Assembly: GCA_024683955.1 (NCBI GenBank)
Contig: JAIKXS010000034.1
Location: 62,001-126,000 of the forward strand
Length of the DNA: 64,000 bases
DNA from: Desulfovibrio sp.
Lineage (GTDB): Bacteria > Desulfobacterota > Desulfovibrionia > Desulfovibrionales > Desulfovibrionaceae
Direction: 5' to 3'
Part shown: piece after piece, positions 1 to 64,000 of the stretch
Layout: each line of letters begins with the position of its first letter
Position numbering within the stretch: the first letter of the stretch is position 1
The notes under the pieces: generated by a model
What the model was told of the DNA's origin: nothing
The model's input: the letters and a program-made list of their open reading frames with translations, nothing else
Database searches by the model: none
Program-made: the position numbers and the translations under genes

Positions 1-2266
1 TAGGCTCATCAAAAACGAAAACGCTCCCTGCCTGAGCCCTTCCCATTTCGCTGGCAAGTTTCAGCCGTTGTGCCTCTCCGCCCGAGAGCGTGGGGGTATC
101 TTCTCCGAGTCTGAGGTAGCCGAGCCCCAGGTCCTTGAGTGTTTTGAGCTTTGGATAAACATTTTTTATGGAGTGACAGAACGCAAGGGCCGTATTGACT
201 TCCATTGCCATCAGCTCGGGAAGGGATCTTTCTTCACCTTTGGTGTTTTTGTAGCGGAAGAAGGATGCTTTTTTTGCGTAGCGTGAGCCATGGCATTCCG
301 GACAGGTGATTGTGACGTCCGGCAGGAATTGGACATCAAGGCTTATACTGCCCGTGCCGTCACAGACAGGACAACGCAGATCCCCCGTATTATAGGAAAA
401 GGCGCCTGCCTTGATTTTCGCCTGCCGGGCCTCCGGCGTTGTGGCGTAAATCTTTCGGAGATCGTCGTGCACCCCGGCGTAGGTCGCAAGGGTAGAGCGG
501 ACTGAGAGACCAATGGGTGACGCGTCAATGAGTTTTACCTGATCAATTCTGTCAGCGCTGAGAGCTTTTACGTGAGACGGGAATGGGTGGGCGTTGATGA
601 GCGCCAGGAGGCCCGGAACAAGGCTTTCCAAAATCATGGTTGTTTTTCCCGATCCGGAAACACCTGTCACAAGCGTGAGTCTTCCTTTCGGGATACGTAT
701 GGAAAGAGGCTGAACGGTATGGATCGGTCCTGTTTCAAGAGTAATGGATCCAATGGAAAAGAGATCCTTTTCATTGATTCTTTTACGGATACGCTTGGAG
801 CGTGCCGAGTTGAGAAAGGGTGCAATGCGCGAAGTATGTGCATCTTTGATATCATCAATGGTCCCGCTTGCGATAACCTCCCCCCCCTCCTTTCCCGCCA
901 ACGGCCCCATTTCTATCAGCCAGTCTGCCTCAGAGAGAATATCAGTATCATGGTCAACGAGTACAACGGAATTACCGTCTGCCACAAGGTCATGCATAAC
1001 ATCTTTGAGCCCAACAAGATTTGCGGGATGAAGGCCTATGGATGGCTCATCAAGAACATAGAGTACCCCCGTCGTTCTGCTGCGTACAGCACGCGCAAGC
1101 TGCATCCGCTGGCGTTCTCCGGTTGAAAGGGTTGCTGTGGCACGGTCAAGAGAGAGGTAGGAAAGGCCAAGGTCCATGAGCCGGTGCGCCACGTTTTTGA
1201 ATGAGGCGCAGATGCTTTCCGCCATGGGCCGCATGGCGCCGGGAAGAGTAGACGGGACATGGTCAACCCACCCGAGCAGTTCCGAGAGAGGAAGGGTGCA
1301 GACTTCATCAAGCGACGTCCCGTCTATTCTGGGTGCACGTGCTGCTTCCGAAAGGCGTGTCCCCATGCAGTGCGGGCACGCTTCCTCCTTGAGGAATTTT
1401 TCAATGCGCTTCATGCCCTTTTCGTCTTTGACCTTTTTTAGGGCATTCAGAACCGTTGCCGTTGCGCTGTAGTAGGTGAAATCGAGTTCCGTTGCCGTCA
1501 CATTTTCGGCCTGCTTCGGGTGATAGAAAATATGTTTTTTCACCATGGGCCCGTCGTAAACAATATTTTTTTCTTCCTCGGTGAGGTCTTTGAAGGGAAT
1601 ATCCGTACGGACTCCCATCGCACGGCAGACATCTGTCATAAGAGACCACATAAGGGACTTCCAGGGTGCAACGGCTCCGTCGTCAATGCTGAGTCTTTCG
1701 TCAGGAATAAGCGCTGCGCGGTCAACGGTTCGGATCATCCCCGTCCCTCCGCATTGCTGACAGGCTCCCTGGCTGTTGAAGGCCAGCTCTTCTGCCGATG
1801 GACCGTAGAAGTGTTCTCCGCATACCGGACAGAGAAGTTCCTGCTCGGCTGCCACACGTATGGTAGGCCTTTGATAGTGCCCGTTGGGGCAACGGTGAGA
1901 GGCAAGACGAGAGAACATAAGGCGTATGCCGTTGAGCAGTTCCGTGCCGGTGCCGAAGGTGGATCGTATCCCCCCGGTTCCGGGGCGCTGATGGAGAGCC
2001 AGAGCTGCCGGAACGTGGAGGATGTCCGTGACGTCTGCCTTGGCGCTCTGCGTCATGCGTCGTCTGGTATAGGCGGAAAGAGCTTCAAGGTAGCGTCTCG
2101 ATCCTTCGGCGTAGAGAACGCCAAGTGCCAGCGATGATTTGCCTGATCCCGATACACCGGCAATGGCGACAATCTTATGCAGGGGAATGTCAACATCAAT
2201 GTTCTTTAGGTTGTGAACATTGGCTCCGCGAATTTGTATCACTGAATTATCGTTGTCTGAAGTCAT
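1..2266 (-). CDS. UvrA-like ABC ATPase (short, UvrB-domain-less class), C-terminus cut by the window edge
   Basis: About 755 codons are visible and the frame is open to the left edge. There are two ABC modules. The first Walker A (GVSGSGKSS) is near residue 38 and its signature (LSTGERQRM) near residue 379. The second Walker A (GVSGSGKTT) is near residue 534 and its signature (LSGGEAQRL) near residue 724. Two CxxC zinc pairs are present in each half, as in UvrA. After the conserved N-terminal block, the UvrB-binding insert of about 130 residues found in classical UvrA is missing, because the chain passes from the first CPNGH-type segment straight to CPVCG. That places it in the shorter UvrA2-like class, linked in some bacteria to drug tolerance or DNA-damage accessory roles rather than canonical excision repair. 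The family is clear; the role is inferred. The start ATG is at 2266; an upstream ATG is out of frame and quickly stopped. Confidence 0.9.
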   Translation of the reverse strand, partial: MTSDNDNSVIQIRGANVHNLKNIDVDIPLHKIVAIAGVSGSGKSSLALGVLYAEGSRRYLEALSAYTRRRMTQSAKADVTDILHVPAALALHQRPGTGGIRSTFGTGTELLNGIRLMFSRLASHRCPNGHYQRPTIRVAAEQELLCPVCGEHFYGPSAEELAFNSQGACQQCGGTGMIRTVDRAALIPDERLSIDDGAVAPWKSLMWSLMTDVCRAMGVRTDIPFKDLTEEEKNIVYDGPMVKKHIFYHPKQAENVTATELDFTYYSATATVLNALKKVKDEKGMKRIEKFLKEEACPHCMGTRLSEAARAPRIDGTSLDEVCTLPLSELLGWVDHVPSTLPGAMRPMAESICASFKNVAHRLMDLGLSYLSLDRATATLSTGERQRMQLARAVRSRTTGVLYVLDEPSIGLHPANLVGLKDVMHDLVADGNSVVLVDHDTDILSEADWLIEMGPLAGKEGGEVIASGTIDDIKDAHTSRIAPFLNSARSKRIRKRINEKDLFSIGSITLETGPIHTVQPLSIRIPKGRLTLVTGVSGSGKTTMILESLVPGLLALINAHPFPSHVKALSADRIDQVKLIDASPIGLSVRSTLATYAGVHDDLRKIYATTPEARQAKIKAGAFSYNTGDLRCPVCDGTGSISLDVQFLPDVTITCPECHGSRYAKKASFFRYKNTKGEERSLPELMAMEVNTALAFCHSIKNVYPKLKTLKDLGLGYLRLGEDTPTLSGGEAQRLKLASEMGRAQAGSVFVFDEP

Positions 2267-2397
2267 GTTATGCCCGTCATTGATTCACTTTATAATAAAA
2301 TTGGTAGAATGATAAGAGGAATATATCATATAAATAAGTATCGTATGCAATATAATAACACAGACATAAGAAATTTGCTATATTTGGAATAACAAAT

Positions 2398-2421
2398 AAA
2401 GCCCGGACTTGGCCGGGCTTC
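2398..2421 (-). terminator. Intrinsic terminator of yddG
   Basis: On the minus strand the stem AAGCCCGG/CCGGGCTT closes a six-base loop and is followed by TATTTGTT. It lies just downstream of the exporter stop codon, separating that gene from the UvrA-like gene. Confidence 0.75.
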
Positions 2422-2440
2422 AGAGAGGAAATATTTATAT

Positions 2441-3346
2441 TTAGGCAATGCGTTTTTTGATCACGGTCGATGAACTCCAACAGACCAGTGATCCCGTAAC
2501 TATGACAAAAACACCGATCCAAAAACTTTGATCAAGTCGAGCACCGATCCAGAGCGTTGCAAAAAGGCAGGAAAGAACCGGTGTAAAATAGGACGCAATG
2601 GCAAGAACTGTAATATTGCCTTTCGTTACGCCATAGCTCCATGCGGCGTAGGATCCACCCATGGCAATGGCTCCCAGAAAAAGACTGATCCATCCCATAA
2701 GGGAAGCCTGAGAAATGCCGTCACAGCTTGTGGCCCAGAGGCATGAGAAGAGGATGGCGTCAATGATGAAGATGATGAGGGTCGGATTTTTGCCGTTGGA
2801 CCAGGCTCGTGTGAGATTGGAGTAGATGGCCCAGGAGAGCGCGCCGAAAAAGGCCAGAATGTAGCTCCAGGGATTATGCCTGAAGTGCGAGCATACCGCG
2901 GAGAGATCAAATCCCTGTTCACCGCCAAGGACAAGAAGGATGCCGGCAAAACTCAGGGTAATCCCGGGAAGAAGCCACCATCTTGCCCTTTGTCCGTTGA
3001 AGAGAACGGCAATCAGCAAAACGAGGCAGGGCCAGAGATAGTTGACCATGCCCACCTCCATCGTCTGTGCCCCGCCGTCAGAAAGATAGATGGAGCTGTA
3101 GAAACAGAGTGAGCTGATATTTGCCATTGGAATACCCAGGAGCAGGTATTTCTTCGGGAACTCCCCAAGTCTTGGACGTCCGAAGAAGAGCAGCAGAAAA
3201 ATGCAGATGGCAATATTAAGGATGGTGAGTCCTGCAGCAAGACCGAACTGTTCGGTAATACAGCGACTAAGCCCCACCGACATTCCCCAGGAGATGGGTG
3301 CCATAAGGCCGGTGAGTGTTGCTTTGCGTTGACTTGGAATGCACAT
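2441..3346 (-). CDS. yddG: EamA/DMT-superfamily exporter, YddG type (aromatic amino acids)
   Basis: The 301-residue protein is hydrophobic, with about ten membrane segments and two EamA halves. It matches the known YddG sequence pattern closely, including EVGMVNYLWP near residue 96, ILFNGQ-type and VLGG segments, YAAW, and the GNITVLAIASYFTPVLS block near residue 245. YddG proteins are inner-membrane exporters of aromatic and related amino acids in enterobacteria. Substrate specificity here is inferred from similarity only. A GGAG lies 11 bases upstream of the start. It is probably monocistronic: it has its own terminator downstream, and the MscS-type gene ends upstream of it in the same direction. 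Confidence 0.85.
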   Translation of the reverse strand: MCIPSQRKATLTGLMAPISWGMSVGLSRCITEQFGLAAGLTILNIAICIFLLLFFGRPRLGEFPKKYLLLGIPMANISSLCFYSSIYLSDGGAQTMEVGMVNYLWPCLVLLIAVLFNGQRARWWLLPGITLSFAGILLVLGGEQGFDLSAVCSHFRHNPWSYILAFFGALSWAIYSNLTRAWSNGKNPTLIIFIIDAILFSCLWATSCDGISQASLMGWISLFLGAIAMGGSYAAWSYGVTKGNITVLAIASYFTPVLSCLFATLWIGARLDQSFWIGVFVIVTGSLVCWSSSTVIKKRIA

Positions 3347-3449
3347 CGCGTTTCTGCTCCTTTGGCAATACGATGCTGAAGAGGAGCTATGCTTTCTTCC
3401 TCTTGACTTCCTTTGTCAAGCAGTTTTTTACGCGAAGTGAAAAGTTCAA

Positions 3450-3486
3450 GAAGACGTCACGTGCCTGTAAGAGACACGCGTCTTCC
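3450..3486 (-). terminator. Possible terminator of the MscS-type gene
   Basis: The inverted repeat GAAGACG...CGTCTTC, with GTG/CAC extensions, is followed on the minus strand by TTGAACTTTT. The T-tract is poor, so the call is weak. Confidence 0.35.
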
Positions 3487-3520
3487 AAGAGCTTCGTGAC
3501 AGGTTTCCGGCCTTCCTTTG

Positions 3521-6133
3521 TTACTCGCTTGTGTCCTCGAAGTGAGATTTCTCCTTTGTTTGGTCTTCAGTTTTCTGCTCTTCCTTTCCGGGCCTTTTGG
3601 GAATGCGTCTTGTGACCAAAAGTCGTTTTTTATATCCATGTTTGGATGGCTTTTTTGCCCCTGAATTTTTGATTGTGATGTCCATCTGCGGGAAGGCAAT
3701 TTCTATGCCTTTTTCGGCAAAAATTTTGTCTATACGCAGCCGCATTTCCGTGCAGATTTGTTGCTGATCGCTGTACTTGTTGACCCAGAAAAAGATTTTG
3801 AAATCGAGAGTGCTGTTGCCAAAGTTTTGGAAGACAACCGTCGGTTCTGGGTAACGAAGGATGTTCTCCTGTTTTGTGGCGATATCCTTGAGGGTTTTGA
3901 CAACAAGATCCGTGTCCGTGCCATAGGCCACGCCCACGGCCACGCTGGCCCTGACGGTTGAATCGTTACGGGACCAGTTGATCAGATGCCCTGAAATAAA
4001 TTCCGAATTGGGAACATAGATAAAGGCGTTGTCAAAGGTCTGCACAAGGGTGTCCCGCACGCTGATTCGCGATACCTTGCCGAGGACGCCCCCTACCTCA
4101 ATGATGTCCCCCACCTGAAGCATGCGTCCGAAAATGAGAAGGAGACCGGAGAAGAAGTTGTTGACGATGCTCTGCAGGCCCATACCGATACCAACGGAAA
4201 GACCCGTCATAACCATGGCCGCATTTTTCAGGTCAATATCGAGAATACGCAGGACAAAAAGGGCAAATATAATCCAGATGATATAGGTGAAGGCGGTCTG
4301 AGACGGGGTGATGAGGGTTGTGTCGATATTGTGTTTGCGGCTTGAAATGAGTTCTGCAAGATAGCGGGTCCCAGAAACGGTGATCGCCTTGGTCAGGAAG
4401 AAGGCACTGATGATGATCAGAATATGGAAGAGATTGAATTCGGCAGAGCCTACGCTTACGTTTTTAAAAAGATATTCCTCCATAAGGATCATGCCGCCTG
4501 GGAGTGTGGCAATCCAGAGAAGGACGCTCGAAACCGTGATTAAGAGGATGATCGGAGCCGCAAGCGCAACCAGGATATTGGAAATGATAGCTCTGATGCC
4601 TTCCTGGGGCTGATTCTCATTGAGATAGTTAAACTGGTCCGCGCCTCCGAGACAGAGCTCCATGGCAAGGGAGATTGAGACACAGATGAGATAGAGGATC
4701 ACACTTGCCTTGGCGAGACCGAAAACGGTGAGGAGAAGGCAGAGCCAGAGAACAACGCAGTCGAAGGTTCGGATGTTTTTTTCGAGGGTCAGGTGTCCGA
4801 TTTCAAGTTCCGGCCAGGTCCTCCGCCATGCAATGACAATGAGGAGGGATGTAAGCCAGAGGAGAAGAAGAACAATGGGCAGGAGAGGCAGGTAGAGAAG
4901 GAGATACGCCACACAGGTAAGGGGGAAGAAGCGCAGAAGTGGAGCCGGCTGTTTGGGGACATCGGTTGTTGAAAGCATGCGCAGGTCCCAGGCGAGGTGC
5001 ATCTGCCCGAAAATCGTGAAAAGGTTTCCAACGGCCAGGAAGAGTCTGAAGCTCTCTCCGCGGGGGGATACCGAACTTAAGAGAAGGCATATGCCGATGC
5101 ATATGATGGGAATACTGACGTTGAAAATATGATGTACGTGTGGGTTGGTGTCAGTGGGAATCCAGGACTGGCGTTTAAGAATTGTCAATGCGAGGGTGCA
5201 GAAAAAGGCCGCAATAAGGGCCCGCAGGAGAGTTTTTCTCCATTCGTTGGTATTGCTCGGCAGTTCCATTTCCCTGCGCAGATCAAGGCCGACGACGAGA
5301 ATACGCAGCTGATGCGGCAAATATACCCATGACTGTGAATCAAGCCATGGAAGAGGCTTCTGCATGTAGTATTCTTTCCATCGCTCTGGGAGGTCCTTGG
5401 CAATGCTCTCCTGACGTTCGATAACCTGCTTGAGAAAGGTATCGGCTGTTTTGAGATAGTCGTTCTCGGTTTTGAGGTATCCCTCAAGGAGATTCTTCAC
5501 CTCCATAATATCGTTCTGATAGAGGGATATCTCCTCATCTGCACTTTGCAGGTTGTCAAAGACGGAAGCCAGAGATGTGGCGGTATCGAAAAGACGGAGC
5601 AGCTCGGCGTTGGTCGTGTAGAGAGGGGCCAGATCACGCTCGAGATCGGTTTTGATGGATCCCAGTCTGCGGTGGATCGCTTCTGCGTAGGAGGCCCATC
5701 GTTCATAGCGTTTGAGGGCCGGCATAAGCTGGCTGTACTGTCGTTCGCTTGATGTCACGGCATTGAGAAGACCCAGATTGTCCATAAAGGACTGGTGCAG
5801 CTTTGCACCCTTGGCCTTGAGTACCGTGACCTGCTGGCGGCTTTCTTCCCATTTTTTTCTCCATGGTGCAGCCTGCTTGAATTTTTCAAGTCGTTCCGAG
5901 TGGGCGCTGAGTATCTGGTCCGTGATGCTCTTCGTCAGATCAGAGGCATTGAATGGATGCTCCTCCATTTGTTCGCTCGGTGCTGATTTAGCTTCATTGC
6001 TTGGCAGACGGGATTTGTCTGGAGTATTGTTTGTCGAGACCTCCTCCTTCTGTTTTTCGGGAGCGGCGGGACCTTCCGAAGGGAGAAGGAACGAAGTGGT
6101 GAAAACAAGAAGAAAAATAAGCAACGTACGCAT
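3521..6133 (-). CDS. Large MscS-family mechanosensitive channel with periplasmic domain
   Basis: The protein has 870 residues, far longer than the roughly 290 of minimal MscS. It starts with a signal peptide (residues 1-23). A charged, helix-rich periplasmic region with coiled-coil character follows to about residue 290. Roughly ten membrane segments come next, and then the MscS core: a Gly/Ala-rich pore helix near residue 655 (GLSVGIGMGLQSIVNN) and a cytoplasmic beta and alpha/beta domain. The last 50-60 residues are a Lys/Arg/Glu-rich tail. The architecture resembles the MscK/YbdG-like large channels that release solutes on osmotic downshock in the inner membrane. Gating properties cannot be read from sequence. 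The gene stands alone, divergent from thiE. Confidence 0.9.
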   Translation of the reverse strand: MRTLLIFLLVFTTSFLLPSEGPAAPEKQKEEVSTNNTPDKSRLPSNEAKSAPSEQMEEHPFNASDLTKSITDQILSAHSERLEKFKQAAPWRKKWEESRQQVTVLKAKGAKLHQSFMDNLGLLNAVTSSERQYSQLMPALKRYERWASYAEAIHRRLGSIKTDLERDLAPLYTTNAELLRLFDTATSLASVFDNLQSADEEISLYQNDIMEVKNLLEGYLKTENDYLKTADTFLKQVIERQESIAKDLPERWKEYYMQKPLPWLDSQSWVYLPHQLRILVVGLDLRREMELPSNTNEWRKTLLRALIAAFFCTLALTILKRQSWIPTDTNPHVHHIFNVSIPIICIGICLLLSSVSPRGESFRLFLAVGNLFTIFGQMHLAWDLRMLSTTDVPKQPAPLLRFFPLTCVAYLLLYLPLLPIVLLLLWLTSLLIVIAWRRTWPELEIGHLTLEKNIRTFDCVVLWLCLLLTVFGLAKASVILYLICVSISLAMELCLGGADQFNYLNENQPQEGIRAIISNILVALAAPIILLITVSSVLLWIATLPGGMILMEEYLFKNVSVGSAEFNLFHILIIISAFFLTKAITVSGTRYLAELISSRKHNIDTTLITPSQTAFTYIIWIIFALFVLRILDIDLKNAAMVMTGLSVGIGMGLQSIVNNFFSGLLLIFGRMLQVGDIIEVGGVLGKVSRISVRDTLVQTFDNAFIYVPNSEFISGHLINWSRNDSTVRASVAVGVAYGTDTDLVVKTLKDIATKQENILRYPEPTVVFQNFGNSTLDFKIFFWVNKYSDQQQICTEMRLRIDKIFAEKGIEIAFPQMDITIKNSGAKKPSKHGYKKRLLVTRRIPKRPGKEEQKTEDQTKEKSHFEDTSE

Positions 6134-6195
6134 AAAAGTGCCTGCTTGTTGACGCTGAAATGCCCGAGATGTGCGTGGGGTAACGGAGTGTTCCT

Positions 6196-6831
6196 ATGAC
6201 GAAAATATTGCCTTCAGAGACAGATATTTATGCTATCACCGACAGTCGCCTGTCTCTTGGCCGACCTCTTGAGGAGGTGGTTGCCAGCCTCCTTGCGGCC
6301 GGTGTCAAAATCATACAGTACAGAGAGAAAAAGATGAAGATGGGGGGGATGCTGGAAGAATGCCGTCTCCTTCGAAGAATGACAAGGGCGGCTGACGCAT
6401 GCTTTATAGTCGACGACTTTGTGGATCTTGCCCTTCTCTCCGAAGCCGATGGTGTCCATATAGGTCAGGAAGATCTTCCCCTTCCTGATGTTCGGAGCCT
6501 TGTGGGTGAGCGTCTGCTCATAGGTGTCTCAACACATGCCCCAGAAGAAGCCCTCCTGGCTGAAAAGCAGGGCGCTGACTATATAGGGGTAGGTCCTGTT
6601 TTTGCCACGAAGACAAAGGAGGACGTTGTGGCGCCCGTAGGACTCTCCTATCTTTCCTGGGTTGCCGGGAATATTGCTGTTCCATTTGTGGCCATAGGGG
6701 GAATTAAGTTGCATAACATCGCTTCTGTGGTGTCGAATGGCGCGTACTGCTGCGCCCTTGTTTCAGAGCTCGTTGGTGCACAGAATATCGGCGATATGGT
6801 TGGACAGCTGCGTACTGCCATGAGGCGTTAA
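6196..6831 (+). CDS. thiE: Thiamine-phosphate synthase
   Basis: This 211-residue TIM-barrel enzyme joins the thiazole phosphate and hydroxymethylpyrimidine diphosphate moieties to make thiamine phosphate. Family motifs are in place: QYREK at 41-45 (phosphate/pyrimidine binding), DGVHIGQED at 85-93 (metal and diphosphate site) and GVGPVFATKTK at 131-141. GGAG lies eight bases before the ATG. The gene is isolated from other thi genes except thiD, which lies 14 kb away on the other strand. No TPP riboswitch was recognised upstream. Confidence 0.95.
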   Translation: MTKILPSETDIYAITDSRLSLGRPLEEVVASLLAAGVKIIQYREKKMKMGGMLEECRLLRRMTRAADACFIVDDFVDLALLSEADGVHIGQEDLPLPDVRSLVGERLLIGVSTHAPEEALLAEKQGADYIGVGPVFATKTKEDVVAPVGLSYLSWVAGNIAVPFVAIGGIKLHNIASVVSNGAYCCALVSELVGAQNIGDMVGQLRTAMRR

Positions 6832-6838
6832 AACAGAT

Positions 6839-6934
6839 TCAGTCATAGTTCAGAACAAGCCAAGGACGTTGCTGCTCCACTCCCTGCGCAAGTTTCTTGC
6901 CGCAGTGGGCGCAATATGGCGTAAACAGCCTCAT
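6839..6934 (-). CDS. Possible 31-residue zinc-ribbon microprotein or gene remnant
   Basis: A short frame starting at ATG 6934 carries a convincing half zinc ribbon (YCAHCGKKL) and ends with TGA. The frame stays open upstream to a TAG near 7030 without a start codon. That upstream part contains another cysteine (FPFC) and reads straight through the terminator hairpin at 6950-6983. It may therefore be the tail of a decayed zinc-ribbon protein, or a microprotein translated from read-through RNA. The Shine-Dalgarno is weak (CTGGA). It is too short to judge by codon use. Confidence 0.3.
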   Translation of the reverse strand: MRLFTPYCAHCGKKLAQGVEQQRPWLVLNYD

Positions 6935-6943
6935 TCTGTCCAG

Positions 6944-6985
6944 ATAAAAAAGACCATTCAGAGATTGTATCCCTGAATGGTCTTG
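6944..6985 (-). terminator. Intrinsic terminator after the small flagellum-linked gene
   Basis: A perfect 12-bp stem (AAGACCATTCAG/CTGAATGGTCTT) with an 11-base loop is followed on the minus strand by six T. It ends the minus-strand run that starts with the family 9 glycosyltransferase. Confidence 0.85.
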
Positions 6986-7053
6986 ATCATTATTTGAGCA
7001 GAAGGGGAATGATATGCCCTAGAAGCGTGTCACGCCTGTCTGCGCGTTAAGGC

Positions 7054-7380
7054 CTACTGCAGCGCGTGAGTCACACAGACCTGATACCCACGCATCCTGC
7101 GTTTTTCGTTTTTGTATCCCTGTAGGGAAGCTTGCACTTTGTCGTGGGCGGCTGACGCCATGGAGTAGAGATGCTTGTGGATGGTGTTCAGCTCCGTGAG
7201 CCGGGAACGGTATTCTTCACGAACGTCTGAGGTGAAGAAATCCCAAGCCTCCTCCGTAATTTTCCCCCGTTCCCTTGAGAGCTCAATGGCGTCGTCATAT
7301 TCTTCATTTTCCATGGCTGCCATTTCCGCATGGGCGAGCTCAAGAGCCCGGTCAAGCATTATGATCCCTTGGTTTCGCAT
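7054..7380 (-). CDS. Small helical protein, FliT/FlgN-like (tentative)
   Basis: The protein has 108 residues and is predicted almost entirely helical and acidic, with heptad-like stretches and a basic C-terminal turn (NEKRRMRGYQ) of the kind seen in flagellar chaperones. The chosen ATG (7380) has GGGAGA eight bases upstream and sits just after the stop of the preceding gene. An upstream extension of the frame overlaps that gene and is rejected. A FliT-like export chaperone is suggested by size, helicity and the neighbouring flagellum-type genes. No diagnostic motif was found, so the function is a guess. Confidence 0.5.
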   Translation of the reverse strand: MRNQGIIMLDRALELAHAEMAAMENEEYDDAIELSRERGKITEEAWDFFTSDVREEYRSRLTELNTIHKHLYSMASAAHDKVQASLQGYKNEKRRMRGYQVCVTHALQ

Positions 7381-7396
7381 GTGCGTCTCCCGATAA

Positions 7397-8002
7397 TTAC
7401 TGGGCAAAACGCTCCATAAGTTCCTTGTGGAGAGCGCTGCTAAGTTCCTGCCAGTCCTGGCACTGGGGGGCGAATTCGTATTCAAGCAGATCAGCCAAAA
7501 GCACCCAGTCCTCGCTTTCCAGAATGTCGCTCATTTCGGAGAGCAGATCGGAGAGCTCAATGGTTTTTGTTTTGAATTCCTCATTGCTTCCGCCGAGGTA
7601 GCGTTCACGCAGATCTCCGATCATAGCGAGAAAATCCCGTACAACATCCAGAAGGTCCTGAAGAAGTTCCAGCGCGTCGCTCTCCTTGCCTTCCCTGAAA
7701 AGTCGGGCCACGTTATTGCCGCCGCAGCTCATCATGGCTGTCACTTTGTTCATTTCACCGGCGATGTCGAGGGCCATCTGTGTGGCCGGCACAGAACGTA
7801 TCTCAAGGGATTCGATGCTGTCACTGGCCATGTCTTCTGCCTGGTGCGGATAGATTTCCGAAAAAATTTCGTTGTTGACAAAAACATCAGTAATAATGCG
7901 GTCTTGCATGCATTTTTCCTGCATGACATCTGTCAGAATCTCTTCAAGGTTTGCAAAGGTGGCGATGGTCTTGTCTGTTTTTTGTCCGTCAATAATAATC
8001 AT
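7397..8002 (-). CDS. Hypothetical protein in a probable flagellar cluster
   Basis: This 201-residue, strongly acidic, leaderless cytoplasmic protein is not recognised. The N-terminal part (about 1-75) alternates short strands and helices and begins with MIIIDGQ. The rest looks like an alpha-helical bundle (LELLQDLLDVVRDFLAMIG). It ends 16 bases before the start of the FliT-like gene, and the glycosyltransferase ends 54 bases upstream, so the three are probably co-transcribed. A regulatory or chaperone role around filament modification is possible but unproven. Confidence 0.7.
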   Translation of the reverse strand: MIIIDGQKTDKTIATFANLEEILTDVMQEKCMQDRIITDVFVNNEIFSEIYPHQAEDMASDSIESLEIRSVPATQMALDIAGEMNKVTAMMSCGGNNVARLFREGKESDALELLQDLLDVVRDFLAMIGDLRERYLGGSNEEFKTKTIELSDLLSEMSDILESEDWVLLADLLEYEFAPQCQDWQELSSALHKELMERFAQ

Positions 8003-8056
8003 GGTTTATTCCCTCCTTACCCACAGGAATTTGTTGCCGCACGTCGTGCGTACTTA

Positions 8057-9691
8057 TCAGTAAGCATAATCCGTGCCATGTGTGAGCGCTGAGCGGAGGC
8101 GATCAAGGTGGATCAGGAGAAGACGGATGGTTTGTATAAGACGTTCCAAGTCCTGACCGCAGTCTCCACGTAGTTCCCTCCAGAAGTGGGCCATGCCCGT
8201 GAGGGGGCTGCACGTGGAAAGAATGGTCTGGAGACGGTCGCAGTTGCGTAAAAAGAGGGGGCCGGCCTTGGAATTTTTAGCAAGGAGCTCTCCCTCTTCG
8301 GACAGGGCCTTTAGCAGTGTCAGAACCTGTGAGAGGACAGGGGTAATGCCCTGCGTCCATATCTCAGAGCATGGGGGAACAGACGGTGGCGGGGCGTTCC
8401 TTTTGACTGAGCAAAGGGCGTCAAAAAAATAACGCCAAAAGAGACGCTGATGACGGATCCAGAGCGTCCTGTCAGCGTTTTTATGACTGCTCAACGCACG
8501 AACGGTAGCGAATCCGTCATCTGTGCGTCCGCTCTCCCATGCTCGGGCGTGAAGATCCCCTGCTGCGCGTACCCCCTCCTGCCACGAAGCACCGCAAAGC
8601 CGGGCTTTGAGAATCTTGAAAACCGGCTCTGGCGTGATTTCAGCCAGGCAGCGAAGGCCGTTTGGGCACGGGCTGTTGAAGGGGCAGGGATGACAGTCGA
8701 GATCGGGTTCAAGAGAAAGACAGTGGGAGAGAGTCGGGCCCGTGTCCCAGGGCTGGGCTGTGGAGAGAAAAAAACTGAGACTCGGGGTTTTGAGGGCCGA
8801 AGCAAGATGAAGGGTTCCCGTGTCGTTTGAAACAAGAAGCCTCATTTCGGTCAGAAGTGCGGAGAGGACGGGGAGAGACGTCTTTCCGATGGCGTTGACG
8901 AAGGGACCGGTGCTCCGTTTCATATACTGCCCTGCGAGCGTTTCCTCACTGCCGGCTCCCGTGAGGACGGGGCAGAGGCCCAGGTGCTTCCAGAGAAGGT
9001 CTCCGAGAAGGGCGAAATAATGTGTAGGCCACTGCCGTTTGGGCGAACTTGCCCCCAGTTGAAAAGCCAGAAAGCCCTGCACACATTGCCCGTACGGAAG
9101 ACGTTCGACATCGCCAAGGAGGGTCCTGGCCATGTTTTTTTCTTCGGTTCCTGGTTCGTTGAGGCCTTGATCGAGGGCGTTGTGTGAGGTGGAAAGACTA
9201 TCTGTGTAAAGAGGCTCTGCCATCAGGCGGAACATGTCGGAAATGTTGAAGACAGCGTTTTCGCGGCATAGTGAGGTGCCGCTTAAAAAGGTTGCCCATG
9301 GCCCTGAATTGACGCCGAATCCTTCAGCATCAAGACCAAAGCCGAGGATGTTTTTGTCCGGATCTGAAAGCAGGCGGGCGAGCAGGCGGGCAGGAAGGGT
9401 CGCCGTGAGGTTGAGAACGCGGAGTTTGCCGTGTGTGCGGACGTCATGGGCCCATTCCATGAGTTCAACACAGGCCTGCTTCCAGTCCCGGTCAAGATTT
9501 CTGAGAGCGCGTGCCCCTTTCAGCACAAATGATTCGTCAACATCGGCGAGAAGCGGAAGGGCCTGGGCGAAATTCTCCTGACACACGAGCCCTGTTCTGA
9601 ATCCATGTGCGTGGAGTTCGTGGAAAAGGGGCTGACTTTGTATAAGATCCCCGAACCGAGTGAGATTGATGACAAGACAGTCTATGGACAC
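8057..9691 (-). CDS. Family 9 glycosyltransferase (heptosyltransferase-like)
   Basis: The GT9 fold runs over roughly residues 1-350. The N-terminus has the LTRFGDLIQSQP motif used by heptosyltransferases. The C-terminal donor domain shows FQLGASSPKRQWP, a VLTGAGSE-type turn and VSNDTGTLHLASAL. About 190 residues follow that resemble no GT9 core and are helical. I chose GTG at 9691 because GAGGGA lies seven bases upstream and the protein then begins directly at the GT9 core; a longer frame starts at a GTG at 9751 without a ribosome site. It may transfer sugar to LPS or flagellin. The company of two flagellum-like genes favours flagellin modification, as inference. Confidence 0.85.
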   Translation of the reverse strand: MSIDCLVINLTRFGDLIQSQPLFHELHAHGFRTGLVCQENFAQALPLLADVDESFVLKGARALRNLDRDWKQACVELMEWAHDVRTHGKLRVLNLTATLPARLLARLLSDPDKNILGFGLDAEGFGVNSGPWATFLSGTSLCRENAVFNISDMFRLMAEPLYTDSLSTSHNALDQGLNEPGTEEKNMARTLLGDVERLPYGQCVQGFLAFQLGASSPKRQWPTHYFALLGDLLWKHLGLCPVLTGAGSEETLAGQYMKRSTGPFVNAIGKTSLPVLSALLTEMRLLVSNDTGTLHLASALKTPSLSFFLSTAQPWDTGPTLSHCLSLEPDLDCHPCPFNSPCPNGLRCLAEITPEPVFKILKARLCGASWQEGVRAAGDLHARAWESGRTDDGFATVRALSSHKNADRTLWIRHQRLFWRYFFDALCSVKRNAPPPSVPPCSEIWTQGITPVLSQVLTLLKALSEEGELLAKNSKAGPLFLRNCDRLQTILSTCSPLTGMAHFWRELRGDCGQDLERLIQTIRLLLIHLDRLRSALTHGTDYAY

Positions 9692-9823
9692 GGATGATCC
9701 CTCAGCAATGCCGGTGTGAGGAAAACGGTGCGCGTTTTCTGTTTTTTGCACCCCAAACAGTTTCCACTATATTTCTCTCGTCTGAACGATGCAATGAATT
9801 TCCGTGCGATAGTTTTCTGGAAC

Positions 9824-9864
9824 GAAAAAACGCCGGAAGTCCATTTTTCGAACTTCTCGGCGTA
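9824..9864 (-). terminator. Intrinsic terminator of the VgrG3-like muramidase gene
   Basis: The stem ACGCCGAGAAGTTC/GACTTCCGGCGT contains one mismatch and is followed on the minus strand by TTTTTTCG. It lies about 33 bases after the stop codon. Confidence 0.8.
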
Positions 9865-9896
9865 GAATGCCCCTGCTTTTTTAACGGAAGACGCAC

Positions 9897-11015
9897 TCAG
9901 GCTATGCTTTCATTTCCCGGGGTCCCAAGCATATTGAGAGCCAGGAGTTTTTCCTTCTTGAAGCGGTTTTGCACGGCGGCCCTGACGGCTTCTGTCGAGG
10001 ATCCGAACTGACCTGCGCGGATTTTGTATACGTTTGAGATCATATTGCGCTCGTAGTTGGGATTCCCAGGGTCTCCGCTGATTTTATCCGCACGGGCGAA
10101 AATTTTTGAGGCTCCGGCAGGACCGTGCTGTATGGCTGTACTCCAGATAACCTCACGCATGGCAGGTGAAAGGGTTTCCTCGGAAATTCCGGTGTTTTTG
10201 AGGATGGAGGCAAGCGCTGGCTCATAGTGGCTTTTTTTGGCAAAGGCTTCCTGGAGTGCTTCAAAGCGTTCCGGCTGCTCCTCGGCGATGGCCCTCCATG
10301 TGTTCGGCATGCTGCCTTTACGGCTGCCAGTGTTTGCGGGGCCTGAACGGCGCAGCCTTGTTGAGATGTCCGGGGCCTCGTCGTCGAGGAATTTCAGAAA
10401 ATCTGTCATCGTGCCTACTTTAGAGGCAATCTGATACTTCCCGTAACTCGTACCTCCGGTGCCGTCGTAACCGATGGCGGCGATGCCGTCTTTTCCGGAT
10501 TCGAACTGGGCGGAAAGAATTCCAAGGCTCCCTCGTTCAAGCTGGACGGATGCCCGTTCATTTTTATGAGTCCTGTGCCTCTGGCGGGAGGGACAGGCAT
10601 TTATGAAATCGCCAGGGGCCTGAGCAAGACTGCTGCCACCAAGGAAGGTGTCGCCGCCGCTGATTGCACGAAGATGGCGGGCTGCGCCCATGCTTCGTGC
10701 CAGATCAAGGGTGGAGCCTGACCCCTGGAAGGAGTGCATCATATCGCTCATGGCGGAGGTCTGGGCGAGGTCGTTCTGGGCTTTGTTAAAAATTTGCATT
10801 CTCATAAGATCACTGGGTGTCCGGCCCGCAAGCACAAAATTGCGTCCGTAGGAGGCATGCGATGAACCTTGTCCAGACAGTGCCATACCGGCACTCTGAG
10901 TCTCCATGAGTTTTGCAAAGTTTCCGCCTGTTTTTGTCTGTTGAGGACCTGGCGTGGCCCGGGGGGTGCCGTCGGCAGTGCTTGGCGGGCGGATTAACCA
11001 TGAAGTGTCAGACAT
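9897..11015 (-). CDS. VgrG3-like muramidase-domain protein, probable flagellar peptidoglycan hydrolase
   Basis: The protein has 372 residues with no classical signal peptide. The first 170 are low-complexity Ser/Gly/Thr/Gln-rich with a short helical block (DLARSMGAARHLRAISGG). From about residue 165 it carries the VgrG3-like C-terminal glycosidase domain: SAQFESGKDG with the likely catalytic Glu, IGYDGTGGTSYGKYQIAS, TMTDFLKFLD, and VIWSTAIQHGPAGA. In Vibrio this domain is a type VI effector, but nothing here belongs to a type VI system. A near-consensus sigma-54 promoter sits 45-60 bases upstream, like those before fliJ and flgF, so I infer a job like FlgJ: cutting murein for the flagellar rod. 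AAGGAGG precedes the ATG. Confidence 0.8.
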   Translation of the reverse strand: MSDTSWLIRPPSTADGTPRATPGPQQTKTGGNFAKLMETQSAGMALSGQGSSHASYGRNFVLAGRTPSDLMRMQIFNKAQNDLAQTSAMSDMMHSFQGSGSTLDLARSMGAARHLRAISGGDTFLGGSSLAQAPGDFINACPSRQRHRTHKNERASVQLERGSLGILSAQFESGKDGIAAIGYDGTGGTSYGKYQIASKVGTMTDFLKFLDDEAPDISTRLRRSGPANTGSRKGSMPNTWRAIAEEQPERFEALQEAFAKKSHYEPALASILKNTGISEETLSPAMREVIWSTAIQHGPAGASKIFARADKISGDPGNPNYERNMISNVYKIRAGQFGSSTEAVRAAVQNRFKKEKLLALNMLGTPGNESIA

Positions 11016-11060
11016 AATAGCCTCCTTATGTCGTGATCAAACAGAACACGAAAAGATGAA

Positions 11061-11076
11061 AGCAATATACGTGCCA
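11061..11076 (-). promoter_or_regulatory. Sigma-54 (RpoN) promoter upstream of the muramidase gene
   Basis: The minus strand reads TGGCACG-TATA-TTGCT, a full match to the TGGCACG-N4-TTGCW consensus with the required ten bases between GG and GC. The start codon is 45 bases downstream. Confidence 0.85.
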
Positions 11077-11154
11077 CTGCTCGAAAGCCCTTGTATGCCG
11101 GTCTCTTATCTCATGCGCTTCCTTTTACGTCGGAAGCTTGACGGAAAAAATAAA

Positions 11155-11188
11155 AACGGGAAGAGACCCTAACGGCTTCTTCCCGTCA
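11155..11188 (-). terminator. Intrinsic terminator of the flavodoxin gene
   Basis: ACGGGAAGA/TCTTCCCGT closes a 13-base loop and is followed on the minus strand by TTTTATTTTTT. It is about 90 bases past the flavodoxin stop and also just upstream of the muramidase promoter. Confidence 0.75.
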
Positions 11189-11278
11189 AAAAGTTCAGTC
11201 ACTCTGACTGAACCGTGCGCGTGGTGGCGTTAACGGACATCCGTCCGTGCATCATAACGGATGCATTTATAAGAATGT

Positions 11279-11725
11279 CTAAAGTGCCTTCATCACTTCG
11301 CTGACAAAGCTGTCCACCTCGTCTTCGTCAGATGAGCCGTCTCCTTCAAGTTTCAGACTGTCAGCAATGAGTTCGGCACCAAGTTCTTTGCTGCGTTCCA
11401 CAATCACATCGGCAGCACCGCAGAAGTTGGGATAGGATTTGTCGCCGGACGCGAAGGCCGCTACCTTGACGCCTTTGAGATCCATGGTCTCGATACCTTC
11501 AAAAAAGGTCGCAAAATCATCCTGCATTTCTACTTCTTCATCGCCCCAGGCGGAGCAACCCATGAGAACACAGTCGTACCCCTTTGCGAGGTGTTCCGGG
11601 TTCGCGTCGGCCGAGTTCAATACGGTTACTTCGTGCCCGCCGTTGGCGAGTTTTTTTTCAATCATGTGTGCAATGCTTTCAGTATTGCCGGTAGTGGAAC
11701 CAAAGACCATCAAGACTTTTGCCAT
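11279..11725 (-). CDS. Flavodoxin
   Basis: This 148-residue short-chain flavodoxin of Desulfovibrio type carries FMN as a soluble electron carrier in the cytoplasm. The phosphate-binding loop GSTTGNTE is at residues 9-16. Trp60 (SAWGDEE) and Tyr98 (SGDKSYPNF) occupy the positions that sandwich the isoalloxazine ring in D. vulgaris flavodoxin, which has the same length. The start is ATG 11725 with TTGGAG eight bases upstream; reading from the TTG itself would add four residues and is unlikely. The gene stands alone with its own sigma-70 promoter and terminator. Confidence 0.95.
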
Positions 11726-11779
11726 GGTGAACTCCAAGGGTTACAAATAAAAGAAAGAAAAATTGAATTTCATTTGCAA

Positions 11780-11808
11780 AATATATGTCAACTTTACCGT
11801 GCCGTCAA
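11780..11808 (-). promoter_or_regulatory. Sigma-70-type promoter of the flavodoxin gene
   Basis: On the minus strand TTGACG and TATATT are separated by exactly 17 bases, in an AT-rich stretch about 55 bases ahead of the start codon. Confidence 0.6.
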
Positions 11809-11869
11809 GAGCCGATGCGAATTTTTTGAATGTGGCCGTGTCCGGTAGAGGGGATGAATGGCAGTGGTA

Positions 11870-13177
11870 TCAGGCCGGCATGGGGGCAGAAAGAGTGGCT
11901 TTTTCACCAAGCCAGGGATTAAAGTAGCCATAACGGAGCCAAGGACAGTTTTCCTTGAGTCGTTTCATGAAGGGAAGAAGACCCATTGCAGGCGGCGTCA
12001 CAGAGTGCTCGTCTGGATAGAGAGTTTTGAGGTACCACTCGGGATCAATATTGAGGTTGCGCCACTGAATCATGGAAACCCCGTTTTGCGAAATAAGCTT
12101 CGTCAGCGCCTCAAGCTCTTCTTCCGAATCGGTAATTCCCGGAAAAAAGAGGAGATTGAGGGAAACAAAAAGACCGAGGGAACGTGCTTCACGTATTGTA
12201 AGGGAGACGTCTTCGAGGGAGTAGTTTTTCGGGCGGTAATAGGCGTTATAAAGAAGTGGGCGTGCACTTGATAAACTGACACGCATGCTTGTAAGCCCAG
12301 CGTCGGCGAGCATAGGGATAACCGAGGGACGGGAGCCGTTTGTATTGCAGTTGATAGTACCTGGCCCTTTGGCTTTTCTAAAAAGCCGAATACTTTCAGC
12401 GAGGAGTTCTGCGTTTTGGAGAGGGTCCCCCTCACAGCCCTGTCCAAAGGAGTAGATTGGACTTGTTACTTCCCTTTTGGCGTGAATCCACATGACCTCT
12501 GCCAATTCTTCAGGTGTCGGGGTAAAGGAGAGACGGCACTGCGGGGTCACGTGCAGGGGTGATGTCTTCTCCTGTTCTGAAATGCATCCGACGCAACGGG
12601 CGTTGCAGCTTTGCGAACTCGGAAGGGGCGCTTCGAAGCGGCCCAGGGCAAAATTCCGTGCCGCCGGACAGTCGTAACGGGCAACGCAGTTATTGAGAAT
12701 ATGGTTGACGAGGCGGTTCTTTGGGTACTCCCTGCGCAGCCGCCTGGCGTTTTTTTCAATGGACAGCCGAGAGATATGAGCGAACTGCTGACGTGGATCG
12801 TTGTCCACCTTATGGGCGCAGACGTAGAATTCATCATGGTAGACCCCAACGGCACCGTAGGCAAAGAGGGGAAGGAGCGGGGCATCCGGATCCTGAAGAT
12901 AGGCCGGGTGGGCGCTGATTGTGTGCGCAGGGGCAAGGAATGCCGCCACGGCGAGTTCATCATATGCCTCAACGGATCCGTCTTCCGGGTTGAGTCCTAC
13001 TGCCCTTCGTCCGGGAAGGAGGAAAAGCTCACTTTCCGGAGGCAGGGGGATGAGTTCTTCGGGCTTTGGTTCGGCAAAGCCGTCACCTCTTCGGCAGAGC
13101 AGGCGTCTTTCCGGATGATCAAAGATTGTTCCGTCAGGATTGGCCATGAGCATGTTGACATGAACTTTTTTTTTCAT
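11870..13177 (-). CDS. Radical SAM protein of unknown substrate
   Basis: The protein has 435 residues. The 4Fe-4S/SAM motif CNARCVGC puts cysteines at 191, 195 and 198. SAM-barrel strands follow (PIYSFGQGCEGDP, TINCNTNGS, MRVSLSSARP, VSLNLLFFPGITDS). The N-terminal 180 residues are an extra domain with further cysteines (RLLCRR, FYVCAHK, LNNCVARYDCPAARN), which could hold a second cluster or zinc. I start at ATG 13177, where homology-like sequence begins; the same frame extends another 72 codons upstream without support. The sparse neighbourhood gives no substrate. The family is certain, the reaction unknown. Confidence 0.85.
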   Translation of the reverse strand: MKKKVHVNMLMANPDGTIFDHPERRLLCRRGDGFAEPKPEELIPLPPESELFLLPGRRAVGLNPEDGSVEAYDELAVAAFLAPAHTISAHPAYLQDPDAPLLPLFAYGAVGVYHDEFYVCAHKVDNDPRQQFAHISRLSIEKNARRLRREYPKNRLVNHILNNCVARYDCPAARNFALGRFEAPLPSSQSCNARCVGCISEQEKTSPLHVTPQCRLSFTPTPEELAEVMWIHAKREVTSPIYSFGQGCEGDPLQNAELLAESIRLFRKAKGPGTINCNTNGSRPSVIPMLADAGLTSMRVSLSSARPLLYNAYYRPKNYSLEDVSLTIREARSLGLFVSLNLLFFPGITDSEEELEALTKLISQNGVSMIQWRNLNIDPEWYLKTLYPDEHSVTPPAMGLLPFMKRLKENCPWLRYGYFNPWLGEKATLSAPMPA

Positions 13178-13274
13178 ACATGAATCCGTTGAAAACAATG
13201 TAAGGATGAAGGGGCCGGACAGAAGGTTTGCTGGTGTTATCCGCTGACTCCGGTCTGACCGGAAGGAACAGAGG

Positions 13275-13436
13275 ATGGCCGGTCCTTGTGTATTTGGCAG
13301 CAACGAGGAGGATATCTTCGGTATGCTCAGACTGATATGCGTGCCGGAGGGTGTCATTCTGGAGAGCCCCGGCGATCTCTCTATTATGCTCAACGGCTGT
13401 TTCGTGTTCTACCTCCCGCCGGGTTCACGTTTTTAG
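13275..13436 (+). CDS. Possible 53-residue small ORF
   Basis: ATG 13275 is preceded by GGAAGGAACAGAGG, a plausible ribosome site, and the frame runs 53 codons to TAG in the gap upstream of the radical SAM gene. The product would be moderately hydrophobic with two cysteines. It is not recognised and is antiparallel to the untranslated leader of the neighbour, so it may be chance. Confidence 0.2.
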   Translation: MAGPCVFGSNEEDIFGMLRLICVPEGVILESPGDLSIMLNGCFVFYLPPGSRF

Positions 13437-13494
13437 CCTGTGTAGCTGAACGCAAAAAGCATAACGTGGGCGGATTTTTTTGCTTCTGGACGCA

Positions 13495-13553
13495 GGCGGT
13501 GCGGAAGGCGTATATTCAGGGACACAGTCAATTCCGTGTTACGCCGCACCGCC
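13495..13553. repeat. Long imperfect inverted repeat (stable hairpin), no gene
   Basis: GGCGGTGCGG at 13497-13506 pairs perfectly with CCGCACCGCC, and the stem continues inside with GGCGTA/TACGCC across a two-base bulge. No T-tract follows on either strand, so it is not a standard terminator. It lies about 20 bases downstream of the split small ORF on the minus strand. Confidence 0.6.
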
Positions 13554-13573
13554 GGGACGGAGGCAGGGTACGT

Positions 13574-13743
13574 TTAGCCGTCGTCTCCTCCGGGGCAGAT
13601 CCCCGCCTGCAGCAGCATGGCCCGTGTCTCTTCCCCCAGGAGCTTTACATCAGAGCCTTTCCATTATTGCGTGATGCATACGCGGATATCTTACCTCTTG
13701 CCACGAATAAAACAGACCTGGAACGAATATTGTGGTCGGTCAC
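13574..13743 (-). pseudogene. Small gene apparently split by a frameshift (about 55 codons)
   Basis: From GTG 13743, with AAGAGG nine bases upstream, the frame reads 32 codons and stops at TAA 13645. The minus-one frame continues over the same point into a credible protein tail (KLLGEETRAMLLQAGICPGG then DDG) ending at TAA 13574. Joined, the two halves make one basic-then-acidic protein of about 55 residues. The break lies at GCT CTG ATG TAA. It could be a decayed gene, a sequencing slip or programmed frameshifting; no slippery heptamer is obvious. It sits 86 bases after the glycosyltransferase, in the same direction. Function unknown. Confidence 0.35.
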
Positions 13744-13829
13744 GCGTATCGACCTCTTAGCCCTCTGTCATGTATGCAGAGTGGACTTTTTTCCGTGTTT
13801 CGCCGCGTCTTCCCCTTTACCACTGTGCC

Positions 13830-14831
13830 TTATCGGTCTTTTCCCGTTGCAAACGTAAGATATTTCTTTTGCAGGGACTCATCCTGAATTTCCCGGGCCC
13901 ATAGAAGATAGAGAAGGCGTAAAAACTGCTGGCGAATTTCCTCCGCTTCTTGCAGGCGTCTTTCGATTACGGCAGTCCGTTTCTCCTCGAATGCAGCCAG
14001 AATTTCCGTCAGTTTTTCTGCCCTGTGGTGAGCCCTGTGCGCGCTGTCTATCGCGTTGAGTCCGTTTGCCGCAAGAGTTTCACGGAGTTCCGTGTCATCA
14101 AGAAGGCATCTGATCTTGCCCACGCATTCCTCAAGATTTTCTGGATCAAATGATAGAAAATGCTTTCCGTCTTCAAAAAGCTCGTTCTGGCCATTTTCTA
14201 TGCGAGGTGTGACAAGGGGACGGGCAAGGCCGAGAGTTTCGAAAACCCTGAAATTGAGATCTCCGTGTTCGCAGTAGTTGAGGACCACCCTGGCCTTTTG
14301 GAAAAGGTTTACGAAGTCACCAAATTGAACGTGCAGCGAAGGGAGCTTTTCTTTCAGTCTGTCAAGAAAAATCCGGCGTCTGGGAGTCGTGTCGTTAACT
14401 CGGCCGACAAAGATGCATTCCCATTCTTCGGCAGCCGGCTTTTGGGGACGGTATTCGTCCATAGCAAAGGGCGGAAACCAAAAAACCCGGTCGCTTGCGA
14501 GACGTCCCTGCGCAAAAAGCGGCAGATGATCCTTGAGGGACACAAGACAAATGTCAAAGGCCTGAGCGTAAAAGGGATACCAGCTCTGAAGGTGGGAATC
14601 CACAACATACAGAGCCGTCAGACACGGAAAGCGTTCGACGCCGAGCACAAAAGGCGGGACGCTTTTATCCGCAACGACAACGCAGTCCGGGATGAATCCG
14701 GCAATTCGAACAATGTCATCAAAGGTAAAAAGTTTGAGACCTTCGAAGGAATGATGGACAACATTCGTCCATCCACACTGCCGTAAGGCATTCACGAAAA
14801 AAGGATTACCAATCCAAAAAATTTTGTGCAT
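13830..14831 (-). CDS. Glycosyltransferase (CgeB/GT4-like, capsule or filament type)
   Basis: The protein has 333 residues and no signal peptide. It begins with an N-terminal Rossmann half (KIFWIGNPFFVNAL). The C-terminal half resembles GT4 or the CgeB glycosyl-transfer group: ECIFVGRVNDTTPRR at the domain junction, VVLNYCEHGDLNFRVFETLG, and PLVTPRIENGQNELFEDG, with the Glu of the FE-type motif. A helical tail of about 60 residues ends the protein. I use ATG 14831 (AAGAAG upstream); the frame extends 20 codons further with no homology. The acceptor is unknown; flagellin or surface glycan are both possible. Confidence 0.75.
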   Translation of the reverse strand: MHKIFWIGNPFFVNALRQCGWTNVVHHSFEGLKLFTFDDIVRIAGFIPDCVVVADKSVPPFVLGVERFPCLTALYVVDSHLQSWYPFYAQAFDICLVSLKDHLPLFAQGRLASDRVFWFPPFAMDEYRPQKPAAEEWECIFVGRVNDTTPRRRIFLDRLKEKLPSLHVQFGDFVNLFQKARVVLNYCEHGDLNFRVFETLGLARPLVTPRIENGQNELFEDGKHFLSFDPENLEECVGKIRCLLDDTELRETLAANGLNAIDSAHRAHHRAEKLTEILAAFEEKRTAVIERRLQEAEEIRQQFLRLLYLLWAREIQDESLQKKYLTFATGKDR

Positions 14832-15098
14832 ACTTTTCTTCTTTGCTTTCCGGAAAAAACGCATTGCTTCTTGTGGCATACGTGAGGACAAACGTCAAAA
14901 TGCAAGCGTTCGCCACGTTTTATCCCGACCGTTATGTTTTCAGTCGTATAATTCTTTGGTAATAGATGAAGCTCAACGTGAAATCGGGGACGGCCCCGGT
15001 GATTCCGGTACGTCATGCGTTGTATCTTTGGACGTATAATGGAACCACTGACCACAATCCTCTCCCTAGAAGCCTTCTACTGAGGTTGTCAAGACCGC

Positions 15099-18000
15099 AT
15101 GCGCACACGAACAATATTACGCCGTCTTTTTTTTACACTTCTCTCCTGCTGTTTGCTGTGTCTCTTGTTAGGGGGCGGGATTTTTGCATGGCTTGAGTCA
15201 CATAAGGTTGAAATCAGGGATACCGTGCTTTCCCTGCTTCATAAAGAGCTTGGGCAGAAATGCGTCGTTGCATATGTAGGTGTCCATTTTTCACCCCGTC
15301 CCGTCTTGCTGATAAAGGGGTTTGAAAGCTCTGGCCCTCTTTTTTCCCTGACAGCCGAACGCGTTCTTGCCGTTCCTTCCTTTTCCGGACTTATGCGAGG
15401 GCTCTTTATCCCGTCTACCATCCAGTTTGAATCCCCTGTTCTTGACGTAAGAAGCTCCTTTTTTGATCAGCCAGTTTCTTCGGCTCCAAAAAAGGAAGAA
15501 GCCTTTCCCGAACCCTGCATAATCATTGTCGAGAACGGGACCTGCACCCTTAATTATCCAGATTCTCCTGTTTCCCTCTCCGGTTTTGATTGTTACCTGA
15601 AAAGCCATTCGACGCAAAGTCTCAAGGGAGATTTCCTGATCGAAAAAGTGACGTTCGCCGTGGCGAACGTTTCCTGTTCGCTGAGCGATGTCCTTTTCCT
15701 CGGTGATGTTGATTTCCGCTCGTTGTCCCGTGGAAATGCCCGTTTTGATGTGCGTGGCGAGTTTAACGGCCCGGAATGGGTCAAAAATATCGCCTTTCAT
15801 TTCTCGGTCCGTTCGAATGATGACAGCTGGGATGCGAAAACTGCTATCAAAGGCAACATTGTCAAAGATCGTCTGCTTATTCCTCTTTCCCTCTCCGGTT
15901 ATGTGTCCCTCGCCAGGAATGGTGAACGCGTCCAGGGAAAGAATCTTGCCCTTGAATTCGGACGGGACAGAGCTGTCTTTTCTGCTGACTATCTTTTGCA
16001 CGAGAACCGCCTTTCGGGGCATATCGGGGTGCAACGCCTTAGTCTTGTTGAATGGTTTGGCTTCGGTCGTCTTCTCCCTTCCGGGATTATGCACTCTCTT
16101 GACTATATTCATGACGGCCGTCTTGATTTTGAACTTGACAGCCGCGGGCTGCGTATTCCCTTCGCTGAGGCCGTCTGCGCCAACGCCGTTTTTACCGGCA
16201 GGGGAGGGGTTGAAGACTGGCGTCGTCCGGTCGTCTTTTTCGACATGCACGCACCAGAGGTTGATCTCATTCGGGCGGTACCGGAAGCGGGCGGTATCTT
16301 GCCCTCCGAACCCTACTTCGGCCACGGCCCCTTTACCCCCGACGGACTGGAAAAAAAATCTGAAGGCGACATCGATGTCAGCTACGATATCCGGCTCGGG
16401 GCGGATATGGTGGCATACGGTCCTCTCTCCTTTGAGAATGCCCGCGTTCTAATCCATCCTCCGGCGGATCCTGAAAATGATGATATCCATATTGATGCAA
16501 AGGCCTCTTTTTACGGGGGAACGGTCAACGCATCAGGTGTGCTGAGCCGGGTTACTGAACTCTTTTATTCGGTCTCTGCCAATTGTAAAGACGTTAATGC
16601 CAATCTTCTCTATCGTGATTTTCCCGTTCTCCCCGTGCTCTATGGAAATCTGGCGGCCCATACGAACTTCAAGAGCCAGGGGACGACCCTTGACGGATTC
16701 CTGAAAAATCTTCGTGGGAGCGCGGTTCTTGAGGTGAAACGGGGAACTCTGGTGTCGGGAGGACACAGGGGGACGCAGTTTTCCTCCTGCATTTTGCGAC
16801 TTGACCCCCTGCGTCAGGGTATGTGGCAGAAAAAACGTCTTGGCCTTGACGGGGTTTGGACTGCTGAACTTGAACAGCCTGGAGTACGTGCCCAGATACA
16901 AAGCAACGGCAGAGTTTTTTTCGGCAAAACAGCAGATAAGAGCGGTGTGGAAATTCAAAATATTGATACAGGCGTGACTGTCCGCATTGACCGCGGGGAC
17001 GGAAAGCCCCTTGCCCTAAGCGGGCGGGGCCTTCTGCACCTGATTCCAATGCAGCTCGTCAGATTGACGGACGCGCGGGTACAGTTGCCTGGAGCGGAGT
17101 TTAGGGGCGAGATAGGGGTCCGACAGAAGGGTTTTGCCCTGGAGACAAGGGGAAGCTGGAATATTGCTTCCCTTCCGCTCCTTCTTGAGGGACTCAGCGG
17201 AAAAAAACATGATCTTCCTTCCTTCCTTCACACGCTAAACGGCAAGATCACCCTTGCCGCGGAAGGAGAGCTGCTGCACTTCTCCGATCTTCAGCTTTCG
17301 ACAAAACTCGGTCCAGTAAGCGGAACACTTGATCTGGAATTGGGAAAGCAGATCCGGATGACCCCACGGCTTACCTTCAAAAACCTTGACGCCGATGCCC
17401 TGCTTGAGGGAGGAACGTCCAGAGGTCCTCTTAACTGGCAGGGAGTCGAATCACTGCTTCTTGACGGGCACCTTAAGATAGAGAATCTACGTTTTAAAAA
17501 CTGTCCCTTTACGGGTATTACATTTTCATTGTCGCTTAAGGACAGGGTTCTCCATCTTGCGGATGTTGAAGGCCGTTTGTACGGGGGGCATCTTAATGGA
17601 TCCTTTACCCTGGTGTTCTCAAAGGTGCTAGAGGTCCAGAGTACGGGCAGACTTTCGGATTGTGATCTTTCCCTTTTTTCCAGGGACGCCGTAAAAAATG
17701 GGAGGCTTTTTGGAAAAGGAAAGGTCAGAGGGGCCATCAGGGCGGCATTTTCGTCTTTTTCCGAGTGGCCCGGCTGTCTCTGGGGAGACTGGGTGCTCGA
17801 CGCACGAGAGGGAGGTTATCAGCCGTTCGACAAGGGGGGGCACTCCAGTGAGAAGTCAATCCCATTTTCGAGGCTGAGCGCCTCGGGGACCCTTGAGGGC
17901 GGAATCGTGCGCAGCAGTGATCTTGTGCTGAAGGGGGACGGGTTGAGTCTTCGCGGCAAAGGAGAGCTGAACCTTGGAAAAATGTCCTTTGACGGGCGCT

Positions 18001-18152
18001 TTGACGTGGAAAAACGCGGAATGCCCGCCTTTCCACTTTACGTGGAGGGAACCTTTGACAAAACCAAGACCTCCGTGGGGGTTGGAGCGCTCGTCCTTAA
18101 TGCCGTCGGAGGACTTTTTCGGGGACTTATCGGTATCTTTGCACCGAAGTAA
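15099..18152 (+). CDS. AsmA-like envelope protein (1017 residues)
   Basis: One N-terminal membrane anchor (residues 8-30: LFFTLLSCCLLCLLLGGGIF) is followed by about 980 residues of repetitive beta structure typical of AsmA/YhdP/TamB-like proteins. The C-terminal part (GKGEL, MSFDGRFDVEK) resembles the AsmA C-terminal region. Such proteins span the periplasm and are thought to move phospholipid toward the outer membrane. This fits the mla lipid-transport genes 14 kb away, although direction and substrate are not established here. The gene is monocistronic, divergent from the glycosyltransferase and convergent with truA. Confidence 0.8.
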   Translation: MRTRTILRRLFFTLLSCCLLCLLLGGGIFAWLESHKVEIRDTVLSLLHKELGQKCVVAYVGVHFSPRPVLLIKGFESSGPLFSLTAERVLAVPSFSGLMRGLFIPSTIQFESPVLDVRSSFFDQPVSSAPKKEEAFPEPCIIIVENGTCTLNYPDSPVSLSGFDCYLKSHSTQSLKGDFLIEKVTFAVANVSCSLSDVLFLGDVDFRSLSRGNARFDVRGEFNGPEWVKNIAFHFSVRSNDDSWDAKTAIKGNIVKDRLLIPLSLSGYVSLARNGERVQGKNLALEFGRDRAVFSADYLLHENRLSGHIGVQRLSLVEWFGFGRLLPSGIMHSLDYIHDGRLDFELDSRGLRIPFAEAVCANAVFTGRGGVEDWRRPVVFFDMHAPEVDLIRAVPEAGGILPSEPYFGHGPFTPDGLEKKSEGDIDVSYDIRLGADMVAYGPLSFENARVLIHPPADPENDDIHIDAKASFYGGTVNASGVLSRVTELFYSVSANCKDVNANLLYRDFPVLPVLYGNLAAHTNFKSQGTTLDGFLKNLRGSAVLEVKRGTLVSGGHRGTQFSSCILRLDPLRQGMWQKKRLGLDGVWTAELEQPGVRAQIQSNGRVFFGKTADKSGVEIQNIDTGVTVRIDRGDGKPLALSGRGLLHLIPMQLVRLTDARVQLPGAEFRGEIGVRQKGFALETRGSWNIASLPLLLEGLSGKKHDLPSFLHTLNGKITLAAEGELLHFSDLQLSTKLGPVSGTLDLELGKQIRMTPRLTFKNLDADALLEGGTSRGPLNWQGVESLLLDGHLKIENLRFKNCPFTGITFSLSLKDRVLHLADVEGRLYGGHLNGSFTLVFSKVLEVQSTGRLSDCDLSLFSRDAVKNGRLFGKGKVRGAIRAAFSSFSEWPGCLWGDWVLDAREGGYQPFDKGGHSSEKSIPFSRLSASGTLEGGIVRSSDLVLKGDGLSLRGKGELNLGKMSFDGRFDVEKRGMPAFPLYVEGTFDKTKTSVGVGALVLNAVGGLFRGLIGIFAPK

Positions 18153-18332
18153 GAACTTTTCCCGGGGGATCCTCCCTGGACGGGACCATGGCTTACCCAG
18201 GGAAGGGAATCCGGATACGGAGATGTTCCTGGAACGGGTGATGGCGCCTGCCGGAAAGTAGGGATGTGCAGGGACACGCAACGTTTTCTCTGCGTTTGCA
18301 GCGTCTTGTAACAGCGGCGGCCCCCCTGTTTT

Positions 18333-19124
18333 TTACCACTCATCATCCTCTTTTGTTCCATATCTTACATGGACGAGGGAGAGACCTTCCGGTGGAGCCG
18401 TCCGGCATGGATTTTTTTCTCTTGCCTTCATAGCAAGTATCTCCGCCGCATGTTCGGGCGTTAGCTGCTTTTTGCCGACAGCCCACAGTATTCCGGCAAG
18501 ATTTCTGACCATCTGCTTCAAAAAGCCGTCAGCCCTGACCGTGAGCTCGATTTCCGGGCTGTAGGGGGGGAAAAAAGGCTCGTTGGGCAAAGCGGTGATC
18601 CTTCCATCTAGCAGTTCGCGGATACTTGACGCAACATCGGTCCCTTTGTTCTGCAAACTTGCAAAGTCGTGTCGTCCTAGAAAAAAGGCAAGTGCCCGCT
18701 GCATGGAGGCCACATCAAGGGTTCCGCAGTTCCACGTAAAAGCTGCCTTATGGGGGGGGAGGAAACGTTCTTCCGTCCAGAATCGGTATGTGTATGTCTT
18801 GTCGACGGCGTCAAAGCGGGCATGGAAATCCTCTCTGCAGGGCTTTGCCCCGAGAACGCGTATGTCAGGTGGAAGAAGGGCATTGAGACTCCTTGCAAGG
18901 GCCGGGAACCGGTGGCTGTTGCTGAGCGTGATGTGGGCGACCTGGCCTGTTGCGTGGACACCGGCGTCGGTTCTGCCGGACCCCGTGACACGAAGGGATT
19001 CCTGAGAAAGTTTTTTAAGAACCCTCTCCAGGATGCCCTGTATGGTTTTAGGTTCTTCTTCTGCCTGGAGCTGCCAGCCGTGGTAGTTTGTACCGATATA
19101 GGCCAGCAGAAGACGGATGCGCAT
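18333..19124 (-). CDS. truA: tRNA pseudouridine(38-40) synthase
   Basis: The 263-residue enzyme converts uridines 38-40 of the tRNA anticodon stem to pseudouridine. The catalytic aspartate is D53 in GRTDAGVHA. The flanking family blocks GTNYHGWQ, DKTYTYRFW and GFLKQMVRNLAG are present. The start ATG overlaps the stop of the upstream motility gene (TGATG), so it is translationally coupled as the third gene of the fliJ operon. A GTG one codon earlier is possible but less likely. Confidence 0.95.
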   Translation of the reverse strand: MRIRLLLAYIGTNYHGWQLQAEEEPKTIQGILERVLKKLSQESLRVTGSGRTDAGVHATGQVAHITLSNSHRFPALARSLNALLPPDIRVLGAKPCREDFHARFDAVDKTYTYRFWTEERFLPPHKAAFTWNCGTLDVASMQRALAFFLGRHDFASLQNKGTDVASSIRELLDGRITALPNEPFFPPYSPEIELTVRADGFLKQMVRNLAGILWAVGKKQLTPEHAAEILAMKAREKNPCRTAPPEGLSLVHVRYGTKEDDEW

Positions 19125-20305
19125 CACTGCATCCTCATGCGCGCCAAGAGTTCCGTCAGCTTTGCCGTGACCTTGGGATTGGTGTAGCTCAGGATATCCC
19201 CCGACTGCTTGGGAGTCATGCGTTGCAATATCTGACAGGCAGTGCGCTCATCCATGCTTTCAAGCGCCTTTGCCGCGGTTTTCGGCTTCATATTGGCGTA
19301 CATTTGGATGAGGGTCCGGATCTTCTTGTCTTCCATGTTCCGGGCTTCTTCAAGCATCCGTTTGACCTTGGCCTCGCTGTCCTCGAGTTCCTTCATGCGT
19401 TCGTCCATTTGCTTTTTGAGCATAAGCATATCCTGCTGCTGTCTCGCAAGCTCCTGGGCTTCGGTGTTCATTTGAATGCCATTGGCACTGTTTTGAGGAG
19501 AGACATCTCGTGGTATGGGGGGCGAGGCAAGGGGCTTCCCCTGCAGGTCCGGAATGTCCCGTGAGGAGGTCCCGGGGCCCTGTCCTGGTGCCGGCATAGA
19601 CGGTCTTCCCATGCCGGTCTGGCCTCCGGCTTGCGGGGCACCGGGAGAGGAGGCCCCGGGACCGTCACGCGGTATGTCCGGCACTCCCGGGTGTGTCAGG
19701 GGCGCACTTTGTTCAATGGGAGCGAAAGGGGATGTCGACGGCCCGGCTTTCGGCAGGGGCATGGACTGGGCCGCTTTTGCTGCGGTCACAGAGCCGAGGG
19801 TTGGCACGGAGATCTTTTCCTCTGCAAGAAGGGTTGATGACGGCGCGGGTGTTCCCGGTTCCGCTATAGGTGCAGGCAATGGCGGAGGCAGAGGCAGATT
19901 ATGACCCGATAACAGAGCCTTTTCCGTCTCCTTTTTTTCTTCTATATGGCCAGCAAGGAGTGGCTTGCTACTTTTGTCATGAATAATGGGCGCCGCCTCG
20001 GGCTCTGATTTTTCTGGATTCAGGATGTTTGTCTGTTCTGTTTTTGGGGAAATGTCGTGTTTTTCTACGGGGATATCAATTGGGGGAATGTTTGCGGCTG
20101 ATTCCACAGCCGATTTTTGTGTTTCAGGAACTTTTTCCTCATCTGTGTGTTTATTTTCAATGGCCGTGTCAAAAAAAGAGATAAAGGGCACATCAAGCAG
20201 AATCATGGTAAAAATCGAAAGCTTGATGAAGCAGAGAACGGCAAGCCATCGGAAAAGCTTAACAAGCGGGAGCTTTTTTGTAGCGGATCGTTGCGATTTC
20301 GTCAT
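19124..20305 (-). CDS. MotE-like flagellar motility protein (MgtE-N-like C-terminus)
   Basis: The protein has 393 residues. A single membrane anchor (about 17-43) is followed by a long Pro/Ser/Ala-rich periplasmic-type linker (50-290). A coiled coil (about 290-335: QQQDMLMLKKQMDERMKEL) and a C-terminal MgtE-N-like helical domain follow (IQMYANMKPKTAAKALESMD, ILQRMTPKQSGDIL). In MotE proteins this layout gives a periplasmic chaperone for motor proteins. It overlaps fliJ by 47 bases and truA by three, so it belongs to the same operon. Similarity in the C-terminal domain and context are the basis of the name. Confidence 0.8.
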   Translation of the reverse strand: MTKSQRSATKKLPLVKLFRWLAVLCFIKLSIFTMILLDVPFISFFDTAIENKHTDEEKVPETQKSAVESAANIPPIDIPVEKHDISPKTEQTNILNPEKSEPEAAPIIHDKSSKPLLAGHIEEKKETEKALLSGHNLPLPPPLPAPIAEPGTPAPSSTLLAEEKISVPTLGSVTAAKAAQSMPLPKAGPSTSPFAPIEQSAPLTHPGVPDIPRDGPGASSPGAPQAGGQTGMGRPSMPAPGQGPGTSSRDIPDLQGKPLASPPIPRDVSPQNSANGIQMNTEAQELARQQQDMLMLKKQMDERMKELEDSEAKVKRMLEEARNMEDKKIRTLIQMYANMKPKTAAKALESMDERTACQILQRMTPKQSGDILSYTNPKVTAKLTELLARMRMQ

Positions 20306-20699
20306 TGAAATGTTGCTCCTTCATTTTTTCTTCATGCGTCCAGACAGCTTGCTGCCGTTCTTTGAGTTTGACCAGCATCCTTTTATCTATTGCCCGTGCG
20401 GTCAGAAGCTTCTGCGCCTCGCTTTTAAGGGCCAGTGCCATGGAATGTTCGTGTTCCGCCTGTTTTTGATCTTCCTTGAGCCCCCTGAGATACTGCTCGT
20501 TAATCCAGCATTCCGCGGGATTGAGAAGGTGTTCGCCTGTGGTTTTTTCCTGTGCTTCCTGAATGAGTACAAGAAGTTCATGCAGACGTTCCTCGGCGGT
20601 TGCAACGCGGGTCTGGGCCTGAGCAAGACGGATGCGTGCCTCTTCTTCAAGCTGCTCACGGTAGTCGAGAATTTTTTGCATACGAAATTTAAAGGACAT
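20259..20699 (-). CDS. fliJ: Flagellar export protein FliJ
   Basis: The protein has 146 residues and is entirely coiled-coil. The N-terminus is of FliJ type (FRMQKILDYREQLEEEARIRLA) and the C-terminus has a KRMLVKLKERQQ pattern. FliJ is the stalk of the export ATPase complex FliHI at the base of the flagellum. The usual partner fliI is not upstream; thiD is. The operon fliJ, motE-like, truA starts at a sigma-54 promoter at 20747-20762. Confidence 0.85.
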   Translation of the reverse strand: MSFKFRMQKILDYREQLEEEARIRLAQAQTRVATAEERLHELLVLIQEAQEKTTGEHLLNPAECWINEQYLRGLKEDQKQAEHEHSMALALKSEAQKLLTARAIDKRMLVKLKERQQAVWTHEEKMKEQHFNDEIATIRYKKAPAC

Positions 20700-20746
20700 G
20701 ATGGAGAGCCTTCTTTTTGACAGTCACAACTGCTTCTTCTCATGTA

Positions 20747-20762
20747 TGCAAAGAGTACGCCA
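20747..20762 (-). promoter_or_regulatory. Sigma-54 promoter upstream of fliJ
   Basis: The minus strand reads TGGCGTA-CTCT-TTGCA, with ten bases between GG and GC as sigma-54 requires. It lies 48 bases ahead of the fliJ start. Confidence 0.75.
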
Positions 20763-20801
20763 CGGGATGCCTGTTTTATGCTTGCTGGGGAAGGCCTCTC
20801 G

Positions 20802-21608
20802 TTATGTTTTCGTACCCATGCGGCAGGCATGGTTGACAGGACCGTGCCCCACACCCGGAGTATAGCTGTTTCTCAGAGCTTCATTCAAGTAGGCCTGGGC
20901 CTGACTTACGGCTGTGGACAAGGGGAGCCCCTTGCCCAGACCTGTTGCTATCGCCGCAGACAGTGTGCAGCCTGTTCCGTGAGTATTATTCGTTTCAATG
21001 CGAGGAACGGCCATCTCCTTTGGCGCGTTTCCCTTTTGAAAAAGATAGTCCGTGACCAGAACAGATCCGGGAAGATGTCCTCCTTTGAGCAGGATGGCTC
21101 CCCCGGTCATTTCCAGTAGCTCTTCTCCGGCAGCAAGAATGCCGTCACGGTCTTCAATCCGTCGTCCGGTGAACATTTCCGCCTCAGGAATATTGGGGGT
21201 CAAGATATCACAGATGGGGAGAAGATCCGTGATAAGTGCCCTTACGGCCTCTTCCTCGAGCAGTCTGAATCCACTCTGGCTGACGGCCACGGGATCCACG
21301 ACGAGGGGAAATCCGTGGTTCTTGAAGGCTCTGGAGACGGCCTGAATAATCTCGGCGGAAAAGAGCATGCCGGTTTTTGCAGCCCTTACGGGGAATCCAC
21401 GGGTAATGGCTTCTATCTGCTGCAGCACAAAATCGGGTGATACAGGAAATATCCCTGATACCTCGGCCCCGTTCTGTGCCGTCAGAGCCGTAATGGCGCT
21501 TGTGCCGTAGCCGCCAAGGGCAAAAATGGTTTTGAGATCTGCCTGTATCCCTGCTCCTCCGCCAGAATCAGAGCCGGCTACAGTCATAATTGTCGGAACG
21601 TTTTGCAT
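20802..21608 (-). CDS. thiD: Hydroxymethylpyrimidine/phosphomethylpyrimidine kinase
   Basis: The 268-residue ribokinase-fold enzyme phosphorylates HMP and HMP-P for thiamine synthesis, supplying the pyrimidine substrate of ThiE. It shows [13 protein letters not shown] near residue 12, the substrate segment KTGMLFS near 80, a conserved DPVAVSQSG, and the anion hole/catalytic [13 protein letters not shown] near 208. AAGGA lies seven bases before the ATG. It is unlinked to other thi genes apart from thiE in this window. Confidence 0.95.
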
Positions 21609-21836
21609 AACATGTCCTTATCGGTAAGAGCGTATTGCTCCTGCCTGACGTCTGATCAGTAAAGGAGTCCTAGCGAAAGCATGCTTCCCATAGTTATCTT
21701 AATTATTGCTTTTCGCGATGCCAGAGAAGGAGTATGCTTGTATCTGGGGAAATGAATTGCTATCCTTGCTTGTGTAGGATCGCAGCTTTGTTTTTTTTTG
21801 TTGTATGTGTCTTTTGGTGAAAAAAAGGAGCGTCGT

Positions 21837-22280
21837 ATGCGCGTTGTTGCTGTATCAAAAAGTGAGAAAAAAGGTGAGAAAAAGCAGAATCAAGAGTCCT
21901 GTATGCTTATTGCCGGGCATGGTATGGAGGGAGATGTCCACGCTGACGGCACTCATCGTCAGCTGAGTCTTCTTGCCGTTGAATCCATTGCGACGATGAG
22001 AGATCTCGGCTGTGATGTCCATCCTGGTGATTTTGCGGAAAATATCACAACGGAAGGGATTTGCCTTCATACACTCCCTGTCGGAACTCGTTTCCTAATC
22101 GGTGAGAATATTTTGCTTGAGCTCACACAAATTGGCAAGGAGTGTCATTCGGGGTGTGCGATCGCCAAACAGGTGGGGCGCTGTGTTATGCCAAAGGAGG
22201 GCATCTTCTGCCGTATTTTGAAAGGTGGTGAAGTGCGTCCGAACGACCCCATCCGTGTTCTTCCGAAGGAAGAGGTATAG
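21837..22280 (+). CDS. MOSC domain protein
   Basis: The 147-residue protein consists of one MOSC beta-barrel: HGMEGDVHADGTHRQLSLL near residue 27, PGDFAENITTEGI near 60, LPVGTRF, and the C-terminal Cys motif GKECHSGCAI near 103. Single-domain MOSC proteins act on sulfur carried by molybdenum cofactor or in related sulfur transfer. The exact substrate is not known. The start is ATG 21837 with GGAG seven bases upstream; the frame extends 13 codons further without a ribosome site. Confidence 0.85.
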   Translation: MRVVAVSKSEKKGEKKQNQESCMLIAGHGMEGDVHADGTHRQLSLLAVESIATMRDLGCDVHPGDFAENITTEGICLHTLPVGTRFLIGENILLELTQIGKECHSGCAIAKQVGRCVMPKEGIFCRILKGGEVRPNDPIRVLPKEEV

Positions 22281-22324
22281 GTTCCGTCAGGATGCTTCAT
22301 CCTTAATGCATGCTGTTTTTGCCG

Positions 22325-24550
22325 TCAGAGGACTTCGTAAATACGGGCAAAGACATTGTCGTAGATCAGCTTGAAGTATGGGGAGAGAAGCGGATCCTGA
22401 CTTGGCGCAATAAGAAGACGGACCATGAGTGACCGGGAGATGCGCTCGTCGATGGCGATTTTTTCGTCCGTTACCTTGTTGAAAAGGAAATGGACATTGC
22501 GTCGTTTTTCCAAAAATTGCTTTTGTTCTTCCTTGCTCGCCCTGGTGTTCTCGGCAAACCATTCCTGCACGTAGTTTCTGTGAGTCAGACCGGTTTCATC
22601 GAAGATACTGATGGCGGCCGCGTTGATGCCCTGTTCATTTTCCCCAAGACGCACTTCCCCCGTGTCGAGTTTGTAGGACAGCTCCTGCGGTACGATAGAA
22701 AGAGCTCCCCCCTCCCCTTTTTGTGTGATAAAATTCCAGCTGCCGAAGTTGCTGATCCAGAATCCGAGTCGCAACATTTCAAAGCTTACGATAATAAATA
22801 TTCTTCCTTTGCTTTCGATGAGCGGTGTTTGTGCGGAGCGGAGCCGGTTCATCAGCTCTTCGGCACCCGCCGCGTCAAGATTCTGAAAGACATTGCCTGC
22901 CACATCGCCTTTTTGCTGGGTGTAGCGCATGAGTTGCCGGGCGAAACGCGGATTGTCTGTTGCGAAAACCGCGGCGGGGAGGTAGAGCGACGGTCCCGCA
23001 TGTTCAGCTCCGTCGGCAATAGTTGAGCGCTTTGCAAAGTGGTGGGTGGCATATCCCCAGTCCCACCATATCCATAGCTTTGAGTCTACTGGAGTCATGT
23101 CGCCTGCCGCCCGAAGGCATTCCGCATGACGTCGGTTGATCATGGGGCCCTGGGACATGGCAGGGATGATGTCGAGGAAGGGCAGGAGAAGGATAAGGGA
23201 GAGAAGAACCGAGGTAATCGTTCCGGCCGTGGTGCCGCGCAGACGTTGCTTAAGCGTTTTCTGGAAAAGCCAGTAGAGTGGTAGGGACAGGCCTATCCCC
23301 ATGATCGGAGCTCCGAACATTACCATCCGTCCTCCCAGTTTGATGGAGAGGAATGCCAGGACGGAGAGGGGAAGAAGAAAAAGGGCGCCAGGCCTTCTTG
23401 CCATGACTAAAAGAAACCCGAAAAGCCCGAGAAACGCCGCTTCAGGCCAGGGGTGAAAGTAGGAGAGTATAGTCGGGATGTTAAGATCCTGAATTTCGAC
23501 AATGGACTGGGCGACAGAAGGGTAGAGAAGACTTATGCCGGAGGTTCCCTCTCTGATGTCGGCGCTGTGTTTTATATAGGCATTGAGGTGCGCGATAACG
23601 GTTTCGGCAATCCCCCCGTTTACGAGAAAGTACGTCGTTATAATCCACAGGGCACCCTGCACAGCCGGATGGAGCAGAAAACGGAGAATGACACGGCTCT
23701 TGACAGAACTCCCCGCAAAAACAAGGATTGAGAATACAAGTCCTGCTGGACCTGCGAGACAGGGAAGAGCGTAGGTTAGAGCACCGAGGAGGAGAAGTCC
23801 TCGGCGATTTTTTGGCGCGAGGAAAAAGGCCATGCAGGCCAGAAGCGCCACATTATAGCGGATAAGATATGGAAAGACGGAATGCCAAGACTGTGTTTGC
23901 CAGGAAATAAGGCCTGAAAGGCCGAGAAGGAAAATCCATTTCATGGCAAGCGGATTCCCCTGGGGAATCAGTTCATCGTCCGACGGGAGAGATGTCTGGG
24001 AAAATCCTTTTCCGAGCAGCTTTTTCATAACCACGGCGGGCAGAAGAAGGTGGCGCATGGCCCATGTAGCGGGAAACAGGGTCATGAGCAGGGGAAAGAA
24101 AAGGGTTATCAGGTCAGTATCGTAAAAGCCGAGAAGAGTTCGGGCGAGGAATCCCGGTGAGAAGGATGTGATGAGTCCCGCGGCAACACCAGCCTCCATG
24201 CTGCCAAGAGCCCAAACCCAGAAATAGACGATAACCGCCACCAAACTTGAAAGGACCAGAGGAAACCAGAACGCTACAGCAGCTGGCGGAATGTGTAAAA
24301 GATCCGAGAGAATCTCGAGCATGTGTGCCATGGGGTGTCCCACGGCAAGTCCGAATCCCTCAGCTCCAGCGACCCAGTGGTAGGCATCGTGGGTGGCCAG
24401 AAGGAATTCATGCCCCAGGCGAAATTCTCCGTTCTGCCAGTTGGGCCATTCGAGCATGCGGAGGAGAAGAGCGCAGATAAACGTGAAAAGGGCGAGCAGG
24501 AGGCCCCGTCGCCAGTAATGTGTCGTTGTGGAGGGAAGAAGTTGTTTCAT
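22325..24550 (-). CDS. pglB: STT3/PglB-type oligosaccharyltransferase
   Basis: This 741-residue membrane enzyme has about 11-13 membrane segments in the first 450 residues and a C-terminal periplasmic domain. Catalytic signatures of STT3 are visible: HDAYHW in the first external loop, YDTDLI as the second acidic motif, and WWDWGY (consensus WWDYG) near residue 495, which recognises the +2 Ser/Thr of the sequon. STT3 enzymes transfer lipid-linked glycan to asparagine of exported proteins; Desulfovibrio PglB homologues have been shown to be active. No glycan-assembly genes adjoin it, so the glycan must be made elsewhere. It has no clear Shine-Dalgarno. Confidence 0.9.
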   Translation of the reverse strand: MKQLLPSTTTHYWRRGLLLALFTFICALLLRMLEWPNWQNGEFRLGHEFLLATHDAYHWVAGAEGFGLAVGHPMAHMLEILSDLLHIPPAAVAFWFPLVLSSLVAVIVYFWVWALGSMEAGVAAGLITSFSPGFLARTLLGFYDTDLITLFFPLLMTLFPATWAMRHLLLPAVVMKKLLGKGFSQTSLPSDDELIPQGNPLAMKWIFLLGLSGLISWQTQSWHSVFPYLIRYNVALLACMAFFLAPKNRRGLLLLGALTYALPCLAGPAGLVFSILVFAGSSVKSRVILRFLLHPAVQGALWIITTYFLVNGGIAETVIAHLNAYIKHSADIREGTSGISLLYPSVAQSIVEIQDLNIPTILSYFHPWPEAAFLGLFGFLLVMARRPGALFLLPLSVLAFLSIKLGGRMVMFGAPIMGIGLSLPLYWLFQKTLKQRLRGTTAGTITSVLLSLILLLPFLDIIPAMSQGPMINRRHAECLRAAGDMTPVDSKLWIWWDWGYATHHFAKRSTIADGAEHAGPSLYLPAAVFATDNPRFARQLMRYTQQKGDVAGNVFQNLDAAGAEELMNRLRSAQTPLIESKGRIFIIVSFEMLRLGFWISNFGSWNFITQKGEGGALSIVPQELSYKLDTGEVRLGENEQGINAAAISIFDETGLTHRNYVQEWFAENTRASKEEQKQFLEKRRNVHFLFNKVTDEKIAIDERISRSLMVRLLIAPSQDPLLSPYFKLIYDNVFARIYEVL

Positions 24551-24672
24551 GAACAGTCAGCGCAGGTTCGAGTGTCGGCCTGAAGGCCACGTCAGACGGT
24601 CGTTTTAGTTGTCCGGGCGTCCCATGTGGCGTTCACGCCCGTTCGGTTGGGAGACGTTTTCTGCCCGCTTCT

Positions 24673-25317
24673 TTATGCGTTGCATCGGACCAGAGAACGG
24701 AGAATACGTTTTTTCCCGCGGACGCTGTAGGAATGGGTTGCGAAGGGCTTGAAGGGACGGGGAATCTGTTCTTCAATATCTTCGGCAAGCATCAGAACGA
24801 TATGTCCGTTGTCAGCAAGCAGCGGCCCTGCCATCTCCAGGAGCTTTTTCCACGGCATGAAGGCCTTCGCCACAAGAAGATCCGCCGAACCTGCCGCCTT
24901 TCTGATTATGAGTTCAACCGACTCTTCCTGTACATGCGTCTTGGGGAGCGAAATGGACGCGAGGACAGTACGGAGAAAAATAGCCCGCTTGGCCCCGCGT
25001 TCCACAAGGTGGTATGTGCCATCCTGCCAGAGAGTCCGCAGGGGAATGCCAGGAAAGCCGCTTCCCGCCCCTAGGTCATAGGTGCACGGATTTTGCGGAA
25101 GGGGCAGGGTTTTCAGAAATGCCGCGAGATGGAAGCTGTCAAGAACAAGATCCCGCACAATTTCCTCAAGGCTTTTGAGTCCCGTGAGATTCATCGCCCT
25201 GTTCCATTTGAGGAGCAGGTCAAGGTGCGAGGCAAGCTTTTTTATCACGGGTTCGTCTGGACCGAAACCTTCCTCTCCAAGAATGCGGGAAAGTACTGCT
25301 TCTGTATGCGTGCCCAT
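24673..25317 (-). CDS. rsmG: 16S rRNA (guanine527-N7)-methyltransferase
   Basis: The 214-residue SAM-dependent methyltransferase modifies G527 of 16S rRNA. The SAM loop DLGAGSGFPG is near residue 80, preceded by the family segment WNRAMNLTG near 38, and followed by HLVERGAKRAIFLR and VAKAFMPWKKLLE. GAGGGA lies three bases ahead of the start. It is monocistronic or cotranscribed into the oligosaccharyltransferase gene, 122 bases downstream. Confidence 0.95.
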   Translation of the reverse strand: MGTHTEAVLSRILGEEGFGPDEPVIKKLASHLDLLLKWNRAMNLTGLKSLEEIVRDLVLDSFHLAAFLKTLPLPQNPCTYDLGAGSGFPGIPLRTLWQDGTYHLVERGAKRAIFLRTVLASISLPKTHVQEESVELIIRKAAGSADLLVAKAFMPWKKLLEMAGPLLADNGHIVLMLAEDIEEQIPRPFKPFATHSYSVRGKKRILRSLVRCNA

Positions 25318-26482
25318 AGTTCCCTCTCGTCTTTTTGTTTTCTCTACCTTCTCGCTCCCTGCCTTGCAAGGCTTTCCTCAGGAACGCGGGTGTTGCGTCT
25401 TCTTTTCTTTTTGGGCATTTTTATGGGGGTACGCCACGCCGTCACCATCGTCTGTATTATGGCCGGGGCATAACCGGTGGAATTCCGACACTCAACGTGT
25501 TTTCCCCTTGTTGTGTGATATCTGCCACGGAAATATTGTAGAAGTTTCAGGAATACATCCAATTCTGTTTTATACTGCTGCAGGACAAGCGGCCCTCGGT
25601 GCCTTAAAATGTTTTTCTTAGGCAACGCTTTCATGCAATGCAAACTGTTCTGTTTTTGAGATCTCTTTTTACTCTAAATCTTTCGACTTCTTAATGCGCC
25701 TGTCTCTCCGTAGTTACATTGTAATGAGAGGGTACTAAGATTGTTCTTTAGCGTTTTTTGTCGACGTGAAGCCTGACTTATAAAGGCCTTTTTTATTAAA
25801 AAGACTGCATTTTTGTGCATCATAAAACTACAGTATCTACCATTACGAATTTCGTTGACTTTTTCATAGACCAACTATATGCAAGGTTGCAAATCCTGCA
25901 AACTTTCACATGAGAGTCCGCGCCAGGCCTTTTTGAAACTGTCTCTGTACGCTGCTTTTCTTGTCGGTGTCGGTCCTTTTGAAAGACGGCTTTTAGCGTG
26001 GAAAGGACCCCCGTGAATCCGAAGGAGGAGAATCCGGCCGCCACACATCTTTCGGCCTCCTCAGTGAATGAAGGAGAATTCAACAGGAGTACTTCTGTTA
26101 GAAGAGCCCGCGATACTGTAACAAGGCAAGACAGCGGACGCCCGTCGTGGACAAGGCATTATGTTTCATGGTCTCTTGTGTCACCACAGCACACGGTTCA
26201 GATGTAGCGGTGAGGTTATGCGTATAACGGCAAAAGATCATCGCCGCCTCGTTTCAAGTGCATATCTTGTTGATTTGAGACGAACCAGCACGTCAGTGCA
26301 GCAGGGACATGTTGTGGGCCTGACCGGCAGTAAGCACCCTTTGTGCGGGAGAAGGCCGACGTTCCTGCCCTGTAAGGAGAAGACGGCCTCTCGCGCGGTC
26401 CGGCAGGGCCGCAGCCGGAGGGTTCTGTCTCATCTCAGGCTGGGGAAAATGTCAAGTTGTACCAATCACATTAAGGAAAACG
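25318..26482. other. Non-coding stretch upstream of fabD, no confident gene
   Basis: About 1.2 kb without a convincing gene. It is T-rich around 25,640-25,860 and G/C-richer after 25,980. Several short frames exist. One from ATG 26218 with GTGAGG upstream would be 104 codons, basic and Arg/Ser-rich, and is the least implausible, but its composition looks like random reading. A GAGGAG/CTCCTC inverted repeat lies at about 26,020-26,060. I looked for cobalamin, TPP and glycine riboswitch cores and did not find a match. Confidence 0.5.
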
Positions 26483-26545
26483 AAGGAGGCAGCATTTCCT
26501 CTCCGGCCGTCAGGCCGGGGTCTTCATGCTGAATACGTATACGTG
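26483..26545 (+). promoter_or_regulatory. fabD ribosome binding site separated from its start by a hairpin
   Basis: A perfect AAGGAGG lies at 26483-26489, more than 50 bases before the coding start. Beginning at the very next base, CAGCAT (26490-26495) can pair with ATGCTG (26526-26531), and CCGGCC/GGCCGG (26503-26518) forms an inner stem with loop GTCA. Folding leaves 11 bases between the Shine-Dalgarno and GTG 26543, or 14 to ATG 26546. No other Shine-Dalgarno is near the start. The same design occurs before alr. Confidence 0.55.
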
Positions 26546-27490
26546 ATGAAAACACCTTTCTTGCTTTTTCCCGGCCAGGGGACACAATGCCAGGGTATGG
26601 GGCGCGATCTTGCCGAGGCTGACAGCGAGTGCATGGAGCTTTGGAAGGAAGCCGAGCGTATCAGTGCTCTCCCCCTTCGAGAAATTTACTGGGACGGCGA
26701 CGACAGCGCCATGAGCGACACCAGGGCACTGCAACCGGCGCTGACGGTTGTGAATATTACGCTTTTTAACAGGGTGAAAGGGACGTTTTCCCCTGTTGGT
26801 GCTGCGGGACACAGCCTTGGAGAGTTCTCAGCGCTTGTTTGTGCAGGGGTCCTGTCCGTGAAGGATGCCATTGCCGTTACCTCCCTTCGTGGTTTCCTTA
26901 TGAGCCAAGCTGATCCTGACGGTCAGGGGAGCATGGCGGCCGTTGTGAAGCTCGATCAGGAGACCGTTGCCCGTCTTGTTGAGGAGGCCTCGTCGGAGAC
27001 AGGAGAACTTCTTATCTGTGCCAATTTCAACAGCCCCCTTCAGACGGTTATAAGCGGCACGAAGAAAGCTTGTACGTGCTGCCTTTCTAAAGTCAAGGCT
27101 GAAAAGGGTCGTGCTCTTCCTCTCAAGGTCAGTGCAGCTTTTCACAGCCCCATGATGTCTGAAGCCAATAAGGAGCTATCGCCCCTTTTGCAGAAGGTGT
27201 CATGGCATACGGCCCGATTCCCCGTTTACGGCAATGTGGACGGACTTCCGGAGCGCGACGGGGAGCGTCTGCGTGAAAAGATGCTGACACAGATGGTTTC
27301 TCCTGTCATGTGGATGAAGTCTGTTGAGGAACAGTATCGGAACGGGTGCCGTTCCTGGCTTGAAATAGGTCCAAAATCAATTCTGAACAAAATGGTGACA
27401 GCGTGCCTAGAAGGCAAGGACGATCTGGCGTTTGACAGCATTTCGTCTCTGGAATCGGCTGAAGCCTTTAAAGCCGGCATGGGAGTGTAA
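26543..27490 (+). CDS. fabD: Malonyl-CoA:ACP transacylase
   Basis: The protein has about 315 residues. It loads malonyl from CoA onto acyl carrier protein for fatty-acid synthesis. The nucleophile is Ser91 in GHSLGE (89-94), the oxyanion loop is FPGQGTQCQGMG (9-20), the arginine of SLRG near 115 binds malonate, and AFHSPMM near 198 carries the catalytic histidine. Start GTG 26543 or ATG 26546; neither has a close Shine-Dalgarno (see the leader hairpin). The stop is two bases before argS, and fabD heads the run that goes on through argS and mla. It is not next to other fab genes. Confidence 0.92.
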   Translation: MMKTPFLLFPGQGTQCQGMGRDLAEADSECMELWKEAERISALPLREIYWDGDDSAMSDTRALQPALTVVNITLFNRVKGTFSPVGAAGHSLGEFSALVCAGVLSVKDAIAVTSLRGFLMSQADPDGQGSMAAVVKLDQETVARLVEEASSETGELLICANFNSPLQTVISGTKKACTCCLSKVKAEKGRALPLKVSAAFHSPMMSEANKELSPLLQKVSWHTARFPVYGNVDGLPERDGERLREKMLTQMVSPVMWMKSVEEQYRNGCRSWLEIGPKSILNKMVTACLEGKDDLAFDSISSLESAEAFKAGMGV

Positions 27491-27492
27491 AC

Positions 27493-29148
27493 ATGCGTCC
27501 GACAGAAGATATCCGTCAGCATCTTGCGAGCATTGTCGAAGGGCTTGGGATGATCCTTCCGGAAAAGTGTTCGGTTGAACCTCCGAAGGATCCCAAATTT
27601 GGTGATCTTTCAACAAATGTGGCTTTGCTGCTTGCAAAGAAGTGTGGAAAGAAGCCCGCAGACCTTGCAAACGACATCGCAAGCGCCCTTTGCACGCAGG
27701 TCGAGTATGTCGAGAGTGCTACAACGGCCGGACCCGGTTTTTTGAATATTACACTGGCCCCATCATACTGGCAGCGTGTTGTGACGGAAGTTGAGGAAAA
27801 GGGATCGTCCTACGGGAAGAGTACGGTCGGCCGGGGGAAGAAGGTCCTTCTTGAATTTGTCTCAGCAAATCCCACGGGACCTCTTCATGTGGGCCATGGA
27901 CGCGGGGCTGCCGTGGGAGACAGTCTGGCCCGTCTTTTGTCCGCCGTTGGCTACGCCGTTGACAAGGAGTATTACATCAATGACGCAGGCAGGCAGATGC
28001 GTCTTCTTGGTCTTTCCATCTGGCTTAGGGCCCGTGAATCCCGGGGCCTGCCCGTCGAATGGCCGGAAGAATTCTACCGAGGGGAGTACATAAAGGATAT
28101 TGCCCGCGACCTTTTACAGAAGGAGCCGGATCTCCTTTCTCTTTCTGACGAAGAGGGACAGGATCACGCCTATCGGTACGGAATGCAGACCATTATGGAC
28201 GGTATTAAACAGGATCTTCAGGATTTCCGTGTCGTGCAGGATTCCTTTTTTTCTGAGAAAAGCCTTGTCAGTGATAACGCCGTTGATCGCGCGTTTAAGG
28301 CGCTTGACACGGCGGGGCTTACCTATGTCAAGGACGACGCCTACTGGTTCGCTGCTACGCGCTTTGGAGATGAAAAGGACCGTGTACTGCGGAAATCAGA
28401 CGGCTCCCTGACCTATTTTGCTTCCGATATCGCATACCATCATAATAAGTTCGAGCGTGGGTATTCTTGGCTTATCGATGTGTGGGGTGCCGATCACCAT
28501 GGTTATATTCCGCGTATGCGTGCGGCCATCGAAGCCATGGGACACGATCCCTCAAGTTTCAACGTGATACTTATTCAACTTGTCAATCTTATCAAGGACG
28601 GCAATCCCGTCAGCATGTCGACACGGGCAGGAACGTTTGAAACGCTGAGCGATGTTGTGAAGGAAGTGGGGACAGACGCTTCACGCTTTATGTTTCTGTT
28701 CAGAAAAAGTGACAGCCCTCTAGATTTTGATCTTGATCTCGTTAGACAGAGGAACCTGGAAAATCCGGTTTATTACGTTCAGTACGCTCATGCGCGTATT
28801 TGCCAGCTTCTTGCACGGGCCGGAGAGCGGGGGATCCGCCTCCCTGAATGTTCTGCGGAGGCTTGTCTCGCAACACTCACTGGGCCGCTTGAACTTGGAC
28901 TGCTGCGGAAAATTGCTGCGTTTACTGACTGCCTTGTACTGGCTGCTGATTCTCTTGGCGTACATCATGTGAGTCGCTACCTCACCGATCTGGCAGGACT
29001 TGTGCACAGTTTTTATGCACAGGTACATATTCTGGGTGGGACGGATGATGTGCATACTCTGGCCCAACTTCTGATGATGCGTGCCGTGGGGACAGTCCTG
29101 CGTGCAGGTCTTGATATCCTTGGCGTTACCGCCCCCGATACCATGTAA
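27493..29148 (+). CDS. argS: Arginyl-tRNA synthetase
   Basis: The 551-residue class I synthetase has the ArgS N-terminal additional domain (PKFGDLSTNVALLLAK), then the HIGH-type motif HVGHGRG at 132-138 after ANPTGP. The tRNA/adenylate segments ASDIAYHHNKF and GADHHGYIPRM are present, and SMSTRAGTF replaces KMSKR, as is usual in ArgS. The C-terminal DALR anticodon domain includes YYVQYAHARICQLL. It follows fabD by two bases with GGGAG upstream. Confidence 0.96.
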   Translation: MRPTEDIRQHLASIVEGLGMILPEKCSVEPPKDPKFGDLSTNVALLLAKKCGKKPADLANDIASALCTQVEYVESATTAGPGFLNITLAPSYWQRVVTEVEEKGSSYGKSTVGRGKKVLLEFVSANPTGPLHVGHGRGAAVGDSLARLLSAVGYAVDKEYYINDAGRQMRLLGLSIWLRARESRGLPVEWPEEFYRGEYIKDIARDLLQKEPDLLSLSDEEGQDHAYRYGMQTIMDGIKQDLQDFRVVQDSFFSEKSLVSDNAVDRAFKALDTAGLTYVKDDAYWFAATRFGDEKDRVLRKSDGSLTYFASDIAYHHNKFERGYSWLIDVWGADHHGYIPRMRAAIEAMGHDPSSFNVILIQLVNLIKDGNPVSMSTRAGTFETLSDVVKEVGTDASRFMFLFRKSDSPLDFDLDLVRQRNLENPVYYVQYAHARICQLLARAGERGIRLPECSAEACLATLTGPLELGLLRKIAAFTDCLVLAADSLGVHHVSRYLTDLAGLVHSFYAQVHILGGTDDVHTLAQLLMMRAVGTVLRAGLDILGVTAPDTM

Positions 29149-29158
29149 AAGGACCGGC

Positions 29159-29956
29159 ATGCCTTCCTTTATTCGTCGAAAAGTGGCGCGTACCCCCCGC
29201 CCTGGAGAAAACCTGCCGTCCTATTTTTCCGTGCGTCTGCACGCGCCGGCTCTGATTTTGGGTGGCATCATCCTTCTGCTGACCCTTGTCTGGGCCTTTG
29301 TTGTGGGCTTTTTGGTCGGCCGGGGCGAGGATCCTGGAGAAAAATTTGCGCAGTACAATCCCTTCTCTGCAGGCGAGCGTCGGTCTGCGACCCCGGTACC
29401 ATCCACGGGGGATCGGAATGAAACCACGCCGGAAATGAAATCACCTGATTCAGTGTCCGGGGTGGGCGCCGTGAATTCCGACGAAAAGACATCTGGTGCA
29501 AATGACCTTCTTGCGGCCACGTCAGGACAAACGTCTCCCCCCCCCGATCAGTCGGCATTTCCCCATCCTTTTGCAAGGCCTAAGGGAGAGGGAAAGGGGG
29601 CCTGGGGGGGCGTGTCAGCTGATGCGGACCAAAAGGGGAACGGGGTAAGGCAAGACCCGTCACAGGTCACTCAACCCTCGAGCACGGAACCCCGTTTCGA
29701 TTTCCTCTATAGAATTGCAACCTTTAGCCGGGCGGAGGACGCAGCATCGCTGCAGAAAAAGATATCGAATGTCGGCAAGGTTGAAGTTCGGCAGAAAGGC
29801 AAATTTTATCTTGTTTTTCTCCGCCTGCGCGGAACAGAGGCCGACGAGGCCTCAATGATTGAACGTCTTTCCTCCATGCGGGTGAAAAATCCCCTTCTTG
29901 TATCCAAGAAAGCCCTTGCGAAGACGAATCCGGCCCGAACCAGCGGCCGACCGTAG
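29159..29956 (+). CDS. SPOR-domain membrane protein
   Basis: The 265-residue protein has a basic cytoplasmic N-terminus, one membrane helix (about 30-56), a Pro/Ser/Gly-rich periplasmic linker of roughly 120 residues, and a C-terminal SPOR-type fold (LYRIATFSRAEDAASLQKK ... GKFYLVFLRLR) of about 75 residues. SPOR domains bind septal peptidoglycan lacking stem peptides. The start is ATG 29159 with AAAGGA upstream, ten bases after the argS stop. The frame continues upstream into argS, without support. Confidence 0.8.
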   Translation: MPSFIRRKVARTPRPGENLPSYFSVRLHAPALILGGIILLLTLVWAFVVGFLVGRGEDPGEKFAQYNPFSAGERRSATPVPSTGDRNETTPEMKSPDSVSGVGAVNSDEKTSGANDLLAATSGQTSPPPDQSAFPHPFARPKGEGKGAWGGVSADADQKGNGVRQDPSQVTQPSSTEPRFDFLYRIATFSRAEDAASLQKKISNVGKVEVRQKGKFYLVFLRLRGTEADEASMIERLSSMRVKNPLLVSKKALAKTNPARTSGRP

Positions 29957-29965
29957 GAGATAGGT

Positions 29966-30757
29966 ATGTCCTTTTGGGATATCTGCACCCGGATCGGGCG
30001 GAATATGCGCTATAGGGTGGACGCCCTGGGAGCTTTTGCGCTTTTTCTCCTGAGCGGCCTTCGGCATATTTTTGACTCGAGACGCATTTTGCCACGCACC
30101 CTTCGCCAGCTTTATGTGATCGGCTGCCAGTCACTTTTTGTCATTTTGCTTATCGGTATCTTTTGTGGGATGGTCCTTGGTCTGCAGGGGTACTATACCT
30201 TGGTCTCCTTCGGTTCAGTGGGGCTTCTCGGTTCGGCCATATCGCTGACATTGATCCGCGAGCTCGGGCCCGTGCTGACAGCCATTATGCTTACAGGACG
30301 CGCTGGCTCCTCCATGACCGCGGAAATAGGCGTTATGCGTATCTCCGACCAGATAGACGCACTTGATGTCATGGATATAAACTCCATGGCCTACCTTGTG
30401 AGTCCCCGTCTTCTGGCGGCCCTGATCTCGTATCCCCTACTCACGGCAGTATTTGACGTTATAGGCATCATCGGCGGCTATTTGACCGGAGTGCTGATGC
30501 TCGGTATTAACGAGGGAACGTATTTTTACCGCATTGAGTCGTCCGTCACCATGGCTGACGTGGAAGGGGGCTTCATAAAGTCTGTTGTTTTTGCCCTTCT
30601 TGTGACGGCTGTCTGTTGCTATGAGGGCTATATGACCCACAAAAGACGTGACAGTATGGGACCTGAGGCTGTCGGAACGGCCACAACTGAAGCGGTTGTG
30701 GCAAGTTGCGTGCTGATTCTTGCGGCTGATTACGTCTTAACCTCAATGCTTTTGTAA
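29966..30757 (+). CDS. mlaE: Lipid-transport ABC permease MlaE
   Basis: The 263-residue inner-membrane permease has five to six membrane segments and the family hallmark GLQGYYTL...GLLGSAISLTLIRELGPVLTA, followed by GRAGSSMTAEIGVMRISDQIDAL. With MlaF and MlaD it moves phospholipid between inner and outer membrane. A GGAG lies upstream. It is the first of five consecutive mla genes. Confidence 0.95.
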   Translation: MSFWDICTRIGRNMRYRVDALGAFALFLLSGLRHIFDSRRILPRTLRQLYVIGCQSLFVILLIGIFCGMVLGLQGYYTLVSFGSVGLLGSAISLTLIRELGPVLTAIMLTGRAGSSMTAEIGVMRISDQIDALDVMDINSMAYLVSPRLLAALISYPLLTAVFDVIGIIGGYLTGVLMLGINEGTYFYRIESSVTMADVEGGFIKSVVFALLVTAVCCYEGYMTHKRRDSMGPEAVGTATTEAVVASCVLILAADYVLTSMLL

Positions 30758-30770
30758 GGACAGTCTGAAC

Positions 30771-31634
30771 GTGGATCACAGGGAAAAGAGCCGCATGCAG
30801 GAGGACAGTGGGAAGGTTCAGGGATGGGATATCATCCTTGATGATCTCACGGCGGGCTACGGAAAACAACATGTTGTCCTTGAGCGCATAAACGCAACCA
30901 TTCCTGCCGGAAAAATTACTGTTATACTGGGTGGTTCTGGTTGCGGAAAGAGCACTCTTTTGCGGCATATTATCGGTCTTTCCAAACCGCTTGGAGGCAG
31001 CATACGGATCGGCGGGCATGATCTCTTTGCCCTGAAGTCCGAAACGTTTCGTCAGCTTCGTCGGCAGATGGGGGTTCTGTTCCAGGACGGGGCTCTTCTC
31101 GGGTCCCTGACGGTTGCTGACAACGTGGCCTTACCCCTCAGTGAGCACCTGCGGCTTTCCAAGAAGGTGATTGCGAAAGAAGTCCGCCGTGTGCTTTCCA
31201 TGGTTGAACTAGACGAAGCGGCCGGGCTTTTCCCTCACGAATTATCCGGTGGTATGCGCAAGCGTGCAGGCCTTGCCCGTGCCATTATTGCCAATCCTCG
31301 TATTTTGCTCTGTGACGAGCCGACATCGGGCCTTGATCCTATTACTGCTGCGCGCATGGACGCTCTTCTTTTGTCGATGCACAGGCGCTTTCCCGAGATG
31401 ACAATCGTGTGTGTAAGCCATGATCTGCAAAGTCTTGAGCAGATAGCAGAGCATGTCATAGTGCTGAAAGACGGGGCCTGTCTTTTTTGCGGGAATCTCA
31501 TTGACCTTCAATCTTCGAGACATCCGTATCTAGTCCAGTTTCTTGCTAGGGACGGGGGAGAGGGGACTCTCGAGTGCGGAGCGACCATGCAGCCTGAAGT
31601 GGCAGAAGCTCTTGCCAGATGGCTTCGCTCCTAG
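30771..31634 (+). CDS. mlaF: Lipid-transport ABC ATPase MlaF
   Basis: The 287-residue ATPase has Walker A GGSGCGKS at 54-61, the signature LSGGMRKRAGLARA near 157, Walker B ILLCDEPTSGLDP, and the Mla-type FQDGALLGSLTVADNVALPL. GTG 30771 is the start, with AAGGA upstream; an internal ATG at codon 9 is an alternative. It energises the MlaE permease. Confidence 0.95.
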   Translation: MDHREKSRMQEDSGKVQGWDIILDDLTAGYGKQHVVLERINATIPAGKITVILGGSGCGKSTLLRHIIGLSKPLGGSIRIGGHDLFALKSETFRQLRRQMGVLFQDGALLGSLTVADNVALPLSEHLRLSKKVIAKEVRRVLSMVELDEAAGLFPHELSGGMRKRAGLARAIIANPRILLCDEPTSGLDPITAARMDALLLSMHRRFPEMTIVCVSHDLQSLEQIAEHVIVLKDGACLFCGNLIDLQSSRHPYLVQFLARDGGEGTLECGATMQPEVAEALARWLRS

Positions 31635-31730
31635 TGTTCTTTTCCTGATGAATACGGTGCATTCCGAATCATGGGCCTAATCCTTTGATTCGGCCGTGAA
31701 AGGCCGCCTCTCCTTGAGAAGGCTGGCGGC

Positions 31731-32198
31731 ATGTTTGGGGGGATTCTTTTGAACAGTATCCGTGTCACCATGGTTGGCATTTTTTTGCTCATTGGGTTAT
31801 GTTGTGTTGGCTATCTGACCGTTAAACTCGGCCGAATGGAACTCTTTTCCAACGACGGCTTCAATCTGATGGCGCGCTTTGATTCGGCCTCAGGCCTGCG
31901 GGTTGGAGCTGATATCGAGCTCTGCGGTGTGCCTGTGGGCAAGGTCGTTGCCATCACACTTGACGATACCACGGGGAAAACCCAGGCGGTTGTGCATATG
32001 CGTTTTGATAAAGACTATAAATTGTCCGACGACAGCATTGCCTCCATCAAGACGGCCGGTCTCATAGGGGACAAGTACGTGAGTATTTCCAGGGGAGGGT
32101 CAGAGACCCTGCTGGAAGCCGACGGCGAAATGGTTGACACTGAAAGTCCTGTTGATTTGGAAACCTTGCTCGGAAAATATGCTTTTGGGGGGGTGTAA
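31731..32198 (+). CDS. mlaD: MCE-domain lipid-binding protein MlaD
   Basis: The 155-residue protein has an N-terminal membrane helix (11-31) and one MCE domain: FDSASGLRVGADIELCGVPVGKV near 47, SDDSIASIKTAGLIGDKYVSIS near 101. MlaD forms the periplasmic hexameric ring on MlaE. A 96-base gap separates it from mlaF, larger than elsewhere in the operon, with a GGCCG/CGGCC-type repeat. Confidence 0.93.
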   Translation: MFGGILLNSIRVTMVGIFLLIGLCCVGYLTVKLGRMELFSNDGFNLMARFDSASGLRVGADIELCGVPVGKVVAITLDDTTGKTQAVVHMRFDKDYKLSDDSIASIKTAGLIGDKYVSISRGGSETLLEADGEMVDTESPVDLETLLGKYAFGGV

Positions 32199-32199
32199 G

Positions 32200-32829
32200 G
32201 TGAAAAAAACGTGCTGTTCCCTTCTGCTCGTCTGCCTTTTTCTCCTTGGAGGAGTCCTTACGGTAAAGGCTTCACCGGCGAGGATGAGCCTTGAGGCATC
32301 GTTAGATGAAGTTTTGTCTGCAATCAAAGACCCCGCTTACAGCAATCCGGCCACACGGCAGTCCGTGCGTAAAAAAATTGCCAATATTGTCAAACGCCAC
32401 TTTGACTTCGTTGAGTTTTCCTCAAGAACCCTCGGTCAGAACTGGACTGCCTTTTCCGCCGAGCAGAAAAGTTCCTTTGTCGCTGCCTTTTCGGATCTTT
32501 TGATTTATACGTATTTGGGAAAGATAGACGGCTATAACGGTGAAAAGATTATTTTGGGGAACGAACGAGTCTCCTCAAAAGGTAACCGTTGTGAGATAGC
32601 GACCACTGTAACCCTGCAGAATGGGAAGAAAATCCCCGTGTCCTACCGTATGCTGCCAAAGGACGGTGACTGGAAGGTCTACGATGTTCTTGTTGAGAAT
32701 ATCAGTCTTGTAAAGAATTACCGTACCCAGTTTCAGGACCTTTTGCGTACGGATAAACCGGATGCACTTATCGCGCGTATAAGGGCCAAAGCCAACGACC
32801 TTGAGCAGGGCAAAAATGCAGCACACTAA
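32200..32829 (+). CDS. mlaC: Periplasmic phospholipid shuttle MlaC (Ttg2D family)
   Basis: The 209-residue protein has a signal peptide (KTCCSLLLVCLFLLGGVL) and the MlaC fold (RHFDFVEFSSRTLGQNWTAFSAEQKSSFVAAF, VSYRMLPKDGDWKVYDVLVENISLVKNYRTQF). It carries phospholipid between MlaFED and the outer-membrane MlaA. GTG 32200 starts one base after the mlaD stop with a G-rich Shine-Dalgarno, so translation is coupled. Confidence 0.93.
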   Translation: MKKTCCSLLLVCLFLLGGVLTVKASPARMSLEASLDEVLSAIKDPAYSNPATRQSVRKKIANIVKRHFDFVEFSSRTLGQNWTAFSAEQKSSFVAAFSDLLIYTYLGKIDGYNGEKIILGNERVSSKGNRCEIATTVTLQNGKKIPVSYRMLPKDGDWKVYDVLVENISLVKNYRTQFQDLLRTDKPDALIARIRAKANDLEQGKNAAH

Positions 32830-33787
32830 GTATACAGCGGCGTATCGTATTCTTTTTTTCGCCCGCGTTCTTTCATTCCTGCTTCTTTTTATTCAGTTGC
32901 TTTTCTCTCCCTGCCGAAGTTTTGCAGAACCGAACCATGGTCCGGTTGAAGTGCGAATCAGGCAGGCTCTTTTTCTTGCAGAGGGAATTGATCATCCATT
33001 GCTTTTTGGGGTGCAGCGGATCCTTACATCCACCGATGTGCATTTTAAGCCGGGGGCCATTACTGTCTCGGATGCCGATAAGGCTCCTGTTCCCCCCTCA
33101 GGTCTCCGTGGCATGTCGGCCGGTGATACAGTTCCTGCTGACGACCTGGACGACTATGATACTGATGGGGGGGGCCCTGTGATTGCCGACCCCTTCGAGG
33201 GATGGAATCGCTTCTGGTTCCGTTTCAACGACGGCTTCTACGTTTACGTTGCCGATCCGGTGTACAGGGGATGGAAGGCCGTGACACCTGAAATTATGCG
33301 CACGGGACTGCAGAATTTTTTTCATAACGCCTTGTTTCCTGTGCGGTTTGTCAACAGTCTTCTTCAGTTTAAGTTCAAGGCGGCCGGTGTTGAATTCAGC
33401 CGCTTTATGCTGAATACCATGTGTTCAGCCGGCTTTGCCAATCCTGCGTCGAAGAAAAAAACAATAGTCCCTGTGGATCCGGCAGGGGAAGATTTCGGGC
33501 AGACGCTCGGAGTCTGGGGACTTGGGCATGGCCCCTATATTGTCTGGCCATTTCTGGGACCGAGTTCCCTTCGCGAAACGGTTGGGCGTATAGGGGATCT
33601 CTTTGCTGATCCGCTTTTCTACGCTCAGCCATGGTGGGCCGGAACGGCAACAGCCATGACGCTCCGTTTCAACAATCTCGATTCTGTTCTTCCGCTTTAC
33701 CTTGATCTCAAAGGTTCGGCTCTTGATCCCTACATCGCCATGCGCGAAGCATACATCAACTACCGTAATCTCCATGTCAAGCAGTGA
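32816..33787 (+). CDS. mlaA: Outer-membrane MlaA/VacJ lipoprotein-family protein
   Basis: The 323-residue protein has a hydrophobic signal sequence (residues 11-35, ending near SPCRSFA), a long variable N-terminal segment to about 120, and the VacJ core: DPFEGWNRFWFRFNDGFYVYVADPVYRGWKAVTPE, FFHNALFPVRFVNSLLQFK, EDFGQTLGVWGLGHGPYIVWPFLGPSSLRETVG. MlaA removes phospholipid from the outer leaflet. ATG 32816 overlaps the end of mlaC, with an AGGG upstream. Confidence 0.93.
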   Translation: MQHTKYTAAYRILFFARVLSFLLLFIQLLFSPCRSFAEPNHGPVEVRIRQALFLAEGIDHPLLFGVQRILTSTDVHFKPGAITVSDADKAPVPPSGLRGMSAGDTVPADDLDDYDTDGGGPVIADPFEGWNRFWFRFNDGFYVYVADPVYRGWKAVTPEIMRTGLQNFFHNALFPVRFVNSLLQFKFKAAGVEFSRFMLNTMCSAGFANPASKKKTIVPVDPAGEDFGQTLGVWGLGHGPYIVWPFLGPSSLRETVGRIGDLFADPLFYAQPWWAGTATAMTLRFNNLDSVLPLYLDLKGSALDPYIAMREAYINYRNLHVKQ

Positions 33788-34742
33788 AGAATCCCCCTTG
33801 CTTGAGCTTCAGCACCTCTCCGTCGTTTTTCGGGGAGGTTTTCGCTCTTATCCCGCCGTCAGTTCTCTTTCCATTTCTCTGGGACGGGGGGAAATTATGG
33901 CTCTCGTTGGGGAATCAGGCTGCGGCAAGAGTCTTACGGCCCGTGCTGTTCTCCGTCTTCCGCCGAAAAATGCCTTTCTTTCCGGCAGGATCTGTTTTCA
34001 GGGACAGGATTTGCTTCCCCTTCCCGAAAAGGATCTGCAGCGTATCAGGGGGCGCCATATCGCCATGATTTTTCAGGAGCCCATGACGGCCCTTAATCCG
34101 GTGCTTACGGTAGGAAGTCAGGCCATGGAAATTCTTGCAGGACATACGGGCTTGTCCAAGGTCGAGGCAAGGGAGCAGGTTGAAGACATGTTTACGCAGG
34201 TCGGGATACCAGAAGCGCATGCACGCTTTTCGAACTATCCCCATCAGCTTTCTGGTGGTATGCGTCAGCGCGTGATGATTGCGATGAGCCTTCTCTGTAA
34301 TCCGGAACTTCTTTTGGCGGATGAACCAACGACCGCGCTTGACGCTACAATGAGTTTTCAGATTATGGACCTCATCATGTGTGAGAGTCAGAAGCGTGGC
34401 ATGGCCATGCTTTTTATTTCCCACGACCTTGACGCCGTGGAACATATTGCCGACACGGTTGGGGTGATGTATGCGGGGCACCTGGTCGAAATAGCTCCTG
34501 CGGGTGAACTCTTTGCCTCCCCGAGGCATCCCTATACCCGAGGCCTCCTTGCCTCCTCTCTTAGCCGCCTTTCCCCGGCATCTCGTCGTATCCCTACGAT
34601 TCCGGGCAGTGTTCCCTCCCTCACGGCCATCCCTGACGGATGCCCGTTCGCACCCCGTTGTCCGTCCGCTCTTCCTTCATGCAGCTACACCCGTCCTTCG
34701 CTCAGACAAGAAGGACAGCATTCCTGGTCCTGCATTCAATAG
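33774..34742 (+). CDS. Oligopeptide/dipeptide ABC transporter ATPase, OppD/DppD type
   Basis: The 322-residue ATPase has Walker A GESGCGKS, signature LSGGMRQRVMIAMSLL, Walker B LLLADEPTTALD, and the C-terminal oligopeptide-transporter tail with the Cys pattern PFAPRCPSALPSC that holds an iron-sulfur cluster in related DppD proteins. It overlaps the end of mlaA by 14 bases, so it ends the mla operon. No permease, binding protein or OppF partner is present, so those partners must be encoded elsewhere. Confidence 0.88.
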   Translation: MSSSEESPLLELQHLSVVFRGGFRSYPAVSSLSISLGRGEIMALVGESGCGKSLTARAVLRLPPKNAFLSGRICFQGQDLLPLPEKDLQRIRGRHIAMIFQEPMTALNPVLTVGSQAMEILAGHTGLSKVEAREQVEDMFTQVGIPEAHARFSNYPHQLSGGMRQRVMIAMSLLCNPELLLADEPTTALDATMSFQIMDLIMCESQKRGMAMLFISHDLDAVEHIADTVGVMYAGHLVEIAPAGELFASPRHPYTRGLLASSLSRLSPASRRIPTIPGSVPSLTAIPDGCPFAPRCPSALPSCSYTRPSLRQEGQHSWSCIQ

Positions 34743-34768
34743 CTTCTTCGTTGATACTTCCCTTGCGT

Positions 34769-34784
34769 TGGTCCGGTTTTTGCA
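34769..34784 (+). promoter_or_regulatory. Sigma-54 promoter upstream of flgF
   Basis: TGGTCCG-GTTT-TTGCA matches TGGCACG-N4-TTGCW at eleven of twelve positions, with ten bases between GG and GC. It lies 59 bases ahead of the flgF start. Confidence 0.8.
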
Positions 34785-34842
34785 AATATTCTTCAGAGTT
34801 ATTTGCGCACAGATATTGTGTGGGAGGAGTAAGGAGTCGGAT

Positions 34843-35637
34843 ATGCAGGATGCAATGTTTAGCGGCCTTTTTGGCGCTCTCACGACAGAACATCGAATGA
34901 ACTTCATCGCCAATAATCTGGCGAACGTGAATACCCACGGCTACAAAAGAGATACCTTGGCCTTCAGCGACACCATGGCATATTATGCGCATGATGAAAT
35001 TCGTGAGCCCCTGATGACGGTTCGTTCAAAACCTCTTTTCCCTGAACCCAAAAATATGGCACGATCCCGCATTGCGGTCTCCAATGTCGATTTTGGACAG
35101 GGGTCCATGAAGGTGACGGGAGATCCCCTTGATTTAGCCATCTCGGGAGAGAATGCTTTTTTTAAGGTAGAGACACCCACTGGTGAGTTTTTGACGAGAA
35201 ACGGCCATTTTGTTCTTTCCGAAGACGGTACCATTAAGACCCCCCAGGGCTATATTCTCCAGGGAGATGGCGGCGCCATACAGATTCCCCCCAATACGCG
35301 CAATATCACGATCAGTGGCGACGGTCAGGTCCACGCTGACGGGGAGCTCGTGGGGCGGGTGTCGCTCTTCAGCGTTGACAACATGAAAAATATGGAAAAG
35401 CTGGGGCATAATCTGTTCAAGCCACGTTATAACGTTGAAGTGGCAGAAGGAAACGGGTACGCGACGGGAGCTCGAGTGGAACAGGGCTTTGTCGAGGCGG
35501 CCAATGTTGAAGTTGTTACGGAAATGGTGAACATGATTGAAACGAATCGTCAATTTGAGGCCTATCAGAAAGTCATACAAACCGCGGATACTTTGGACCG
35601 TCAGGCCAATGAAAAGGTCGGCAAACGCTCGTCATAG
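34843..35637 (+). CDS. flgF: Flagellar basal-body rod protein FlgF
   Basis: The 264-residue proximal-rod protein has the flagellar rod N-terminal helix motif NFIANNLANVNTHGYKR, the D1 beta domain (GDPLDLAISGENAFFKVETP, TRNGHFVLSEDGTIKTPQGY) and the C-terminal helix ANVEVVTEMVNMIETNRQFEAYQKVIQ. The ATG has AAGGAG seven bases upstream. The same frame extends upstream into the OppD-like gene and should be disregarded. It is the first gene of flgF-flgG-flgA-flgH. Confidence 0.93.
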   Translation: MQDAMFSGLFGALTTEHRMNFIANNLANVNTHGYKRDTLAFSDTMAYYAHDEIREPLMTVRSKPLFPEPKNMARSRIAVSNVDFGQGSMKVTGDPLDLAISGENAFFKVETPTGEFLTRNGHFVLSEDGTIKTPQGYILQGDGGAIQIPPNTRNITISGDGQVHADGELVGRVSLFSVDNMKNMEKLGHNLFKPRYNVEVAEGNGYATGARVEQGFVEAANVEVVTEMVNMIETNRQFEAYQKVIQTADTLDRQANEKVGKRSS

Positions 35638-35706
35638 GCCGTGACGGAGAAGACGTTTTAATCATACACCTCGCAGTACGAAGGATCGAGCAAGGAGCAA
35701 TTCACC

Positions 35707-36492
35707 ATGATGCGTTCATTATATACCGGTGCGACAGGCATGATCGCCCAGCAGCTGAATATAGATGTTATCTCCCACAACCTGGCAAACGTGAACACAA
35801 CGGGTTTTAAAAAGAGCCGTGCTGAATTTGAAGATCTGATGTATCAGACACATAAAATTGCCGGTGCCATCACGGACGGTGATAATCGTTTGCCCGTTGG
35901 CATTCAGGTCGGTATGGGTGTCCGTCCCACCGCGGTGCACAAGTTCTTCACCCAGGGAGATTTTCAGAATACCGGCAACTCACTTGATGTTGCCATAGAG
36001 GGTGACGGCTTCTTTCAGGTCGATGTCAACGGCGAATTGATGTATACTCGTGCCGGTTCCTTTAAGTTGAACCAGGACGGTACGGTGGTGACCGCCAACG
36101 GATACATTTTACAGCCGGAATTTGCGGTCCCGCCGGAAACCAAGACCATTTCTATTTCCGCCAGCGGGCATATCGCCGCACTTGACAGCGGAGGTGAAGA
36201 GATTGCCGGGGCTGAGATTCCTCTTTACACATTTATCAATCCGGCAGGTCTCGATTCGCGCGGCCGGAATCTTTATACCCCGACCCAGGCCTCAGGTGAC
36301 GCGACGGAGGGACAGCCGGGGCAGGAAAACGTGGGCACGCTGGCCCAGGGATTTCTTGAAATGTCCAACGTCGAAGTTGTGGACGAAATGGTGAACATGA
36401 TTGTCGGACAGCGCGCGTACGAAGTGAACTCGAAATCTATTCAAACTTCGGATTCAATGCTTGGTATCGCCGTGCAGCTGAAGCGAAGTTAG
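35707..36492 (+). CDS. flgG: Flagellar distal rod protein FlgG
   Basis: The 261-residue protein begins MMRSLYTGATGMIAQQLN, the classic FlgG start, with DVISHNLANVNTTGFKKSR, FEDLMYQ and the C-terminal SNVEVVDEMVNMIVGQRAYEVNSKSIQTSD. AAGGAG lies ten bases upstream. FlgG makes the long distal rod passing through the peptidoglycan and L ring. Confidence 0.97.
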   Translation: MMRSLYTGATGMIAQQLNIDVISHNLANVNTTGFKKSRAEFEDLMYQTHKIAGAITDGDNRLPVGIQVGMGVRPTAVHKFFTQGDFQNTGNSLDVAIEGDGFFQVDVNGELMYTRAGSFKLNQDGTVVTANGYILQPEFAVPPETKTISISASGHIAALDSGGEEIAGAEIPLYTFINPAGLDSRGRNLYTPTQASGDATEGQPGQENVGTLAQGFLEMSNVEVVDEMVNMIVGQRAYEVNSKSIQTSDSMLGIAVQLKRS

Positions 36493-36502
36493 CAGGTGAT
36501 GA

Positions 36503-37699
36503 ATGCCCTCCAGGAATGTTCTTTCCTTCTCCCGATTGCTCGTTTTTAACGGGCATTCGGGCTTTTTATATACTCTTCTTGCTCTCCTTTTCTTGGTGTC
36601 GCAGGGGTACGCGGCCTATGGTGATCCCCTTCCGGGGAGCAGACCGACGCATAGTACTTTTTCTGCTCCGTCAAACGGTCAGACTCCCCTTATTCTGCAG
36701 GATTCGATTCACGATGCGAGATCCCTTCACAGGAGAAATCAGCTTTCGCGGGGGGAACTGCCTCTTCCCGATCAAAAAGATCCTGCTTCTTCCCTGGTTG
36801 CTCCCGCCGGGCGTGATTGGCGTCTGAAAATAAGCGGAAGTGCCGTTGCCGCAGGGGCCAATGTCCGCCTTTCCGAAATTGCAGACCCTATCGGCCCCGT
36901 TCCCGATTGGGAGAGCCTTAAGGATATGGAACTTTGGCCTGCACCCCCGGAACCGGGGAAACCCCTTCAAATCAACCGGAGCAATCTTGCCCAGGCGTTA
37001 AATGAACGTCTTGGCCGAGATATTTCATCCCACTGCATCCTTCCGACCTCAATTGTTATTCAGCGGGGCGGAGTCGTTGTGCGGGAGGACGCACTGCGTA
37101 CATATGTTGTCAAAAGTCTGACACCGCTTCTCCGGAACATGCCGGGTGAAGTCGATTTTTCAGATTTTCACTTGCCTCCGTACATTTTTCTTGCCCATGA
37201 GGGGCAGCGCATACAGCTTGAAGAGCCAAAACTGAGAGCAGGACGGGTGGCCTTGCGATTTGCCATTATTGAGGCTGACGGAAATGTTTTGCGACGGATT
37301 TCCGGGAGTATAACTTTGGCCCAGTGGGTGACGGTTCCGACCGCTGCAAGGAATTTGAGCAAGGGAGAATCTCTGACGCCTGATGCCGTGACTTTTTCCC
37401 GTATTAACGCACGACGTCTAAAAGACGCCGCCTGGGACGGAAAGGGTGGCCCGTGGCAGCTTATGCGCACCCTTTCTGCCGGCGAACCCATTTTACAAAC
37501 GGATCTTGCAACAGAGTATATGGTCAGACGTGGTGATATAGTTACGTTGATCTTTTCCCGCGGAAATCTTCATCTCCAGACGCAGGCAGAGGCCCTTGCC
37601 GATGGAGAACCAGGTTCAACGATTTCGGTACGTAATTTGCAAACCCGAAAACAGGTGTTTGCTACCGTAAAGGACGGCAAAACAGTTGTCATCCATTGA
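36503..37699 (+). CDS. flgA: Flagellar P-ring assembly chaperone FlgA
   Basis: The 398-residue protein has an N-terminal membrane or signal segment (about 15-40), a Pro/Ser-rich stretch to about 100, and C-terminal SAF/ChapFlgA domains (NLSKGESLTPDAVTFSRI, LSAGEPILQTDLA, VRRGDIVTLIF, VRNLQTRKQVFATV). It is longer than the roughly 220 residues of E. coli FlgA, which is common in this group. FlgA helps FlgI assemble, yet flgI is not in this operon. Confidence 0.92.
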   Translation: MPSRNVLSFSRLLVFNGHSGFLYTLLALLFLVSQGYAAYGDPLPGSRPTHSTFSAPSNGQTPLILQDSIHDARSLHRRNQLSRGELPLPDQKDPASSLVAPAGRDWRLKISGSAVAAGANVRLSEIADPIGPVPDWESLKDMELWPAPPEPGKPLQINRSNLAQALNERLGRDISSHCILPTSIVIQRGGVVVREDALRTYVVKSLTPLLRNMPGEVDFSDFHLPPYIFLAHEGQRIQLEEPKLRAGRVALRFAIIEADGNVLRRISGSITLAQWVTVPTAARNLSKGESLTPDAVTFSRINARRLKDAAWDGKGGPWQLMRTLSAGEPILQTDLATEYMVRRGDIVTLIFSRGNLHLQTQAEALADGEPGSTISVRNLQTRKQVFATVKDGKTVVIH

Positions 37700-37721
37700 A
37701 CCTGTATGTGTGGGGAAAATT

Positions 37722-38447
37722 ATGAAAAGCTATATTGTTGCTGGACTTATTGCGTGCTCATTATGTTGTTCGGCATGTGGCGTGGGTGGAACACATCGGA
37801 AGCCTGCACTTCATCAGCCGGTGAACCCAGCCCAGACCTATAATCGCGAAGAGCTGACCCGAAATAATCCGGGTTCCATTTTCGCCTTGAGTGATCAGGA
37901 TACCCTCTTTGACGACGCACGTGCGAGAAGGGTGGGGGACATTGTTGTCGTGAAACTTGTCGAGAATACGAAGGCTCAGAACAAGGCTGAAACGTCCGCA
38001 AATAAAAATAGCAGCTCCAACTATGGTGTCAGCGCCTTCTTTACTATGGGGCAGGCCGGCTTTCTTCCTTTTCTTAATGTTGGTCCGCAGGGAACCGTAT
38101 CCGCGGACTCCCCGATTCTTGCCTCGAACACCAAGGGCAGTCTGAATGGAACCGGTAAGACGAAGCGCGAAAATTATGTGACAACTTCCCTTGCTGCCCG
38201 TGTGCTGCGTGTTTTACCAGGCGGTCTTCTTGAAATAGAGGGAGCACGCGAGATCAGGGTCAATGAGGAAACCGAGTACATGGTTGTGCGTGGCATGGCA
38301 CGGGCAAAGGATGTGGATGCTGATAACACCATCCTTTCAACCCAGCTCGCCGATGCCACGATAGAATATTACGGGAAGGGTGTTTTGGCCGATAAGCAGA
38401 AGCCGGGCTGGTTTACAAGACTTATGGATAACATTTGGCCATTTTAA
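37722..38447 (+). CDS. flgH: Flagellar L-ring lipoprotein FlgH
   Basis: The 241-residue protein has a signal peptide and lipobox at LCCSAC followed by Gly. The L-ring core includes RRVGDIVVVKLVENTKAQNKAET, RVLPGGLLEIEGAREIRVNEETEYMVVRGMARAKDVDADNTILSTQLADATIEYYGKG. It forms the outer-membrane bushing of the flagellum. The start is ATG 37722 with GGGGA upstream. A terminator follows directly, so flgI and flgJ are not part of this transcription unit. Confidence 0.95.
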   Translation: MKSYIVAGLIACSLCCSACGVGGTHRKPALHQPVNPAQTYNREELTRNNPGSIFALSDQDTLFDDARARRVGDIVVVKLVENTKAQNKAETSANKNSSSNYGVSAFFTMGQAGFLPFLNVGPQGTVSADSPILASNTKGSLNGTGKTKRENYVTTSLAARVLRVLPGGLLEIEGAREIRVNEETEYMVVRGMARAKDVDADNTILSTQLADATIEYYGKGVLADKQKPGWFTRLMDNIWPF

Positions 38448-38549
38448 TCCATACGGTATTTCAGGCGGGACATGCATGTCTTCTGCATGATCTTAGCTCA
38501 TATTCAGGATATCCGAAAATAGTATAATAACGCTTTTTGTAATTCCCAG

Positions 38550-38578
38550 GACGGGCCTGTTGAGGTCCGTCTTTTTTT
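38550..38578 (+). terminator. Intrinsic terminator of the flgFGAH operon
   Basis: GACGGGCCT/AGGTCCGTC with a GTTG loop is followed by seven T. It lies 102 bases past the flgH stop. Confidence 0.85.
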
Positions 38579-38707
38579 GCGCTCTCGTCTCGTCCCGAAC
38601 GCTAACGTGCAAAACTTGAATTCTGACGTAGGCTGGCAGCATTAGCTGATTTCACGCGTGGTTTGCGAGACGCTGGTGAAAAAATGGCATATTGAGCGTT
38701 AAACGAT

Positions 38708-38752
38708 AGCCCCCCCCTCCGACGGATTTTCGACACCGTTTCAAAGGGGGGC
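38708..38752. repeat. Inverted repeat AGCCCCCC...GGGGGGCT
   Basis: An eight-base perfect arm pair encloses about 29 bases. It is non-coding. No T-tract follows on the plus strand, so its role is unclear. Confidence 0.45.
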
Positions 38753-38789
38753 TCGTGAAGTGCCTGATGAAGTTCTAAGGAGTATTGGG

Positions 38790-38894
38790 ATGAAGAATAT
38801 GGATCGGAGATCGGGAAGGTCAGTTAATCAGCAGGGCATGCCCCAGCACGCTGGAATCTCGGCAGCACCGTCAGGCTGGGGGACATTTTTTTGA
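38790..38894 (+). CDS. Possible 34-residue small ORF
   Basis: ATG 38790 has an ideal AAGGAG nine bases upstream. The 34 codons encode a basic, Gly/Ser/Gln-rich peptide ending GWGTFF. The coding end overlaps a terminator-type hairpin (38841-38892). The peptide resembles nothing I know. The good Shine-Dalgarno is the only support. Confidence 0.3.
   Translation: MKNMDRRSGRSVNQQGMPQHAGISAAPSGWGTFF
38841..38892 (+). terminator. Terminator-like hairpin over the end of the small ORF
   Basis: CCCCAGC pairs with GCTGGGG across a 27-base loop, and seven T follow four bases later. It would end a transcript carrying the 34-codon frame. Confidence 0.5.
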
Positions 38895-39241
38895 CAATGC
38901 CATGGGTTGCATGTCTAGGCATTTCCATGCGTTACGAATGTTCGGAGTCGCATTCGGGAGGCCTTCAGTTAGCTCCATTTCGTGTCATCTCAATGTGTGA
39001 GGAACATCTTCGGGGGCTGCTTAAGAACCCGGGAAGTGTCTCCCTTATCCTGAGAATCGCCCTTTCCAGCTTATTTCGCTGAGTTGAGACCATCATTTTC
39101 AGATTATGATATGAGGCAAGGGCTTGGGAAAGACGCAGGCAGATATCTGACGTCCTCGTACGACAGAGACTCCCGTGCCAAAAAGGTTGATTTGAAGAAT
39201 ATCTTTCAAAGAGTATTTCCAACCATGGGATGTTTTTGCTT
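38895..39241. other. Gap before the sigma-54 unit, no gene seen
   Basis: Short frames on both strands (for example ATG 38891 plus, 63 codons, and a minus frame of 85 codons) have no ribosome site and no recognisable content. Confidence 0.5.
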
Positions 39242-39257
39242 TGGCATGCAATTTGCT
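39242..39257 (+). promoter_or_regulatory. Sigma-54 promoter upstream of the ybjQ-like gene
   Basis: TGGCATG-CAAT-TTGCT differs from the consensus TGGCACG-N4-TTGCW at one position and has ten bases between GG and GC. It lies 45 bases ahead of the coding start. Confidence 0.8.
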
Positions 39258-39301
39258 ACTGTCCAGATGTTGAGTCTGAATTTTCAATTAAGGAGCACAT
39301 C

Positions 39302-39709
39302 ATGTTTTTTTTACTGGGAAGTGACAAAAAAGGTGGAAATCGTGGCAAAAAACAGAACTCGGAAGGTCTGGAAGAAGCACGCGAAATGTTTCTTTCCGGT
39401 AAATTTCCGGTTGTGACCACCTCTGAAATAGAGGGGAGAAGAATTGTAAAGGTTCTCGGCCTTGTTTGCTGCCGTGGTTTTGATTCAGACGAAACCTTTT
39501 TCGGAATGGCCAGTCGTGCGATGAGCAAAGGTGCCCAGGCTATTATCGGGTATAATGAAAATGTCGCTTTCCATCCCGACGGCAGCAAATATTTTTCGTG
39601 CTACGGTACTGCTGTCATGTTTGATTATGATCCTGCGGATCCTGACTGCATGCCGTTTATGTTGCAGAGGGCACGTTCCGGACAGCGGGGAATAGACGCA
39701 GTGATGTAG
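39302..39709 (+). CDS. YbjQ-like (DUF74) protein
   Basis: The 135-residue protein has the YbjQ-type core: FPVVTTSEIEGRRIVKVLGLVCCRGFD, a helix MASRAMSKGAQAIIGYN, and a strand FSCYGTAVMFDYDP. The family forms pentameric barrels and is sometimes labelled heavy-metal binding, without firm function. The Lys/Gly-rich N-terminus (5-25) is extra. The ATG has AAGGAG eight bases upstream. It is transcribed from a sigma-54 promoter together with the next gene, which makes a link to flagella or another RpoN process likely. Confidence 0.75.
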   Translation: MFFLLGSDKKGGNRGKKQNSEGLEEAREMFLSGKFPVVTTSEIEGRRIVKVLGLVCCRGFDSDETFFGMASRAMSKGAQAIIGYNENVAFHPDGSKYFSCYGTAVMFDYDPADPDCMPFMLQRARSGQRGIDAVM

Positions 39710-39743
39710 GGTGAAACTCCTAACATTATTTATGGAGTGATGT

Positions 39744-40733
39744 ATGAGTCAGGCTCTTTCAGCATACGGCGGATATTCGGCGAATACCCTTGCCTTATAT
39801 CAGAAAATGAAAAGTCAGGCGTATGATGCGGAAAATGGTCTTTCTCAACAGGGTTCGTTAAGTACTTTGTCAACGTTAGCGCAAAATTCTTCGCCGCTAA
39901 ATCTTTTATCTCAGTCGTCCCAGGCCACAACGGGCGGGAGTATTACAGAAGAACTTTCTAGTCTTATCCGTTTAACCCGCTACGCCATGGATCAAATGGG
40001 ACTTGAGAGTGACAGTAAGATCACGTTTTCAGCCCTGAACGACTACTGTCAAAGTGTTCAAGATAAATTTTCGGCCGCTGTTGAAGAAGGTCTTTCCGGG
40101 TTGCAGGTTGATTTTTCGAATCTTTCACTTAGTCTTTCCAAAAACGGCACCCTTAGCGCTCAAAGTTCCTCTCCCGTGAATGCTGCTTTGGCACAGATCG
40201 TTCTCGACTCTCATCCAAACTTTGCTTCCTCACTTACAGGTGCTTTTTCAAAATCCGGTATTTCTTTAGGCAACGGTGCCTCTATTATGATACAGTCCGA
40301 CGGGAAAATGACGTCGGTGCCCGATAACGCAACTTGTCAGGCGGTCCTTGATTCCGAAGCTGAACTTGGCGCGTTAATTGCCTCAAGTCTCCAAAGTGAG
40401 CGAGTTGACCCTAAACTTGATTTTTCCCTTAAGACCAATGAAGACGACAGCGTGACTGTCAACTGTGCTGATGCAAAATACTCATCACTTATTCAGGCCT
40501 TCTTCCAGGAAAATCCATCCCTTATTTCTGATTATCAACGTTCGGATGTCCTTTCAAAAATTGAAGAGGTAAGAAAAAGCATGCAGCTGTCGCCCTCGGA
40601 TATGCGTACCCGCCTGCAACTTGAATCCATGGTGGCCTGGTGGGATTCTTCAGAACAGTCCTCGACTTCATCTTTTGGAATATACAGTGGAGGCGCCTTT
40701 TCGCAGCTGCACGGTATTAATCTAAATGTGTGA
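39744..40733 (+). CDS. Unknown 329-residue Ser-rich protein in a sigma-54 operon
   Basis: Not recognised. The protein has no signal peptide or membrane segment. Its N-terminal 65 residues are rich in Ser/Leu/Gln/Ala (LSQQGSLSTLSTLAQNSS). A helical block at about 70-125 (EELSSLIRLTRYAMDQMG) precedes alternating Ser-rich strands and a C-terminal helical part with MRTRLQLESMVAWW. Low cysteine, acidic and Ser/Gln-rich composition, and control by a sigma-54 promoter would suit a protein exported through the flagellar type III path, but this is inference. GGAG precedes the ATG by seven bases, and the gene begins 34 bases after the ybjQ-like stop. Confidence 0.75.
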   Translation: MSQALSAYGGYSANTLALYQKMKSQAYDAENGLSQQGSLSTLSTLAQNSSPLNLLSQSSQATTGGSITEELSSLIRLTRYAMDQMGLESDSKITFSALNDYCQSVQDKFSAAVEEGLSGLQVDFSNLSLSLSKNGTLSAQSSSPVNAALAQIVLDSHPNFASSLTGAFSKSGISLGNGASIMIQSDGKMTSVPDNATCQAVLDSEAELGALIASSLQSERVDPKLDFSLKTNEDDSVTVNCADAKYSSLIQAFFQENPSLISDYQRSDVLSKIEEVRKSMQLSPSDMRTRLQLESMVAWWDSSEQSSTSSFGIYSGGAFSQLHGINLNV

Positions 40734-40858
40734 AGCATTTTCCGCTGAAATGTTGCCATAGGATGCCGAACGTTTTGGCCTTGGACAGCTGTTCTGGAAG
40801 AGGGTTCAAAAAATTGACGGTCTGGCGAATCAGATGGACTGATAAGAATCAGGGATAG

Positions 40859-40893
40859 TACGGTAAGAACGCTGATGTCCTTACCGTATTTGT
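40859..40893 (+). terminator. Probable terminator of the sigma-54 two-gene unit
   Basis: A nine-base perfect stem (TACGGTAAG/CTTACCGTA) with a 12-base loop is followed by TTTGTGT. The T-tract is weak. Confidence 0.4.
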
Positions 40894-41075
40894 GTCGCGG
40901 ATTCGTAAGGCATGGGAGAAAAAAGAAGACCTTAATTTCGGCATTGTTACGTTGGGTTGCTGGGCTGATTATGAAGAGTTGAAAGAGATGGGCGTGACTT
41001 GAATCGACATGAAAGATACGGTTTAGCGTATCTCTTGATGCCTCATGAGGTATAAAAGGCATCTGAGCACGTTTA

Positions 41076-41114
41076 GAAGGCGGGATGCGGGCTTAGGCCC
41101 GCATCCCGCCTTCA
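41076..41114. repeat. Perfect 17-bp inverted repeat
   Basis: GAAGGCGGGATGCGGGC and its exact complement flank the four-base spacer TTAG. There is no T-tract on either side. It may be a terminator for either strand by strength alone, or a REP-like palindrome. Confidence 0.7.
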
Positions 41115-41433
41115 CTGTGGATCCCGCGTCATACAGGACATATGCGTTTTGCTGATGATAGGACATAGCCGTTTAGTCTTATGAAAGTATTTAGGGGTGC
41201 TGACAATGCGCCGTTAGTTATTGCGAATGTTGCCGTCTTTGAGGCCTTTAAGCCCCCCCCCGGTGTTGTGGAGAAGGAGCAGGAGCAGGGGACGTATTTA
41301 ATTCCTGTCCTCGTGATTCGTTACCGTAATGTTGTCGCAGATGTTTTTATTCGCCGCCGGCAGAAAGGCAAAATGGAATATTTCGCTGGGGCAAGAGAAG
41401 AAATATGACACAGAAGCATTGATCCGTATCCTT

Positions 41434-41874
41434 TTAGTCCTGACCCTTGATGGTGTCGTAGATGGACATCATGCCTTTACGATCTGGTCCCCCGAATGTC
41501 GTGATGAGGACCATGTTTTCATCTTTCACAATGAGAACAGCGATTTGCTCACCGTTTACAGTGCCATCAAGGAAAACTCCACCATCTTCATTTGTTTCTG
41601 AAGTGACAGTCATTTTTATCGATTCTGCCATCTTCTTTCCCATTTCAGAGGCGGTCATGGGGTTTTTCGGGATAAATTGAATTGTCATTGCATTTTTTCC
41701 GTCATTTGAGTCAAGCTGACAACCATCGGAGACGGGCTTGGCGTTCCAACCTGCAGGGACGTCGACGGAGAATTTGCCGACCTTGGTGTCATAGGTCTGA
41801 GTAGCGGCAATGGCAGAGGATGCAGCGAACATTAAAATTGCGGCAACGATGCCGGAGAAAAAGAGGCTTTTCAT
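41434..41874 (-). CDS. Periplasmic protein, DcrB/PsbP-like, paralogue 1
   Basis: The 146-residue protein has a signal peptide cleaved after AIA (residues 1-23). The mature part is an alpha/beta fold: FSVDVPAGWNAKPVSDGCQL, MTIQFIPKNPMTASEMGKKMAES, GTVNGEQIAVLIVKDENMVLITTFGG. A second 146-residue protein at 45251-45691 shares the same order, length and motifs (VPxGWxAxP, GCQ, ASE). The fold looks DcrB/PsbP-like; the function is unknown. The start is ATG 41874; the frame extends 50 codons upstream without support. Confidence 0.75.
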   Translation of the reverse strand: MKSLFFSGIVAAILMFAASSAIAATQTYDTKVGKFSVDVPAGWNAKPVSDGCQLDSNDGKNAMTIQFIPKNPMTASEMGKKMAESIKMTVTSETNEDGGVFLDGTVNGEQIAVLIVKDENMVLITTFGGPDRKGMMSIYDTIKGQD

Positions 41875-41950
41875 GAGATGTCCTTCTTGATTGAAAATAG
41901 TAAAGATAGTTTTCGCAAATCGAGAATCCGTGTAAATGACAGGTATAAAA

Positions 41951-41983
41951 TGACTCCCACCGTGTGACGACGATGGGAGTTTA
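41951..41983 (-). terminator. Intrinsic terminator of the HdeA/B-like gene
   Basis: ACTCCCATCG/CGGTGGGAGT stem with an eight-base loop is followed on the minus strand by CATTTTAT. It may also work from the plus strand. Confidence 0.6.
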
Positions 41984-42057
41984 GGTATAACAACCGGAAG
42001 GATTATGCGTACAAACGCATGCACGATTTCCTGTTGTATAGTCTGCTTTTTTGATGA

Positions 42058-42354
42058 TTATTCAGACGGCATGGCATCCATTGCCTGCATAATGGTATTT
42101 CCAGGATTCTTAGCGCAGTATTCTCCCATATGCTTCCCTAGTTTCTCCATCCATTCCTTGCTCATCATCGTATTGTCGCTTTTTGCACTCATATAACCGT
42201 CAATCCATGCAAGCATGGTACCCATCTGATCGCCGGACCCAAGAAAATCCTTGCATGAAATTTTAGCCATATCTGTTTCGTCATCGGCAAAGCCTGCGGA
42301 AGGGGCACACAATAACAAAGCCGCAAGTGTTGTTAAAAGAAGAGTTTTTTTCAT
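42058..42354 (-). CDS. HdeA/HdeB-like periplasmic acid-stress chaperone
   Basis: The 98-residue protein has a signal peptide (1-23, ending GFA). The mature 75 residues carry two cysteines (C34 in KISCKDFLG, C80 in GEYCAKNPGN) spaced as in HdeA/HdeB, whose disulfide they form. The central helix contains MGTMLAWIDGY. HdeA/B keep periplasmic proteins soluble at low pH, so this suits passage through an acid host compartment. GGAGGA lies six bases before ATG 42354. The family call rests on cysteine pattern, size and the CxKNP tail. Confidence 0.75.
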   Translation of the reverse strand: MKKTLLLTTLAALLLCAPSAGFADDETDMAKISCKDFLGSGDQMGTMLAWIDGYMSAKSDNTMMSKEWMEKLGKHMGEYCAKNPGNTIMQAMDAMPSE

Positions 42355-42730
42355 AGATGTTCCTCCAAAAGATTTTTGTTTGCTCTCTCCCGATTGCTTA
42401 TACATACGGGGGACTTGTTCCGGGTTGACCTTGAGCATCGGTCTCCGTCGAAGAATTTACGAGTACTGGCGGGAATAGGTATCCTTGTTAAAAAATACGT
42501 CTGTGAGACTAACAGAGAGCGAATTGCTTTGCAGCGACGAAAGATTCTTTCGCTGGAAACAGGCTTAAACAGTGCCGGGGTTTCCGTGCAGTCTTTTTGT
42601 CGTTGCCATCGCTTTTCGACCCTTTAGAAAAGTTTTTTTTATATCACTTTTTGAAAATTATGCAGTTAGGCACATCCCCATTTCTCGAAGGCAAACTTAA
42701 CAAAAATATGTGTTTTTTTGGATTTTTGTC
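42355..42730. other. Intergenic stretch upstream of the HdeA/B-like gene
   Basis: Short plus-strand frames only; nothing with a ribosome site. It ends at the first hairpin of the paired palindromes. Confidence 0.4.
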
Positions 42731-42794
42731 ATCACCCTTGCGGGGTGATTTTTTAGGAGAAAAGCATTACTCAGGCTCTTCACCCCGAGGGTGA
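42731..42794. repeat. Paired-palindrome unit, copy 1
   Basis: Hairpin A is ATCACCC-TTGCG-GGGTGAT plus six T (42731-42754). After about 30 bases, hairpin B is TCACCC-CGA-GGGTGA (42780-42794). Arm sequences of A and B are interchangeable, so either arm of one can pair with an arm of the other. A second copy with the same order and spacing lies at 51763-51823. Confidence 0.6.
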
Positions 42795-42964
42795 GAGAGC
42801 ATAAGGGTATTGGCTATATCATACAGAGACGGAAGGGGTTCGTCAAAGTGCGCGCTCGTGATTTCTGCCGCCCCGATTTCATTTCTCTTAAAGTTCTTTT
42901 GTTTATTGCCTTTAGATTGAAAAATGGGTAGAAATTTTTCAAGGTCAGCCGACTGAATACGCAT
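42767..42964 (-). CDS. Possible 65-residue small protein
   Basis: ATG 42964 has GAAAGGTC directly upstream. The 65 residues are basic then acidic (MRIQSADLEKFLPIF, EIGAAEITSAHFDEPLP) with a C-terminal helix-like segment and end at GEEPE. The stop lies inside hairpin B of the palindrome unit. Not recognised. The frame extends 30 codons upstream with no start signal. Confidence 0.4.
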   Translation of the reverse strand: MRIQSADLEKFLPIFQSKGNKQKNFKRNEIGAAEITSAHFDEPLPSLYDIANTLMLSHPRGEEPE

Positions 42965-43185
42965 GACCTTTCTAACAAGTCCAAAAGTATGCGGTGCATT
43001 TCTGTGCTGTTTTTCTTCTCTTCTCTTTATATATGTATGAATATCTACGTGCACTATCCAAAAGAGAACAGAGTAGTCTAATGCTACAGTGCAATTCGAA
43101 GAGAAGCGAAAGATTTTTTGCTTGTTTTCCTGACGTAATCCGCGCTCTGCATCTGCCTGACTGAATTTCGAATATTCTCCTTTTT

Positions 43186-44664
43186 ATGAGGGATGTCGTT
43201 TTGTCGTTTTTTTTGAATAAAACCAAGCCCTGGTTGTTAATGAACGGTCTTGGTCTTGTTATCGTTCTTGTAGTTCATGGGATCTGTTTTCATGACGGCC
43301 GAGAAGGCTGGAAACTAGACATTCAGTCGGCATATCTGCTTGTGGGTGCGGCTCTAGGAAGCCTTGCAAGTGCCTTTTTTCTCCCCTTTTTCCGACGGCA
43401 AAGACGTCACTCTATTGCTTTCCTGCTATGTGCCCTTCCAGGCATTTTATCAGCCCTTTCTTTCCTTCTTGGTCTGTTGCATGACATGCCCCTGGCCGCG
43501 GCTGCTGGTTGCGGCCTCATCGCCCTTCCTTTCACGTACTTCCTTGACAATATAGCTCGGGCAAATCAGCAAAATGGTCTGTTTCTAGGGATTGTATTTG
43601 GAGTTGCCGTTCTGTTCTGGCAGATCCCAACAATATTCCCCCCAGCTGGTGAACAGCAGGCTCTCGCAGTCGGTGTCTGCGTAATTTCTTTTCTTTCTGG
43701 CCTGACAACATTTCTAATTAATATCTTCTTGCCTAAGGAGTACAAGGATTCCTCTTCTTTTTCCGACTTGTCCGATAATGAAAATGGAACAGAAAACGAT
43801 TTTCAGGGAAGGAAAAGTGGCTTTGAGACCCTGATCTATATAACAGGTATAACAGTCGTTTTTTTTCTGCTAACCTCACTTATGGACTGGCAGTTTTACC
43901 GGATGCATGCCAGTAATTTCCGGATCCCGTCGTGGGCATATCTCTACCTGTGGGCCGCTTGCCCGCTGGTCGGCTACTGGCTGGAAAAACGAGTCGCTGA
44001 TACAAGAATTCTTCTTTGCTGCCTTGCGGCGGTGATCCTCCTCCCGCTGCTTGTTATTCCTCTGGACGGAACATCACTGTATTGGGCAGTTTATGTTGTT
44101 GTTCTTTTTGTTAAGATTGTTGGTGTTCTCTTCCTTTTGCTTGTATTTTTGAAATTTCGAACCGGTTATGGCAAAGAGCTTCCTCATGGATTAATCCTTT
44201 GCTTGCCTTGGTCCTGTTTGCTGATATCATTTTATATTGCAAAGGTTTTTATTTATTATTATGTCGGTATTGTTCCATATTTCTTTTTGCTAATTATTCT
44301 TTCTGCAAGTTTTGGATATCTTTCTTTGCATGTGCAATATGCAATGTCACTTTCGGTTGCAAAACGAGAAAATATCGCATATGATATATATAATAATAAC
44401 TATATAAAGAAAAGTTATGGCGCATTTGTTGATGATATTAATATGGCAGAGTTCTCAAAAAAATATGGATTTTCAAATAGAGAACAGGATGTTGCTAGAT
44501 TGATACTTGAGAACGTTGAAACAAAGGAAATTATAGAAAAATTATGTATTACAAAAAATACATTGAAAACACATGTTCGTCAGATTCTTAGAAAAAGTGA
44601 ATCTAAAAATAGAAACGAATTAATATTATTATTTATAAAAGAAAATGAAAATAAATTAAAATAA
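43186..44664 (+). CDS. Membrane-embedded LuxR-family transcription regulator
   Basis: The 492-residue protein has about 12 membrane segments in the first 400 residues (MFS-like layout, a loop at about 190-220). A short linker follows, and then a C-terminal LuxR helix-turn-helix from about residue 423: NREQDVARLILENVETKEIIEKLCITKNTLKTHVRQILRKS. Such one-protein sensors couple an unknown membrane signal or substrate to DNA binding at the inner membrane. The last 100 codons become very AT-rich compared with the first 350, suggesting a composite or foreign origin. It starts at ATG 43186 with a poor ribosome site. No neighbour suggests its ligand; it may control the exported-protein genes around it. 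Confidence 0.8.
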   Translation: MRDVVLSFFLNKTKPWLLMNGLGLVIVLVVHGICFHDGREGWKLDIQSAYLLVGAALGSLASAFFLPFFRRQRRHSIAFLLCALPGILSALSFLLGLLHDMPLAAAAGCGLIALPFTYFLDNIARANQQNGLFLGIVFGVAVLFWQIPTIFPPAGEQQALAVGVCVISFLSGLTTFLINIFLPKEYKDSSSFSDLSDNENGTENDFQGRKSGFETLIYITGITVVFFLLTSLMDWQFYRMHASNFRIPSWAYLYLWAACPLVGYWLEKRVADTRILLCCLAAVILLPLLVIPLDGTSLYWAVYVVVLFVKIVGVLFLLLVFLKFRTGYGKELPHGLILCLPWSCLLISFYIAKVFIYYYVGIVPYFFLLIILSASFGYLSLHVQYAMSLSVAKRENIAYDIYNNNYIKKSYGAFVDDINMAEFSKKYGFSNREQDVARLILENVETKEIIEKLCITKNTLKTHVRQILRKSESKNRNELILLFIKENENKLK

Positions 44665-44717
44665 TGCTTGTCAAATTTCACTATAAGACTGCTGTTGTAG
44701 AGTTGCGTTCTCGTAAC

Positions 44718-44747
44718 AAAAAACCTGGCGTTTGCCAGGTTTTTTGT
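44718..44747. terminator. Bidirectional intrinsic terminator
   Basis: AAAAAACCTGGC/GCCAGGTTTTTT with a four-base loop has A and T tracts on both sides, so it can end the LuxR-family gene from the left and the rhodanese gene from the right. Confidence 0.85.
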
Positions 44748-44824
44748 TTTATTGGTTTTACGCTTTTTGCTCTTTGTCTTTGTATTTCCTTAATCATCAG
44801 GTCTCATCTAGTTATGATTGAGCC

Positions 44825-45232
44825 TTACTTTTTTTCCTGCTCCCACAGCCAGCCACGTATGTAATAAACTCTGGAAATATCAGGGCGAATGCGACGCAGT
44901 GTCCAATATGCCTGATATGCACGCATTCCTCCAACATCTACGAGCAAAACCGGTTTGTTTGGACGGAAATAAGATGCCTCCAGCGGAAGTCTGTAGAGTG
45001 GTATGTTGATGGAGTTGGGCGAGTGCTTCGCCATAAACTCCATTGGGCTCCGAACGTCTACAACAAGTGTATCCGAATTGTCGGCAAGAAAACGGTGTGC
45101 TTCCTCTGCTGAAAGAAAAGTCTGTGTCTCGGTCTGAGGCGTGTGTACACCGAACTTTAGATATACCAACGTCTCTAGCAGGCAGGTAATTGCAATAATG
45201 CTAAGGATCAGACAGAGCTTACTGGGAAACAT
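44825..45232 (-). CDS. Membrane-anchored rhodanese-domain protein without the active-site cysteine
   Basis: The 135-residue protein has one N-terminal membrane helix (about 5-25). It is followed by a single rhodanese fold (DTLVVDVRSPMEFMAKHSPNSINIPL). The active-site loop CxxGxR is replaced by D99-V-G-G-M-R104, so the sulfur-carrying cysteine is absent and sulfurtransferase activity is not expected. It could be a binding or phosphatase-like relic. It lies 18 bases downstream of the paralogue 2 gene, so the two are likely cotranscribed. Confidence 0.8.
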   Translation of the reverse strand: MFPSKLCLILSIIAITCLLETLVYLKFGVHTPQTETQTFLSAEEAHRFLADNSDTLVVDVRSPMEFMAKHSPNSINIPLYRLPLEASYFRPNKPVLLVDVGGMRAYQAYWTLRRIRPDISRVYYIRGWLWEQEKK

Positions 45233-45250
45233 GCGCGAATCTAAGACGTT

Positions 45251-45691
45251 TTACTTTGCGTCCCCAAGGGATCCCAGGATTTTATTTAAGGCTTCTTTGT
45301 CAGTGCCGGCCATTGTGACAACTACCGCTTTTCCCTCGCTTACAGTGACCATAATGGCTAGCCTTACCCCGTCAAGTTCAGCGTAGACAGTCGTTGAGTC
45401 GTTTCCGTTATTTTCGGTTTTGACTATTTTTCCGCCCATCTGATCGCCGATAAGCTTCGCGAGTTCAGAAGCACTTTTCCCGTTACTTTTGAAGACCTGC
45501 ACGCTTACGGATGTTGATCCGTCGGGTGATGTGATCTGGCACCCACCCTCGTTGGGTTGTGCACTCCAACCGTCGGGAACTTCGATTGAAAAACGGGCGA
45601 AATCAGGACCAAAGTTTTGTGTCGCAGCCATGGAGGGGGTTGCTACAGCAAGACAGGCGACAACGCAAAGCATAGCGATGTACTTAAACAT
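45251..45691 (-). CDS. Periplasmic protein, DcrB/PsbP-like, paralogue 2
   Basis: The 146-residue protein has a signal peptide (1-22, PSMA). The mature part has FSIEVPDGWSAQPNEGGCQI, SVSVQVFKSNGKSASELAKLIGDQMGG, YAELDGVRLAIMVTVSEGKAVVVTMAG. It is the same length and plan as the protein at 41434-41874. The two flank the LuxR regulator and HdeA/B-like gene. Function unknown. ATG 45691. Confidence 0.75.
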   Translation of the reverse strand: MFKYIAMLCVVACLAVATPSMAATQNFGPDFARFSIEVPDGWSAQPNEGGCQITSPDGSTSVSVQVFKSNGKSASELAKLIGDQMGGKIVKTENNGNDSTTVYAELDGVRLAIMVTVSEGKAVVVTMAGTDKEALNKILGSLGDAK

Positions 45692-45857
45692 AGCAAAATC
45701 CTTTTGTAAAATTGTTAAAAGTGATACAATGAAGTAACTACATGCATTTTTTGCTGGATTATTTTGAACTAATATCTTTTAAAATCATGTATTACATTGT
45801 CTCATTTTTCTAGTTTTATTGTTGATTGTAACTTATAAAAATATGTGTTTTGTCCAA

Positions 45858-46109
45858 TTATTGATTATGACGTACATGTCTATTGTATCGAGCATTATTA
45901 TGTGAAGGATTATGGTGATGTACAGGGGGCTTGTGCGCATTATTATAGTGTGCAGGAGGCCTGTGTACATTTTTGTTGGTGTTTCGGTGAACATTTCTGT
46001 TTACATTAACAGTTGTGTGGTTGTAATGGTCTTCATGATGTGGAGGGACACATCCAGAAAATGATATTGTAAAAACCGTAATGAATAAAGCTAGTAATAA
46101 ATGTCGCAT
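45858..46109 (-). CDS. Small His/Asn-rich lipoprotein
   Basis: The 83-residue protein has a signal peptide with lipobox FSGC, followed by about 60 residues made up mostly of His, Asn, Arg and Pro (PPHHEDHYNHTTVNVN). Histidine clusters suggest metal binding, or simply a low-complexity surface. The start is ATG 46109, with GGAGG five bases upstream; a codon four earlier lacks such a site. Not assigned to a family. Confidence 0.7.
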   Translation of the reverse strand: MRHLLLALFITVFTISFSGCVPPHHEDHYNHTTVNVNRNVHRNTNKNVHRPPAHYNNAHKPPVHHHNPSHNNARYNRHVRHNQ

Positions 46110-46230
46110 TAGGGCCTCCATTTTATAATTAGGTCTTTTTGTATAATGTTATGCTAGTATTTTTAAGTAAAATTATACATATATAAGTTTAGTCAATAAA
46201 TTTTCGATTGAATTATTCGTTTAGTTATAA

Positions 46231-46854
46231 TTAATCCTCATTCATATTCAGATCGATGATTCCAAATGCTTCGGGAGCGATACTTCCTTTGTTAAATATA
46301 AAATGAACACTATAGTCATCATCACAGTAAAAATTTTCTGTTAATTCTTGAAAATTGATATGCTTTGAAATAGGGATACCTTTTTTTTTAGACAGTAATG
46401 CTAATTTCGCTTTGACATCATTTATTGAGATTGGCAGATCTCTTAGATGTAATATATTTCCGGTTTTGCTGTCAAAAACGTATCCCCTCGAATAGTATTG
46501 GGGCCATCCTTCAAGTCCATATTCAAATGAAAAAAGAATACTAAGGTTTTCATCGCTATTTAATGTAACTTTGTATGAGCTATTGACGTAAATCTGTTCT
46601 TTATACGAAGCCGTTTTGGATTGTATAAGGTCGGGAATGATCATCTCAGTGAAACTATTAATTTTTCTTGCGGCGGCTTGGTTGCCGTCTTTGAATAACG
46701 GATATTTCTGTGAGGGATTTCCCCTGTAGGCTGAATCTTTGACCTCGAAAAAGTTCTCAGCAGCCTTTGCGGAGTCTGTCACTATGAAAATGACGAGCAC
46801 TAGGAGAAGCACTAAACGACTTTTGTTACTTGTTTTTTTCACAGAACGGCACAT
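46231..46854 (-). CDS. Exported protein, RsiV/PdaC-like (DUF3298-type) domain (tentative)
   Basis: The 207-residue protein has a signal peptide (about 12-32). The mature part has EMIIPDLIQ near residue 70, SFEYGLEGWPQYYSRGYVFDSKTGNILHLRDL near 110 and NFYCDDDYSVHFIFNKGSIAPEAFGIIDL near 170. This is the pattern of the DUF4163/DUF3298 beta-sheet domain seen in RsiV-type anti-sigma factors and PdaC deacetylases, but I cannot assign a role. It sits upstream of the lipoprotein gene in the same direction. Confidence 0.6.
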   Translation of the reverse strand: MCRSVKKTSNKSRLVLLLVLVIFIVTDSAKAAENFFEVKDSAYRGNPSQKYPLFKDGNQAAARKINSFTEMIIPDLIQSKTASYKEQIYVNSSYKVTLNSDENLSILFSFEYGLEGWPQYYSRGYVFDSKTGNILHLRDLPISINDVKAKLALLSKKKGIPISKHINFQELTENFYCDDDYSVHFIFNKGSIAPEAFGIIDLNMNED

Positions 46855-46913
46855 AAAAGCCCCCTATTTTATTGCTATTTACAGCCGTATCCCGAATTGT
46901 CACTTGTAGCGAG

Positions 46914-49019
46914 TCAATCGAGGATTTCCTTGTTCATTTTTCCATCTTTGACGGAAATAAGCGCTACCTGAGAGCTGTTTCTCCGTCCTTGAACATCTAT
47001 CATCATGAAAAGCATTGCATAGTCGCCGTCCCCCAAATCTATCTCATCCACTTCTGATTTCTCAGAAAATTTGAATGTCTTCATGTTAATTTCTTTTATA
47101 TCCATCTTACGATTCATATATTTTGCTTTCATGAGGGTCGTTATTGTATCACCGGGTTTGAGTTGACGAAGTTGCTTATCTGGTGTTTCATTGTTTAGGG
47201 AGGAACGTACTCCGAGAATTCTGTAGGATTTTGTTGAGAATTCGTAAAGAATTTCCATAATCACACGTTCACCGTTGACTTTTATAGGAACGTAGTAGAG
47301 GTACCCGTCTTTTTGCGTGTGAATGTGCTGTAAAAGGAGGGGATTTCCGTCAAGCGCAGGCCAGCGGTTCCGAAATCGTTCGACGAACCTTCCATTCTTC
47401 CAGTCAGGTGCAACAAGAGCGTCGCTTCCCAGGTAGATCATAAGTTCATCTTTCATGCTCACAATTGCTAGAAATCCATATATTTCGCTTACACTCTGAA
47501 TGTCTTCCGGTTTAAGTTCCATGACGATTTCCCCCTTCTCGTTGAGGGAAATGGGCGTGTCTTCCAAATGTCGCGTTGCTGGTATCTCAAGCGGCTGAAA
47601 GGATGTCTGCGCGGCAGTTGTGGCCGAAGCAAACATCTCGGCGATGTTTTTCATGAGTGTTTCATTTGCAGATTGCCCCGTGCTACCTGTATCATCATCA
47701 TCTTCATCTTCTTCGTCTTCGTCTTCATCCTCTTGGCGTTCTTCTTCTTTTTCTTTTTTTAAGCGCTTTTCTTCCTCAATGACCTCATTGTAGATTCGTT
47801 GGGATTCGCTGTACGCATATTCCTGTTTGATCCTGCCTGTGAGGAGACCCTGAAACATCAGGAACGCTGTCGGATTTCCTTGTTCCAGAACAGTTTGATA
47901 GGTATTGCCTCCATCTATGGGATGGTAGAACGACAGTCCCGATCCGTTTTGATGTGGTCCTCCAACTTTGTAGGCAACGGTTTCTTTCAGGATCTCGGTA
48001 AACTCAGCAGCGTCCTCTGGATTGTCCTTAAGAAAGCGGAGTACAAAATCTCCGATGTCAACCATGTTCGAATATCTTTCACCTCTGATGTTGTAAAAAT
48101 TCTCTGCTTCGTTGGCATGGCGGGCGATATTCCCAAACTGTGAGCGGTCGTTGCCAACGAGGCTTAAGCTGTAGAGGCCATAGATATCCCAGTACATTTT
48201 GAGCTTTGGCAATAGTTCAAGATTAATAACAGAAAGCGTTACCCCGTCTTCTTCCTCGGCCTCCTTGCAACCTGACAGATATGAATCGCAGATGTGCTTT
48301 GCAAGGTCCTCAGGAGCCATATCCGTATTTGCTGCGAGAGCGGACAGAAAAGCCGTGTAGTTCCAGCCAACTCCAGGTTCAATATTTTGAGAGGCAACGA
48401 GGTAATCGCTGAAACCGTAGCACGCGGTTGCAACCTCAAGTGACGCCATAAGGCAGGCATCAAAGCCGATGATGTCAAGAGGGGGAACCTTTGCATCAGC
48501 CTCCATGACAGATTCAAGAGCATCTCGAAGATCTTTGACTGTCATGGCATTGCCAAAGTTGCCGTCAACAGCAAATCTGCCGGCACCGCCCCCTCCGTGA
48601 TCCCAGATGATAAGGACCGTGTGATCTGCATCGTAATTATTTGCGCAAAATTCCAGGAAGTCCGCAAGGGTTCCCGAATCCCCCATATCGCCCTGCGGGA
48701 GGGTCTGGACAAGGGTCATCTTCCCGTTTCGTATAGTGAAACGCTGGAGTTTGTTAGGATTAATTTCAGGTCTTTTCCATGTTTTGCTCCCCCCCGTTTG
48801 CACAACAACTGTGACGTTGTCATGAAATTGGGCTTTCATGACTTCTTCGATATCGGCGGATGCCGATTGAAAACGCTCTTCCAGGTCACTTCCACAAAGG
48901 TACCAATAAATCGCCCACGTGTCGGCATGAGCTGACAATGGAAATCTGAGACCTAGAAATATCAGCAGGAAGAACGATACGTTGAGAAGACGTATGAAAA
49001 TGCTTGAATTGCTGTGCAT
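46914..49019 (-). CDS. Clostripain-like cysteine protease (peptidase family C11)
   Basis: The 701-residue protein has a signal peptide (1-32). The C11 catalytic pair is H141 in IIWDHGGGG and C189 in GFDACLMAS. The N-terminal domain begins WAIYWYLCGSDLE, the classic C11 start. After the core comes a low-complexity acidic segment (about 420-450, KKEKEEERQEDEDEDEEDE) and a C-terminal beta domain of about 240 residues. C11 enzymes cut after Arg/Lys and often act outside the cell on host or matrix proteins. The upstream gap of 130 bases has no other gene. Confidence 0.88.
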   Translation of the reverse strand: MHSNSSIFIRLLNVSFFLLIFLGLRFPLSAHADTWAIYWYLCGSDLEERFQSASADIEEVMKAQFHDNVTVVVQTGGSKTWKRPEINPNKLQRFTIRNGKMTLVQTLPQGDMGDSGTLADFLEFCANNYDADHTVLIIWDHGGGGAGRFAVDGNFGNAMTVKDLRDALESVMEADAKVPPLDIIGFDACLMASLEVATACYGFSDYLVASQNIEPGVGWNYTAFLSALAANTDMAPEDLAKHICDSYLSGCKEAEEEDGVTLSVINLELLPKLKMYWDIYGLYSLSLVGNDRSQFGNIARHANEAENFYNIRGERYSNMVDIGDFVLRFLKDNPEDAAEFTEILKETVAYKVGGPHQNGSGLSFYHPIDGGNTYQTVLEQGNPTAFLMFQGLLTGRIKQEYAYSESQRIYNEVIEEEKRLKKEKEEERQEDEDEDEEDEDDDDTGSTGQSANETLMKNIAEMFASATTAAQTSFQPLEIPATRHLEDTPISLNEKGEIVMELKPEDIQSVSEIYGFLAIVSMKDELMIYLGSDALVAPDWKNGRFVERFRNRWPALDGNPLLLQHIHTQKDGYLYYVPIKVNGERVIMEILYEFSTKSYRILGVRSSLNNETPDKQLRQLKPGDTITTLMKAKYMNRKMDIKEINMKTFKFSEKSEVDEIDLGDGDYAMLFMMIDVQGRRNSSQVALISVKDGKMNKEILD

Positions 49020-49156
49020 GCTTTTTATGTATTCTAAGGAGCGACCTTATTGGTGATTGTTGTGTGAATAGGGGCAGATATCATGTGTTGCATATATTGG
49101 TGTGATAGCGCTGCCCCTTTTGTGGATAGGGAACAAAATTCCGCATAAAACCTGTA

Positions 49157-51124
49157 TTAGGGTTCGATTATGTTGAAATCAGGCCTGAAGGTATCAAATA
49201 AGGCCAAGAATTCCGTGAGGCCTTTTATATCGCCCTTATATATGGCCTTTTTGGCAATTTCATCAGAGCTTATACGACCTTCGAAGATTGCCATAATCTG
49301 GGACATTGGTGCGGTGATTGCCCTGTCAGAGTCTCCGCTATTTGTTCTTTTAGCACGAAGAACCCCATTTTTTAGGGTAAGAAGCCAGTCCTGATTCAAG
49401 TCTTGAAGATGCAGTCGTAAGGAAAAGAGTTTCCCCTTTGCGCGGTTACCGTCAAGACGGATGCCTAGATTGGCAAAGTACAGGTCTGGGGGAAGGGCCT
49501 GCCCCTGACTGTCTACGGCGCGTTTAGCAGGAAGTTTGAACGAGCCTGTACGGAGTTCCTGTGCTCCGGTCAGATAAAAATTTCGCCACGGCGCGCTTTC
49601 AGCCTGATAACCGAGCTGTTCAAGCGCGTCAGCTGCAAGCTCTCTCGCTTTGCGGTTTGTCGGATCGGCAAAGACAACATGGTTCATGGCCTGGGCCACC
49701 CAGCGGAATTCTCCCCGGGAAAAGTCTTTTCGTGCCTTCTCAATTACTTTTTCCGCGCCACCCATGTACTCCACGTATTTTTTTGACGCATCCGCCGGGG
49801 GCAAGGGATTGAGATGGGCTGGGTTTCCGTCAAACCAGCCGAGATAGAGGTTGTAGACTGCCTTCACGTCATGGTTCAGACTGCCGTAATAGCCACGGAG
49901 CGAAAAGACGGAAGAAAGCTCATGCGGAAGGGTGAGCTCTTCCGCGATTTCGTTCATGGTTAGACCTTTGTTGGCAAGATGGAGAGTCTGATCATGTATG
50001 TAGCGATAGAGGTCACTTGTTTTGCTTAAAAGTTCCCGGATTCTTTCGCCACCCCATACGGGCCAGTGATGCATGCCGTAAAGAACCTCGGCCTCATTTC
50101 CAAAGCGTTCGGTTGTCTTGTCTAGAGCTTGTGCCCACTTGAGCGGGTCGCGGGTTTTTGCGCCTCGCAGTGTGTAGAGGTTGTGCATGGTGTGTACACA
50201 GTTTTCTGCTGCAGTGAGGGCCTTAAGTTCGGGAATGTACCAATGCATCTCAGCTGGCGCCTCGGTGTTCGGTGCCATGAGAAAAACGAACGTTAGCCCG
50301 TCAAGAGCCCGTTGTTCGCCGTCTTTTGTTATGAGGTCTGTCGGCGGGATCAGTCCGCGTGAGCCGGACGAATTTTTAAGGCCAAGACCGGCTCCGACGT
50401 GTCCTGTTGGAGAGGGGGGGAGTGTTGTTCCATACATGTACATTGCACGGCGACTCATGGCCGTGCCAGCCATTACGTTCTCTGCTACAGCGGCTTCCAG
50501 GAAACCCTGTGGAGCAAGTATGTGCACCTTGCCCTCCCGGACCTCTTTATCCGAGGTTACCCCGTAAACACCTCCGTAATGATCAACATGGCTATGTGAA
50601 TAGATAACGTATTTGACGGCTTTTTGCGGCCGGTGGCTATAATAGAGCTTGAGGGCTGCTGCCGCATTTTCGGCTGATACGAGAGGGTCGATAACGATTA
50701 AGCCCGAGTCGCCTTCAATGATGGTCATGTTAGAAATGTCGGCATTGCGTATCTGATAGATTCGCTCCGTAACTTTGAACAAACCGTCTACCATGACCAG
50801 TCGTGACTGCCTCCACAGGCTCGGGTTAACCGTGTCCGGGGATTGATTTGCCTTGTCACCGAGCAAGAATTCATATGGTGTTAGATTCCACGCTTCACGT
50901 CCGTTGGCAGTAGTAATGCGACCATGTTCTGGAAGAGGGGCGATGAACCCTCGCTTAGCGTCCTCCCAGTCTTGGCTGTCCATGAAATTCAGGTCAGCGG
51001 TTAATCTTACGTGTTCCTGGCGTGTCGCCTCAGTGGCAGGTTTTGTGTTGATAGCTGAAAACACCAGGGCAGGGGCAAAGGTTAAAAATGTTGTCAGAAG
51101 AAAAGCAGATGTCCATTTTTGCAT
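49157..51124 (-). CDS. Type III alkylsulfatase (SdsA1-like)
   Basis: The 655-residue protein has a signal peptide (1-24). The metallo-beta-lactamase core has HSHVDHYGG (177-185) and a later AENCVHTMHN, which together ligate two zinc ions. The family-specific dimerisation and C-terminal sterol-carrier-like domain are present. SdsA1-type enzymes release sulfate from long-chain alkyl sulfates such as SDS. In a sulfate-reducing organism the freed sulfate could feed respiration; that link is inference. The LprI-like gene begins 22 bases upstream and may share its transcript. Confidence 0.92.
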   Translation of the reverse strand: MQKWTSAFLLTTFLTFAPALVFSAINTKPATEATRQEHVRLTADLNFMDSQDWEDAKRGFIAPLPEHGRITTANGREAWNLTPYEFLLGDKANQSPDTVNPSLWRQSRLVMVDGLFKVTERIYQIRNADISNMTIIEGDSGLIVIDPLVSAENAAAALKLYYSHRPQKAVKYVIYSHSHVDHYGGVYGVTSDKEVREGKVHILAPQGFLEAAVAENVMAGTAMSRRAMYMYGTTLPPSPTGHVGAGLGLKNSSGSRGLIPPTDLITKDGEQRALDGLTFVFLMAPNTEAPAEMHWYIPELKALTAAENCVHTMHNLYTLRGAKTRDPLKWAQALDKTTERFGNEAEVLYGMHHWPVWGGERIRELLSKTSDLYRYIHDQTLHLANKGLTMNEIAEELTLPHELSSVFSLRGYYGSLNHDVKAVYNLYLGWFDGNPAHLNPLPPADASKKYVEYMGGAEKVIEKARKDFSRGEFRWVAQAMNHVVFADPTNRKARELAADALEQLGYQAESAPWRNFYLTGAQELRTGSFKLPAKRAVDSQGQALPPDLYFANLGIRLDGNRAKGKLFSLRLHLQDLNQDWLLTLKNGVLRAKRTNSGDSDRAITAPMSQIMAIFEGRISSDEIAKKAIYKGDIKGLTEFLALFDTFRPDFNIIEP

Positions 51125-51145
51125 AGAGAGTCCCCAATATTTTTG

Positions 51146-51484
51146 TTAGCGGCCGAACGAGTTCAAATATGTTGCACGTTCTAATGTCACTTTAGCATAT
51201 GCCTGGGCTTTGCTCATGCCCTGTTGCATGTACGCCCTCGCGCTTTTATCTCTTTCAACGTCTATCCAGCGACGCTGGCTGTCGAGGAGTTCACGTCGCG
51301 CCATACCTTCAATACGCGTTACCTTCTTGTAGGCGCGTCCCCAGGCCGCCTTCAGCTCCGTTTCGGCCTTACGGTATTGTTCAGATGTCTGCATCAGTTT
51401 TTTGTATTCATTATCTGATAGTGCGAAAGAATTGGATGCGCATGAAGCAAGTATAAGAAGAACTTGTATAAATACCTTGAACAT
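51146..51484 (-). CDS. LprI-like (DUF1311) exported protein
   Basis: The 112-residue protein has a signal peptide (about 1-22). The domain has AETELKAAWGRAYKKVTRIEGMARRELLDSQRRWIDVERDKSARAY, the pattern of the LprI N-terminal domain; some members inhibit lysozyme. It lacks the usual later cysteines. The start is ATG 51484 with AGGGCG upstream; the frame extends 33 codons further without support. Confidence 0.75.
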   Translation of the reverse strand: MFKVFIQVLLILASCASNSFALSDNEYKKLMQTSEQYRKAETELKAAWGRAYKKVTRIEGMARRELLDSQRRWIDVERDKSARAYMQQGMSKAQAYAKVTLERATYLNSFGR

Positions 51485-52200
51485 AGAACGCCCTGAATAT
51501 TTTGATAAAAAATGAATAGGTGTCGATTTGATCTCTTTCTGAGAGTCCAGACAGAAGTTCCAATAATGATGAAAAAATATCAATTTAATTTTTAAGAATT
51601 ATCACTCTTGAGGCTTGAGGTAAAGAAAAGTCCGAGCTGGCTGGACGTTAACAATGAAAGGTAAGTGAATCCGTGTATGATATCTATAAAGGATTTTTCC
51701 TTCGTCGTCGCAGTCCTCGGCTGACCGTTCGCATTATATACGTCATTTTTATCGTGAAATCTTCACCCTTGATGGGGTGATTTTTCCAATTCTGTGGTAA
51801 AAATGGCAGCCACCCCAGGGGTGATCTGCTGGAAATTATCATGATTACCTGGGCTTAGGTCGCGCTGACTAGGTTGCCAGCGCACAGAAGGGGAATATCA
51901 GGACCGCGAAGTATCACGCAGAATCACATACAGAGAGTCCACGTCCAAGGTGTTGTTCCAGTGAGTTCGTTAGGCTTCCTTTCTCCCCCGGAGTGAATTG
52001 ACTCCGTTACAGACTGTTGTCCCAGGCGCTCACAAAGGGAGAAGACATTGCCGCGGGTATATTTCGTTTGGCTGTTTGTTAGCGTAGAACGTTGTGATGA
52101 TCACATTACATGTAATGAATCTTCATGTATATTTTGATGGTTAAGAAGATTTATTGAAGTGTGCAATGATGAACGTGAAGGCCCATTTATGATCATGCTG
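51485..52200. other. Non-coding stretch between the LprI-like and neuB genes
   Basis: About 700 bases without a convincing frame. It contains paired-palindrome copy 2 (51763-51823) and a 12-base palindrome ATTACATGTAAT at about 52104-52115. I see no promoter that can be assigned with confidence. Confidence 0.5.
51763..51823. repeat. Paired-palindrome unit, copy 2
   Basis: Hairpin A is TCACCC-TTGATG-GGGTGA plus five T (51763-51785). Thirty bases later hairpin B is CACCCC-A-GGGGTG (51811-51823). Order, sequence of arms and spacing match copy 1 at 42731-42794. The two are the only copies I found in the window. Confidence 0.6.
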
Positions 52201-52250
52201 AAAAAAAATAGCAAGGAAATTATTCAGTTGGCGAGTAATTTCTTTGCTAT
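52201..52250 (-). terminator. Intrinsic terminator of neuB
   Basis: ATAGCAAAGAAATTA/TAATTTCCTTGCTAT stem (one mismatch) with a 13-base loop is followed by eight T on the minus strand. It lies about 40 bases past the neuB stop. Confidence 0.85.
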
Positions 52251-52288
52251 CATAATGCTACGCTATCCGCGCAATGAGGAGCAGGGGG

Positions 52289-53341
52289 CTATGCAAGGTC
52301 GCTCCACTTGAGTACATGGTCTTCCGGGAGGTCGTGGCGAAGCTCTTGTCCGAGAACTTCGTCGTAAAAACGCGGCGAGATGCCGTGAGCAGGGCGTTTC
52401 CAGGTCAGGTCATCCTTCGTAAGCCTGTCGCCTTTTTTAACAGGCCGTGCTGTTACAAGGGATCTCCTCGCGTGCTGTCTTGCCGGGTCTTCTTCCTTAA
52501 GAGCCTTGAGAGTGAATGGCCCTATTGTTTTGAGGGTTCTGGCCATTTTTTCGCGGAAGAGGCGAAGATCGTTTTTGTCCATGGCATGGTAGTGATCATT
52601 GCCGGGAAGCGTTTTGTCATGAGTAAAGTGCTTTTCGAGAATTTGTGCGCCAAGAAGGGTAGCGGTCTCGAGGATATGCATGTCCTTTGGAAGGGTGTGG
52701 TCGGAGTAGCCGATAACGTGATTGGGAAAATGTCGTTTAAGGGCGCAAATCATGCCGAGAGCCGCATGTTCATCAGGTGTCGGATAATTGAGAACACAGT
52801 GTAGGAGGGCCAATGGATTTCCTTCTTCTTCAATCCAGTCAACCGCCTCGGCTATTTCAGAGAGACTTGATGCTCCGGTAGAAAGAATAATTGGTTTCTT
52901 GTAGGAACAGAGAACTTTGATGAAGGGTTTGTTTGTAATGTCTGAAGACGATATCTTAAAAACATCCATCAGATCATTAAGAAAACGGGCGGATTCGACG
53001 TCGAAGGGCGTTGATAGAAACGTGATTCCTGCCGTGTCACAGTGGCGTTTCAGTTCTTCAAATTCATTTTTCCAGAAACTATCGTGTTTTTTGAAGAGTT
53101 CGTACTGGCTTTTGGTGGGTTCCTTCTTGGTGTCCCAGTATGCAGGTGAATCCTTTGAAGCAAGGGTTTCCGCCCTGTACGTTTGAAATTTTATTGCGTC
53201 GGCGCCCCCTTCCCTGGCTTCGTCAATGAGTCGTTTCGCGATGTTCATATCGCCTTCGTGATTGACGCCTGCCTCGGCTATAATATAAGGCTCAGAAATG
53301 AAAGAAGAAAGTTCAGGAGTAAAACGTAGTTGTCGTGTCAT
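52289..53341 (-). CDS. N-acetylneuraminate/pseudaminate synthase (NeuB family)
   Basis: The 350-residue protein is a TIM-barrel NeuB domain (YIIAEAGVNHEGDMNIAKRLIDEA near 20, DAIKFQTYRAETL, FLSTPFDVESARFL, STGASSLSEI, IGYSDHT) with a C-terminal SAF/antifreeze-like domain (ARRSLVTARPVKKGDRLTKDDL). It condenses phosphoenolpyruvate with an N-acetylated sugar to make a nonulosonic acid (sialic, legionaminic or pseudaminic). The next gene upstream is fliS, so decoration of flagellin is the favoured role. Exact product is not readable. Confidence 0.9.
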   Translation of the reverse strand: MTRQLRFTPELSSFISEPYIIAEAGVNHEGDMNIAKRLIDEAREGGADAIKFQTYRAETLASKDSPAYWDTKKEPTKSQYELFKKHDSFWKNEFEELKRHCDTAGITFLSTPFDVESARFLNDLMDVFKISSSDITNKPFIKVLCSYKKPIILSTGASSLSEIAEAVDWIEEEGNPLALLHCVLNYPTPDEHAALGMICALKRHFPNHVIGYSDHTLPKDMHILETATLLGAQILEKHFTHDKTLPGNDHYHAMDKNDLRLFREKMARTLKTIGPFTLKALKEEDPARQHARRSLVTARPVKKGDRLTKDDLTWKRPAHGISPRFYDEVLGQELRHDLPEDHVLKWSDLA

Positions 53342-53814
53342 TGTATTTCCGTCAGATGTTGTATTTTTGAAATGGAGAAACGTAGATCGAATGCCGGAAG
53401 TCGATAACGATGTACGATTTTAGTAAAGAATGCCGGATCTCAGGAAAGCAGCCTGCGAAGGTGTCAAGAGGTGCTTTCCAGAAGGAAGAATCGATTGATA
53501 TCGAGTACGTAGTGGGGCGGGCGGTGAATCTCCGATGAAAGATCTGGAATGGAGTCCGGATACGTTTTGAGCCAGCCTCGCCTTCGTAATGAAGCGAGTG
53601 GGGCTCCTTGTCAAGACTTTTTGTGCCCTCGTCGAATGCTCTCACCGGATTTTTGACGGACGGGGCCCCTCTTCTTTGTGAAAAGACTTTTTTCTGCTCT
53701 TTATCCGTTACCCAGGGAAAAAACTCACTGCTGCCTGGAAAACACTTGCGTGGCTTTTGTATTTGAGATAATGTGGAGGCGAGTTTCATGGAAGAAACTT
53801 AAGGTAGGTATGTT
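53342..53814. other. Divergent neuB-fliS intergenic region
   Basis: About 470 bases. A minus frame of 145 codons upstream of neuB has no recognisable content. A GG-N9-GC motif (CTGGAAAACACTTGC at about 53735) resembles a sigma-54 site but has one base too few, so I do not call it. No other clear promoter. Confidence 0.4.
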
Positions 53815-54240
53815 ATGAGTAAGACTATTCGTACGTACTTTGGCCCGAAGCAACAGGATGTCTGCCAAGGTCAGATGGTCGTCAATCTGTATGATGTTGC
53901 CTTGCGGTATTTGTCCCAGGCACGGGATCAGATGGTCGCCCAGAAGTTCGCCGAGCGCAGTCTGCTTGTCGATCGTGCTCAGGCGATTATCGCTGAGCTG
54001 ACTCGTTCTATTGATGTTCAATCAGGTGGAGACTTGGCTGTTAAGCTTAACAATCTTTACCTGCTTTGTTCTTCTCGATTACTTGCCGCGAGTCAGACAA
54101 TGCGTCCCGAGGATCTGGATAGCGTCGTCAGTATTCTGACGAGACTGCGTGATGTTTACATTCGTTTCCTGGGCATTGATTCCTCCTCTGAAAAGAATGC
54201 TGAGAGAGAGCGCGTCTTTGTCGCGGAAAATGGTTTCTAG
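53815..54240 (+). CDS. fliS: Flagellin export chaperone FliS
   Basis: The 141-residue protein is a four-helix FliS fold: GQMVVNLYDVALRYLSQAR near 18, LLVDRAQAIIAELTRSIDVQSGGDLAVKLNNLYLLCSSRLL near 50, VSILTRLRDVYIRFL near 108. It binds the flagellin C-terminus before export and prevents early polymerisation. The ATG at 53815 lacks a strong Shine-Dalgarno (AAGGTAGG is about seven bases before). FliD and flagellin genes are not in the window. Confidence 0.9.
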   Translation: MSKTIRTYFGPKQQDVCQGQMVVNLYDVALRYLSQARDQMVAQKFAERSLLVDRAQAIIAELTRSIDVQSGGDLAVKLNNLYLLCSSRLLAASQTMRPEDLDSVVSILTRLRDVYIRFLGIDSSSEKNAERERVFVAENGF

Positions 54241-54298
54241 ACGTCATTCTTGCTGACAGGCCCTTTTTCTCTCCTCTTCGGATGAGATCTTTCCTTTA

Positions 54299-54336
54299 GC
54301 GCAAATTTTTATAAATTTTGCGTCTCTTTTCTTTTG
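54299..54336 (+). terminator. Probable terminator of fliS
   Basis: CGCAAATTT/AAATTTTGCG, with one bulge, is followed by a T-rich run (TCTCTTTTCTTTTG). Confidence 0.6.
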
Positions 54337-54703
54337 TCTTTTTTCCGTCTTCTCCTCCCTGCGCCTTTTCCCTCCTCTTTCTGCTTCTTATGATCGATGA
54401 GTATCTTGTCCAAGTTTTCAGAGTACATCTGAAAATTGACTCCTGACCCGTTATCCCGGGGAAATTGCGATTAGCGATCCGCGTTCGTACAGGAGTTGCG
54501 TGCTTTAATGCCGCCTCTTACTGTTTGAGGTTCTCTTCCGGACCTCCTTGACCTTGAGCACAGAGGCTTTTCTACTGTTGTATGTGTTTTTGGGTGATAT
54601 TCCAGGTTTTTTATTACGGCTGAACCGGTCCGACGGGCATTCTTTGTCCCCGGTGTAGAATCAGTTGAGCCGTTTGAAGGTCAATTTAGTGGAGACGGTA
54701 AAA
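54337..54703. other. Intergenic stretch between fliS and the RRM gene
   Basis: About 370 bases, no plausible frame and no clear signal. Confidence 0.4.
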
Positions 54704-54738
54704 ACAAAGACGCCCCGAGAGATCGGGGCGTCTTTTCG
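54704..54738 (-). terminator. Intrinsic terminator of the RRM gene
   Basis: AAGACGCCCCGA/TCGGGGCGTCTT, a perfect 12-bp stem with a four-base loop, followed on the minus strand by TGTTTTTACC; T-run also on the plus side. Confidence 0.85.
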
Positions 54739-54759
54739 GATAATATAGAAAAATCCTGA

Positions 54760-55026
54760 TTAATATCTCTGTGGACGGGGAGCACGGGGCTTTGCCTCGT
54801 TAACCCGAAGTGTACGACCGCCAAAACTGTAATTTTCAAGGGCTTCGATCGCGGCATCAGCAGCTTCGTCTTCCATTTCAACGAATCCAAAACCGCGTGC
54901 GCGGCCAGTTTCTCTGTCGCTGATTAATTTTACTGACTGTACTTCCCCATACTCCTGGAAAAGTTCACGCACCTGATCCTCGGTAGCCGACCAAGGTAAA
55001 TTCCCAACATAAATGGACTTAGACAT
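54760..55026 (-). CDS. RRM-domain RNA-binding protein
   Basis: The 88-residue single-domain RRM protein has RNP2 (SIYVGNLPW, residues 3-11) and RNP1 (RGFGFVEM, near 46) with the conserved aromatics, and a basic Arg/Pro tail (KPRAPRPQRY). Bacterial RRM proteins of this type bind single-stranded RNA and are often cold-induced. The start ATG 55026 has AGAGG seven bases upstream; the frame continues five codons further without support. Confidence 0.93.
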   Translation of the reverse strand: MSKSIYVGNLPWSATEDQVRELFQEYGEVQSVKLISDRETGRARGFGFVEMEDEAADAAIEALENYSFGGRTLRVNEAKPRAPRPQRY

Positions 55027-55282
55027 GCAATAACCTCTCAAGAAAACTATTCAACTGCGAGTCGCCAGCAAAACGTATTGCAGGCACGCATGCGGTATAT
55101 AAAACATACTTCTCCATTATTTGTCAATGGAGAAGCGCATTATCAGAGACTTTTGGGACAAAAAGAATGTCGTAGGGCAAACGTCAGGATATTTCTATGT
55201 CCTGGAGGACATTATGGCGAAGTAGGTCTTTTCCTTTGCAGGCTTTGGGACGGTAACTACGAAGGATCCTGAATCAGAGAAC

Positions 55283-56701
55283 TTACTGAGCTGACGAATT
55301 TTCGGCAGGACCGGGCATCCAGTCTTCATCCATATTTTCAAAGGACGTGTAACGAGAGTGGAAAACGAGTTCTGCAACCCCTGTCGGACCGTTTCTCTGC
55401 TTTCCTATGATAATCTCCGCTTTCCCGACCTCGGGACGTTCAGAGGGATTCTTGTGTTTGTAGACGTCGTCACGGTAGATGAACATGATGATGTCCGCAT
55501 CTTGCTCAATGGCTCCTGATTCACGCAGGTCAGCCATTTGTGGCCGCTTGTCGTCACGCGCGCGGTCTTCGACTTTGCGGTTGAGCTGAGAAAGAGCAAC
55601 GACTGGGATTCCGTGATCCTTGGCTATGGCTTTTAATGTTCGCGAGATATCCGAGATTTCAAGTTCACGTGAATCTTTGCCCCTTGGACTGCGCATAAGC
55701 TGAAGATAGTCGACGATGAGAAGGCCGATATTGTGCTTGCTCTGGAGGCGACGAACTTTTGCCCTAAGTTCCATGGTCGAAAGTGTTGCCGTATCATCAA
55801 TGAATATGGGGGCCTTGTCGAGCAGCTCGGCCGCTTCATAGAGATTGTTCCAGTCTTCATCGTTAAGCCTGTAGGCCTGGCGTAGTTTGCTCATGTCAAC
55901 GCGGGCCTTGAGCGCGAGCATTCGCTGCACAAGCTGTTCCCGGCTCATTTCCAGAGAAAAAATTGCAACCGGGGTCGCCTGTTCAGAAAGAGCAGCGTTA
56001 ACGGCAAGTGAAAGGGCAAAGGCTGTTTTTCCCATGGAAGGACGTGCCGCGATTATAATAAGATCAGATGGCTGGAGTCCTGCAGTGAGGCGATTAAGTG
56101 ACGTAAAGCCGGTGTCTACACCCGTCAGTTCGTCGTGCCTCTCAGCGGTTTTTGTCAGGCGACCGAATACGTTGGCTATAATCTGTTTTGTTGTTTCTGC
56201 TTTTTGGGTATCGAGCCCATCGGCAACGGCAAATACTGCCTGTTCGGCGCTATCAAGGAGTTCAGAAACCTCGCCTGAAGGCTCGTAGCTCTGGCCGATA
56301 ATAGTCGTACACGTGGAAATAAGGGTACGTTGTATTGCCCGGCTTTTGACGATCTTGGCGTAAAAGTCGAGGTGTTCTTCACTGACAATGGCCATGGGGA
56401 GGTCTGATATGTAGCTTGCCCCGCCTATTTTCTCATAATTTCCCATTATTCGTAACTGTTCGGCGCATGAGACAAGATCGATGGGCTTGCTTTCTTCAGC
56501 CAGTGCGAGACAGGCCTTGTAGATCATTGCGTTGCGGGGATCATAAAAATCATCGGGAGTTTTGAGAATCTCAAGTGCTTGGGACATCCCATCGGGCATC
56601 GTGAGTATGGCAGCCAGGACAGCGCATTCGGCTTCCGTGCTGTGAGGAGGAATCCGCGAGGACAAGGACTGATGGAAAACTGGAGGGGTGGTTTGGCTCA
56701 T
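55283..56701 (-). CDS. dnaB: Replicative DNA helicase
   Basis: The 472-residue helicase has an N-terminal DnaB domain (PHSTEAECAVLAAIL). The C-terminal RecA-like domain has Walker A ARPSMGKTAFALS near residue 220, Walker B LLIVDYLQLM, and the arginine-finger segment. It unwinds DNA ahead of the replication fork. It is the last gene of rpsF-rpsR-rplI-dnaB, the standard arrangement. Confidence 0.96.
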   Translation of the reverse strand: MSQTTPPVFHQSLSSRIPPHSTEAECAVLAAILTMPDGMSQALEILKTPDDFYDPRNAMIYKACLALAEESKPIDLVSCAEQLRIMGNYEKIGGASYISDLPMAIVSEEHLDFYAKIVKSRAIQRTLISTCTTIIGQSYEPSGEVSELLDSAEQAVFAVADGLDTQKAETTKQIIANVFGRLTKTAERHDELTGVDTGFTSLNRLTAGLQPSDLIIIAARPSMGKTAFALSLAVNAALSEQATPVAIFSLEMSREQLVQRMLALKARVDMSKLRQAYRLNDEDWNNLYEAAELLDKAPIFIDDTATLSTMELRAKVRRLQSKHNIGLLIVDYLQLMRSPRGKDSRELEISDISRTLKAIAKDHGIPVVALSQLNRKVEDRARDDKRPQMADLRESGAIEQDADIIMFIYRDDVYKHKNPSERPEVGKAEIIIGKQRNGPTGVAELVFHSRYTSFENMDEDWMPGPAENSSAQ

Positions 56702-56767
56702 GGCGGTGACTAAAAAGCGCTCCTAGAGAGTCTCTCAGGAGCGCTTTGAAATGGGTGTGTCTACGAA

Positions 56768-57289
56768 TTATTCAGCGTCTTTTTCCTGGGAGGCCTCTTT
56801 CGCAGCTTCCTCCGGAATCACTTCGTTTTCTTCCTCGGGATTTTGGTGGTCGGATACAACTTTGACCGTCACCATCGCAATGACGCTCGCGTGCAAACGG
56901 ATCCGCACGGGATGCTCACCAAGGGTTCTGATAGGCGAGTCAAGCAGAATACGACGGCGGTCAACTCCGGCACCAAGGCTTGCGAGGGCATCACCTATAA
57001 TGCTTGTTGTGACAGAGCCATAGAGTTTGTCGTTGTCACCTACGTGCATGGGGATAACGACATCAAGGGCTTCAAGACGGGTCTGCATGTCTTGAGCCTC
57101 GGCGCGGAGGGCATCCATACGCGCCTGCAATTTTTTGCGTTCAAGTTCAAAAGTTTTGAGATTCGCCGGACTTGCGACCATGGCGAGGCCCTGGGGCAGG
57201 AGATAGTTACGCCCGTAGCCAGGTTTGACATTAACCACATCGCCAAGGGTGCCGAGATTTTCAACGTCGGCGCGAAGAATAAGTTTCAT
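56768..57289 (-). CDS. rplI: 50S ribosomal protein L9
   Basis: The 173-residue protein has the L9 N-domain (MKLILRADVENLGTLGDVVNVKPGYGRNYLLPQGLA) that binds 23S rRNA, the long connecting helix, and a C-domain. It is longer than the roughly 150 of E. coli because of an acidic C-terminal tail (PEEENEVIPEEAAKEASQ). Confidence 0.97.
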   Translation of the reverse strand: MKLILRADVENLGTLGDVVNVKPGYGRNYLLPQGLAMVASPANLKTFELERKKLQARMDALRAEAQDMQTRLEALDVVIPMHVGDNDKLYGSVTTSIIGDALASLGAGVDRRRILLDSPIRTLGEHPVRIRLHASVIAMVTVKVVSDHQNPEEENEVIPEEAAKEASQEKDAE

Positions 57290-57300
57290 ATGCGCCTCCC

Positions 57301-57564
57301 TTAGATTGTGCTCTTTTTCTTGACTTGAGAGTCATGTGTCGCGGTGTAGATCATCAAGGCCATCTGGCGAGCACGCTTTATTTCACGGGTCAAAAGACGC
57401 TGATGGTGCGCACACGTACCCGTTATTCGACGGGCAATGATTTTTCCGCGTTCGGTTACAAAATCGCGGAGAATGTCGGGACGCTTGTAGTTCAATGGCA
57501 GCTCGGCGTCAGCGCAGAAACGGCAGTATTTACGACGAGGCGCAAAACGTTTTTTGAAAGCCAT
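57301..57564 (-). CDS. rpsR: 30S ribosomal protein S18
   Basis: The 87-residue protein has the S18 core [46 protein letters not shown]. The N-terminal CRFC of the zinc-type S18 is present. Its ATG overlaps the rpsF stop (TAATG). Confidence 0.97.
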
Positions 57565-57872
57565 TATGCAACCTCCTCGGACGCATGGTCTGATAGCTTC
57601 ACTGTGACAAATTTAAAGATACCATCGCTGTTTCTGATATTGCGTTCGAGCTCAGCAACCAGCGGTGCCGGAGCGAGGTATTCAAGCCGCACGTAGTAAC
57701 CGCGCATCACCTTGCGCACTGGATAGGCGAGATCGCGCATCCCCCAGTGATCGGCGGTCACCATTTTTCCTCCCTCACGGTCAATGATCCCAGTGAAGGT
57801 GGTGAGCAGTGTCTCTCTGGCCTCGGCGGTAAGTTCCGGGGACAGGAGCAGCAGCGTTTCAAATTTACGCAT
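57564..57872 (-). CDS. rpsF: 30S ribosomal protein S6
   Basis: The 102-residue protein begins [14 protein letters not shown] and has the S6 pairs [12 protein letters not shown] and YYVRLEYLA. It forms the S6-S18 heterodimer on the 30S platform. ATG 57872 has AAGGAG eight bases upstream; the frame extends 65 codons further, not used. A stem (GGATGTCT/AGACATCC at 57990-58027) in the upstream gap might serve as S6/S18 autoregulatory leader, but this is weak. Confidence 0.97.
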
Positions 57873-58033
57873 GGAAGAACTCCTTTTGGATTGGTAGCCC
57901 ACGCTTCGTGCGTGAGCAAGGAATTGCAGAAAATAGTGGGTTTTGCGGGGGAAGTCAAGGTGAATTTGTATACGGAATGGAAGAATCCCGGATGTCTGCT
58001 GCGAAGGGCTAGGCGGCAGAGACATCCAGAAAA

Positions 58034-58696
58034 CTATTCCGCGCGTGGAATGCCTTTGTCCTGCCACTCAGCAATGGGGGCCGTGAAGCCAATAATCAGC
58101 TCCTTGTCGTTGACGGTCTGCTCTATTCCAATGATGTCACGAGGTGCCTTTCTGAGAATGGTGGAGAGGCTGTCCATTGCGTTCAGGCAATCCTCGCGCC
58201 CGGTGAGATCGAGATATATGTACTTGGACTGCAAATCCTTAGCGGTCATCCTTGTGAAGTCGTTTACGGCCTTTCGGGCGACTTCACGGGTTGAGCGTTT
58301 CATAACGGCAAAAAGATCAAGCTGCTTTCCGCCACTCAGAATCGCCACCGGCAGATAACGATAGCCCGAATCAAGCCATGTGTTGATTATTTTGTCCACC
58401 TTGTTCGGTTCCGTGTGGATCATCTGGACAGCGTAAAGGCGGTTCTGGCGGAAGAGAAAGCGCTGATACCACGCTTTTTGAAAAAACGGGACTGGATTTG
58501 GGCGGCAGAGATTGTCAAAGCTGTCCTTGCAGCTGACCGCATTGGTCATTTTTTGGACCTCTCTGTGACTCATACCGTAGTAGAAATCGCCGTAGAGATA
58601 GATTTTTTTCGGGGCCTCATCGCAAGACGACAGAAAAAGGAGAACAAGTATGCAAAGCCCCCAGCAAAGCGGCTTAAGAGCGGTAGAAGAAAACAT
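58034..58696 (-). CDS. Hypothetical lipoprotein
   Basis: The 220-residue protein has a signal peptide and lipobox LFLSSC at about 20-25. The mature part has YYGMSHREVQKM, FLFRQNRLYAVQMIH and a C-terminal ELIIGFTAPIAEWQ. Not recognised. It is the second gene after the glpX terminator, 52 bases downstream of another envelope protein and ahead of rpsF. Confidence 0.7.
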   Translation of the reverse strand: MFSSTALKPLCWGLCILVLLFLSSCDEAPKKIYLYGDFYYGMSHREVQKMTNAVSCKDSFDNLCRPNPVPFFQKAWYQRFLFRQNRLYAVQMIHTEPNKVDKIINTWLDSGYRYLPVAILSGGKQLDLFAVMKRSTREVARKAVNDFTRMTAKDLQSKYIYLDLTGREDCLNAMDSLSTILRKAPRDIIGIEQTVNDKELIIGFTAPIAEWQDKGIPRAE

Positions 58697-58748
58697 GGTA
58701 CAGATTCCTTGGCGTCTTTTTGGGTCAAGGCACGCTGCAGGGGAACGT

Positions 58749-59288
58749 TCAGCGTTTGTCACGAATGGGCAGGAGAGGAGGGGATGTGTTGACCTTGGGA
58801 GCTACGGCCCCACCTGCCTCAAGCATCCTTCCGAGGTGTTTATGGGCGAGTTCTGTCTCGAAATCGCTGACGTCCGGCATGTCTGCTGGCCGGGTGCCAC
58901 GAAGATCATTGCCTTCCGTCGCAACAACGAGTGCTGCCGCCATCCTCCCCATGACGCAGAAAAACCGGCGTGCGTCCCATCCCTTTGAGGTAATCCACTT
59001 CTCGGCATTCTGCGAATAGAAAAAATCAGGTCTGCCGTTGGTAAGACCGGGATGGGCTTCTTCTTGATGGCTTTGCGCCCAGACACGAAACTCCGGCAGA
59101 ACGGTCAGAAATGAGAGAAGTTCTTTTTCCGTTGTTTTCGGCTGGTTGTCGTAGACTGTCTGTGAAGAGACCGTGCTGGGCTTGGCCGAGGAAAGGGAAT
59201 ATGAAAAAAGGAGCAGGGAAAGAAGGAGGAAAACGCCTGGGAGCAGTTCTGTTGCTTTTCTTCTCACCCGTTGCCAGTTGTGTGTCAT
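58749..59288 (-). CDS. Hypothetical membrane-anchored or secreted protein
   Basis: The 179-residue protein has a hydrophobic N-terminal segment (about 17-40) and a hydrophilic remainder with LPEFRVWAQSHQEE and WDARRFFCVMGRMAAALVVATEG. Not recognised. ATG 59288 has GGAG eight bases upstream; a longer frame is not supported. It may be cotranscribed with the lipoprotein gene. Confidence 0.65.
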   Translation of the reverse strand: MTHNWQRVRRKATELLPGVFLLLSLLLFSYSLSSAKPSTVSSQTVYDNQPKTTEKELLSFLTVLPEFRVWAQSHQEEAHPGLTNGRPDFFYSQNAEKWITSKGWDARRFFCVMGRMAAALVVATEGNDLRGTRPADMPDVSDFETELAHKHLGRMLEAGGAVAPKVNTSPPLLPIRDKR

Positions 59289-59309
59289 GTTAACTCCAGC
59301 GTTTCGAAG

Positions 59310-59360
59310 AAAAAGGCAGCGCCCTGAGGGAATCGCCCGGTGAGACCGACAGGGCGCTGA
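59310..59360 (-). terminator. Intrinsic terminator of glpX
   Basis: CAGCGCCCTG/CAGGGCGCTG stem with a long loop followed on the minus strand by CCTTTTTCTT. It lies directly after the glpX stop, which is at 59366. Confidence 0.75.
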
Positions 59361-59365
59361 ATGCA

Positions 59366-60349
59366 TTAGTAGCGAACGGCGCTTAGTTTCGAGAGCTTGT
59401 CCATGTTATGGTAACTTTCCACATAGCGGAGCGTTCCGGTCTTTGCCCTGATAACAAGGGAATGGGTCACTGTATGGTGCGCTCCATAGCGGACCCCATG
59501 AAGAAAGTCTCCCCCTGAGATCCCTGTTGCGGCAAAGAAGCAATCGTCACTTTTTATGAGCGTGTTGGTTGTAAGGGTCTCACGGATGTCAATGTTTGCT
59601 TCTTCCATGGCCTCTTTTTCCACATATGACTGAGGATCAAGACGGGCCACGATTTCTCCCCCCATGCCCTTGATGGCACAGGCCGTAATGACCCCTTCAG
59701 GCGTACCTCCCGTTCCCATCATGCAGTCGACCTCGCTTCTCGGGTCTGTTGCCATGAGCGCTCCGGCCACATCACCGTCGGTTTGAAGCTGAATACGGGC
59801 CCCCGCTGCGCGGATTGCGTCGATAAGCTCTTTGTGACGGGGTTTGTCAAGCACAAAGACAACCAGATCTTCAACATCTTTTCCAAGGGCCTTCGCAATA
59901 TGTTTGAGATTGACATGCACGGGCGCGTCTATGTCAACAGCGTTGTACGCCTCATGAGGGACAACCAGTTTGCGCATATAGAAGCTTGGGCCGGGGTTGA
60001 ACATGGAACCCGCCGGAGCAACGCCGACAACGGAAATGGCATTGGGGCGGCCGTAAGCAAGCAGATTGGTCCCTTCAACCGGATCTACGGCCACGTCAAG
60101 GGCCGGGCCCTGACCGTTTCCGACCTTTTCTCCATTGGCGAGCATTGGCGCGTTGTCTTTTTCGCCTTCTCCAATGACGACGGTTCCCTTAATGTTCAGA
60201 GAGGAGAAACTGTTTCGCATGGCTTCAACCGCGGCAAGATCTCCTGCGTTTTTGTCACCGCGTCCAAGCCAGCGTGCTGAAGCCATCGCCGCGGCTTCCG
60301 TTATGCGAACAATGTCCATGGCAAGGTTTTTTTCTGGTGCTTCCGGCAT
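59366..60349 (-). CDS. glpX: Class II fructose-1,6-bisphosphatase
   Basis: The 327-residue GlpX-family phosphatase makes fructose 6-phosphate for gluconeogenesis. Family segments are VVIGEGEKDNAPML, DVAVDPVEGTNLLAYGRPN (metal-binding DPxEGT) and DCMMGTGGTPEGVITACAIKGMGGE. The neighbourhood gives no pathway partner. It is preceded by the large intergenic gap. Confidence 0.95.
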   Translation of the reverse strand: MPEAPEKNLAMDIVRITEAAAMASARWLGRGDKNAGDLAAVEAMRNSFSSLNIKGTVVIGEGEKDNAPMLANGEKVGNGQGPALDVAVDPVEGTNLLAYGRPNAISVVGVAPAGSMFNPGPSFYMRKLVVPHEAYNAVDIDAPVHVNLKHIAKALGKDVEDLVVFVLDKPRHKELIDAIRAAGARIQLQTDGDVAGALMATDPRSEVDCMMGTGGTPEGVITACAIKGMGGEIVARLDPQSYVEKEAMEEANIDIRETLTTNTLIKSDDCFFAATGISGGDFLHGVRYGAHHTVTHSLVIRAKTGTLRYVESYHNMDKLSKLSAVRY

Positions 60350-61481
60350 TATGATTCCCTCCCAGGGTGAACATAATTATGGTGGTGCGTATACTGAGCG
60401 TACCCGTCGCTTAAGTAGACGGGACGGTATTTATGATCAATGCCTGCTGGATCTTTGCAAACAAGAAAAAGATTCAGGCTGAAAGTCAGATTGCAAATGG
60501 CAAATCATGAAGAAGAGTGCCTTGAAGACGCGGGCTGATCAGACTTCATTGTGTCTCGGACAATGAGGAAGATCCTTTCTCTTTCAGGCCGCAACAGTCA
60601 TAGCCCCCGTGGTCCGCTATACTCCATCCGCATCTCGTGGAGGCGGATAGCCGTGAGATGCGGTAGCAAAAAGGACTGCATGCAGCATACTTCAAAAACT
60701 TTCTGACCTCAATCAGACAGGGGGATCTTGGGATAAAAAGGGAAAATTTTAGCAATATTTTTACTATGGAGTGTCGTGTACCTGATCTTCGCGTTACTTT
60801 CAGATGGGACGGGAGCGAAACGTGCGATCTGTATTTTTTGAGGGTGGGAGTTAGACGTGTTTTTTTTCGCAATTTGCTGAGAATAGCGTTTTTTTTGCAT
60901 AGTTTAAGGTGTGTCATGCTTTTTGTTAGCAAGTATCGTTTTCTTATTTTAGTATTTGTTTTATAGATACAATAATAAAAACAATTATTTAAATATATAA
61001 AGTGTTATTTGTAATTATTTATTGTATAAAATCATATATTTATTATTCAAAATACATTTAGTATTAAATTATAAATTATTTTATGTACGTGTTTTATGAA
61101 ATTAGCATGCTTATATATCAATGATTGTTATAATAGATATATTTGTTGAAACAATTTTTAATATATTGTATGCTCTTATATAGTATATTGTGATTATTTT
61201 GAATATTGAGATAGAAAGTTTCTTCGTATGTCTTATTAAATAATAGATTAAAAATAAAAATACATCTCCTTCTCTTGCCTTTTTGACGACCCCGAATTAC
61301 GTTAATAGGATGTGTGTTGCCGACGGGCATAACCTTCCGGGTGTACCGTCTTTTGTGAGGCTCTTCGTTTTTCGAATTGATTATTGAAAGAGCCTTCCGA
61401 GAGCTGCAGTAGGTGTCCTGTACGGCTGCGGATCGGCTTTGTTAACAGTGGATGTCTTGTCCTTTTATTTTAAGGGATACT
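60350..61481. other. Large intergenic region with a very AT-rich core
   Basis: About 1.1 kb. Positions 60,960-61,260 are extremely AT-rich, with many runs of TATA and ATTT, and hold no gene with a ribosome site. A 70-codon minus frame (ends 61118) and a 128-codon minus frame (60546-60932) overlap it but look like chance. An inverted repeat CCGCATCTC/GAGATGCGG lies at about 60630-60662. No tRNA or known riboswitch was recognised. Confidence 0.5.
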
Positions 61482-61522
61482 AAGGAGGCAGTTGCCCCGC
61501 TAAGCGGGAAACTGATTCTATA
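61482..61522 (+). promoter_or_regulatory. alr ribosome binding site separated from its start by a hairpin
   Basis: A perfect AAGGAGG is at 61482-61488. Starting at the very next base, CAGTT (61489-61493) pairs with AACTG (61510-61514) and CCCGC/GCGGG (61496-61508) forms the inner stem with loop TAA. Folding leaves eight bases before ATG 61523, the normal spacing; unfolded, the distance is 34 bases. No other Shine-Dalgarno or in-frame start lies between. Confidence 0.6.
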
Positions 61523-62653
61523 ATGGATGAGTGTTATTTTTCCCCTTCATGTTGTCATATTGATCTCGCGGCCTTGACCCGCAATTTTTTTCGTATGGGT
61601 GACCCGTCGACCCTGATGCCTGTCATTAAATCTGACGCCTACGGCCACGGCCTTCTTCCGGTTGCCCGGGCGCTTGACAAGGCTGGGGCCCTGCATTTCG
61701 CCGTGGGAACGGTGAGCGAGGGCGCACTTTTGCGCAATGTTGGCTTTCATCAGCAGATCGTGCCGCTTCTCGGTGTCGTGAGTCAGGATGAGTGGAACGC
61801 CTCGTTTGCCCTGAAGCTGACAACCCCCATCCTTGATGTCAAATCCATGCAGATGGCTGCGCACGCCTGCCCGGATCACGAAATTTTTCCTGTAGCGGTA
61901 GCGCTCAATACCGGCATGGGACGTCTGGGTTTCTCCGTCGATGACATGCCCGATCTGATAGAAGGCCTGCACCGTTATCCCATGTTGAAACCGGTTGTGG
62001 CCTTTTCTCATTATGCCTGTGCCGATATTCCCGAGGAATCGAGCTACACGCTTGCCCAGCAGGAACGTTTCAAAAGCATGACCAATGCCTTGCGCGCCTT
62101 TTTTCCTGACCTTTCACGAAGCCTCAATAATTCTGCCGGTCTCCAGGTTTTTGGAGAGGGGGCTTTTGATCTGAGCAGGCCGGGCATTACCCTTTACGGC
62201 GGCAATCCGTTCGTTGGCACCCCCTGGGAGTCCAAAGGCTCGGATTTTGAATGGGTTATGAGTGTCTCTGCCCCGATTCTGCAGGTCCATGCGCTGAAGG
62301 GGGGGGAAAGTGTGTCCTACGGTCGCTGTTTCACGGCACCCCACGATATGACAATCGCCATTCTGGCGATGGGCTATGCCACGGGTTTTCCGAGATCCCT
62401 TTCCAATCGTGCCGATGTCCTGATCAACGGCCGGCGCTGCCCGCAGATCGGACGTGTCTGCATGGGCATGATCGCCTGCGATGTCTCACAGCTTGGCTCG
62501 GCGGAAGCAGGGGACCTTGGGTGGATTATGGGCGGAAACCCTGATCCAGGTCAGCGTGCCGTCACAGCCGACGAACTGGCAAAGGAGCTTGACACCATCT
62601 CTTATGAGGTCCTTTGTCATTTCGGTGCAACCAACCGTCGTGTCTACAGCTGA
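61523..62653 (+). CDS. alr: Alanine racemase
   Basis: The 376-residue PLP enzyme makes D-alanine for peptidoglycan. The PLP lysine is K36 in PVIKSDAYGHG. The catalytic tyrosine is in VSYGRCF near 266. ALNTGMGRLGF, SLNNSAGL and GRVCMGMIACDV are the other family blocks. The frame contains no start closer to the Shine-Dalgarno, so the ATG is fixed and the leader hairpin matters. Confidence 0.96.
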   Translation: MDECYFSPSCCHIDLAALTRNFFRMGDPSTLMPVIKSDAYGHGLLPVARALDKAGALHFAVGTVSEGALLRNVGFHQQIVPLLGVVSQDEWNASFALKLTTPILDVKSMQMAAHACPDHEIFPVAVALNTGMGRLGFSVDDMPDLIEGLHRYPMLKPVVAFSHYACADIPEESSYTLAQQERFKSMTNALRAFFPDLSRSLNNSAGLQVFGEGAFDLSRPGITLYGGNPFVGTPWESKGSDFEWVMSVSAPILQVHALKGGESVSYGRCFTAPHDMTIAILAMGYATGFPRSLSNRADVLINGRRCPQIGRVCMGMIACDVSQLGSAEAGDLGWIMGGNPDPGQRAVTADELAKELDTISYEVLCHFGATNRRVYS

Positions 62654-62677
62654 CATCTTTTTTCCGACCATGTCGTC

Positions 62678-63151
62678 TTACGCATGATGATAGGGAACGT
62701 TTCTCCGTATGCACTCGGCCCTATAGAGCTGTTCGCAGAGCATGAGACGGGCCAGCTCGTGGGGCAGTGTCATGGCTGAAAGGCTGAGAAGCCGATTAGC
62801 TCTTGCACGTACGGACTCATCAAGTCCGTAGGGACCGCCTATGATGAAGCAGGGGGATTTGCCCAGCGTGTCGTAGGTGCCAAGAAGATTCGCGAGCGCG
62901 ACGGAGCTCATCGACTTCCCTCTCTCATCGAGAACGATCGCTTCGTCGTTCGGAGACAGTGCGCCGAGTATTTGCTCCCCCTCCTGTTTGAGCCGTTTTT
63001 CAAGGGGAAAGGATGGGTCTCCGTCTCGTACGGTTACAACATTGGGAGTGCGCCAGTGCCTGATCCGTTTCAGGTAGAGTTCACACCCCTCCAGAATGAA
63101 ATGATGCTTGAGTTTTCCCACAACGATCAAGCGCAAGGGCTTGCCTGCCAT
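62678..63151 (-). CDS. rlmH: 23S rRNA (pseudouridine1915-N3)-methyltransferase
   Basis: The 157-residue SPOUT methyltransferase has LRLIVVGKLKHHF at the start, DEAIVLDERGKSMSS near 85, CFIIGGPYGLDESV near 107 and MTLPHELARLMLCEQLYRA near 130 with the knotted SAM site. It modifies pseudouridine 1915 in helix 69. ATG 63151 has GGAGGA nine bases upstream; the frame extends nine codons further. It converges with alr. Confidence 0.95.
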   Translation of the reverse strand: MAGKPLRLIVVGKLKHHFILEGCELYLKRIRHWRTPNVVTVRDGDPSFPLEKRLKQEGEQILGALSPNDEAIVLDERGKSMSSVALANLLGTYDTLGKSPCFIIGGPYGLDESVRARANRLLSLSAMTLPHELARLMLCEQLYRAECIRRNVPYHHA

Positions 63152-63176
63152 GATGTGTTCCTCCGTGCTGCGTTCC

Positions 63177-63818
63177 ATGATGGTCGATCGGGACGACGCG
63201 GTTCGTCTGCTTCTTGACGGTGGGCTTTTACTTTATCCCACGGAAACGTTTTACGCCCTCGGCGTCCTTGCCTCAAATCACGAGGGCCTCGCCAATATCT
63301 GTTCTCTTAAGGAGCGTCCCCGCGAGAAACCCCTTCCTCTCCTCGCATCATCGACCAGGCAGGTTCGCCTTTTTTGCCGCTTTGGCCCTGTGTCAGAACG
63401 CCTTTCCAGTCTTTGGCCCGCTCCGCTGACCCTTGTTCTTCCACTGAAGGAAGGAGTGGCGTTTGCGCATTGTCTGTGCAACGTTGAAAACAAGGTGGCC
63501 CTTCGGGTGAGCGCCAACCCCATTGCGCGTTTCCTTTGTGCAGAAACAGCTCAGCTCCTGACGGCAAGCAGTGCCAATTTACGCGGGCGCTCACCTGTGA
63601 CACGTCCCGAAGACCTTGATGAGGGCTTTTTGACAAAGCTCAGGAGCCTTTCCCTGCCCATTGGCCTTTTGTGTCACGGGGAAGGATTTGCTCCTCTTGG
63701 CGGGTTCCCCTCAACCATAGTGGAACCCTGTGAAGGAACGACGGATAGGGTACGGCTCCTGCGCGAGGGTGCCTATGCGCGGCAACTACTTTGTGATAAA
63801 GGGTTTTTCTGTCTGTAG
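63177..63818 (+). CDS. Sua5/YrdC-family threonylcarbamoyl-AMP synthase
   Basis: The protein has 213 residues and the YrdC core: GGLLLYPTETFYALGV near 15, KERPREKPLPLL near 45, VALRVSANPIARFLC near 107, LTASSANLRGRSPV near 127, GGFPSTIVE near 176. It makes L-threonylcarbamoyl-AMP for t6A in tRNA. The start is ATG 63177 or 63180; both lack a clear Shine-Dalgarno. The 5' end overlaps the untranslated region of the divergent rlmH gene. Short of the Sua5 C-terminal domain. Confidence 0.9.
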   Translation: MMVDRDDAVRLLLDGGLLLYPTETFYALGVLASNHEGLANICSLKERPREKPLPLLASSTRQVRLFCRFGPVSERLSSLWPAPLTLVLPLKEGVAFAHCLCNVENKVALRVSANPIARFLCAETAQLLTASSANLRGRSPVTRPEDLDEGFLTKLRSLSLPIGLLCHGEGFAPLGGFPSTIVEPCEGTTDRVRLLREGAYARQLLCDKGFFCL

Positions 63819-63897
63819 AGATCCCTCCCTTCCATGGCGGAAGGTGTCCCTGAACCCCTCTCCTATGTGAGGAGACCACGAAGACGGGAGCTTGTCT

Positions 63898-64000
63898 ATG
63901 CAAAAAAATTGTCTCTGTCCCCACTGTGGTAAGCAGTTTTCACGATTCTGCAATCCATTTCCGACTGCCGATGTCATTATTTATGAGCCCTCAAGGGGAA
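63898..64000 (+). CDS. Nudix hydrolase with N-terminal zinc ribbon, 3' end outside the window
   Basis: Only 34 codons are visible. They begin MQKNCLCPHCGKQF, a zinc ribbon, followed by RFCNPFPTADVIIYEPSRG, the usual entry to a Nudix domain in this small-protein class. GGGAG lies seven bases before the ATG. Substrate cannot be told; the Nudix box itself is past the edge. Confidence 0.6.
   Translation, partial: MQKNCLCPHCGKQFSRFCNPFPTADVIIYEPSRG

Follow-up and report, generated by a model that had tools for sequence, protein, structure and literature searches.

A probable transposon-end hairpin between the Shine-Dalgarno sequence and the start codon of alr in a Desulfovibrio

Introduction

The alanine racemase gene alr of this Desulfovibrio sp. 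has its Shine-Dalgarno (SD) sequence far upstream of the start codon, and a hairpin lies between the two. How could translation of such a gene begin, and where does the hairpin come from? These questions were addressed in the stretch of 64,000 nucleotides that carries alr (the window), in its own genome (G000), and in related genomes.

The alr leader in the window

From 61482 on, the leader runs in the order of AAGGAGG, a nested hairpin, 8 nt, and ATG 61523. Its features are as follows:

61482..61488, + strand: Shine-Dalgarno AAGGAGG (sequence; anti-SD duplex energy)
61489..61493, + strand: outer stem, 5' arm CAGTT (sequence, fold); CAGCG in the three nearest alr orthologues
61496..61500, + strand: inner stem, 5' arm CCCGC (sequence, fold)
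61504..61508, + strand: inner stem, 3' arm GCGGG (sequence, fold), with the loop TAA between the inner arms
61510..61514, + strand: outer stem, 3' arm AACTG (sequence, fold); CGCTG in the three nearest alr orthologues
61515..61522, + strand: 8-nt linker ATTCTATA from stem to start codon, the putative effective SD spacing (sequence; family means of 8.6 and 8.5 nt)
61523..62653, + strand: alr, alanine racemase of 376 aa, with ATG 61523 as the sole usable start (reading frame; protein families)

The product is an alanine racemase by its matches to TIGR00492, PF01168, and PF00842. An earlier note on this DNA had described the heptamer, the two-part hairpin (CAGTT/AACTG and CCCGC/GCGGG), the eight bases, and the ATG, and had named ATG 61523 as the only possible start of alr. 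Both statements were confirmed: the frame carries a TAA at 61481-61483, and no ATG, GTG, or TTG occurs from there to 61523. GGAGG is 34 nt away from the ATG in sequence, whereas the stem is only 8 nt away. The duplex between the alr SD and the anti-SD was calculated as -11.9 kcal/mol, compared with -4.4 kcal/mol for the best site near the ATG.

The 44-nt leader segment folds with -16.8 kcal/mol, compared with -8.7 ± 2.4 kcal/mol for dinucleotide shuffles (z -3.43; 1 of 200 as stable). The longer segment 61440-61560 is unremarkable against shuffles (z -1.17; 23 of 200 as stable). In the minimum free energy (MFE) structure of the window leader, GGA of the SD is also paired with UCU 61517-61519 (3 bp). 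No Rfam match at gathering score was found in the window, which holds two members of the module described below; a permissive Rfam search gave four matches, the best with an E of 1.4 and all well below gathering score.

Two further observations concern the surroundings. The DNA upstream of the leader is very A+T-rich at 60900-61299 (16-23% GC in 200-bp windows), and from 61300 on it has 46-61% GC. A perfect TATAAT at 61519-61524 overlaps the alr start codon, with no well-placed -35 evident by eye.

alr leaders in related genomes

alr was located in 59 of 61 genomes, and at E<=1e-100 in 68 of the 79 genomes of the genus (own genome included in both counts). The leaders of 48 alr loci (L031 and L035 being one contig) and of 18 out of 20 further loci were inspected. 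A separate scan of contigs returned one alr relative, L031, whose contig is identical with G080:C128. When four alr leaders were aligned with MAFFT, they came out of register, and these alignments were left unused.

The nearest alr orthologues are those of G081, G083, and G024, with proteins 75-76% identical. Their leaders read GGAGG CAGCGT .. ACGCTG, with rewritten inner hairpins and 10 nt to the ATG. Compensatory stem changes in the alr leaders of relatives, which the earlier note had proposed to look for, are present here as CAGCG/CGCTG in place of CAGTT/AACTG. Positions 4 and 5 of the outer stem are changed on both sides (T-A to C-G and T-A to G-C), and both stems still pair despite the changed letters. 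The fold z-scores of these three leaders are about -1. In G079 and G014, whose alr proteins are 71% identical, a distant SD is followed by a different hairpin that folds weakly (z -0.64 and -0.31).

Among the inspected alr leaders, the SD-hairpin-start arrangement was not seen beyond the own genome and these five. Several others in the genus have an ordinary near SD, and one (L028, in G016) has a strong distant SD and a near SD as well. The leader L030 (G034) has AAGGAGG and then a hairpin, but about 28 nt separate the hairpin from the matched ATG; this is perhaps another start or a different arrangement. Around the alr orthologues, the flanking DNA seems too diverged for an empty-site comparison.

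The leaders also bear on the idea of a short ORF within the hairpin that is translated from GGAGG and translationally coupled to alr. An ATG does lie in the hairpin loop of some copies, but the alr leaders have no common frame or length, and the near start in the window, a TTG at three bases from the SD, opens an ORF of only three codons. Such coupling is barely plausible.

A dispersed module in the genome and its relatives

The earlier note had overlooked the dispersed, transposon-related nature of this arrangement. A scan of about 387 kb of the own genome for SD, hairpin, and start gave 23 matches among 6306 candidate starts, and several of the 23 have identical letters. The module consists of GGAGG, the stem CAGCGT/ACGCTG, a variable inner hairpin, 7-14 bases, and the start codon. 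When the pattern GGAGGCAG..CTGA..start was searched in the whole genome, 54 matches at 48 places were found, compared with 7 for the reversed control. The own genome has 37 leaders that combine an arm of at least 5 bp with an ORF behind it.

Two models were used for searching. Model R1 was made from 21 leaders, including that of alr in the window, and contains the ATG; it found 54 places at E<=1 in the own genome and a match at E<=0.01 in at least 20 of the 79 genus genomes. Model R2 was made from 24 leaders, including those of fabD in the window and of alr in G081, without the start codon and without the window alr leader. At E<=0.01, R2 gave at least 47 matches in the own genome, at least 109, 97, and 79 in G024, G083, and G081, respectively, and at least 47 in G079. 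Across the order, R2 matches at E<=1e-4 occur in at least 27 of 348 genomes and at least 6 of 59 genera.

The window contains a second member:

26485..26548, + strand: GGAGG, stem CAGCAT/ATGCTG, inner hairpin, linker, and ATG of fabD (scan and pattern search)
26546..27490, + strand: fabD-like ACP S-malonyltransferase behind the second member (TIGR00128 with 254.6 bits, just missing the cut-off of 260.9; PF00698)

The fabD leader, itself part of both models, scores 50.8 bits with R1 and 59.3 bits with R2. The window alr leader reaches only 12.6 bits with R2, a weak match to the element-linked family, and was not listed at E<=0.1 in a search of 386 kb. Its orthologues score 46.2 (G024), 46.9 (G083), and 54.1 bits (G081, a member of the model). 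Judged from the sequence, the window alr leader is a diverged member of the family, with its low score, ATGG rather than ATGA at the start codon, and a shorter hairpin. Its tie to the family comes from the GGAGGCAG..CTGA frame, the arrangement, and the scores of its orthologues.

The genes behind the module are mixed and unrelated, both in the own genome and in the relatives. From reading of their proteins, they presumably include galE, fliM, nusA, leuS, rplM, ilvC, and ribH; among the genes read, identities were verified by protein families for fabD and alr. Orthologous genes of sister genomes have the module in common. The CAG/CTG at the base of the stem varies hardly at all, and the hairpin loops and inner stems vary from copy to copy. 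The hairpin changes and can shrink between orthologues, as before a fliM-like gene where it has 7 bp in G000 and is long in G079; the alr leaders behave similarly.

A pyrimidine internal loop, TTTCC/TTTCC, recurs in the leaders though it is unpaired, and solo copies share with the TnpB element of G034 a 5' extension, ahead of GGAGG, that closely resembles AAGGAAAAACAAY. Two ideas about the module were dropped: a regulon, since the downstream genes look too mixed, and pairing of the SD (GGAGG) with CCUCC, which the DNA has as CCTCC in the internal loop on its 5' side, since this pairing is lost when the inner stem changes.

The same survey bears on the suggestion, made in the earlier note, that the hairpin is an RNA thermometer or a protein or ligand binding site tuning D-alanine synthesis. 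It is a structured element within the initiation region, and three SD bases are paired in the MFE structure of the window copy. A switch specific to D-alanine synthesis is nevertheless at odds with a module that precedes dozens of unrelated genes, with loops and inner stems that vary between copies, and with a stem whose first pair is predicted to stay formed up to 65 C in four alr leaders. The window also lacks an Rfam match at gathering score. This suggestion is very improbable.

Covariation, pairing, and stem-to-start distance

In two alignments of 45 and 56 distinct rows, fitted to the structure of the model and with rows related to each other, the outer helix is paired in 97.4% and 99.7% of cells, respectively. 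The covariation score was 0.191 for the 45 rows (0.112 for shuffles, at most 0.075 on sliding) and 0.248 for the 56 rows (0.132 for shuffles, at most 0.088 on sliding); none of 500 shuffles reached the score of either set. Further measures stand out less clearly: the number of pairs changed on both sides was reached by 7 (45 rows) and 130 (56 rows) of 500 shuffles, and that of further pair types by 0 and 16. Pairing is thus maintained in the relatives, in the alr leaders as well as in the family alignments.

Distances were measured in leaders selected for two features, an arm of 5 bp or longer and a start 4-15 nt beyond it; this choice bounds the stem-to-start figure. In 34 leaders of the own genome, GGAGG is 44.0 ± 5.1 nt from the start (32-56) and the stem 8.6 ± 1.6 nt (7-14). 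These are the 37 leaders of G000 minus L110 (43 aa, TTG start), L134 (mutS2-like, doubtful), and L129 (47 aa). Similarly, in 52 leaders of relatives the distances are 49.6 ± 2.0 nt and 8.5 ± 0.7 nt; here 60 loci gave 54 leaders, six giving none, and two with ORFs below 50 aa were excluded. A distant SD that comes to a working distance once the hairpin is folded is therefore found in alr (34 versus 8 nt) and in the 34 and 52 leaders. When these 86 leaders were folded from GGAGG to ATG, the AUG was unpaired in 86/86. The outer stem is in the MFE structure of 86/86, a count favoured by the arm selection. At least four of the five SD bases are free in 58/86, and at least two are paired in 28/86.

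The role that the earlier note gave to the hairpin, a spacer bringing the distant SD near the start, is supported by pairing kept through two-sided changes and by a stem-to-start distance near 8.5 nt. Under a chance origin, the SD-like heptamer and the hairpin would stand before alr by accident, and initiation would proceed without SD; the weak or missing near SD of several alr leaders in the genus fits with this. A chance origin runs against the z of -3.43 for the 44-nt leader, the covariation, and the 54 versus 7 pattern matches, and its probability is close to negligible.

Start codons and the ATGA context

Across the clade, an ATG was found within 17 nt of the module at 77 of 77 inspected places, and an ORF of at least 50 aa at 74. 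Of the three exceptions, we take one from its sequence for a rubredoxin (46 aa) and another for an L36-like ribosomal protein (37 aa); the third gene is truncated by the end of the locus. Since R1 includes the ATG, the 57 of the 77 places that came mostly from R1 matches are biased towards starts. The 20 places from R2, whose model is without the start codon, are at starts in 20/20 (12 from the top of the R2 match list and 8 from the G000 sample).

The start codon is followed by A, giving ATGA, at 69 of the 77 places. For ordinary SD genes the counts are 25/93, 37/124 (G000), and 1/11 (relatives), where the control starts are first-ATG guesses and thus crude. The excess has a P of 8e-9 even against a generous background of 60%. 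In rows of other genomes, ATGA occurs in 37/39 (L239 and L261 being one place). The family as a whole has in ATGA a fixed short target beside one end of the element. In G034, 5 of 11 places have no ORF of at least 50 aa behind the module, as one would expect if insertion also takes place at other ATGA sites.

Adjacency to iscB and tnpB

In G034, several module copies are identical, and all but one of those read share the upstream sequence and diverge right after ATGA. One copy in G015 has this upstream sequence too, up to the end of its contig. The start of a divergent TnpB-like gene lies 47-49 nt upstream of the motif. Contig ends truncate most G034 copies, and the part on contig C126 is TnpB (NF040570, 209.4 bits). 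A Pfam search with 68 residues of the TnpB-like N-terminus gave no match; a longer piece, from L264, matched protein families. The link between L264, a separate contig, and the motif-bearing copies is an identical query stretch (residues 37-68).

In G101, the module copies and the final codons of an IscB gene (NF040563, 302.4 bits) overlap; in G030, G099, and G016, IscB genes or pieces of them stop at the motif or close to it. The same terminal hairpin is thus present on iscB or tnpB elements in 4 of the 9 IscB-positive genomes and in G034, for the family as a whole. IscB occurs in 9 of 79 genomes, of which 8 are motif-positive somewhere (Fisher P 3.7e-5). R2 at E<=0.1 gave no match at the IscB loci of G014, G079, G027, G080, and some of G101, and a partial one in G072; the loci without a full match are mostly fragments or share no more than 40% identity with the query. 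The IscB search gave no match in G000, G024, G081, and G083.

Directly behind IscB/TnpB copies, their remnants, or sequence like the iscB 3' end, 8 of 10 genes match a protein family at E<=1e-10 (several with scores below the equivalog cut-off): aroA, the nadD type, azlC, murJ, a TPR protein, a molybdopterin-domain regulator, an RND adaptor, and glycerate kinase. The other two had no family match.

Several details of these loci may be recorded. In G101, the terminal hairpin itself encodes the last iscB codons, GGGDSSPA and stop in L276 (1142-1191) and GGGDSSPV in L277, with a further case in L298. At L241 1059-1164 (G101:C33), two identical module copies stand in tandem with starts 56 nt apart, as if one element end had inserted at another. 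The TPR-protein gene has an IscB remnant and the hairpin before it in G099 (L303 2132-2758) and a solo module in G000 (65% identical); its G079 orthologue (84% to G000) has a solo module too (loci L303, L102, L189).

Y1 transposase was counted as a check on a REP/RAYT origin. PF01797 was found in 46 of the 79 genus genomes, with 18 matches in G000 (several of them fragments), 3-4 in G024, G081, and G083, and 0 in G014 and G078. G091 has 35 matches and no motif match. These counts do not track the copy number of the module.

The leaders could also be a class made by selection alone, perhaps recognised through the CAG/CTG base by a trans factor, with mobile elements capturing a leader later. The near-invariant CAG/CTG, the sharing of the module by orthologous genes across sister genomes, and the genomes richest in copies being those without an IscB match would all agree with this. 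It does not fit with the ATGA context and the TTTGATGA-like tail that solo copies have in common with copies beside IscB/TnpB, with the identical copies at tnpB or iscB in G034 and G101, or with the five of 11 G034 places without a following ORF of at least 50 aa. We regard selection alone as unlikely.

Discussion

The structure, the covariation, the recurrence at starts, the ATGA context, and the adjacency to iscB and tnpB point to one reading, to which we give a probability of about 0.8: the alr leader is a diverged, domesticated end hairpin of the IS200/IS605 superfamily that serves as a hairpin-bridged, or split, initiation region. The 5' arm of the stem starts right after GGAGG, and its folding in the mRNA would turn 34 nt into 8 nt, so that one 30S subunit could hold both SD and start. 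The module would be the terminal hairpin of an element that bears IscB or TnpB in related species. Such an element would insert directly upstream of ATGA, and therefore often at start codons. Its end would supply GGAGG, the hairpin, and a short linker, so that the gene behind would keep a ribosome-binding site. Solo ends may then have stayed, with drifting hairpin contents, while selection kept the SD, the pairing, and the stem-to-start distance. We infer that it is the folded form that ribosomes use, that the fold is needed for translation, and that the solo copies arose by insertion.

Known systems share parts of this picture. The SD of T4 genes 25 and 38 is described as 27 and 22 nt from the AUG, brought to 11 and 5 nt by structure; the gene 25 structure is reported in close T-even phages and absent from more distant ones (PMC3014915). 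The likeness lies in a far SD brought near the AUG by an intervening structure (PMC3014915). Unlike these single phage genes, the module here is dispersed before dozens of chromosomal genes and has relatives at transposon ends.

In E. coli thrS, the ribosome accommodates the hairpin of the split ribosome-binding site without unfolding it, and a single-stranded domain beyond the hairpin is needed for binding (PMC3936740). The hairpin here lies between SD and start codon, a placement that reportedly differs from that in thrS. Among titles and abstracts of open-access literature, with subscription papers mostly outside, the T4 and thrS cases were found and no transposon end serving as a ribosome-binding site.

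IS200/IS605 ends have a hairpin near the end, a guide tetranucleotide just 5' of its foot, and a short target beside one end (PMC6006769). The module likewise has GGAG(G) right at the foot of its hairpin, with ATGA on the side of insertion, and by this likeness GGAG is a candidate guide. REPs are described as lying largely between genes, the canonical ones with GT[AG]G (PMC6006769). Unlike REPs so described, the module copies stand at start codons, and their GGAGG reads as an SD. The IscB relative DtIsrB prefers an NTGA target-adjacent motif (PMC9581776). ATGA fits NTGA, and iscB genes and tnpB starts adjoin the motif, as would suit OMEGA elements of the IscB/IsrB and TnpB kind (PMC9581776).

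For the family, it is probable that a group of transposons with RNA-guided nucleases (IscB/TnpB) targets start codons through ATGA and ends in a self-contained initiation module, and that its solo ends are the working ribosome-binding sites of some 2-4% of host genes, a share estimated from at least 47-109 matches in genomes of 2.5-2.9 Mb. An element end made of an SD and a hairpin that fixes how far this SD lies from the host ATG would make insertions ahead of essential genes tolerable.

Start-site prediction and models of ribosome-binding sites seek an SD a few bases upstream, whereas dozens of genes per genome here appear to use one at 30-55 nt. The copies form a natural library of hairpin-bridged initiation regions with stems changed on both sides. 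The finding suggests how a transposon can live harmlessly at start codons, and it may tie the target preference of IscB and TnpB to a function in host mRNA.
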